From an uncultured Caulobacterales bacterium (GTDB lineage Bacteria; Pseudomonadota; Alphaproteobacteria; Caulobacterales; Caulobacteraceae), in contig CAINOV010000210.1 of the NCBI GenBank assembly GCA_903851655.1, forward strand, positions 1-33,198: a stretch of 33,198 nucleotides of DNA, given 5' to 3'. Below are positions 1 through 33,198 of this stretch, piece after piece. The position numbers and the translations under genes are program-made. Each line of letters starts with the position of its first letter. The stretch's first letter is position 1. The notes under the pieces are model-generated. The model did not search any database. It was given only the letters and a program-made list of their open reading frames with translations, and was not told the DNA's origin.

Positions 1-759
1 CTCCTCGAAGCCCGGCCGCGCCACCCCGTCCACCGCCACGGGCACGCCCCAATGGAGATCGCGGGTGATGCCCCGGTCGATCAGACCTTCATCGAGGAAC
101 TTGTAGGCGATGGAGCGGGTCAGCAGCGGCCAGTCCGCATGGCTGTCGATGAAGGCGCGGATCCGGTCCTGCAGGCGCGACTGCAGAAGGTAGAGGTGCC
201 GCGTCTCCCGGACCTCGAGGTCGCGGGAGCCGGAGATGGTGGAGTAGGGATTGATGAGCCGCACCGGGTCCAGCAGGGAGCCGCAGTTGTCGCACTGGTC
301 TCCCCTCGCCTTCTCGAAGGCGCAGATGGGACAGGTGCCCTCGATATAGCGGTCCGGCAGGAACCGTCGGTCGTCGATGGAGTAGACCATCTTGTCGGTC
401 CGCTCCTCGATCAGGCCCTGGCGCTCCAGCACCTGGGCGAAGTGCTGGGTCAGCTCGCGGTTGCGCAGGCTGGAGGACCGGCCGAACCAGTCGAAGGACA
501 GGCCGAAGGCGGCCGCCACGTCCTTCTGCAGCTGGTGCTGCTCGTCGCAATAGGCGCGGACGTCCTGACCGGCGGCGGCGGCGGCCAGTTCGGCCGGGGT
601 GCCGTGCTCGTCGGTGGCGCAGATGAACAGCACCTCGTCGCCGACGGCGCGGTGGAAGCGGGCGAACACATCGGCCGGAAGCATCGATCCGGCCAGATTC
701 CCCAGGTGCTTGATCCCGTTGATGTAGGGCAAGGCCGAGGTGATCAGTATGCGGGTCAT
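1..759 (-). CDS. metG: Methionine--tRNA ligase, N-terminal part (cut by window edge)
   Basis: This enzyme charges tRNA-Met with methionine in the cytoplasm. Only the first 253 codons lie in the window; the gene runs off the left edge, so it is absent from the ORF track. The ATG is preceded by AGGA with six-base spacing. The N-terminus reads [18 protein letters not shown], which contains the class I HIGH-type motif as HLGN. It is followed by the connective region with a CPIC...CDNC zinc knuckle, as in MetG. The KMSKS motif and anticodon-binding domain would lie outside the window. The gene follows a histidine phosphatase on the same strand with about 75 bases between them, so the two may be co-transcribed. 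The identification is secure. Confidence 0.95.
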
Positions 760-834
760 GCGGCGTCCTGGCGCGGGGAACGAGGGAGAGCGCCGTGTTT
801 AGGGCGCCTTGCGCCAATAGGCAAAGCGGCGACG

Positions 835-1404
835 TCAGCCGGCGAGATGTTCGATGCGTCCGCCGGACAGCCGGAACACGCTGTCCTGCGGCGGCGGCGC
901 CCCGTGCAGCGATTCGCCCGCATAAAGATGCCGGACCATGCGGCCGGTGATGCCGTGCGAAACCACCAGCCGGCGCCGTCCGTCCGTTTCATCCACCTCG
1001 GACAACCAGGCGGCCACCCGCGACCGGAGCTGGTCCTCGGTTTCGCCGCCGGGAATGGCGTAGATCCAGCCGGGCGCAATCCGGGTGTCCGGCGCCCTGG
1101 CGAGGATCTCGTCCCGAGTCAGCCCGTCCAGCGGGCCCAGGGACATTTCCGCCAGCCGCTCATCGGTTTCGATGGGGGTGTCCAGGCCCGCCGATTCGCA
1201 CACGATCCGGGCGGTGGCGAAGGCCCGGCCGAGGGGACTTGAGACCACCACCCAGGGCGCCTCGCCGTCCACGGTCGGCCGAAGGATCCGGCCCATCCGC
1301 CGCGCCTGCGCGATCCCCTCCTCGGTGAGGGGGGAGTCCAGCCGCCCCTGAAGGCGACCCTCCTTGTTGAACTGCGTCTGGCCGTGGCGGATCAGGATGA
1401 TCAG
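835..1404 (-). CDS. Histidine phosphatase (phosphoglycerate mutase-like) family protein
   Basis: This is a branch-1 histidine phosphatase of about 189 residues. RHGQT near residues 6-10 holds the phosphorylated His. SSPLGRAFATA supplies the second Arg, EMSLGPLDG is the acid-loop region, and VSHGITGR holds the second catalytic His. The substrate cannot be told from sequence; phosphoserine, sugar phosphates and ribazole phosphate are all used in this family. No ATG, GTG or TTG lies in frame between the downstream end of the neighbouring lipoprotein gene and the RHG motif. The track's longer start at 1545 lies inside that lipoprotein gene. A CTG at 1404-1402, six bases after GGAGA, places the start just before IILIRHG, where the family normally begins. 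I therefore choose CTG. The function call is strong; the start is inferred. Confidence 0.85.
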   Translation of the reverse strand: MIILIRHGQTQFNKEGRLQGRLDSPLTEEGIAQARRMGRILRPTVDGEAPWVVVSSPLGRAFATARIVCESAGLDTPIETDERLAEMSLGPLDGLTRDEILARAPDTRIAPGWIYAIPGGETEDQLRSRVAAWLSEVDETDGRRRLVVSHGITGRMVRHLYAGESLHGAPPPQDSVFRLSGGRIEHLAG

Positions 1405-1438
1405 GGGGTGTCTCCGGACGGGGGCGAAGCTGCGCGGC

Positions 1439-1588
1439 TCAGCCCTTGGGATCGGCCTTGGCGGGCGCCGGCGTCTTGGCCAGCGGCGTGCAGCTGGCGG
1501 CCGCATTGCAGTTGTAGGTGATGCTGGTGCAGCCCGACAGGCCAACCAACACCGTGATCATCACGGCGACCGGAACAAGGCGGGCCAT
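1439..1588 (-). CDS. Small lipoprotein (49 aa)
   Basis: This is a 49-residue predicted lipoprotein. A basic start and a hydrophobic stretch (residues 4-16) lead to a lipobox LSGC, with the lipidated Cys near position 20. The short mature part contains two further Cys and an Ala/Lys/Pro-rich tail, so a disulfide is possible. The ATG is preceded by GGAGAAG at good spacing. The gene sits directly upstream of the histidine phosphatase, 34 bases from its proposed start, probably in one transcript. I do not recognise a specific family. The alternative that this reading frame belongs to a longer protein (track ORF 1439-2107) fails, because that extension runs antisense through the kinase gene. Confidence 0.7.
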   Translation of the reverse strand: MARLVPVAVMITVLVGLSGCTSITYNCNAAASCTPLAKTPAPAKADPKG

Positions 1589-1884
1589 CTGTTCTTCTCC
1601 CGGGCCGACCCCGGCCCCTTCCTGCACGCAGTCTATCGGCGCGGGCGCCCGCATGCAAACGCCCCCCGGGGGCTGGGGCGAGCCTGTTCCGCGCCGCACG
1701 CCGCGCGCCGCCGGCGGCGCGTCACCAAGGGCCGCCGCGCACGCGGGCCGCTGAACTGTCACCCAATTTGGTCGCCCTCTGCCGAATTGTTTACGATTTT
1801 CGGTTGATCCTGCGCACGCTTGGCGGACACTTCGATGCATTAGTCGGGGCCGTTGCAACCGAGCTAACCTGAGGAGCATTCGTT

Positions 1885-3810
1885 TTGAAAAGAACGCCAC
1901 GCCTCCTCGAGAATCAGATCGAGACATTCTTCGACGTTTCGCTGGATCTTTTGATAATCCGTGACGACGAAGGCAATATCGTTCGGATGAATGCAGCCTG
2001 GAAAGAGACTCTAGGCTTTGACGTTTCGGAACTCGAAGGCCTTTCACTCCTGTCTCTCGTGCATCCTGAGGACCTCGAGTCCACGATCGAGCACATGGCT
2101 CGGGCAAATCGCGAAGAAAACGTCGTAGGATTCATCAACAGATATCGCCGCCGGGACGGGACCTATCGCCAGCTGGAGTGGCGCGCGCGCCGCTCCGGCG
2201 ACCTGGTCTTCGGGATCGCCCGGGACGTGACGGACCAGCTCGCCGCGCACGACGCGCAGCGCGCCCTCCAGCGCCAACACAACCTGATGTTCGAGCATGT
2301 GCGCGCTGGAATCATCCTGCACGACGCCACGGGCGCGGTGATCTACGCCAATCCCCGGGCCGGCGAGCTGTTCGGCGTCCGGTCGGACGAGGCCCGGGGC
2401 GCGGCGCTGGCCGACGCCCGCTGGACCCTGGTGCGCGAAGACGGATCCCTGCTGCCCGTCGAGGAGTATCCGGTCAGTCGCGCCCTTTGCACCGGGCGCA
2501 TGGCGTCCAACCTGCTGATCGGCATCAAGACCCCGGCCGAGGAGCGGATCACCTGGGTGATGGGTAACGCCATCCCGATCTTCGAGGGGGGGGCGACTCC
2601 CTCGAAGATCGTCACCAGCTTCACCGATGTCACCCAGCTCAAGGAGACGGAGCAGGCCCTGGCCGTCGCCAGTCTCAAGGCCGAAGCCGCAGCGGAGGCC
2701 AAGTCGCAGTTCCTGGCGAACATGAGCCATGAGATCCGGACGCCGCTGACCGGCGTGCTGGGCTATGCGCGGATGATGCGCGAGATCGCCGGCCTGCCGA
2801 CCGAGGCCGTCGCCCTGATCGAGAAGATCGAGGCCAACGGGCACATCCTGCTGTCCACCGTGAACGACGTGCTCGACTTTTCCCGGCTTGAAGCCAACCT
2901 GGTCAGCTTCACCTATGCGCCCGCCGATGTGACGGCGGTGGTCCGAGACACGCTCAACCTGTTCGAGCTCGACCTCGCCCAGAGGCGCCTGAAGATCGAT
3001 CTTGTCGTGGCCCCCGGCGTTCCGGACACGGCGAGTCTCGACGCCAACCGCCTGCGTCAGATCCTGATCAACCTGATCGCCAACGCCATCCGGTTCACCC
3101 CCGCCGGAGGATTGACTGTAAGCCTGGGCTACGATCCCGCCGAAGACCGGCTGCGGTTCGAGGTCGCGGACACGGGCATCGGCATCGCCCCCGGCGATCT
3201 TCCGCATCTGTTCGAGCGGTTCAGTCAGGCGGACGTGTCGACCACCCGGCACTTCGGCGGGGTGGGGCTGGGGCTGGCCATCTGCAAGTATCTGGCCGAG
3301 CGCATGGGCGGACGGATCGGCGTGGAGAGTGTCCTCGGCGCGGGCAGCCGGTTCTGGTTCGAACTGCCGCCGCAGACTGCGCTGGGCATGAGCCCGGCAG
3401 ACGCTGACCCCGACGCCAGCCCCACGCCGTCGCTCCAGGGCGTGCGGATCCTGGTGATCGATGACAACGAGATGATCCGCGACCTCGCCCGCCGCATCCT
3501 GGAGGCCCTCGGCATGGAGGTGGAGACGGCTGTGGATGGCTTTGACGGCGTCGCCAAGGCGCGGTCGCAGGCGTTCGACCTGTTCCTGATCGACCGGCAG
3601 ATGCCGCGCCTGAGCGGCGAGGCCGTGGCCGAACAGATCCGCACCCTGCCCGGCGGCAACAGCACCCGTCCGCTCGTCGCCTTCAGCGCCGACGTGATCG
3701 GGGACCTGGCGCCGGTCTTTGACGGCTGGGTCAGCAAGCCGATCGATGTGGCGCACCTGGCGCGGGAACTGTCCCGGCAGCTGGTCGCCGATCGTCGGGC
3801 CGCGGTGTGA
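1885..3810 (+). CDS. Hybrid sensor histidine kinase (PAS-PAS-HisKA-HATPase-REC)
   Basis: This is a 641-residue soluble hybrid histidine kinase with no membrane segment. Domains in order: PAS at about 14-118, a second PAS at about 130-255, a HisKA dimerisation domain with phospho-acceptor H282 in [10 protein letters not shown], and an ATPase domain with N-box around N396/N400, DTGIGI (429-434), LFERFSQAD and [10 protein letters not shown]-terminal receiver has acidic D526/D527, phospho-acceptor D570 in FLIDRQMP and K618. Because the receiver is attached, the phosphate probably passes to a separate phosphotransferase or the receiver tunes kinase activity. The start is TTG at 1885, eight bases after GAGGAG. 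The first roughly 90 codons use AT-rich codons (ATA, CTA, AGA, GTA) unlike the rest. The signal sensed is unknown. Confidence 0.93.
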
Positions 3811-3828
3811 CGGGCGGCGCGCCGCCCG
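3811..3828. terminator. GC-only hairpin between convergent genes
   Basis: The 24 bases between the stops of the hybrid kinase and the convergent hydrolase contain a perfect 18-base palindrome, CGGGCGGCGCGCCGCCCG. It would fold as a strong stem with a tight CGCG loop on either strand. No T-tract follows, so this is a terminator-like or transcript-end-stabilising hairpin rather than a textbook intrinsic terminator. Confidence 0.45.
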
Positions 3829-3834
3829 CCTGAG

Positions 3835-4590
3835 TCAGGCGCCGGCGTCCAGAAAGCCGGTAATGGCCGCCGCGAACCCGGGATCGGCGACGGCGCTCAG
3901 ATGATCCCCCGTGACGATCCGGACCCGGCCGGCCGGCAACAGGGCGGCCAGGGCCTCCGCCGAGCCGTTGTCCTGGTCCCGGTCCCCGCTGACCACGAGG
4001 GTGGGGACTGGAATGGCCGCGATCTCGTCGGAACGGGTGGGGGTGAAGGACGCCAGCACGCCCAGCATCGCTTCTGGCTTCAGCCCCCGGGCCTCCATCA
4101 TCAGCTGGATCACCCGACCGGAGCGCGGATCGGCCGCCGCCGCCCCATGGCGGATGCCATCCTCGAACAGGGCCGCGCGGGCGCCCGCCTGCATGATCCC
4201 GCTGTCGCCCATGCCGCCCAGCACCGCCCGCCCCGGCCGCGCGCCCCGCACCATCATCCGCACGGCGGTCCGCGCGCCGAGGGAATAGCCGACAAGGTCA
4301 TAATCGCTCAGGCCGAGATGGGCGATCAGCGCCTCCTGATCCAGCGCCAGCACATCGGCGGGCCAGAAGGCGCGGTCCTCCGGCGCGGCCGACGCGCCAT
4401 GCCCGCGCAGGTCCGGCAGGATCACCCGGCGCCCCAGGCCCGCCACGGCGGCGGCGACGCCGGGCTGGACCCAGTTCGAAGGCCCGTCGGCGAGAAAGCC
4501 GTGGATCAACAGGGTCGGACGTCCCTCACCCAGGGTGCGGTAGGCGATCGTCTGGCCGTCAAAGCTCTCGAACCCGTGCGTCTCGGACAT
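3835..4590 (-). CDS. Alpha/beta hydrolase, cytoplasmic (251 aa)
   Basis: This is a 251-residue alpha/beta-hydrolase fold protein without a signal peptide. The oxyanion-hole HGF is at 30-32 and PDLRGHG at about 60-65. The nucleophile is S103 in GYSLG. The acid is probably D203 in SGDRDQD, and the catalytic His is H230 in GDHLSAV. These give a complete Ser-Asp-His triad, so it should be an esterase, lactonase or related hydrolase. The substrate cannot be assigned. The ATG follows GGGAG at seven bases. It converges on the hybrid kinase and lies about 90 bases downstream of another hydrolase on the same strand. Confidence 0.9.
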
Positions 4591-4681
4591 GCCTGGCTCC
4601 CGGTGGTCTTGTCAGGACAGAAGCCGAAGGCGTCGCCGGGTTCAAGGGCGGCGTGGCGGAACAGCTTTTCGCCCGCCGCGA

Positions 4682-6115
4682 TCAGGGCGCGCCGGGCGGA
4701 CGGCTGTGAGCGCGGATCCAGCGGGCCACCGTGTCCAGCGCGACGGGGGCCATGGTCTCCTCGATCTCGGAATATTCGCTGATGGCGCCGGTCCTGGCGG
4801 TCTGGAACAGGTGATTGAGGCCGGGAATCTCGTCGATCTCCACGTCGGGATTGCCGGACAGGGCCTCGCGGATCCGGGGCAGGTTCTGCGCCGTCGACAC
4901 CTGCACGTCCTTGGTCCCGCCCAGCACCAGAACCGGACAACGGACCTGACGCAGGACCGGCGCCGGTTCAAAGGCGAAGAACTCCCGGAACCAGCGCGTG
5001 TTGATCTGGGCGACGACGGCGTCGATCTGCGCCGGCGTGGCCTGGGGCGCCTGCTCGCGCATCACCGCGCGCAAAGGCGGCGCCGCCTTGTCCGGATCGG
5101 GTTCGCTGCGGAGGATGTCGATCATCCTCTGCCGCTGGCCGGCGGCGACGGCGATCTTGTCCGGCGGCGCGCCCGTCGCCGCGAGGATCAGCTTCAGCTG
5201 TTCCAGCCAGACCGCAGCGCCATTGACCCCCGGGCCCGCCAGCATGACGATGAAGGCCGTCGACGGGTCACGGACCGCCACCATCGGGACGATCAGCCCG
5301 CCTTCGCTGTGCCCGATCAGTCCCACATGCCCGGGGTCGATCTCGCTCCGCGTCCGCAGATAGGCCGCAGCCGCCCGGGCGTCGTCGGCGAAATCATAGG
5401 ATGTCGCCTTGCCGTAGTCGCCGGTGGAGCGGCCCGTGCCCCGCTTGTCGTAGCGCAGCACGGCGATCCCGTGGCGGGTGAGATGATCGGCGAGAACAAG
5501 GAAGAGTTCATGGCCGACGATCGGCTCGTTGCGCGTATTCGGTCCGGACCCCGCGACGAGCACTACCGCCGGGAACGGTCCGGCCCCCTGGGGCAGGGTC
5601 AGGGTTCCAGCGAGCCGGACATTGGCGGCGGCGTCGGAAAAGGCGACCTCCTCCTCCCGGTAGGGATAGGGTTTCAGCGGGGTCTGCGGCCGCCGCAGGA
5701 CCGCCTGGGCCTGGCCCGCCGTCCGCCGCGTCAGCTGGAGCGGCAGGGCGCCGGGCCCCTGTCGCCACTCGCCGGCCAGGGTCCCGCCCGACGGGTCCAG
5801 CACGCCGTCGAAACTTCCTCGGACCGCGGCGATCTCGATATGGACCTTGTCCCCGGTCATCTCCACCTTGGTCAGCGGAATGCCGTTGGCCTGCTGGTCG
5901 ATGCTGTCCAGCGTGCCCGTCAGGCCGGTTGCGCCGGACGTGACGTGGAAGGCCAGCCTCAGCTTGACCGCCGATACGTTCAACGCGCCGTCCCAGTCGC
6001 CCACGACGGTGCGAACCACAGCGGCTGGCGGCCCCGGATCCGCGCTGGTCGCAGGCCCCGCCTGAACGAGGAGCCAGGCGAGCGCCATGGCCGCCACCGC
6101 CCTGTATTCGAACAT
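4682..6115 (-). CDS. Exported alpha/beta hydrolase with N-terminal accessory domain
   Basis: This is a 477-residue exported hydrolase. A signal peptide (residues 1-24, cut near ATS-A) is followed by a beta-rich accessory region of about 110 residues, which occurs with this hydrolase type and has no known catalytic role. The hydrolase domain from about 155 has VAGSGPNTRN near the oxyanion hole, RYDKRGTGRS, the nucleophile S270 in GHSEGG, D403 in GGTKDVQV and H435 in GLNHLFQ. The triad is complete. Relatives are annotated as S9-like or serine aminopeptidase-like esterases; whether it cleaves esters or peptides is open. It probably acts in the periplasm. The ATG follows a run AGGGGGG. It lies upstream of a second hydrolase on the same strand. 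Confidence 0.88.
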   Translation of the reverse strand: MFEYRAVAAMALAWLLVQAGPATSADPGPPAAVVRTVVGDWDGALNVSAVKLRLAFHVTSGATGLTGTLDSIDQQANGIPLTKVEMTGDKVHIEIAAVRGSFDGVLDPSGGTLAGEWRQGPGALPLQLTRRTAGQAQAVLRRPQTPLKPYPYREEEVAFSDAAANVRLAGTLTLPQGAGPFPAVVLVAGSGPNTRNEPIVGHELFLVLADHLTRHGIAVLRYDKRGTGRSTGDYGKATSYDFADDARAAAAYLRTRSEIDPGHVGLIGHSEGGLIVPMVAVRDPSTAFIVMLAGPGVNGAAVWLEQLKLILAATGAPPDKIAVAAGQRQRMIDILRSEPDPDKAAPPLRAVMREQAPQATPAQIDAVVAQINTRWFREFFAFEPAPVLRQVRCPVLVLGGTKDVQVSTAQNLPRIREALSGNPDVEIDEIPGLNHLFQTARTGAISEYSEIEETMAPVALDTVARWIRAHSRPPGAP

Positions 6116-6203
6116 GAACCCCCCTGCCCCCGATGACCGCGCCGAACGGGCGGATTAAGGCAGGCGTCGGCGGCGACGTCAAACGGGCGTCCTCCGGGAG
6201 GGT

Positions 6204-6233
6204 TTGCGGTCCCTCCCCCTGGCGCGCTATACT
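6204..6233 (+). promoter_or_regulatory. Sigma70-like promoter before the KE-tail protein
   Basis: TTGCGG (6204-6209) and TATACT (6228-6233) are separated by 18 bases in the divergent region between the exported hydrolase and the small plus-strand gene. Transcription would begin near 6240, leaving a leader of about 97 bases before the ATG at 6337. The prediction rests on motif match only. Confidence 0.4.
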
Positions 6234-6336
6234 GTGGGCGTGTTTCGACTGGACGGACGCCGGCCGGACGGCGCCGCCACGGGAGCGCGCGCATGGGGCC
6301 GCCGCAGGTCCCCTTGACCCTCGAGGAACGAATGCC

Positions 6337-6636
6337 ATGAGCGACGCAGTCGGCCCCGGCGATCTGGTGTTGTGCGTGAACGCCGCCCCGAACCATGTCA
6401 CGGGCCGGCCTGTCCCCCTGCGGGCGGGGGAGACCTATCGGGTGCTCTCGGTCTGGGACTATGCCTGCCCCTGCGGTCGGTCTGACGCCCTGCTGGACGT
6501 GGGCGTCGACTTCGGATGGTGCCAGTCGCGGTTCCGGCTCCTGCCCAAGCCCAAGGCCCAGGCCCGGCCGCAACAGGTCTCCGCGCCGAAGGAAAAGGAA
6601 AAGGAAAAGGAAAAGGAAAAGGAAACGACCCGCTGA
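6337..6636 (+). CDS. Small conserved-type protein with Lys-Glu repeat tail (99 aa)
   Basis: This is a 99-residue protein of unknown function. The first 70 residues resemble short beta-barrel (SH3-like) hypothetical proteins seen in alphaproteobacteria and their phages: a PGDLVLCVN opening, a GETYRVLSV strand, a CPCGRSD turn and an FRLLP end. Three Cys (the CPC pair and a later WC) could bind metal, which is speculative. The tail is an alternating Lys-Glu stretch of six pairs encoded by AAGGAA hexamers, then TTR. The ATG at 6337 is chosen over the upstream track start because GAGGAA precedes it at good spacing and the family-like sequence begins there. It converges on the degenerate receiver gene. 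Confidence 0.75.
   Translation: MSDAVGPGDLVLCVNAAPNHVTGRPVPLRAGETYRVLSVWDYACPCGRSDALLDVGVDFGWCQSRFRLLPKPKAQARPQQVSAPKEKEKEKEKEKETTR
6590..6625 (+). repeat. GGAAAA hexanucleotide microsatellite inside a CDS
   Basis: Five perfect copies of GGAAAA (6591-6620), with partial copies at both ends, encode the Lys-Glu tail of the 99-residue protein. Copy-number change would lengthen or shorten the tail in steps of one Lys-Glu pair without shifting the frame. Confidence 0.9.
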
Positions 6637-6665
6637 CGGGCTCGTTGTCCAGCCTGCCGGTTCAA

Positions 6666-6685
6666 CCGCGGGACTAGGCCCGCGG
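6666..6685. terminator. Hairpin between convergent genes, loop holds a stop codon
   Basis: CCGCGGG (6666-6672), loop ACTAGG, CCCGCGG (6679-6685) form a perfect seven-pair stem. It lies at the convergent junction of the KE-tail gene and the receiver gene. The receiver's TAG stop (minus strand, 6676-6674) lies in the loop. No T-tract is present. Confidence 0.5.
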
Positions 6686-7282
6686 CGGCCGGCGCGGATT
6701 GAGCATGGCGTCGATGTCGCTCTGGTCGAGGTTGTGCCCGCTCGGCTCGCCGACCTCGAGGGGCAGGTCGTCCCACCGCCGACCATCGGTGCCAGGGGGC
6801 GGGCCGATGGAGTGGAACCGGCGATCCGGACCCAGATAGACCTGACACTCGACGAAGGCGCGACTGTCCCGCGCCACCCAGATGATCCGGTCCAGCAGGA
6901 TCTTCGGCGTCATCGGCCGCGTGATGATGAAATCCGCGCCGCAGTCCCGGGCCTTGGCCACCTTGGACATCGGGCTGTGACTGCACAGGATGATGGCCGC
7001 CATGAAGCTGTTGGGGTTCAGCTTCGCCCGCCGAAGCCAGTGGACGAGATCATAGCCGTCCGATCCCTCCAGGGCGGCTTCGCAGATCAGCAGGTCGAAT
7101 TCACGGGTCTTGAGCAGGTCCTTCGCCACATAGGCCGTCGGCGCCCGCTCGATCGACCGCACGCCGAGGCCCTGCAGCAGTTTGTAGGTGATATCCAGTC
7201 CCCGCTGGTTGTCCTCCACCAGCAGCACCTGCGCATTTTCCAGATTGTAGCGTGGCTTTGGCGCGGCCGGCGGCTTGGTCAC
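6674..7282 (-). CDS. Atypical receiver-domain protein with Glu at phospho-site and FliM-like tail
   Basis: This is a 202-residue protein. Residues 17-140 form a CheY-like receiver: VLLVEDN supplies the acidic pair E23/D24. The phospho-acceptor position in FDLLICEAALEGSDG is E68 instead of Asp, and the usual KP lysine is Arg (R122, ITRPMTP). Such a domain cannot be phosphorylated normally and may be locked in one state. A linker with GPDRRF and GRRWDDLP follows. The C-terminus LDQSDIDAMLN (185-195) closely resembles the CheY-binding N-terminal peptide of FliM (LSQAEIDALLN in E. coli, from memory). A role at the flagellar motor or chemotaxis system is an inference. The start is GTG at 7282, the only reasonable start before the receiver. 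No clear ribosome-binding site is seen; two GAGATATTCC repeats lie just upstream. Confidence 0.85.
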   Translation of the reverse strand: MTKPPAAPKPRYNLENAQVLLVEDNQRGLDITYKLLQGLGVRSIERAPTAYVAKDLLKTREFDLLICEAALEGSDGYDLVHWLRRAKLNPNSFMAAIILCSHSPMSKVAKARDCGADFIITRPMTPKILLDRIIWVARDSRAFVECQVYLGPDRRFHSIGPPPGTDGRRWDDLPLEVGEPSGHNLDQSDIDAMLNPRRPPRA

Positions 7283-7286
7283 GTGG

Positions 7287-7319
7287 GAATATCTCGATCT
7301 GAGGAAACTGGAATATCTC
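7287..7319 (-). repeat. Two direct GAGATATTCC repeats upstream of the receiver gene
   Basis: On the minus strand the decamer GAGATATTCC occurs at 7319-7310 and 7296-7287, 23 bases apart. It lies immediately before the GTG start. It could be a tandem operator or part of the promoter. No factor can be named. Confidence 0.4.
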
Positions 7320-7471
7320 CTTATCTACGCAAGCGCCCCCCGGAAAGGCAATCCGCGGCGATCCCGCGACCGCCGGCGACAGGCGATCCACCCTGCCCCC
7401 TCAGGACCCTGTCCCTGTGACAGCCCGCGGTGTACGGTTTCCGGACCGGAGTGCGCGAAGGCGGGGGCCGC

Positions 7472-8731
7472 ATGACGACGACGGATATGGACAGCGCCGA
7501 CGCAGCCCGGCCGGTGTTCGGCAACCTCGTCGTCTGGCTGCTGGCGGTGATGGTTCTCATCAACTATGTCGACCGCGGAACCCTGTCGACAGCGGGGCCG
7601 ATGATCCGCGACGAGCTGAAGCTCTCCAACAGCCAGTTGGGCGTCCTGCTATCGGCGTTCTACTGGACCTATGTCCCGGCGCATGCGGTGGTCGGCTGGC
7701 TGACCGAAAGGTTCAACGCCTACTGGGTTCTGGCTGTCGGTCTGGCCGTCTGGGCGACGGCCACCGCCCTGACCGGCCTGGCCCATGGCTTCGCCCTGCT
7801 GCTGGTCCTGCGGCTGCTGCTGGGCGTCGGCGAAAGCGCGGCCTTCCCCTGCAGCTCGAAACTGTTCGGGCAGCATCTGCCGGCGGGCGGGATGGGCTTC
7901 GCCAATGGCCTGTTCTCCATGGGTCTCGCCCTCGGACCGGCGTTCGGCGTCTTCTTCGGCGGCGAGATCATGGCGCAGCAGGGCTGGCGGATGACCTTCA
8001 TCCTGTTCGGCGGTCTGTCCCTGCTCTGGCTGGTTCCCTGGCTGATGGCCACGCGCCGGCTGTCCGGAGAGGCGTCGCGCGCCCGCCACGACCAGGACGA
8101 ACCGAGCTTTGCCGAGCTGCTGTCCAAGCCCGCCCTGTGGGGCACCATGGTGGGACACGGGTTCAATCTCTACGCCTTCTATTTCGTGATCTCCTGGCTG
8201 CCGACCTACCTCATCAAGGTCCAGGGGCTGAGCCTGCGCGAGATGGCGGTGACCGGCGGGGAGATCTATCTGGTCTACGCCGCGTCCAGTTTCGTCAGCG
8301 GCTGGTGCTCGGACCGGCTGATCGCGGCGGGCGTGAGCCTGACCTGGTCGCGCAAGCCCTTCCTGGTCGCAGCCCAGCTCATCGTCGCCGCCGCCATGGC
8401 CGCGGCCGCATTCGGCGGAGCGAAAGCCGCCGTGGCCAGCCTGTTCGTGGCGGGCGCGGCCTTCGGCATGTGGACGCCGAACCTGTACGCCGTCGCCCAG
8501 ACCCTCGCCGGCCCCCGCGCGTCCGGGAAGTGGGTCGGCCTGTCCAACGGCGTCGCCAACCTCTCCGGCGTGCTGGCGCCGCTGGCGACGGGGTTCCTCG
8601 TGGATGCGACGGGCGGCTTTCTCGCCGCCTTCGCCGCCGCCGGGGCCATGGCCCTGCTGGCGGCCGTCTGCGTCCTCGTTCTGATCTGGCGGGTGCGGGA
8701 GACCGCCTGGGCCCCGCGCGGGGCGAGCTGA
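7472..8731 (+). CDS. MFS transporter, anion:cation symporter-like
   Basis: This is a 419-residue major facilitator superfamily permease of the inner membrane with about twelve hydrophobic segments. It shows INYVDRGTLS in TM1, a GWLTERF loop between TM2 and TM3 at the MFS motif A position, and LLGVGESAAFP in TM4. These resemble the ACS (hexuronate, glucarate, phthalate) branch, so an organic anion is the likely substrate; the exact compound is not predictable. The ATG at 7472 is preferred to the GTG at 7430 because a purine-rich AAGGCGGGGG precedes it and the added 14 residues look like leader sequence. It stands alone, divergent from the receiver gene and convergent with cytochrome b561. Confidence 0.88.
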   Translation: MTTTDMDSADAARPVFGNLVVWLLAVMVLINYVDRGTLSTAGPMIRDELKLSNSQLGVLLSAFYWTYVPAHAVVGWLTERFNAYWVLAVGLAVWATATALTGLAHGFALLLVLRLLLGVGESAAFPCSSKLFGQHLPAGGMGFANGLFSMGLALGPAFGVFFGGEIMAQQGWRMTFILFGGLSLLWLVPWLMATRRLSGEASRARHDQDEPSFAELLSKPALWGTMVGHGFNLYAFYFVISWLPTYLIKVQGLSLREMAVTGGEIYLVYAASSFVSGWCSDRLIAAGVSLTWSRKPFLVAAQLIVAAAMAAAAFGGAKAAVASLFVAGAAFGMWTPNLYAVAQTLAGPRASGKWVGLSNGVANLSGVLAPLATGFLVDATGGFLAAFAAAGAMALLAAVCVLVLIWRVRETAWAPRGAS

Positions 8732-8808
8732 CCGTCCGCAGGTCCCACGGCGCGGCTGCGGCCGAACACACCGACGGCGGCGACCGGCCGGAGTCGACCG
8801 ACCAGAGT

Positions 8809-9405
8809 CTACGGCCACATCCGCGACAGCACCGGATGGCCGTCGAACTGGTGCTTCAGAGCGCCGGCCACGTGCAGAGCCAGATTGGCCAGCACCACCC
8901 AGATCAGAAGGTTCGTGTGAACGAGCTGCAGCAGACCGCGCAGGGGTCGCGGATTCGGGGCGCCCAGTTGCGCCATTCCCGGAAGCCGGGGCCAAGACAG
9001 TCCCCAGAACGAGATCGGCGCGCCCGCATGCATCGACACCATGGCCCAGCCCGTCAGCGGCAAGGCCAGCATCAGCAGGTAAAACAGGACATGGCCCGTT
9101 CCGGCCAGGGCCCGCTCCCACCCGGCGACGCCGGTCGGCAGCGCCGGCGGACGGTGGGTCAGGCGCCAGCCGATCCGGACGGCCACCAGGATCAGGACCG
9201 TCAGGCCGACGGAAATATGGACGCCCTCGATGGAGTCCTGGGCCGACGAATGGTCCGGGACCCATTCGTTCATCCACCAACCCAGCCCGATCTGCACGAG
9301 GATCAGCCCGGCCAGCGCCCAGTGCAGGGCCATGGCCACGCCGGTGTACCGGGCGCCGGCCTGACCGGCGGGCGCGGGCGCCGTTGGTGCTTCAGATGAG
9401 GTCAT
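8809..9405 (-). CDS. Cytochrome b561 family protein
   Basis: This is a 198-residue membrane b-type cytochrome (CybB/YceJ-like). It has four transmembrane helices and His residues at about 28 (MALHWAL), 63 (GVHISVG), 105 (GHVLFYL), 163 (LVHTNLL) and 178 (LALHVAG), matching the diheme ligand positions of the family. It probably passes electrons from the quinone pool in the inner membrane; the partner is not evident. An ATG at 9405 is used. The track's GTG at 9435 adds ten residues with no better ribosome-binding site, so the start is uncertain. It converges with the MFS transporter. Confidence 0.88.
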   Translation of the reverse strand: MTSSEAPTAPAPAGQAGARYTGVAMALHWALAGLILVQIGLGWWMNEWVPDHSSAQDSIEGVHISVGLTVLILVAVRIGWRLTHRPPALPTGVAGWERALAGTGHVLFYLLMLALPLTGWAMVSMHAGAPISFWGLSWPRLPGMAQLGAPNPRPLRGLLQLVHTNLLIWVVLANLALHVAGALKHQFDGHPVLSRMWP

Positions 9406-9502
9406 CGCGAAGGTCCATGGATCGGGCAGGATCACCCGTCGCTAGAGTGGTCAAGGGCGGACGCGCCGTCCAAGGCAGTACGCGCCCCGGTCGCCAGGAT
9501 CG

Positions 9503-9649
9503 CTAGATCCGGCGTCCCTGGAGGACGCGGACGACGATGACAATGATGGCGAGAACGAGCAACACATGGATCAGGCCGCCCATCGTGTAGGACGAGACCA
9601 GTCCAAGGAGCCACAGGACGACCAGGATGATGGCGATGGTGTAAAGCAC
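9503..9649 (-). CDS. Lmo0937-type small membrane protein (48 aa)
   Basis: This 48-residue protein has two short transmembrane segments: LYTIAIILVVLWLLGL, then a SSYTMGG turn, then a very hydrophobic helix ending VVRVLQGRRI. The pattern is that of the Lmo0937 family of tiny membrane proteins, which are widespread and of unknown function. The start is GTG at 9649, six bases after AGGAG, and gives the normal family length. The track's longer start at 9694 adds residues not found in the family. It lies between cytochrome b561 and the spermidine-synthase-like gene, all on the minus strand. Confidence 0.85.
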   Translation of the reverse strand: MLYTIAIILVVLWLLGLVSSYTMGGLIHVLLVLAIIVIVVRVLQGRRI

Positions 9650-9807
9650 TGTCAGCTCCTGTGGGAGGGGACGTCCCTCCGGCAATGGCCGCAAATCCGG
9701 CCAGCCCCATCGTCACGGCGGCGCCCCGGTCCGACCAGACTCGGAAAACACTCACCGCCGCAGGTCTTGCGCGCCGACCCGCTCGAAGCGGCCGTCCAGG
9801 CGCCGCG

Positions 9808-10485
9808 CTAGCCGACCCGGGTCGCCAGCCACACCACATGGCGCGGGCCCGTATTGCGACCATTGGCGCGCACGCGGTGGTCTTCCACCCGGAAGCCGGC
9901 GGCGCGCAGGCGCTGGGTGAACACCGGCTCCGGCGCGGCCGACCACACCGCGAGCACGCCCGTCGCCGTCAGCGCAGCATGGGCCTCGCGCAGGCCGTAG
10001 TGGTCGTACAGGTCGTCATTGGCCGAGCGCATCAACCCGGCGGGCCCATTGTCGACGTCCAGCAGGATCGCGTCATAGCGCCCGGCGGCGCCTTCGATCA
10101 GATCGCCTACATCACCCACATGGATCGTCACCCGCGGGTCCGACAGGCTGTTCCCATGGATCTCCGCCAGCGGACCGCGGGCCCAGGCGACCACCTCCGG
10201 CACCAGTTCAGCCACGGTGATGCGGGCCTGAGGGCCGAACCGGGCCAGGGCTGCGCGCAGGGTGAAGCCCATGCCCAGGCCGCCGATCAGGATCTGCGGC
10301 CGCGCCCGACCCTGCAGGCGCTCGGCCGCCAGAAACGCCAGGGCTTCCTCGGATCCGCTGAGCCGGGTCCCCATCAGTTCATCGGCCCCGGCGAAGATCG
10401 CGAACTCACTTCCGCGCTGCATCAGACGCAGCGCGCCACTCCCGCCCGGGACGTCGGCCACGCCCAGTTGCACCCAACGGATCAT
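9808..10485 (-). CDS. Spermidine synthase-like (SpeE-fold) methyltransferase-family protein
   Basis: This is a 225-residue class I methyltransferase-fold protein related to spermidine synthase. GGLGMGFTLR (68-77) is the nucleotide-binding loop, VAELVPEVV (91-99) holds the acidic residue after strand 2, and GDVGDLI and LLDVDNGP follow as in SpeE relatives. It is shorter than true SpeE (about 280 residues) and lacks part of the N-terminal beta domain, so polyamine synthesis is not certain. The start is ATG at 10485, where MIRWVQLG fits the family start. The track extends it to 615 residues, antisense through the sugar transferase, which is not credible. Confidence 0.82.
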   Translation of the reverse strand: MIRWVQLGVADVPGGSGALRLMQRGSEFAIFAGADELMGTRLSGSEEALAFLAAERLQGRARPQILIGGLGMGFTLRAALARFGPQARITVAELVPEVVAWARGPLAEIHGNSLSDPRVTIHVGDVGDLIEGAAGRYDAILLDVDNGPAGLMRSANDDLYDHYGLREAHAALTATGVLAVWSAAPEPVFTQRLRAAGFRVEDHRVRANGRNTGPRHVVWLATRVG

Positions 10486-10908
10486 CTCGTCCCAACTTCG
10501 CCATTCCGCCTGGTCGACCCGCGGCGGGTGGGGTCCTGTAACCCACAATGCGCGCGGGTCGAAGCCCCGGGGGACCGCGGCGCGCGCAAAGAGCGCCGTC
10601 GCAGGACGGCACATCGGGCGAAGGTGCAGACGGCGCCCGGACGGCGCGGTATGCCGGACGCGCATGGTTCTGACGGCGGAAACGATTTCGGTGGCGACCT
10701 GGATGCTTCTGGCTGACGCCGCGGCGATCGTCTCGGCGGCGGATGTGCCGAATACCGTTCCCTCGACGTTCGAATACGAGCCCTGAACCTCGCCGGAAGG
10801 CCGTTTCAGCCGTCGATCGCCGAGACGTGGGTAGAAACCGAACCTGTCACGGCGCGGCCTCTCGCGTGCATATGGCCCCCTGTCCAGGGTGATCGGTCGG
10901 AACAGAGT
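10486..10908. other. Divergent intergenic region, no confident gene
   Basis: These 423 bases separate the spermidine-synthase-like gene (minus) and the sugar transferase (plus). A 40-codon plus-strand ORF (10664-10786) lacks a ribosome-binding site and a recognisable product. The region presumably holds promoters for both flanking genes, but I see no convincing -35/-10 pair. Confidence 0.5.
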
Positions 10909-11619
10909 ATGTATCAAAACCCTCTCTCGGCCGCTGCTGGAACAGCCCCGCTCGCCGGTCCGGACGCTCGGCCGACGGGCCCTTGGATCGAACGCGTGCT
11001 GGCCTATGTGGCGGACGTCGTGGCCGACATGTTGATCCAGTTCCTGTTGGTGTTCGTTGTCCTGTTCCTGTCGCCCCTGCTGCTTTTCATTGCGCTGGCC
11101 ATCAAGGCGGACAGCGCCGGACCGGTGCTGTTTCGCCAGACACGTGTCGGGCTGAATGGCGAGACGTTCCAGTGTTACAAGTTCCGGACCATGCGGCAGG
11201 ACGCCCGCGAGGCCCTGGAGCGATTGCTCGAGGAGCGCCCCGAGTGCCGGCTGGAGTGGGAACGCACCCGCAAACTGCGGCGGGACCCCCGCATCACCCG
11301 CATCGGGGGCTTTCTCCGGAAGTCGAGCCTGGACGAACTCCCCCAGATCCTCAACGTCCTGACGCGGACCATGAACCTGGTGGGCCCCCGTCCCATCGTC
11401 CCGGAAGAGGCTCGGCTCTATGGCCGGAGCCTTCGCCACTATTGTTCGGTCCGCCCCGGGATCACCGGCCCCTGGCAGGTCAGCGGTCGGAGCAACACCA
11501 GCTTCGCCCGTCGCGTCGCGCACGATCGCCACTATGCGCAGAATCGCTCCTTCCGGTTGGACTGCCAAATCCTGGTCTGCACTCTGCCGGCCGTGTGTCT
11601 GGGCCGCGGCGCCTGCTGA
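10909..11619 (+). CDS. Bacterial sugar transferase (polyprenyl-phosphate phosphoglycosyl transferase)
   Basis: This is a 236-residue monotopic phosphoglycosyl transferase. It moves a sugar-1-phosphate from a UDP-sugar to undecaprenyl phosphate, the first membrane step of polysaccharide assembly. One hydrophobic segment (about 38-66) is followed by GPVLFRQTRVG, KFRTM (91-95), the Asp-Glu pair D142/E143 in SLDELPQ, VGPRP (158-162) and RPGITGPWQVSGR (182-194). It belongs to the short ExoY/PssY type rather than the long WbaP type. The sugar cannot be predicted. No other polysaccharide genes lie nearby, so it is an isolated initiating enzyme, as is common in Caulobacterales. The ribosome-binding site is weak. 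Confidence 0.9.
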   Translation: MYQNPLSAAAGTAPLAGPDARPTGPWIERVLAYVADVVADMLIQFLLVFVVLFLSPLLLFIALAIKADSAGPVLFRQTRVGLNGETFQCYKFRTMRQDAREALERLLEERPECRLEWERTRKLRRDPRITRIGGFLRKSSLDELPQILNVLTRTMNLVGPRPIVPEEARLYGRSLRHYCSVRPGITGPWQVSGRSNTSFARRVAHDRHYAQNRSFRLDCQILVCTLPAVCLGRGAC

Positions 11620-11637
11620 CCGTGATCCGCCGCCGTT

Positions 11638-11651
11638 CCCCCGCGCGGGGG
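11638..11651. terminator. GC-rich hairpin between convergent genes
   Basis: CCCCC-GCGC-GGGGG lies between the stop of the sugar transferase and that of the convergent response regulator. It could fold on either transcript. No T-tract is present. Confidence 0.4.
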
Positions 11652-11659
11652 GCAAGGGG

Positions 11660-12043
11660 TCACGCCGTCATGCTGCTCAGCGCATTCGTGACAGCGGCCT
11701 TGAGCACATGGTCGGCCACGGGCTTGATCAACACGGCGACCGGGTGATCGAGGGCGATCCGCGCCAGGGTCTGGGGTTCCTGGGAGCCGGTGATGAAGAT
11801 CATCTTGGACCCGACCGACGCATGGATGGCCAGGGCCGCATCCACCCCATCCTTCTCGCCGCGCAGCCGCACGTCCATCAGCACGATGGCGGGCCGATGC
11901 TGTTCCGCCAGCGCAAGCGCCTCCTCCGCCGTCGCCGCGGTGCCGCAGACCTCCAGCCCCAGCATCTGCATGTGCACGCACCAGAGTTCGGCGATGATCG
12001 CATGGTCGTCAACGACAAGAACGGACCGGTTCAGCGCAGTCAT
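11660..12043 (-). CDS. Single-domain response regulator
   Basis: This is a 127-residue stand-alone CheY-like receiver with no output domain. The key residues are all present: D12/D13, phospho-acceptor D57 in IVLMDVRL, T85 in IFITG and K107 in LIKPV. Its ATG follows GGAG and overlaps the kinase stop codon by four bases (ATGA), so it is translationally coupled and is the likely partner of that kinase. Single receivers paired with HisKA_2/HWE kinases in Caulobacterales (for example LovR) often act as phosphate sinks or modulators of stress signalling. That role here is inferred. Confidence 0.92.
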   Translation of the reverse strand: MTALNRSVLVVDDHAIIAELWCVHMQMLGLEVCGTAATAEEALALAEQHRPAIVLMDVRLRGEKDGVDAALAIHASVGSKMIFITGSQEPQTLARIALDHPVAVLIKPVADHVLKAAVTNALSSMTA

Positions 12044-13053
12044 GCGAGCTCCGCAAAGGGGATGATGATGTCCGTCGTCACGCCCCGGTCGGAGCGGACG
12101 GCCATTTGCCCGCCGAGCTGAGCGACGAGCTTTCTGACAATGCTGGATCCGGTCCCCAGCGTCATGGGCGTCTGGGCGTCACCGGCATGGCCTGTTCCGT
12201 TGTCCGCCACGGTCAGCAACAGCCGGTTGTCGGCGTCGACCCGAAGCGCCACGCGGATCTGGCCGGATCGCCCGTCGGGGAAGGCGTGCTTCAGCGCATT
12301 CGTGACCAGCTCGGTGACAAGCAGTCCCAGGGGCACTGCGGTATCCAGGCCGACCTCGAGCGGACAGGCGTCGATCTTCAACGCGATCCGGTCATCCGAG
12401 GCGCCGCCCATGATGTTGGCCGAAAGCTCGGTGAGGAACGGGCCGGCGTCGAACGTCTTCAGATCCGGCGAGCCCATCAGCTGCTGATGGACGAGGCCGA
12501 GGGCGAACACCCGCGATCGCAGGTCCATCAGCACGTCCCGCGCCGCCGGATCCGTGACCTTGACGGCGCTCATCAGCAACAGCCCGTCGACCATCTGAAG
12601 ATTGTTCTTCACCCGGTGATAGACTTCGCTGAGCAACAGATTGCGCTGCGCGAGGGCCTCAGTCCGCTCGGCGACGAGTTGCTCGAGCGCCGCCTTCGCC
12701 TGGGTCAGTTCGGCCTGCGCGCGATGGCGGGCGCTGATGTCCTGAAGGATCTTGCTGGCGCCCACGATTGCGCCGTCCGCGTCCCGGATCGGCGAGATGG
12801 TGACCGACACCGGAAAGTCCGATCCGTCCTTTCGCCGCCTCACGGTCTCGAAGTGATCCACCGTGTCGCCCTGGCGGATGCGCTGGACGATCATGTCCTC
12901 CTCGCCCACCCGATCGGGGGGGAAGAGCATCTGCACCGGCTTCCCGACCACCTCGTCCGGCGCATAGCCAAAGATCTTCTGCGCCCCGCGGTTCCAGCTT
13001 CGGATGGCGCCCGAAAGATCCTTGCCGATGATGGCGTCGTCGGACGAGTCCAC
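12040..13053 (-). CDS. PAS-HisKA_2 sensor histidine kinase
   Basis: This is a soluble histidine kinase. A PAS domain (about 1-110, SSDDAIIGKDLSG to KILQDISARHR) leads through a coiled coil (111-138) to a HisKA_2 domain with phospho-acceptor H146 in SEVYHRVKNNLQM. The ATPase domain has N252 in ELVTNALKHAF and the VADNGTG loop. The given start is a GTG at 13053, which cuts into the first helix of the PAS domain. The frame stays open upstream to a TGA at 13161, and LDAAYLAAI just before looks like genuine PAS sequence. No ATG, GTG or TTG lies there; an ATC at 13113, six bases after GGAGGA, is the best-placed candidate. It is coupled to the downstream receiver by ATGA overlap. Confidence 0.88.
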   Translation of the reverse strand: MDSSDDAIIGKDLSGAIRSWNRGAQKIFGYAPDEVVGKPVQMLFPPDRVGEEDMIVQRIRQGDTVDHFETVRRRKDGSDFPVSVTISPIRDADGAIVGASKILQDISARHRAQAELTQAKAALEQLVAERTEALAQRNLLLSEVYHRVKNNLQMVDGLLLMSAVKVTDPAARDVLMDLRSRVFALGLVHQQLMGSPDLKTFDAGPFLTELSANIMGGASDDRIALKIDACPLEVGLDTAVPLGLLVTELVTNALKHAFPDGRSGQIRVALRVDADNRLLLTVADNGTGHAGDAQTPMTLGTGSSIVRKLVAQLGGQMAVRSDRGVTTDIIIPFAELA

Positions 13054-13293
13054 GATCGCGGCCAGATAGGCCGCGTCCAGGGGGCTGTCGCCGGTTTTGG
13101 GCTCGAACGCGATGTCGGATCCTCCGCGAACGCAATGGGCGACAATCGCCTCCCGGTGTCAAATCATTCCGCGCAGGGGGAGGCCGGGCCCATGACCGGT
13201 GATCGTCTGCGCCGGCCGGCTCAGGCGGCGGAATGAGCCCTGGCGGTCGCCCCGGCGGCGGTCACGCCGCCCAGGGGCGCAGGGAGGTCCGGA

Positions 13294-13929
13294 TCAGCGG
13301 CCGTCGTCACGGACATATCGGCCCACATAGCCGTCCCGGCGGACCATGACGAAACCGTCGCCGTAGCGCACCCAGCGATAGCCCCGACGCGGCGCGTCGA
13401 GATTGTGGTCGCGGTAGTCGAGGACCTGGTACCGCTCATCCAACGCATAGCCGTCGGGCAGCTGATCTCCCCGCTGCCAGCGGTGGTCCCAGTCAGCCCC
13501 GCGGCCGCCCCACTCCCGGTCGAAGGTCGCCCGGTCCCAGTCATGGCGGCGGCCGTCCGGATGGTTCCAGTCGCGGCGGTCGCCATCCTGGGGCCGGGTC
13601 TGGTCCGCGGGGCCATAGGCCCCGGGCGCCGCCTGGTCCGACCGGACGCCGTCGTCATAGGCCTCATAGCCGTCTGGGCACGGATGGCCGGACGAGGCCG
13701 CGAGCTGGTTGCCGATCACCGCGCCGCCCACGGCGCCGATCACGGTTCCCCCCGCCCGACCGCCGCCGCGGGACACGGCGTTGCCGAGCAGTCCGCCGGC
13801 GATGGCGCCCACCACCGTGCCGGTGACCTGCTGGTCATGCTGCGCCTGCCGGCAGCGGGTCGAGGCGTTGGCGGCCACGGGCGCAAGCGCGGTCACGAGC
13901 AGGACCGTCGAAAGAAGGGATTTCAGCAT
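13294..13929 (-). CDS. Exported glycine-zipper / RcnB-like protein
   Basis: This is a 211-residue exported protein. The signal peptide spans residues 1-22 (cut near ANA-S). A glycine-zipper 2TM region (about 36-76, GAIAGGLLGNAVSRGGG and GAVGGAVIGNQ) of the outer-membrane 17-kDa antigen type follows. Then comes an Asp/Arg/Trp-rich hydrophilic linker and a C-terminal RcnB-like domain (about 140-205) with DYRDHNLDAPRRGYRWVRYGDGFVMV. RcnB in E. coli is a periplasmic protein linked to nickel and cobalt homeostasis; here the name is only by domain. Such fusions are frequent in Caulobacterales. The ATG at 13929 follows AGGA; the track's longer start is not needed. Confidence 0.85.
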   Translation of the reverse strand: MLKSLLSTVLLVTALAPVAANASTRCRQAQHDQQVTGTVVGAIAGGLLGNAVSRGGGRAGGTVIGAVGGAVIGNQLAASSGHPCPDGYEAYDDGVRSDQAAPGAYGPADQTRPQDGDRRDWNHPDGRRHDWDRATFDREWGGRGADWDHRWQRGDQLPDGYALDERYQVLDYRDHNLDAPRRGYRWVRYGDGFVMVRRDGYVGRYVRDDGR

Positions 13930-14099
13930 GTGATTTTCCTGGAGACGGACCGCCAAATGTGTGTCGAGAACACCCCGAACCGCAGTCTGCGCCTAGCCGA
14001 TCCGGACTTGCCCCCGAACGCCCCTGCCCCGCAAACCTCGGAAACTACTCAAGGCGCGGCGGGCTGCGGACCGATCGGCTTCGCGCCGAATGCGCACGG

Positions 14100-15047
14100 T
14101 CAGTCCCGCGCCGCCTCATCGGCCACGGTTGAGCGCAGCGCGTCGTCGAGCGACGTTGGCTCGCTCCAGCCATGGACCGTTCGGAACCTGCGACTGTCCA
14201 CCTGCAGGGCGTAGCGAAGATCGAGGGCGGCGATCGGGCTGTCCGCCGCCGCCCGTTCGCCAATCGTCTGGCCACGCCAATCGAGCACCCTGGCGAAGCG
14301 GTCGATCCAACCCTGGTGATCCGGAATCTCCCCGGATCCGAGGTTGAAGACGGACTCGCGGGCGGGCTGATGCGGCGCCGTGGCCGCCGTCGCCAGAGCG
14401 TCGGCAATATCCGCCACAAAGCCGTAGGTCGTTCGCCACGTCGCCCAGCTCGGATCCACGCGCAGCATCCTCCGACGCTCCAGCATCGGTCGCAGCAGCC
14501 ATTGAAAACGGCGCTGCCGGTCGCCAGGCCCGAACACCATCGGCAGACGCAGGACCATGCCGCCCAGGTCCGGACGCGCCAGCAACGCCTGCTCCAGGGG
14601 GATCTTGTCGTAATCGTCCATCCACGCGTCCTCCGCGTCGACGGATCGCCGGGGATCGGACCGGTACGGATACCGCGTCACGCGCAGCGGCGAGTCCTCG
14701 TCCAGCAGACCGTCGATGGGCGGCGGCGACGCCTTCCGCTGAAGCCCTTCGTAGTTTCGATAGACGTCGCACGAACTTGCCATGACCCAGCGTTCGACCT
14801 CGCCGTCCAGCGCGCTCCACAGCGGTTCGGTGTCGGCGATCGTCAGGGCCAGAAGGTCGATCACCCTTGTCACGCGCCTCTCGCGCACCAGGGCTTTCAA
14901 TCGCGAGACATCGCGCCGGTCGAGGGCGACGCCGCCGGGACCGCCGCCCCGACGGCTGACGGACACCGCCGCGAGGCCGCGCGCGCCCACGGCCCGCACC
15001 ACATGCGGACCCATGAACCCCGTTGCGCCCAGAACCAGGACCGTCAT
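14100..15047 (-). CDS. NAD-dependent epimerase/dehydratase family protein (extended SDR)
   Basis: This is a 315-residue extended short-chain dehydrogenase-like protein. The N-terminal Rossmann motif GATGFMG (7-13) binds NAD(P). VMASSCDVYRNYEG matches the Ser-containing strand. The catalytic Tyr/Lys appears as DYDKIPLEQALL, where Lys is two residues after Tyr, not the usual four; the same arrangement occurs in a sub-family of SDR-like proteins, so catalysis is uncertain. VLRLPMVFGPGD and a C-terminal substrate domain follow. The substrate is unknown, probably a nucleotide sugar. An ATG at 15047 places the Rossmann motif at the N-terminus; an ATG at 15077 is an alternative. No strong ribosome-binding site is seen. 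Confidence 0.8.
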   Translation of the reverse strand: MTVLVLGATGFMGPHVVRAVGARGLAAVSVSRRGGGPGGVALDRRDVSRLKALVRERRVTRVIDLLALTIADTEPLWSALDGEVERWVMASSCDVYRNYEGLQRKASPPPIDGLLDEDSPLRVTRYPYRSDPRRSVDAEDAWMDDYDKIPLEQALLARPDLGGMVLRLPMVFGPGDRQRRFQWLLRPMLERRRMLRVDPSWATWRTTYGFVADIADALATAATAPHQPARESVFNLGSGEIPDHQGWIDRFARVLDWRGQTIGERAAADSPIAALDLRYALQVDSRRFRTVHGWSEPTSLDDALRSTVADEAARD

Positions 15048-15165
15048 GTCCGAAAGCGTGTCAGAGCCGCTGGCCATGTCAACCGACGATCCCCGACCGT
15101 CACCCGCTTTGGCGCCGGGGGCGCACCTGATAAGGCCGGTGAAGCTACGCCGCGCGGGGGAGTCC

Positions 15166-15369
15166 ATGGATATTCACAAGCCCAAGCCGGTGCACAGTTG
15201 GCGCGAGTTCGCCTCCGAAATCGCCGTGATCACACAGAGGCGGCCCGACTGGCGGCCCTGGTCCGTCGGGCCCGGCGCCGCCTTGGTCGGGCGTGGGACC
15301 GGCAAACGCGGGTCCAGCGCGATGATCGAGCTTCTGGGCGCCGGGATCGCGGCGGCCGTCAGCCTCTGA
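15166..15369 (+). pseudogene. Truncated MDIHKP-type protein fragment
   Basis: The first 22 residues, opening MDIHKPKPVHSWREF, match (from memory) the highly conserved start of a family of longer alphaproteobacterial proteins that continue into a membrane helix. Here the similarity stops after SEIAVI, and the rest is Arg/Trp/Gly-rich sequence without a helix, running to a TGA at 15367. GGGGGAG precedes the ATG. I read it as the 5' relic of a gene whose remainder was deleted. It may still be translated as a 67-residue peptide. Confidence 0.5.
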
Positions 15370-15946
15370 GCCCCGGCTCACACAGCGGCGCAGACAGCGT
15401 CGCGGCCCACGGCGCAAGCCGACGCCGCCACCCGGGACACGACCTATATCGGCGCGGACGGTACGGCCTACATGACCCGGATCGTGCCGGTTCCCGGGAC
15501 GGTGGCCCGGCGGCGCAGGCGCGGATCGGCCGGCGGCCCTGGGGATCTTTTCCGGGTTCGGCGATTTCTCGCAGCAGGGAGACAGCCAGTCGTTCTTCAC
15601 CACCGCCGGGCTCGGCGGCCCGCTGGCGCCCTCCTCGGGGCTGATGCCCGCTCAGCGCGCCTATATCGGCGCGACGCGTCCCGACGACCCGGTCCTGTCG
15701 CCGATGAAAGGCGATCTGACCGGCTTGCCGCCGACCCTGTTCCTGACCAGCGCCCGCGATCTGTTCCTCAGCGGCGCCAGTCTGTTCCATCGCGCCATGT
15801 TGCGCGCCGGCGACCAGCCCGAACTGGTCGTGTTCGAGGGCTTGAACCACGCATTCTGGACCAATCCGACCCTGCCGGAATCCGACGAGGCCTATCGCAT
15901 CGCCGCGAAATTCTTCGAACGTCACCTCTCCGGTCCGGACCGATAG
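15322..15946 (+). pseudogene. Decayed esterase (alpha/beta hydrolase fold-3) lacking its catalytic middle
   Basis: Pieces of one esterase lie in order but in different frames. A signal-like MIELLGAGIAAAVSL starts at 15322 and meets a TGA at 15367. In the same frame after the stop comes TTYIGADGTAYMTRIVPVPGTV. A one-base loss near 15505 then shifts to SPAAQARIG-like sequence. From 15536 a third frame encodes ALGIFSGFGDFSQQGD and runs to 15946, with GLPPTLFLTSARDLFLSG (acid residue region) and VFEGLNHAFW (catalytic His region). The central part with the HGGG oxyanion motif and the GxSxG nucleophile is absent, so no active enzyme can be made. The track shows only the last 100 codons (15644-15946) as an ORF. 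Confidence 0.75.
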
Positions 15947-15995
15947 CCGCCGCCGGAAGCCCCCCGGTTCGCACAAGGCGGCCGAGCCGATCCGT

Positions 15996-16988
15996 TCAAG
16001 GCGTCAGGGATCCGGCGTAGGCCGCCAGGGCGATCATGTCCTTTTCGGTCAGCCGGGCGACCACGGCCTGCATGGGCGTCGCCGCCTCCCCGCCTCTCCT
16101 GTGCACGGAAAACCCGTAGAGTTGCCGAAAGAGGTAGCTCGGCGAGCGACCGGCCAGGGGCGGACCAGCGGCGCCGGCCCCGCCGCGCAGACCGTCTCCA
16201 TGACAGGCGCCGCAGGGGACGGTCAGCCCGGATCCGCCCGTCCGAACCAGGCTCTCACCCCACGCCAGCGCACCCCTCGGGACGTAGGCCGTGTAGACAA
16301 GCCGCGGGTCCCGCCGCTCGAACCGCTCGAAATCCTCCGGCCCCTCCACGATCCGGTCGCCGAGGGGCTCGCCGGCCCCCGGGACGGGACGCAGGAGAAA
16401 CGCCTTGGCCTCGGACCCGGATATCCGGTCGGCCTCCACCACCCGGACGTGCGCCCGCGCCGGGATGCCGGCGAAATAGGCGGCCGCCGCGTCGATTTCC
16501 GCGTCCGTCGCGTTGGCGGCGACCTCCGCCATCAGCTGGGTCGGCACATAATCCGACGCAGCGGACCGGCGCGTTCCGGCGCGGAACGCCGCCACCTGAC
16601 GGCGGATATAGTCTGCGGGAAGCCCGCTCAGGGTGGCGTTTTCCGGTCGGCCGGACCCGTCCGGCAGATGGCAGAAGCCGCAGGCCGCCACCACGCCCCG
16701 TCGTCCGTTCAGAACCACCGCCGGCGCCGGCGGGTGACGGTCCGGAAACCAGTCCGGCGCCGCATAGCGATCATGGAGCGCGTCTTCGCTGAAACTGCGA
16801 CCGGCCCCGGGAAGTTCAACCCGCCGGCTGACCTCTGCAGCCGCCGGGCTCCCGGCTCTGGGCGTGTTGGCGGGCGGGAAGGCCCATTGCGGGAACCCTT
16901 CGGCCTGAGCAAAGGCGGCCAGCACGGTTGCTGCGACCCCGACCAGCGCCAGAACGCTCAGGCTGTTGAAACGCGCTGCAGACTTCAC
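15996..16988 (-). CDS. Exported diheme c-type cytochrome
   Basis: This is a 330-residue periplasmic cytochrome c with two haem-binding motifs, CGFCH (about 103-107) and CGACH (about 259-263), each in a cytochrome c domain. The N-terminal signal peptide ends near AFAQAEG. Arrangements like this are found in the c4/c553 family and in electron-transfer subunits of membrane dehydrogenases; no dehydrogenase lies next to it. The GTG at 16988 is preferred over the track start at 17057, because it gives a clean signal peptide and follows AGGGTGGGG, although spacing is short. Electron donor and acceptor are unknown. It converges with the esterase relic. Confidence 0.88.
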   Translation of the reverse strand: MKSAARFNSLSVLALVGVAATVLAAFAQAEGFPQWAFPPANTPRAGSPAAAEVSRRVELPGAGRSFSEDALHDRYAAPDWFPDRHPPAPAVVLNGRRGVVAACGFCHLPDGSGRPENATLSGLPADYIRRQVAAFRAGTRRSAASDYVPTQLMAEVAANATDAEIDAAAAYFAGIPARAHVRVVEADRISGSEAKAFLLRPVPGAGEPLGDRIVEGPEDFERFERRDPRLVYTAYVPRGALAWGESLVRTGGSGLTVPCGACHGDGLRGGAGAAGPPLAGRSPSYLFRQLYGFSVHRRGGEAATPMQAVVARLTEKDMIALAAYAGSLTP

Positions 16989-17181
16989 GAACCCCACCCT
17001 AATCCGAATCACCTGGCGGATCGATTGCCATCGCTGCGCCGCCCCGTCGCCACCCACGCGCGAACTATCCGCGAGACCGGACCGGCTTGCAATGGTGGCT
17101 CCGGCGCGCGTGCGACGCCGCCGCAGCGATCGTCATGACGACGGGACGCGGACCCGGCGCACCGCCCTGTTTCGCCCGGTC

Positions 17182-17661
17182 TCATCCATGAGCCGGGACC
17201 GACAGCAGATCGTCCAGGGCGGCGAACTGCTCGGGCCACGCGCCCGTACTGCCGGAGGCGATCGCCGCGTCGAGGGCGTCCCTGGAGGGATAGAGGTCGC
17301 GCACGACGACCCGCGTCCCGCCCTCCGTCGCCTCGAAGGTCACCGTCGTCACGGCCCCGTCCGCCTCTTCCTCATTGGTCCATACGAGACGGGAGGGCGG
17401 CGTGACCTCGATATACCGGCCGAAAAACGCCATGGGCTGGTCCGCAGCCGGGTGGCCGAAGACGTAGCGGTACGACCCTCCCACGCGCACATCCGTCTCG
17501 CAGGACAGGAAGGTGATGCCGAACGACGCCGGCGCCCACCAGCGCATGATCAACTCGGGTTTCGTCCACGCCTCGAACACCCGGTGCGCCGGGCCGTTGA
17601 CAATCCGCGTCGCCACCAGCTCCCGGTCCGAGATCCGCTCGACTGTTGTGCGTTCAGTCAT
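17182..17661 (-). CDS. SRPBCC (AHSA1-like) domain protein
   Basis: This is a 159-residue START/Bet v1-like protein of the AHSA1 group (activator of Hsp90 ATPase homologue 1-like). The pattern includes RIVNGPAHRVFEAWTKPEL, RWWAPASFG, GGSYRYVFGHP, EVTPPSRLVWTN and VTFEATEGGTRV. The fold binds hydrophobic ligands in a cavity; no ligand is known for these stand-alone bacterial members. The ATG follows AGGAG. It overlaps the upstream ArsR-type regulator by eight bases, the usual ArsR-SRPBCC operon, where the regulator is thought to control the pair. Confidence 0.93.
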   Translation of the reverse strand: MTERTTVERISDRELVATRIVNGPAHRVFEAWTKPELIMRWWAPASFGITFLSCETDVRVGGSYRYVFGHPAADQPMAFFGRYIEVTPPSRLVWTNEEEADGAVTTVTFEATEGGTRVVVRDLYPSRDALDAAIASGSTGAWPEQFAALDDLLSVPAHG

Positions 17662-18004
17662 CCGCCGTCTCCTGCCGTTTAGAATCTTCAACAACCGCGT
17701 CCAGGGCGTCGAAACGTGCGTCCCAGAGCCGGCGATGCCCCTCGATCCAGGCCGCCTCGGCCTCGAGACGGCGATGACCGAGCCGGCAGGTCCGCACGCG
17801 CCCCACCTTCTGCGTCGTGACGAGCCCCGCCTGCTCCAGGACGCCGACATGCTTCTTCATGCCCGTGAGGGTCATCTGGAACCTGTCGGCAAGATCCGTG
17901 ATCGAAGCGTCCGAACGCCTCAATCGCTCCAGGATCCCGCGCCGGGTGGCGTCGGAGAGCGCAGCGAACGTGACGTCGAGCTCAGACGGTAAATACTGAA
18001 CCAT
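17654..18004 (-). CDS. ArsR-family winged-helix transcriptional regulator
   Basis: This is a 116-residue ArsR-type regulator. LSDATRRGILERL (16-28) begins the winged helix, ITDLADRFQMTLTGMKKHVGVLEQAGLV forms the recognition helix and flank, and TTQKVGRVRTCRL is the wing. It has no metal-binding Cys pair, so it is of the non-metal class usually paired with AHSA1 proteins. Its stop overlaps the SRPBCC start by eight bases. There is no ribosome-binding site before the ATG, and an 18-base near-palindrome covers the start codon, which suggests a leaderless or tightly autoregulated transcript. Confidence 0.93.
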   Translation of the reverse strand: MVQYLPSELDVTFAALSDATRRGILERLRRSDASITDLADRFQMTLTGMKKHVGVLEQAGLVTTQKVGRVRTCRLGHRRLEAEAAWIEGHRRLWDARFDALDAVVEDSKRQETADD

Positions 18005-18013
18005 ATGGATCAG
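17996..18013. promoter_or_regulatory. Probable ArsR operator overlapping the arsR start codon
   Basis: CTGAACCAT-ATGGATCAG is an inverted repeat with one mismatched pair, centred on the arsR initiation codon (minus strand ATG at 18004-18002). A dimeric winged-helix regulator binding here would block its own transcription. The assignment to this ArsR protein is inferred from position. Confidence 0.5.
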
Positions 18014-18145
18014 TGTCTACACCGGGATCGGTCCTCCCGCAAGCCGCCCTGTCTGCGCACAGGATCGATGGGGACTGCTGTGGGACAGCGCCGGCGGCGG
18101 CGCAGGGTCGGGGGCGAGACCGACCCGGCGTCCCTTGCGCCCACG

Positions 18146-18607
18146 TCAGGGTTCCCGCCGGGCCACGGCCGCATGGATCTCGTCCGTGAGCTTGGTGTTG
18201 AGCGTCAGCAGCTCATGGATCTCGTCGGTGAGCTTGTTGTTCACCTTGATCAGCCGATGCGTAGCGTCCGAGATCTGCAGCAGGGCCTCGGCGTCCTGAT
18301 AGGTCTGGGCGGCCTGCTTGTCGGACGCCTTGGCGAGGACCTGCTGGCCGACCATGATCACCGACAGCAGCACGAGTTGCAGGAAGGTCTGCGAGATCCA
18401 GGAAATGATGGCGACCGTGCCCTGCTGCAGCGCCGCCGGCAGGCTGATCAGGGCGAGCGCGGCGAAGGCGTAGGCGCACCACATCGAGCCGACGGTTCGC
18501 GTGACCCAGACCGCGAGCCTGGCGTTGAAATCCAACGGATCCGCGGCGATCCCGCGCTGTTTCTCCCGCTGCGCAATGCGCGGGTGCGGCTGGTGTTGCT
18601 CGATCAT
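18146..18607 (-). CDS. Small two-helix membrane protein with coiled-coil tail
   Basis: This is a 153-residue membrane protein of unknown function. A polar start (MIEQHQPHPRIAQREK) is followed by ADPLDFNARLAVWVTRTVG, two transmembrane segments (about 40-60 and 68-92), then DKQAAQTYQDAEALL and a coiled coil. The arrangement resembles DUF1003-like bacterial membrane proteins; I am not certain of the family. The tail carries a 14-residue internal repeat, NNKLTDEIHELLTL then NTKLTDEIH, which extends the coiled coil by two heptads. The ATG at 18607 follows AGGAG at ten bases; the track's longer start adds an unrelated Arg-rich stretch. Confidence 0.75.
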   Translation of the reverse strand: MIEQHQPHPRIAQREKQRGIAADPLDFNARLAVWVTRTVGSMWCAYAFAALALISLPAALQQGTVAIISWISQTFLQLVLLSVIMVGQQVLAKASDKQAAQTYQDAEALLQISDATHRLIKVNNKLTDEIHELLTLNTKLTDEIHAAVARREP

Positions 18608-18797
18608 GCCCGGACCGCTCCTGACGTGTCTTTCCAGATCCCGCGCCGGGGCGCAGGGCCGGCGCTCCCGTTGCAAAGGGCGCCGGGATCAGACAGCGAT
18701 CATGGCGGAAGGCCCGCGGCATTGCGCAATGACAACTGCCGGGGACGAACGGGTCGCCGGGCGGCTGTGGGCGGACCTTCCGACGAAGGGCTCTGGG

Positions 18798-19127
18798 CTA
18801 TCTCTGCCAGTGACCCGGGATGAACCGCCAACCACGGGGTGTCTCGACCCATTCGGCGGGGATCCAGCGGCCCTCGCGGCGTTCGATCCAGTGGCCCGGC
18901 GCCCAGTGGTAGTCATCGCCGTCCCAGGCATAGTGCCCGGGATCCCAGACGAACCGTTCCCGCGGCCCGGGCGCCTCGACGATCACTTCGCGAACGGGGG
19001 GCGGCGGACGGCGCGGGACAAGCCGCTCCTCGATCACGATCCGTTCGCGGGGCGGCGGCGTCTCGGCGCAGCCGGACAGCAGGCCAGCTCCGGCCAGCGC
19101 AAGGGCAACAAGGACTTGAGGTTTCAT
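18798..19127 (-). CDS. YXWGXW-repeat-type lipoprotein
   Basis: This is a 109-residue lipoprotein. The signal peptide ends in a lipobox LLSGC with Cys at 20. A Pro/Arg/Glu-rich linker leads to Trp-rich repeats (FVWDPGHYAWDGDDYHWAPGHWIER and GWRFIPGHWQR), the signature of YXWGXW-repeat proteins, which are common envelope proteins of unknown function in Proteobacteria. The ATG follows AGGA. It is one of three consecutive minus-strand genes for small envelope proteins. Confidence 0.85.
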   Translation of the reverse strand: MKPQVLVALALAGAGLLSGCAETPPPRERIVIEERLVPRRPPPPVREVIVEAPGPRERFVWDPGHYAWDGDDYHWAPGHWIERREGRWIPAEWVETPRGWRFIPGHWQR

Positions 19128-19205
19128 GTTCGATCCTGTCGGTTAGGGAGTGGGTCGCCGGCGCGATGACCGGCGACCCGGGGGTTCGGTCAGAGGTGCG
19201 CCGCC

Positions 19206-19667
19206 TCAGAAGTCCCAGGCGCGTATGGCGGCGTCCGTCCAGCGCCCGGCCTCGTCAATATGCTTGACGGCGCGGTCGCGAAGTCCGCGGGCCTGAGGCG
19301 TATCCTCCTCACCGGAGACCTGGTTGTGGCTGTCGCGCAGCAGGTCCATCGCCTTGTGCAGGCGGCCCCGGTGGTCGCCCCAGGGGAAGTTGGCCGGCGG
19401 TTGGTCGTCAATGTCCTTGTCGTCGATGATGGCGGCCTGCTTCAACTCCTGGTAGGCGGCGCGGATTTCGTTGACGGCGCGCGCCTCCTCCGGCTTGGCG
19501 GGCGAGTCCCAGTCATCGTGCCGGGCGATGAGCCAATAGGCCTGCCGCAGGTTCGACATGGCATGGAGGTACGCCGGGTGTTGCACCCACCACTGGGCCT
19601 GAGCGGCCATCGGAAGCGCCAGAGCGATCAGAGCGCCGGCGGCGGCAATCTTCAATTTCATCTTCAT
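19206..19667 (-). CDS. Exported helical protein of unknown function
   Basis: This is a 153-residue exported protein. The signal peptide (1-24) ends AQA-QW. The mature part, starting WWVQHPAYLHAMSNLRQAYWLI, is strongly helical with amphipathic stretches and His/Asp/Trp residues, suggesting a four-helix bundle. I do not recognise a characterised family. The ATG at 19667 follows AGGAGG at five bases, so the track's start at 19727 is rejected. Upstream is an AT-rich region that presumably carries its promoter. Downstream on the same strand is the YXWGXW lipoprotein. Confidence 0.75.
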   Translation of the reverse strand: MKMKLKIAAAGALIALALPMAAQAQWWVQHPAYLHAMSNLRQAYWLIARHDDWDSPAKPEEARAVNEIRAAYQELKQAAIIDDKDIDDQPPANFPWGDHRGRLHKAMDLLRDSHNQVSGEEDTPQARGLRDRAVKHIDEAGRWTDAAIRAWDF

Positions 19668-20105
19668 GAGGTCCTCCTGCGATCGACAACGCTCGATCTC
19701 CGCCGTCGTGTCTATCCGGGGAAACATGAACCTTTTTGAAGCATAAATGTCAGATTCTATTCATTTGCCCGTCACGTTGTTTTGAACAGGCAAGCAATAC
19801 CCGCATTCCGGCAGCAACATCGTAAATTTTAGGAATAACATTTCCCCCGATAAGCGATTTAGAGACGTATTTCTGGTCGAGCTGACTTTGAATAACCTCC
19901 AGTCGGTTGAACAAACGTCTCTTGGATGGATGATCGAGGCCGGCCACCCGGAGTTGCGGGCCTTGCGCCTGTCGATGCGCCCCTCGACCTCGACCCCAGG
20001 GACGACGCCCGAAGGACGCGACCCGCGCCGTCGGGTCTTCCACCGACCGGTAGCGGTCGGTCGTGATCTCATGTTATCCGGACCTGACGGTGTCGAGGGG
20101 ACCCC
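19668..20105. other. AT-rich gap between the exported helical protein and the tRNA side
   Basis: About 440 bases without a confident gene. The part from roughly 19728 to 19915 is visibly richer in A and T than any flanking gene. It contains overlapping minus-strand ORFs (19750-20043 and 19761-20201) with no recognisable product. A hairpin ACCGACCG-GTAG-CGGTCGGT lies at 20042-20061. The segment ends near a tRNA-Thr gene, a usual site for integration, but I see no integrase or att duplication. Confidence 0.5.
20042..20061. other. Eight-pair hairpin, role unknown
   Basis: ACCGACCG, loop GTAG, CGGTCGGT is a perfect inverted repeat in the gap before a possible small ORF. No T-tract follows on either strand. 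It could be a transcript-stabilising or attenuation structure. Confidence 0.35.
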
Positions 20106-20216
20106 ATGGACACTCTCGAGTGGCGGAGGCGTTTTCCCTGGCGCCTCGCCCGGGTCGGAATCATCGGACAGCTTGTCGGCGGCGGCGTGCCCGTGAAGCA
20201 AGGCGCCGCGCCCTGA
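20106..20216 (+). CDS. Possible 36-aa small protein
   Basis: An ATG preceded by GAGGGG at five bases opens a 36-codon frame with the product MDTLEWRRRFPWRLARVG, then a glycine-rich hydrophobic end. The basic, amphipathic first half is plausible for a small membrane-associated peptide. There is no family recognition and no visible promoter, so this is a candidate only; the ORF is too short for the track. Confidence 0.25.
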   Translation: MDTLEWRRRFPWRLARVGIIGQLVGGGVPVKQGAAP

Positions 20217-20250
20217 GGCGTCGACGCCCCGACGGCCGCGGACAGGGGGC

Positions 20251-20326
20251 TGGTGCCGGTTGCAGGGATCGAACCCGCGACATCCAGTTTACAAAACTGG
20301 CGCTCTACCAACTGAGCTAAACCGGC
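20251..20326 (-). tRNA. tRNA-Thr (anticodon UGU)
   Basis: The reverse complement folds as a full cloverleaf. The acceptor GCCGGTT pairs with AACCGGC, the D arm is GCTCAGTTGGTAGAGC, the anticodon stem CCAGT/ACTGG encloses loop TTTGTAA with anticodon TGT, and the T arm carries GGTTCGATCC. The discriminator A and CCA are encoded. It reads ACA codons, rare in this GC-rich genome, and other Thr codons by wobble. Confidence 0.96.
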
Positions 20327-20338
20327 GCTTCGAGCGAC

Positions 20339-20367
20339 CCTATAGCAATCCCCGCGTCGCCTGACAA
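20339..20367 (-). promoter_or_regulatory. Sigma70-type promoter of tRNA-Thr
   Basis: On the minus strand TTGTCA (20367-20362) and TATAGG (20344-20339) are 17 bases apart. They place a transcription start a few bases before the mature tRNA 5' end at 20326. Spacing and position fit well. Confidence 0.6.
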
Positions 20368-20419
20368 AGCCCAACCTGCGTGTGGGGACCGCCCGTTGCG
20401 ACCCTCCTCCCGCCCCCCG

Positions 20420-21424
20420 TCAGATCTCGAGGCAGATCTTTCCGAAATGGGTCTGGGAGGCCTGGTGCATGAAGGCCTGAGCGATCTCGTCGAGGGGAAA
20501 GACCCGGTCGATCACCGGTTGCAGGCCATTGGCGTCGATGGCGGCGATCATGTCCTCCTGCGCGTCGTGGGAGCCGACCGTGATGCCCTTGATCGCCACG
20601 TTCTTGGTCATGGCCAGCGCCGTGGGCACCTCGCCGGACACGCCGGTCAGGACGCCGATGAGCGAGATATGCCCGCCGATCCGCGACGCGTGGATCGACT
20701 GGGTCAGGGTGCCCGGTCCGCCGATCTCCACCACCAGATCCACGCCCCGGCCGCCGGTCAGCGCCGCGGCCGCCTGGCCCCATTCGGGCGTGGAGCGATA
20801 ATTGATCAGGTGGTCGGCGCCCAGCGCCTTCAGCCGCTCCAGCTTTTCGTCAGACGAGGAGGTGGCGATCACCATGGCCCCGGCGGCCTTTGCGAACTGG
20901 ACGGCGAAGATCGACACCCCGCCCGTGCCCTGGGTCAGCACGATGTCGCCGGGCTGGATCCGGGCCTCCACCATCAGCGCGCGCCAGGCGGTCAGGGCGG
21001 CGCACGGCAGGGTCGCCGCCTGCTGGTGGCTCCATCCCGCCGGCAAACGCGTGAAGGCCTCGGCGGGCATGGCCACATACTCGGCCGCGAATCCGTCCGC
21101 ATGGTCGCCCGGCACGCCGGACAGGCGCGAAAGGCTGGGCGGTCCGCCGACCCAGCCGGGAAAGAAGGTGGAAAGCACCCGGTCCCCGGCCTTGAACCGG
21201 GTCACGCCCGCCCCGACGGCGACCACGTCTCCCGATCCATCCGACATCGGAATGCGGCCGTCCGGCGTCCGGATCATCCCCGCGACCACGGCGAAGTCAT
21301 GAAAATTCAGGGAGCTGGCGCGAACCCTCACCAGCACCTCCCCCGGTCCGGCGTGAGGCTCGGCGCGGGTGTCGATGACGAGCTTGTCCAGCCCGCCGGG
21401 CGACTTCAGTGCGGCGACCTTCAT
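20420..21424 (-). CDS. Zinc-independent MDR-family NAD(P)-dependent oxidoreductase
   Basis: This is a 334-residue medium-chain dehydrogenase/reductase without the zinc-binding Cys and His residues of alcohol dehydrogenases, hence of the quinone oxidoreductase-like group. SSLNFHDFAVVAG replaces the catalytic Cys region. PMSDGSGDVVAVG follows. The Rossmann fold has TQGTGGVSIFAVQFAKAAG (about 165-183), and EIGGPGTL is near the nicotinamide site. The substrate, perhaps a quinone or enone, is not predictable. The ATG follows GGAGGAGA. It lies downstream of, and is probably transcribed independently from, the 384-residue unknown gene. Confidence 0.9.
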   Translation of the reverse strand: MKVAALKSPGGLDKLVIDTRAEPHAGPGEVLVRVRASSLNFHDFAVVAGMIRTPDGRIPMSDGSGDVVAVGAGVTRFKAGDRVLSTFFPGWVGGPPSLSRLSGVPGDHADGFAAEYVAMPAEAFTRLPAGWSHQQAATLPCAALTAWRALMVEARIQPGDIVLTQGTGGVSIFAVQFAKAAGAMVIATSSSDEKLERLKALGADHLINYRSTPEWGQAAAALTGGRGVDLVVEIGGPGTLTQSIHASRIGGHISLIGVLTGVSGEVPTALAMTKNVAIKGITVGSHDAQEDMIAAIDANGLQPVIDRVFPLDEIAQAFMHQASQTHFGKICLEI

Positions 21425-21535
21425 GATGTCCGTCTCCTCCGGCCGATTTTCTGGGTCGCGTCCACGCCGGACGTCGCCCGTTTGGCTGAAGGGACTAAAT
21501 CGGACTGCGGCGCCCCAGGCAACGGCGCCGTTGCG

Positions 21536-22690
21536 TCAGGCGGCGGCGGACATGTCGTCGTTGAACACCAGTCCGGATTCGAAGTCATAGAAGATGTCGC
21601 AAAGCTCTTCCGGCGTGATCATGGCCAGCCGGTCCTGGGGGAACCGGAACCGCCAGAAGCTGACGATGTGATCGATCCCGGCCAGTCGCTCGCCCAGTTC
21701 GCGGAACATGTTGGGGGCCGACAGCAGGAACCCGCGAAACGGTCCGGCGCGACCGTGGGTGGTCAGCTCGGAATAGGCGTCGTCATAGATGTCGAGGGTC
21801 GAGCGGACCCGTTGGCAGGCCAGTCCCACGCGGCGGCGGACCTGCCCCCGCGTCGCCTCGATCTGGCTGCGGGTCTCGCTGTCCCCGGCGGTCCGCGGTT
21901 TCACCGTGTTGATTTCCTGGATCACCTGTCGCAGGCGGGGCATGAGCTCCGACAGCTGCCACTTGTAATAAAGGAACGCCTTCCAGCAGAAGATCCCCTC
22001 GTCGAACTGCCGGGGATCCAGCTGCAGCACGTCCCGCAGCGGATCGAGGTCACTGTCGATCTCGCTGGAGAGGATCTTGTTCACCAGGCGGCTGGCGTAG
22101 ACTGTCATGGCGGCATCATTGCCGCAGGACATGTTGACCAGGGGCGTGATCTCCTTCTGGACGAACGAGAACATGCGGTTGACGTCGGCTTCCGTCACTT
22201 CGAAGTAGCAACGCGCGGGCTCGAGCCCCGCCCGGCGGAGTTGCTCGCGCAGCAGAAACGGATCCAGGGACGGGATCGAGTCAATCATCTGCAACATGCG
22301 CACGTCGCTGGAATTGGGCTCGTAGGGTATGCCCAGCGCGCTCTCCATCAGATCCGCAAAGCGGCTCTGGCCGATGAACATGTAGCGCGCGCCCATGCGC
22401 AGATCCGTGTGATCGATGGGGATCAGGACCTTGGTCGCCGAACTGCGCGGACTGTCGAACATGTCGTATTCGTTGGCGCGCAGCCGGTGCTTGACGATCA
22501 GGCAACGGTTCAGCACCGGATTCTGGAAAAAGGGCGCCGACCGGTATTCGGATGTATCGCCGAACTTGCGGAACACCATCAGGAGATTGAGGACCCGCGC
22601 CGTGGAAGCGTTCATGTGCAGCCGTTGCAGGCTACGGACGCTTCGATCGTTCGACGACATGGCGAGACCCTGAACGGCAAGGCCGGGCAC
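21536..22690 (-). CDS. Uncharacterised 384-aa protein
   Basis: This is a long hypothetical protein without signal peptide or membrane helix. It is mostly helical and charged, with blocks such as RVLNLLMVFRKFGD, PIDHTDLRMGARYMFIGQS, CYFEVTEADVNRMFSFVQKE and FCWKAFLYYKWQLSEL, and an acidic end FYDFESGLVFNDDMSAAA. I recognise no catalytic motif. Codon use is normal for the genome and the frame is long and clean, so it is a real gene. The start is either GTG at 22690, after GGGGGGTGAAGG, or ATG at 22660 without a clear ribosome-binding site; I use GTG. It lies alone between the MDR oxidoreductase and a small membrane protein. Confidence 0.75.
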   Translation of the reverse strand: MPGLAVQGLAMSSNDRSVRSLQRLHMNASTARVLNLLMVFRKFGDTSEYRSAPFFQNPVLNRCLIVKHRLRANEYDMFDSPRSSATKVLIPIDHTDLRMGARYMFIGQSRFADLMESALGIPYEPNSSDVRMLQMIDSIPSLDPFLLREQLRRAGLEPARCYFEVTEADVNRMFSFVQKEITPLVNMSCGNDAAMTVYASRLVNKILSSEIDSDLDPLRDVLQLDPRQFDEGIFCWKAFLYYKWQLSELMPRLRQVIQEINTVKPRTAGDSETRSQIEATRGQVRRRVGLACQRVRSTLDIYDDAYSELTTHGRAGPFRGFLLSAPNMFRELGERLAGIDHIVSFWRFRFPQDRLAMITPEELCDIFYDFESGLVFNDDMSAAA

Positions 22691-22755
22691 GGCCCTTCAC
22701 CCCCCTCATCCTAGATCGCGGGCGGCTTACAAATGCCTAATATGTCTAGGGAAAA

Positions 22756-22944
22756 TCAGAAAAACTCGCCCCAGAACTGCGGCGCGCCCTGGAGAAACAT
22801 CGCGCAGAGACCGGACGCGACCACAAGCCCGACGACAATCTTCGGCGACAGACGCCGACGGCGGCGGATATGGGAGCCGCTCGACAGGAAGTTCGGCATG
22901 GCGTCTCGATGACTGACGATATTGTGACCGTTGATCGACCGCAT
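22756..22944 (-). CDS. Small single-pass membrane protein (62 aa)
   Basis: This is a 62-residue protein with a basic cytoplasmic half (SHIRRRRRLSPK) and one transmembrane helix (IVVGLVVASGLCAMFL), ending APQFWGEFF. The ATG at 22944 follows GAGG at five bases, and a TATAAT promoter lies about 55 bases upstream. The positive-inside rule predicts the C-terminus in the periplasm. Function is unknown. The track also lists an overlapping frame (22746-22958), which lacks a plausible membrane segment. Confidence 0.6.
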   Translation of the reverse strand: MRSINGHNIVSHRDAMPNFLSSGSHIRRRRRLSPKIVVGLVVASGLCAMFLQGAPQFWGEFF

Positions 22945-23000
22945 TCCAGCCTCATCAATTTTATTTGACCGCCCCCGACCAGCTAAGAACCTCTACGTGT

Positions 23001-23027
23001 ATTATAAGTTAATTTGAAGACTCTCAA
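23001..23027 (-). promoter_or_regulatory. TATAAT promoter of the small membrane protein
   Basis: On the minus strand a perfect TATAAT (23006-23001) lies downstream of TTGAGA (23027-23022) with a 15-base gap, slightly short. The surrounding sequence is AT-rich. The leader to the ATG at 22944 would be about 50 bases. Confidence 0.5.
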
Positions 23028-23054
23028 TTATGACCATTTGCAGGCTAATTGTGG

Positions 23055-24446
23055 TCAACATTCGATAACGTTGACTGCCAATCCGCCCATGGAGGTCTCC
23101 TTATACTGATCCTTCATGTCCTCCCCCGTGCGCTTCATGGTGGCGATGACCTTGTCGAGGCTGACGAAATGCTCGCCGTCGCCGACCAGGGCGAGGCGCG
23201 CGGCGTCGATGGCCTTGATGGCGCCCATGGCGTTGCGCTCGATGCACGGGATCTGGACCAGTCCGCCGATCGGGTCGCAGGTCAGACCCAGATTGTGCTC
23301 CATGGCGATCTCGGCGGCGTTCTCGATCTGGGCGTTGCTGGCGCCCATGGCCGCAGCAAACCCCGCCGCCGCCATGGAGCAGGCCACCCCGACCTCCCCC
23401 TGGCATCCGACCTCTGCGCCGGATATGGACGCGTTCCGCTTGTAGAGCGCGCCCACGGCGCCGGCGGTCAGCAGGAAGCGGCGCCGCGCCTCCGGGCCGC
23501 CCCGGTGGAAGCGGTCGAAGTAGCGCAGCACCGCCGGCACGATCCCCGCCGCGCCATTGGTGGGCGCGGTGACCACCCGGCCGCCGGCCGCGTTCTCCTC
23601 GTTGACCGCCAGCGCCCAGAGATTGATCCAGTCCATGGCGATCAGCGGGTCGGAGATGTGCTGTTCGGCCCGGGACTTCAGGTCCTCATAGATGCCCCGC
23701 GCCCGCCGTCGCACGTTCAGTCCGCCGGGAAGCACGCCGCTCTGCCGGATGCCCCGCTCGATGCAGCCGTCCATCGCCTCGAAGATCAGGTCGAGACCGG
23801 CCTCGACCTCCGCCGCCGGGCGCAGCGCCGCCTCATTGGCCATCATCAGGTCGGCGATGGTCAGACCGGCGGCGTCCGCCATGGCCAGCAGCTCGGCGGC
23901 GGACGTGAACGGGTAAGGGACCACCGCCGCGTCACCCTCCGGCGCGTTGGCCTCCATCTGCCGGTCATCGGCGACGAAGCCCCCGCCGAGGGAATAGAAG
24001 ATCCGCTCCACCAGCCCGTCGCCGTCGCCCACGGTCACGCGGAACCGCAGGGCGTTGGGGTGGCGCGGCAGCCGGGTCATTCCCTCCCACAACAGGTCCG
24101 TGGCCTCGTCGAAGGCCGTGACCGGGCCCACATGTCCGCCGGCCGCGCCCAGGGGCAAGCGCCCGGTCGCGCGCAGGTCCGCCAGGGCTGCATCGGCGAT
24201 GTCGGCGTCCAGCGTCGCCGGCAGAAACCCCAGCAGGCCCAGCAGCACCGCCCGGTCCGTGGCGTGCCCCCGGCCGGTCAGGGCGAGGGAGCCATAGAGC
24301 GTGACCTCCACCCGCGAGACCCGCGCCAGCTGTTCCGCCTCGGCCAGTTCCGCCAGCAGGCGCCCGGCTGCGGTCATGGGCCCCATGGTGTGCGAACTTG
24401 ACGGTCCGACGCCCAGCTTGAACAGGTCGAAGACACTGGTGGTCAT
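23055..24446 (-). CDS. sdaA: L-serine ammonia-lyase (iron-sulfur type)
   Basis: This 463-residue enzyme deaminates L-serine to pyruvate and ammonia in the cytoplasm. It is a single-chain iron-sulfur serine dehydratase. The N-terminal beta domain carries [11 protein letters not shown] (14-24) and the alpha domain follows from about 190. The three Cys that hold the [4Fe-4S] cluster are C348 ([11 protein letters not shown]), C390 ([10 protein letters not shown]) and C401 (IPCIERNAM), and APTNGAAGI is also conserved. The C-terminus ending in Cys is typical. The ATG at 24446 follows GAGGAG, rather than the track start at 24509. It is divergent from an XRE-cupin regulator with a shared operator-like inverted repeat between them. 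With kbl-tdh and glycine-to-serine conversion it would complete threonine breakdown to pyruvate. Confidence 0.96.
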
Positions 24447-24509
24447 GGACACTCCTCGCCGCACAGGGCGGTCGCTCGCAGGGACAAGGCTTAGCTGGAG
24501 ATTCCACAA

Positions 24510-24527
24510 ATTCCAATATACAGGAAT
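24510..24527. promoter_or_regulatory. Putative operator ATTCC-N8-GGAAT between sdaA and the XRE regulator
   Basis: ATTCC-AATATACA-GGAAT is a perfect five-base inverted repeat with an eight-base spacer, and an extra ATTCC lies at 24501-24505. It stands in the divergent region of sdaA and the regulator. The same half-site spacing recurs before kbl, and TATATTGGA is shared by both regions. Binding by the XRE-cupin protein is inferred. Confidence 0.5.
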
Positions 24528-24565
24528 ATTCAGCCCGACGCGTTCCGCCGCCAGGACCCTTGCGC

Positions 24566-25132
24566 ATGACCGACGAAGCGCCCCTCCTCGGGCCCCACAT
24601 CCAGCAGCTGCGCAAGCGTCGGCGCCTGACCCTCGAGCAACTGGCCTCGCTCAGCGGCGTTTCGCGCTCGATGCTGAGCCAGATCGAACGCAGCCAGGCC
24701 AATCCCACCTTCGCCACCCTCTGGAACCTGACCAAGGCGCTGAGCGTGGACATCAGCGAACTGGTGGGCGGGCGGGCCAATACGCCCCCCGCCGCCCCGG
24801 CGATCGATGTGGTCGGCGGTCACTTCGTCCCGGAAATCCGGTCGGAAGACGGCTTGTGCACCCTGCGGATCCTCAGCCCGGCCCAGTCGGTGGGACGCAC
24901 GGAATGGTATGAAATCCTGCTGGAGCCAAATGGCGCCCTGGTGTCGGCCCCGCACGCCGCCGGGGCGATGGAGCATGTCACCGTGATCGAGGGCGAGCTC
25001 GAGGTCGTCTCGGGCGCCACCGTCGCCCGGGCGCCGGCCCACGGCGTCGCCCGCTATCCGGCGGACGTGCCCCACGCCCTGCGCAACCTCTCCCCGGGCC
25101 GCACCCGGGCGTTTCTCGTCGTCGCCAACTGA
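24566..25132 (+). CDS. XRE-cupin transcriptional regulator
   Basis: This is a 188-residue regulator. An N-terminal XRE/Cro helix-turn-helix (about 8-66: LRKRRRLTLEQLASLSGVSRSMLSQIERSQANPT) is followed by a C-terminal cupin (about 105-185: EHVTVIEGELEV to YPADVPHALRN) expected to sense a small ligand. Members of this class often control amino-acid or polyamine use. The ATG at 24566 has AGGA ten bases upstream; the track's TTG at 24560 is too close to it. It is transcribed away from sdaA and is followed by kbl-tdh on the same strand after about 100 bases. It is the likely local regulator of both, with serine, threonine or glycine as the possible signal. Confidence 0.92.
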   Translation: MTDEAPLLGPHIQQLRKRRRLTLEQLASLSGVSRSMLSQIERSQANPTFATLWNLTKALSVDISELVGGRANTPPAAPAIDVVGGHFVPEIRSEDGLCTLRILSPAQSVGRTEWYEILLEPNGALVSAPHAAGAMEHVTVIEGELEVVSGATVARAPAHGVARYPADVPHALRNLSPGRTRAFLVVAN

Positions 25133-25168
25133 TCGGAGCGCCGCCTTCGGTGCGGCGATGGGCGGAAA

Positions 25169-25206
25169 ATTCCTAGATATCGGACGCCTGATCCGCTATA
25201 TTGGAT
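25169..25206. promoter_or_regulatory. Two tandem operator-like sites before kbl
   Basis: ATTCC-TAGATATC-GGA (25169-25184) and ATCC-GCTATATT-GGAT (25191-25206) share the TCC-N8-GGA layout of the sdaA/regulator site. Their centres are 21 bases apart, two helical turns, so dimers could bind cooperatively. They precede the kbl ATG by about 30 bases and may overlap its promoter. Confidence 0.5.
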
Positions 25207-25234
25207 TATCCCGTTCGAGCCCGGATGATCCGCG

Positions 25235-26449
25235 ATGCCCAGCCAGTTCTATTCCGATGTCGCCACCCAGCTGCGGGACATCGACGACCAGGGCCTGACC
25301 AAGCCCGAGCGGGTGATCCTGTCCCGCCAGGGGGCGGAGATCACGGTGCGCGCCGGGGACGGCCGCGCGGTCCCGGCCCTGAACTTCTGCGCCAACAACT
25401 ATCTGGGCCTGGCCGGCGACCCCAGGATCTCCGAGGCGGCGGAGCGGGCGAGCCGCGACTGGGGCGCGGGCCTGGCGTCGGTCCGGTTCATCTGCGGCAC
25501 GCAAGGGATCCACAAGACGCTGGAACAGGCCACCGCCGAGTGGCTGGGCTACGAGGACGCGATCCTGTTCGCCGCCTGCTTCGACGCCAACGGCGCCGTG
25601 TTCGAGCCCCTGTTCGGCGAAGGCGACGCCATCGTGTCCGACGCCCTGAACCACGCCTCGATCATCGACGGGGTGCGGCTGTCCAAGGCCCGCCGGTATC
25701 GCTACGCCGCCAATGACATGGCCGAGCTGGAGGCCCAGCTGACCGCCGCCCGGGCCGAGGGCGCCCGCAACATCATCATCGCCACCGACGGCGTCTTTTC
25801 CATGGACGGCCACATCGCCAACCTGCCGGAGCTGACCCGACTGGCCGACCGGTTCGAAGCCCTGGTCATGGTCGACGACTGCCACGCCACCGGCCATATC
25901 GGCCCCGGCGGCCGCGGGACCGGCGCCTACCATGGCGTGGAGGGTCGGATCGACATCCTCACCGGCACCTATGGCAAGACCCTCGGCGGCGCCATGGGCG
26001 GCTTCATCGCCGCTCGCCGGGAGGTGATCGACCTGCTGCGCCAGCGCGCCCGCCCCTACCTGTTCTCCAACGCCCTGGCCCCGTCCGTCTGCGGCGCAGC
26101 CCTGGCCGCCATCGAGATCGCCCGGTCCGCGGAAGGCGACGCCCTGCGCCGGCGGCTGACGGACAACGCCGCGCGCTTCCGCACCGGCATGGCCGCCGCC
26201 GGGTTCGAGCTGAAGCCCGGCGAGACGCCGATCGTGCCGGTCATGCTGGGCGATGCGCGCCTCGCCCAGTCCATGGCGGCGCAGCTGCTGGACGAAGGGG
26301 TCTATGTCACCGGCTTCTCCTTCCCCGTCGTGCCCCGCGGGCAGGCGCGGATCCGGACCCAGCTGTCGGCGGCGCATACGCCGGACCAGATCGACCGGAC
26401 CATCGCCGCCTTCCAGCGGGTCCGCAGCCAGTTGGGAGACAAGGCATGA
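25235..26449 (+). CDS. kbl: Glycine C-acetyltransferase (2-amino-3-ketobutyrate CoA ligase)
   Basis: This is a 404-residue PLP enzyme of the alpha-oxoamine synthase family. It cleaves 2-amino-3-oxobutyrate with CoA to glycine and acetyl-CoA, the second step of threonine degradation. Seen: [13 protein letters not shown] (51-63), [16 protein letters not shown] (82-97), [12 protein letters not shown] (135-146), [12 protein letters not shown] (212-223) and the PLP lysine K248 in [14 protein letters not shown]. The length matches the family. The stop overlaps the tdh start by ATGA, so the two are translationally coupled. The ribosome-binding site is weak. Tandem operator-like repeats lie just upstream. 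Confidence 0.97.
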
Positions 26450-27483
26450 CCGAACCCATGCGCGGCCTGTCCAAGCTGAAGCCCGAGACCGGCATCTGGC
26501 GGGTCACGGCGCCCGTGCCGACCCCGGGGCCGGAGGACGTGCTGATCCGCGTCCGCCGCACAGCCATCTGCGGCACCGATGTGCACATCTACAAGTGGGA
26601 CGACTGGGCCGCGCGGACGATCCCGACGCCCATGATCGTCGGCCATGAGTTCTCCGGCGAGATCGTCGAGATCGGCGCCCGGGTCGACCGCCCCCTGCGC
26701 GTGGGCCAGCGCGTCTCCGGCGAAGGGCATATCGTCAACCTGCATTCCGCCGCCAGCCGGGCCGGCCGGTTCCACCTGGATCCGGAAACCCGGGGCGTGG
26801 GAGTCAATCGCCAGGGGGCGTTTGCGGACTATCTCTGCATCCCGGCCTTCAATGTGGTTCCCCTGCCGGAGGAGGTCAGCTTCGACGTGGGCGCCCTTCT
26901 CGATCCGTTCGGCAACGCCGTTCACACGGCCCAGCAGTTCGACCTGATGGGCGAGGACGTGCTGATCACCGGCGCCGGTCCGATCGGGGCGATGGCCGCC
27001 GCCGTCGCCCGGCGCGCAGGGGCCCGCAGCGTGGTCATCACCGACCAGAACGACCTGCGGCTGCAGATCGCCGCGCGCCTGGCGGACGTGCGCCCCGTGA
27101 ACATCCTCAAGGAGGACCTGCGGGACGTGATGGCCGAGCTGCGCATCGACAACGGCTTCGCCGTGGCTCTGGAGATGTCCGGCGCCCCGCCGGCGATCAA
27201 CCAGGCCATCGACGTGCTGGGCATGGGCGGCCGGATGGCGATGCTGGGCATTCCCCCGGGGGATGCGACGGTGAACTGGTCGGACATCATCATGAAGGCC
27301 CTGAAGATCCACGGGGTCTATGGCCGGGAGATGTTCGAGACCTGGCGCAAGATGTTCGGCCTGATCCGCGGCGGGCTGGATCTCGAGCCGCTGATCACTC
27401 ACCGTTTCCCGATGGAGGACTTCCAGCCGGGCTTTGACGCGGCGGTCTCCGGCCAGGCGGGCAAGGTCGTGCTGTCCTGGTAG
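26446..27483 (+). CDS. tdh: L-threonine 3-dehydrogenase
   Basis: This 345-residue NAD-dependent MDR enzyme oxidises L-threonine to 2-amino-3-oxobutyrate, the substrate of Kbl. The catalytic zinc site is present: C42 and T44/H47 in [11 protein letters not shown], and H67/E68 in VGHEFSGE. The Rossmann motif is [12 protein letters not shown]. The C-terminal half ([25 protein letters not shown]) matches TDH closely. Unusually, the four Cys of the structural zinc lobe found in E. coli TDH are missing: the segment after VSGEGH reads [17 protein letters not shown]. This is a zinc-lobe-less variant, which I recall from other Proteobacteria. It is coupled to kbl by four-base overlap. Confidence 0.96.
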
Positions 27484-27490
27484 GCAGACG

Positions 27491-27516
27491 CTGGGGTCCG
27501 TCGCCGCGGACCCTAG
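27491..27516 (+). terminator. Hairpin terminator after kbl-tdh
   Basis: CTGGGGTCCG, loop TCGCCG, CGGACCCTAG forms a ten-pair stem with one G-T pair, eight bases after the tdh stop. The following bases are C-rich and not a T-tract, so termination may need Rho or other help. Confidence 0.5.
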
Positions 27517-27530
27517 CCTCCGGCCCCGAA

Positions 27531-27546
27531 TGCAGCATAGTCTGCA
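27531..27546. promoter_or_regulatory. TGCAG-N6-CTGCA inverted repeat before the M28 peptidase
   Basis: TGCAG-CATAGT-CTGCA is a perfect inverted repeat 30 bases before the peptidase ATG. It differs from the TCC-N8-GGA motif, so a different regulator would use it, if any. Confidence 0.35.
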
Positions 27547-27575
27547 CGCGAAGGTGTCACCGGAGTTTCAACCCC

Positions 27576-29858
27576 ATGTCGTTGTCCACGTCCCTGTTTG
27601 CCGGCGTCGCCGCGGGCCTCATGCTCACGGCCGCCGCCGGCGCGTCCGCCGGGCCGATGATCGGCTTCACGCCCCAGGGCGCGGCCACGGAACAGGCGCT
27701 GGAGAGCCGGTTCGACCAGGCCCTCAGCGGCGAGGAGATGAAGGGCTGGCTGGAGACGATGTCGTCGGAGCCGAACCATGTGGGCTCCCCCCATGACAAG
27801 GCCAATGCCGAGCTGATGCTGGCCAAGTTCAAGTCCTGGGGCTGGGACGCCCGGATCGAGACCTTCGACATCCTCTATCCCACGCCGATTGCGGAAAAGC
27901 TGGAGCTGCTGGGGTCCCGTCCCTTCACCGCCGCCCTGCACGAAACCCCGGTGGAGGGGGACCGCACGTCGGGCAAGACCGCCACCGCCCTGCCACCCTA
28001 TGTGGCCTACCAGGGCGACGGCGACGTGACCGCCGACATCGTCTATGTGAACTACGGCATGCCCGAGGACTACAAGGCGCTGGAGCGCCTGGGCGTCTCG
28101 GTCAAGGGCAAGATCGTCCTCGCCCGCTACGGCGCCGGCTGGCGCGGCCTGAAGCCGCAGCTGGCCGAAGAACACGGCGCCGCAGGCTGCCTGATCTTCT
28201 CCGATCCCGCCGACGACGGCTACGCCACCGATGACGTCTGGCCCAAGGGCGGCCAGCGTCCGCCGCAGGGGGTGCAGCGCGGCTCGGTGCAGAAGATGAT
28301 GATCTATGCCGGCGACCCGCTGACGCCCGGCGTCGGCGCCACCAAGGACGCCAAGCGCCTGACCCGCGAGACGGCGCAGACCATCCTTCACATCCCCGCC
28401 CTGCCGATCTCCTACGCCGACGCCCAGCCGTTCCTCGAGGCCATGGGCGGCCCGCTGGCGCCGCGCAACTTCCGCGGGGCGCTGCCGATCACCTATCGGG
28501 TGGGCGGCGCCGGCGCGGCCTCGGCCCATCTGCTGGTCAAGTCCGACTGGAGCCTCAAGCCCATCTACGACGTGATCGCGGTGATGAAGGGCAAGGAGTA
28601 TCCCGACCAGTGGGTGGTCCGCGGCAACCACCATGACGGCTGGGTGTTCGGCGCCACCGATCCCCTGTCGGGCAATGTCGTGCTGATGGAGGAGGCCAAG
28701 GCCATCGGCGCCCTGGCCAGGACCGGCTGGCGGCCGAAGCGCACCCTGGTCTACGCCAGCTGGGACGCAGAGGAGCCGGGCCTGATCGGCTCCACCGAAT
28801 GGGCGGAGGCGCATGCGGACGAGCTGCAGAAGAAGGCCGTCGCCTACATCAATTCGGATTCCAATGACCGGGGCTATCTGGGCGCCGAAGGCAGCCACAG
28901 CCTCCAGACCCTGATGAACCAGGTCGCCGGCGACGTGCCCGACCCAGAGACCGGCGTGTCGGTGGCCCAGCGCCAGCGCGCCCTGGCGGAGGTCGAGGGC
29001 GCCCGCCCCGGCGCGCGGGAGGACGTCAAGCTCGTGGCCCGCATCGCCGCCGAGGGAGGCGAGCTTCCCCTGGCCCCCCTGGGGTCTGGATCCGACTACA
29101 GCGCCTTCATCCAGCACCTGGGGGTCGCCTCGATCAATCTCGGCTTCGGCGGCGAGGGCGAGATGGGCGGGGTCTATCACTCCATCTATGACAGCTATGA
29201 CCACTATCTGCGCTATGGCGACCCGACCTTCCGCTACGAGGTGGCGCTGGCCCAGACCGCCGGTCGCGTGATGTTGCGGCTGGCAGACGCCGACGCGCCG
29301 CCGATGCGGCTGCAACCGGTGTCCGCCGGCGTTGCGCACTACCTCAAGGAAGTGAAGCAACTCGTTGAAAAGACAAAGACGGAAGACGCCCAGCTGAGCG
29401 CCCTGATCGCGTCGAAGGCCTATAGCCTGGCCGACGACCCCACCCACCCGACGCAACCGCCGCAGGCGGAGGCGCCGGTCGTGGCGCTGGACTTTGCCGC
29501 CCTCGACGCCGCCAGCGAGCGCCTGTCCCGGGCGACCGCCGCGTTCGACACAGCCTATTCCGCTGCGCTGGGCCATCTGTCCCGCAAGCAGCAGGCGGCG
29601 CTGGAGCCGGTGATGTCCGGGCTGGAGCAGGCCCTGACCGCGCCGGAGGGCCTGCCCGGCCGGCCCTGGTTCCATCACATGATCTATGCGCCGGGCATGC
29701 TGACCGGCTATGGCGCCAAGACCCTGCCCGGCGTGCGGGAGGCCATCGAAAGCCGTCGCTGGTCCGAGGCCCAGACCTATATCGCGGTGGTCGCCCGGAC
29801 GCTGGACGGCTATTCCGACCGTCTCGAAAAGACCGTCGTCAGCCTCAAGGCGCAATAG
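27576..29858 (+). CDS. Exported M28 family metallopeptidase (glutamate carboxypeptidase II-like)
   Basis: This is a 760-residue secreted or periplasmic di-zinc peptidase with the domain layout of human glutamate carboxypeptidase II. The signal peptide spans 1-25 (ASA-G). A protease-associated domain (about 130-310: VYVNYGMPEDYKALERLG, KGKIVLARYG) precedes the M28 catalytic domain, and a transferrin-receptor-like dimerisation domain lies from about 620. Zinc ligands fit H352 (GNHHDGWVFG), D362, catalytic E399 and E400 (WDAEEPG), D428 (NSDSN) and a His in GVYHSIYDSYDHY. It should release C-terminal or N-terminal amino acids from peptides. It lies after tdh and before an amino-acid permease, suggesting peptide scavenging. 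The ATG has GGAG ten bases upstream. Confidence 0.95.
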   Translation: MSLSTSLFAGVAAGLMLTAAAGASAGPMIGFTPQGAATEQALESRFDQALSGEEMKGWLETMSSEPNHVGSPHDKANAELMLAKFKSWGWDARIETFDILYPTPIAEKLELLGSRPFTAALHETPVEGDRTSGKTATALPPYVAYQGDGDVTADIVYVNYGMPEDYKALERLGVSVKGKIVLARYGAGWRGLKPQLAEEHGAAGCLIFSDPADDGYATDDVWPKGGQRPPQGVQRGSVQKMMIYAGDPLTPGVGATKDAKRLTRETAQTILHIPALPISYADAQPFLEAMGGPLAPRNFRGALPITYRVGGAGAASAHLLVKSDWSLKPIYDVIAVMKGKEYPDQWVVRGNHHDGWVFGATDPLSGNVVLMEEAKAIGALARTGWRPKRTLVYASWDAEEPGLIGSTEWAEAHADELQKKAVAYINSDSNDRGYLGAEGSHSLQTLMNQVAGDVPDPETGVSVAQRQRALAEVEGARPGAREDVKLVARIAAEGGELPLAPLGSGSDYSAFIQHLGVASINLGFGGEGEMGGVYHSIYDSYDHYLRYGDPTFRYEVALAQTAGRVMLRLADADAPPMRLQPVSAGVAHYLKEVKQLVEKTKTEDAQLSALIASKAYSLADDPTHPTQPPQAEAPVVALDFAALDAASERLSRATAAFDTAYSAALGHLSRKQQAALEPVMSGLEQALTAPEGLPGRPWFHHMIYAPGMLTGYGAKTLPGVREAIESRRWSEAQTYIAVVARTLDGYSDRLEKTVVSLKAQ

Positions 29859-29909
29859 CCGCCCGCGGGCGATCATCTGCAATATTGGCGTCAGAAGGGG
29901 ATCAGACGC

Positions 29910-31286
29910 GTGACCACCGACCAGGCTGCCGGGACTGTCCAGGAACTGGGCAAGTCCCTGAAATCACGCCATGTGGCCATGATCTCCATCGGCGGGATCA
30001 TCGGCGCCGGGCTGTTTGTCGGCTCCAGCGCCGCCATTTCCAGCGTCGGGCCGGCCATCATTGTCAGCTACACCCTGGCGGGGCTGGTGGTGCTGATGGT
30101 CATGCGCATGCTGGGGGAGATGGCCGTCGCCTACCCCCATATCGGCTCGTTCACCGAGTTCGCGCGTCTGGGCCTGGGCAACTGGGCCGGCTTCACCAAT
30201 GGCTGGCTGTACTGGTACTTCTGGGCCATCGTCGCGGCCATCGAGGCCATAGCCGGCGCCAAGATCATCCACGACTGGGTCCCGGAACTGCCGATCTGGG
30301 TGATCGGCTGGGGCCTGCTGGCCATGATGACGGCCGTCAATCTGATGTCGACGGGCTCTTACGGCGAGTTCGAGTTCTGGTTCGCGTCCCTGAAGGTGGC
30401 GGCGATCATCGCCTTCATCCTGGTCGGCCTGGTGTTCGTCCTCGGGCATGATCCCGTGGCCCATGTCGCCAACCTGAGCCAGGACGGCGGTTTCGCCCCG
30501 TTCGGCGTCTCGGCGGTGCTGAGCGGCGTGGTGGCGGTGATCTTCGCCCTCTGCGGCGCAGAGATCGCCACCATCGCCGCGGCGGAAAGCCCGGAGCCCG
30601 CTCGCACCATCGCCAACATGACCGGCTCGGTCGTGGTCCGGATCCTGCTGTTCTACATCGGCTCGATCAGCCTCATCCTGATGGTCGTCCCCTGGCGGCA
30701 GATCCATTCCGGCGACAGCCCCTTCGCCGTGGCGCTGGAGACCATGAACGTGCCGGCGGCCGCCTTCGCCATGAAGATCGTGGTGCTGACCGCGGTCCTG
30801 TCCTGCCTGAACTCGGCGATCTATGTGTGCTCCCGGGTCATGTTCACCCTGTCGGCCCGGGGGGATGCGCCCAAGGCCCTGGTGAAGCTGAACGGGCGCA
30901 AGGTTCCCGCCCGCGCCATCCTGTTCTGCAGCCTGTTCGGCTATGTGGCGATCTTCGCCTCGGTGGTGTCGCCGGAAAAGGTGTTCGCCTTCCTGGTCAA
31001 CGCCTCGGGCGCCATCATGCTGGTGGTCTATCTGATCACGGCCCTGGCCCAGATCCGCCTGCGACGGCATCTGGAGCGCACGGCCCCCGACCGGCTGGGG
31101 GTCCGGGTGTGGCTGTTCCCGGCGGCCAGCTATGTCACCGTGGCCGCCATGGTCGCCGTAGTGATCGCCATGATCATCACGCCCGCCCGGGCAGTGGAGG
31201 CGTGGTCCAGCCTCGCCGTGGTGGCGGCGGTTCTCGCGCTCTACGCGGTGTTCCGCCTGGGACGGGGCGGAAAGGTGGAGATCTGA
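29910..31286 (+). CDS. APC-superfamily amino acid permease
   Basis: This is a 458-residue inner-membrane permease with about twelve transmembrane helices, of the amino acid transporter (GabP/CycA/AroP-like) branch. The TM1 motif ISIGGIIGAGLFVGSS is diagnostic, and EMAVAYPHIGSFTEFAR and CGAEIATIAAAESPEPAR are typical of this branch. The substrate is an amino acid or GABA-like compound; the context with serine and threonine catabolism suggests one of these or a peptidase product. The GTG start at 29910 has AAGGGG nine bases before. It follows the M28 peptidase by 51 bases and is probably in the same transcript. Only four bases separate its stop from the convergent cyclophilin. Confidence 0.93.
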   Translation: MTTDQAAGTVQELGKSLKSRHVAMISIGGIIGAGLFVGSSAAISSVGPAIIVSYTLAGLVVLMVMRMLGEMAVAYPHIGSFTEFARLGLGNWAGFTNGWLYWYFWAIVAAIEAIAGAKIIHDWVPELPIWVIGWGLLAMMTAVNLMSTGSYGEFEFWFASLKVAAIIAFILVGLVFVLGHDPVAHVANLSQDGGFAPFGVSAVLSGVVAVIFALCGAEIATIAAAESPEPARTIANMTGSVVVRILLFYIGSISLILMVVPWRQIHSGDSPFAVALETMNVPAAAFAMKIVVLTAVLSCLNSAIYVCSRVMFTLSARGDAPKALVKLNGRKVPARAILFCSLFGYVAIFASVVSPEKVFAFLVNASGAIMLVVYLITALAQIRLRRHLERTAPDRLGVRVWLFPAASYVTVAAMVAVVIAMIITPARAVEAWSSLAVVAAVLALYAVFRLGRGGKVEI

Positions 31287-31290
31287 CCGA

Positions 31291-32193
31291 TCAATCGGCC
31301 GGGCTGGCGGCGCTCGTCGCCTTGGCCCGGTCCTTGACCGGCACATCCAGGTCGCAGACGGTGAAATCCGGACCCTTGCGGTCCTTGATCACCGCCGACG
31401 TGGCCATGAAGTTCGCAGACTTCAGGCTCAGGCGCGACAGGGCGACGCTTTCGCCTGGCGGCAGGTCCGATCCCAGGCGCACCCGGGTCATCTTGTCCTG
31501 CGGCGGCGTCACCGGCTCGCCCACCTTGATCAGGCGGACGAATTCCAGCCCCTGCAGCACCCGTCCGAACGCCGTGTAGCGCTGGTCGATGGAGGCGGAA
31601 GTCTGGCGGATGATGAAGAACTGGCTGTTGGCCGAGTCCGGCTTGTCCGCCCGGGCCATGCCCAGGACGCCCGGGCAGAACATACCCCAGGCCGACACCG
31701 AGCCGGACGCGCTCATGCTGAGCAGGGTGTCGGACTGGCTGCCCACCGGCATGGCGCCCAGGAAGCCCGTGGTCTGGCCATGATCCACGGTCAGGGGCGC
31801 GAAATCGGTGGCGGGGGTTCGACGGAACGTGAATTCCGCCGCCAGGTCCGGCAGGGTCGACCCGCCGGTGCCGGTGTTGGTGGGATCCCCCGTCTGGGCC
31901 ATGAACTGGTCGATCACCCGGAAGAAGGTCTGGCCGTCATAGAAGTGCTGGCGGGCGAGGGTCTTGATCCGCTCCACGGTCAGGGGCGCCAGCGACGGAT
32001 AGAGCTCGGCGACGATCCGGCCGCGGGTGGTGTCGATCACCAGAAGATTGTCCGGATCCACCTGGACCCAGTCGCTCTCCTGCACCGCAGGAACCGGCGG
32101 CGGACCGACAGGCTTCTTCGGCTTGGCGACGGCGGGGGCGGCGACAAGACTTCCGGCGACCGCAGCGGCCAGCATCATGCGAAAAGAGATCAT
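31291..32193 (-). CDS. Exported cyclophilin-type peptidylprolyl isomerase
   Basis: This is a 300-residue periplasmic cyclophilin. The signal peptide spans 1-23 (AVA-K), then a Pro/Lys-rich linker. The cyclophilin domain has DTTRGRIVAELYP (54-66), the active-site stretch FFRVIDQFMAQTGDPTNTGTGG (90-111), GVLGMARADKPDSANSQFFI and YTAFGRVLQGLEFV. It speeds prolyl cis-trans isomerisation of exported proteins. Insertions make it longer than E. coli PpiA. The gene lies 13 bases downstream of coaD, in the gyrA-coaD-PPIase order common in alphaproteobacteria. Start at ATG 32193; ATGs at 32178/32175 are possible alternatives. Confidence 0.93.
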   Translation of the reverse strand: MISFRMMLAAAVAGSLVAAPAVAKPKKPVGPPPVPAVQESDWVQVDPDNLLVIDTTRGRIVAELYPSLAPLTVERIKTLARQHFYDGQTFFRVIDQFMAQTGDPTNTGTGGSTLPDLAAEFTFRRTPATDFAPLTVDHGQTTGFLGAMPVGSQSDTLLSMSASGSVSAWGMFCPGVLGMARADKPDSANSQFFIIRQTSASIDQRYTAFGRVLQGLEFVRLIKVGEPVTPPQDKMTRVRLGSDLPPGESVALSRLSLKSANFMATSAVIKDRKGPDFTVCDLDVPVKDRAKATSAASPAD

Positions 32194-32206
32194 CGGACTC
32201 GTTCTG

Positions 32207-32725
32207 TCAGGACTTGCGCGCGGCCACGGCGGCCGCGGCGTATTTGGCTTGGACCCGCGGCGCGACGCCGGGGCTGACGAAACCGCTGATATCGCCGTTC
32301 AGCCGCGCGATTTCCTTCACCAGGCGGGACGCGATCGCCTGATGCCGCGGATCGGCCATAAGAAACACGGTCTCGATGTCGCGGTTCAGTTGCTGGTTCA
32401 TGGCCGTCATCTGGAATTCGTACTCGAAATCCGCCACGGCGCGAAGCCCGCGGACGATGACGGTGGCGCCGACACTCTCTGCAAAATGCATCAGAAGGTT
32501 CTCGAACGGCACGGCGACGATCTTGGCCGCCCCCGGCGTCTGCAGGTGGGCGGTCTCGGACATGACCATGTCTACCCGCTCATCCAGGCTGAATAATGGC
32601 CCCTTGTCGCGGTTGATGGCGATGCCGATGACCAGCCGGTCCACCAGCTTCACCGCCCGGCCGATGATGTCGAGGTGGCCGTTGGTGATGGGATCGAAGG
32701 TCCCGGGATACAATCCAATCCGCAT
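32207..32725 (-). CDS. coaD: Pantetheine-phosphate adenylyltransferase
   Basis: This 172-residue enzyme transfers AMP from ATP to 4'-phosphopantetheine, the penultimate step of coenzyme A synthesis. The N-terminal motif GLYPGTFDPITNGHLDI has the TxGH nucleotide-binding signature (T14 to H17). IVRGLRAVADFEYEFQM is the substrate-binding region, and SRLVKEIARLNGDISGFV holds the second ATP-contacting segment. The length is normal for the family. The ATG follows GGAGAGGGG. It lies between gyrA and the cyclophilin on one strand, probably in one operon. Confidence 0.97.
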   Translation of the reverse strand: MRIGLYPGTFDPITNGHLDIIGRAVKLVDRLVIGIAINRDKGPLFSLDERVDMVMSETAHLQTPGAAKIVAVPFENLLMHFAESVGATVIVRGLRAVADFEYEFQMTAMNQQLNRDIETVFLMADPRHQAIASRLVKEIARLNGDISGFVSPGVAPRVQAKYAAAAVAARKS

Positions 32726-32769
32726 CGTGTCCGCCCCTCTCCGCTTCCCTGGCCGGTCTGGCCGCCGAC

Positions 32770-33198
32770 CTATTCCGAGATCGGGGCGATCGGTTCGTCG
32801 GTCGAAGCCTCGTCCGTGTCATCGCCGCTATCGGTTTCGGCCAGACGCTCGACGGACACAACCCGTTCTCCGTCGCCAGTGCGGAAAATATTGACGCCCT
32901 GCGTGTTTCGGGCCGCAATCCGCACCTGGCCCGCGGGCACCCGGATCAGCTGGCCGCCATCTGTGACCAGGAGGATGTCGTCGCCCTCCTCTACCGGGAA
33001 GCTGGCGGCCAGGCGACCGCCGCGGCGGGTGAGATCGTGGGCCACCAGCCCCTGACCGCCCCGTCCGGTGCACCGATAGTCGAAGGACGATGTCCGCTTG
33101 CCCAGACCCGTGTCGGTGACCGTCAGGATCAGCTGTTCGGCGGCGCCCATGGCGATCAGCCGCTCCATCCCCACCTCGGTGTCGCCGACCTCGGCCTC
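32770..33198 (-). CDS. gyrA: DNA gyrase subunit A, C-terminal end (cut by window edge)
   Basis: The last 142 codons of GyrA are present; the gene starts beyond the right edge. The sequence is from the C-terminal beta-pinwheel that wraps DNA: TVTDTGLGKRTSSFDYRCTGRGGQG, ILLVTDGGQLIRVPAGQVR and AARNTQGVNIFR, each a blade of the GyrA repeat. The acidic tail (DSGDDTDEASTDEP) is usual. The gyrA-coaD-cyclophilin order supports the call. The ORF track starts at an internal ATG only because the true start lies outside. Confidence 0.95.
   Translation of the reverse strand, partial: EAEVGDTEVGMERLIAMGAAEQLILTVTDTGLGKRTSSFDYRCTGRGGQGLVAHDLTRRGGRLAASFPVEEGDDILLVTDGGQLIRVPAGQVRIAARNTQGVNIFRTGDGERVVSVERLAETDSGDDTDEASTDEPIAPISE

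Follow-up and report, generated by a model that had tools for sequence, protein, structure and literature searches.

We identify a 16-bp palindromic operator, WTCC-R-N-TATA-N-Y-GGAW, shared by an XRE-cupin regulator gene and the adjoining kbl-tdh genes of an uncultured Caulobacterales bacterium and its relatives. Sequence comparison across genomes gives good support to the motif, to its link with the regulator and to its association with kbl-tdh. The regulator is probably a local repressor of kbl-tdh and of its own gene, relieved by L-threonine or a product of it. All coordinates without a locus prefix refer to the 33,198-nucleotide stretch analysed here (the window).

The window contains the gene for single-chain L-serine ammonia-lyase, sdaA (23055-24446, minus strand; NCBIfam TIGR00720, 2.3e-191), the divergent XRE-cupin regulator gene (24566-25132, plus strand), kbl (25235-26449, plus strand; NCBIfam TIGR01822, 3.6e-175) and the L-threonine 3-dehydrogenase gene tdh (26446-27483, plus strand; PRK05396, 4.6e-149), which overlaps kbl by 4 bp. 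The NCBIfam, Pfam and PRK models uphold these four identities, which had first been assigned from the letters alone (the sequence-only reading). The stretch 3' of tdh (27576-31286) encodes a peptidase of the M28 family, bearing PA and TFR-dimer domains, and a GABA-permease-like amino-acid permease. Both genes are kept in the nearest relatives (L026 and L027), and the stretch is possibly a peptide-to-amino-acid utilisation block.

The regulator gene (ATG at 24566, stop at 25132) encodes 188 amino acids and is single-copy in its genome. An N-terminal Cro/C1-type helix-turn-helix domain (HTH_3, PF01381, residues 12-66) is found above the Pfam cutoff (5.2e-14), and Cupin_2 (PF07883, residues 119-185; 3.1e-5) scores 24.0 bits, slightly under Pfam's cutoff of 27.2. 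A full-length profile match (E = 1.6e-32) to 1y9q, an HTH_3-family regulator and the nearest full-length solved relative, takes in both parts of the protein. None of the NCBIfam models reaches an equivalog score; the PuuR model gives 28.5 bits against a cutoff of 211, and the models assign no orthology to a named regulator (PuuR, SlrR, RamB and others). With its helix-turn-helix, C-terminal cupin, palindrome beside its own gene and small local regulon, the protein is a member of the XRE-cupin family.

Three sites of the form TCC-N8-GGA lie where the sequence-only reading had placed them. Site O1 (24510-24527, ATTCC-AATATACA-GGAAT; 16-bp core 24511-24526, TTCCAATATACAGGAA) is found in the divergent intergenic region between sdaA and the regulator, and sites O2 (25169-25184, ATTCC-TAGATATC-GGA; 16-bp operator 25170-25185, TTCCTAGATATCGGAC) and O3 (25191-25206, ATCC-GCTATATT-GGAT; ATCCGCTATATTGGAT) precede kbl, 21 bp apart from start to start. 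The sequence reported as common to both regions, TATATTGGA, is indeed present in O3 and on the reverse strand of O1. Scored with the refined matrix described below, O1 (21.7), O2 (13.3) and O3 (23.6) are the only sites in the window above 9, the next best reaching 8.9. O2 is weaker, with three mismatches to the consensus; O1 is kept within the genus among the relatives compared; and O3 matches WTCCRNTATANYGGAW exactly, as the sole exact match in its genome. The only other near match to the consensus in this genome (C386:7424, one mismatch) lies inside long overlapping ORFs with no clear intergenic region and is probably a chance occurrence.

We drew regulator orthologues from two sources, 299 genomes belonging to the order and a genome collection. 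First counts had been inflated by duplicates (L002 = L026, L003 = L029, L004 = L037, L005 = L055), and their removal left 43 distinct genomes with the regulator near kbl. We searched up to 250 bp before each gene for WTCC-N8-GGAW, counting one site for both genes where regulator and kbl are divergent. The strict motif precedes the regulator in 30/43 genomes and kbl in 23/43, compared with means of 0.9 and 1.0 (maximum 5) in dinucleotide shuffles; nine of the 43 have a strict site at neither gene. Among 26 representatives with regulator identity below 80%, a spacer of 8 accounts for 30 sites and every other spacer for two at most. The symmetrised matrix, [AT]TCC-R-N-T-A|T-A-N-Y-GGA[AT], carries ∼19 bits over 22 positions and was scored leaving out one locus at a time. 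A broader pattern, WTCCNNNATNNNGGAW, gave many matches per genome with a poorly matched control and was dropped.

Neighbour mapping finds the regulator beside kbl-tdh or close to it in Caulobacterales, Devosia, Kiloniella, Roseobacter relatives, Asticcacaulis, Parvularculaceae and Kordiimonas, and also in Hahella, Oxalobacteraceae, acidimicrobial MAGs and planctomycete MAGs. A single type of operator stands before the regulator gene and before kbl-tdh across the Alphaproteobacteria, and also in a few members of the Gammaproteobacteria, Betaproteobacteria, Acidimicrobiia and Planctomycetes. Where other genomes have tandem sites ahead of kbl, the spacings cluster at 16-21 bp. In the acidimicrobial MAGs (L061, L063, L065 and L073; Actinomycetota), the regulator-kbl-tdh block carries the operator before the regulator, and its occurrence there suggests either inter-phylum transfer or a binning error.

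From these conserved positions we infer a core regulon of kbl-tdh and the regulator's own gene. The sequence-only reading had gone further, with one regulator binding all three sites and controlling serine deamination and threonine cleavage together. The tie of the operator to the regulator stands before the regulator's own gene and kbl-tdh; the extension to sdaA narrows to particular lineages. A divergent sdaA sharing the operator is seen only in the close relatives of the window, and the unlinked sdaA genes of ∼20 regulator-bearing relatives have no strong site (best score 10.8, in two Devosia), so joint control is not general. For the same reason, the inclusion of sdaA could be a by-product of autoregulation. 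It is possible, if on the unlikely side, that the regulator acts on itself and kbl-tdh only, and that sdaA is a divergent neighbour with an independent promoter; the operator is also closer to the regulator ATG than to the sdaA ATG, and in L029 it lies 160 bp from sdaA. Against this stands a predicted promoter directed toward sdaA (24488-24516, minus strand), TTGGAA-17-TAAGCC, recognised by the spacing and hexamer kept in the genus, with TTGGAA forming half of O1. Five of six genus members keep the 17-bp gap and the TAAGCY hexamer, which ends 36-60 bp from the sdaA ATG. This arrangement would fit an sdaA promoter with its -35 element under the regulator. In two other lineages (L034 and L038), moreover, sdaA is found behind tdh in the same orientation. 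Lineage-specific control of sdaA is plausible, here predicted from the shared operator and the conserved promoter-like element.

A different gene takes the place of kbl in four genomes, where the regulator orthologue adjoins a threonine-aldolase-like β-eliminating lyase gene (PF01212; L030 6539-7690, L045 6558-7658, L054 6558-7643 and L059 6558-7706). L030 has the operator TTCCGATATAGTGGAC at 6557 (score 17.2), between regulator and lyase gene, and L045, L054 and L059 have a diverged, TTCCRSTATAACGAAC-like site before the regulator. The exchange of kbl for this lyase argues that the effector would belong to threonine metabolism, and the neighbourhood suggests that the sensed substrate is threonine. 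In the sphingomonads L036 and L050, the regulator is found away from kbl, and ORFs for TonB-dependent receptors (8686 and 8938, respectively) have operator-like sites upstream of them (L036 8369, score 15.3; L050 8457, score 13.7), which suggests a rewired regulon.

Before kbl, a sigma-70-like scan predicts a promoter, TAGATA-17-TATATT (25174-25202, plus strand), the only such match in 24380-25260 (shuffles, 0.0), with its -35 element inside O2 and its -10 element inside O3. Across loci, the operator overlaps the best -10 element in 12/28 cases before kbl and in 14/24 before the regulator, above the positional expectation; this overlap is partly circular, as the palindrome itself contains TAT, and lends weak support. 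From the sequence features described above we infer the following mechanism. A regulator dimer would bind the 16-bp palindrome; O2 and O3, two helical turns apart, would cover the -35 and -10 elements of kbl-tdh, and the single O1 between regulator and sdaA would serve autoregulation and, in the genus, overlap the predicted sdaA -35 element. Binding of threonine, or of one of its close products (glycine, aminoketobutyrate, aminoacetone, or serine), to the cupin domain would release the regulator from DNA, upon which threonine would be oxidised and cleaved to glycine and acetyl-CoA, and serine deaminated to pyruvate.

Ligand-relieved repression is the best reading of the sign of control, because the XRE-cupin repressors of Pseudomonas aeruginosa bind palindromes in the core promoter and the DbuR footprint bears a striking likeness to the operator described here. 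The P. aeruginosa proteins (PsdR, PauR, ErfA, PA1359, PA1884 and others) are local repressors with palindromes near or in the core promoter (PMC7901475). They resemble the regulator described here in domain make-up, in targets beside their own genes and in palindromic sites, but none has a reported target at kbl, tdh or sdaA, and the three consensus sequences reported for them are all different (PMC7901475); that of PsdR is TTAAG-N5-CTTAA (PMC10965056). DbuR of Pseudomonas putida, another XRE-cupin protein, likewise represses locally, acting on the amino-acid catabolic operon next to it, and its footprint holds a palindrome, AATTCTCATATATTAGAATT, over the predicted -10 element (PMC12724383). 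Its site TTCTCATATATTAGAA matches the operator here at 12-13 of 16 core positions, with half-sites TTCT/AGAA rather than TTCC/GGAA, and it differs in its target, D-branched-chain amino acid oxidation, and in having one site and one operon (PMC12724383). The sign is not certain, as shown by NceR, which is listed among XRE-cupin regulators (PMC12724383) yet activates ompA, with sites at the -35 element and upstream of it (PMC10470515). By this precedent the regulator could act as an activator, or in both ways, and recruit polymerase only with its ligand bound, and sites at the upstream promoter edge are compatible with activation. We consider this improbable, given that every XRE-cupin regulator studied in P. 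aeruginosa represses (PMC7901475) and that the sites here lie over the -35 and -10 elements, often within 20 bp of the regulator start codon.

Joint control of both pathways has precedent, since kbl, tdh and sdaA are all targets of Lrp in Escherichia coli (RegulonDB target list, PMC2374795). Like the arrangement proposed here, Lrp brings kbl-tdh and sdaA under one regulator, but it is a global factor of the unrelated Lrp family and is encoded away from the locus. It is conceivable that another, global factor binds the palindromes and that their linkage to the XRE-cupin gene is incidental, but we regard this as highly improbable in view of where the sites occur. We read 30 kbl loci of the window's own family: all seven with an adjoining regulator have a site (scores 7.7-24.7), whereas none of the 23 without the regulator does (best score 2.6). 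In 16 other genomes, at least eight exact matches to the consensus are found, in at least seven genomes, all of them, among the matches listed, at the regulator locus. The operator is absent before distant XRE-cupin paralogues, both in a separate clade of 17 (L008-L024, from another family of the order and with no adjoining kbl) and at the distant L025. In the window alone, WTCC-N8-GGAW occurs twice (2.3 expected) and TCC-N8-GGA 19 times (15.6 expected); the bare motif is no commoner than chance there, and its significance comes from the cross-genome comparison. That level is all that speaks for a chance pattern of AT-rich intergenic islands, an explanation refuted by the spacer spectrum, the shuffles, the paralogue control and the no-regulator control.

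The system appears, by well-supported comparison, to be a conventional type of local switch, of the sort represented by DbuR, PsdR and PauR, for which we found no description of its own in the open literature. In agreement with the sequence-only reading, which knew of no regulator for this arrangement, a search limited to the open literature, apart from most subscription journals and regulon databases such as RegPrecise, brought up no XRE-cupin protein acting on kbl-tdh or sdaA. We lean, by a modest degree, toward a broader view, in which such proteins form a widespread and undescribed group of threonine-catabolism repressors, from Alphaproteobacteria to Planctomycetes, that would sense threonine or a product as a local counterpart of Lrp and would in some lineages have been redirected to sdaA or a threonine-aldolase-like gene and, possibly, to an outer-membrane receptor in sphingomonads.

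Threonine is commonly broken down through kbl-tdh, and the sole regulator of that route that we met in the open literature is the global Lrp of E. coli. Our analysis supplies an operator, a regulator and a testable regulon for many marine and soil bacteria, and with them a candidate threonine-responsive switch. The regulon appears stepwise: kbl-tdh would form its core, some lineages may have added sdaA through gene order, and others may have substituted a threonine-aldolase-like gene.
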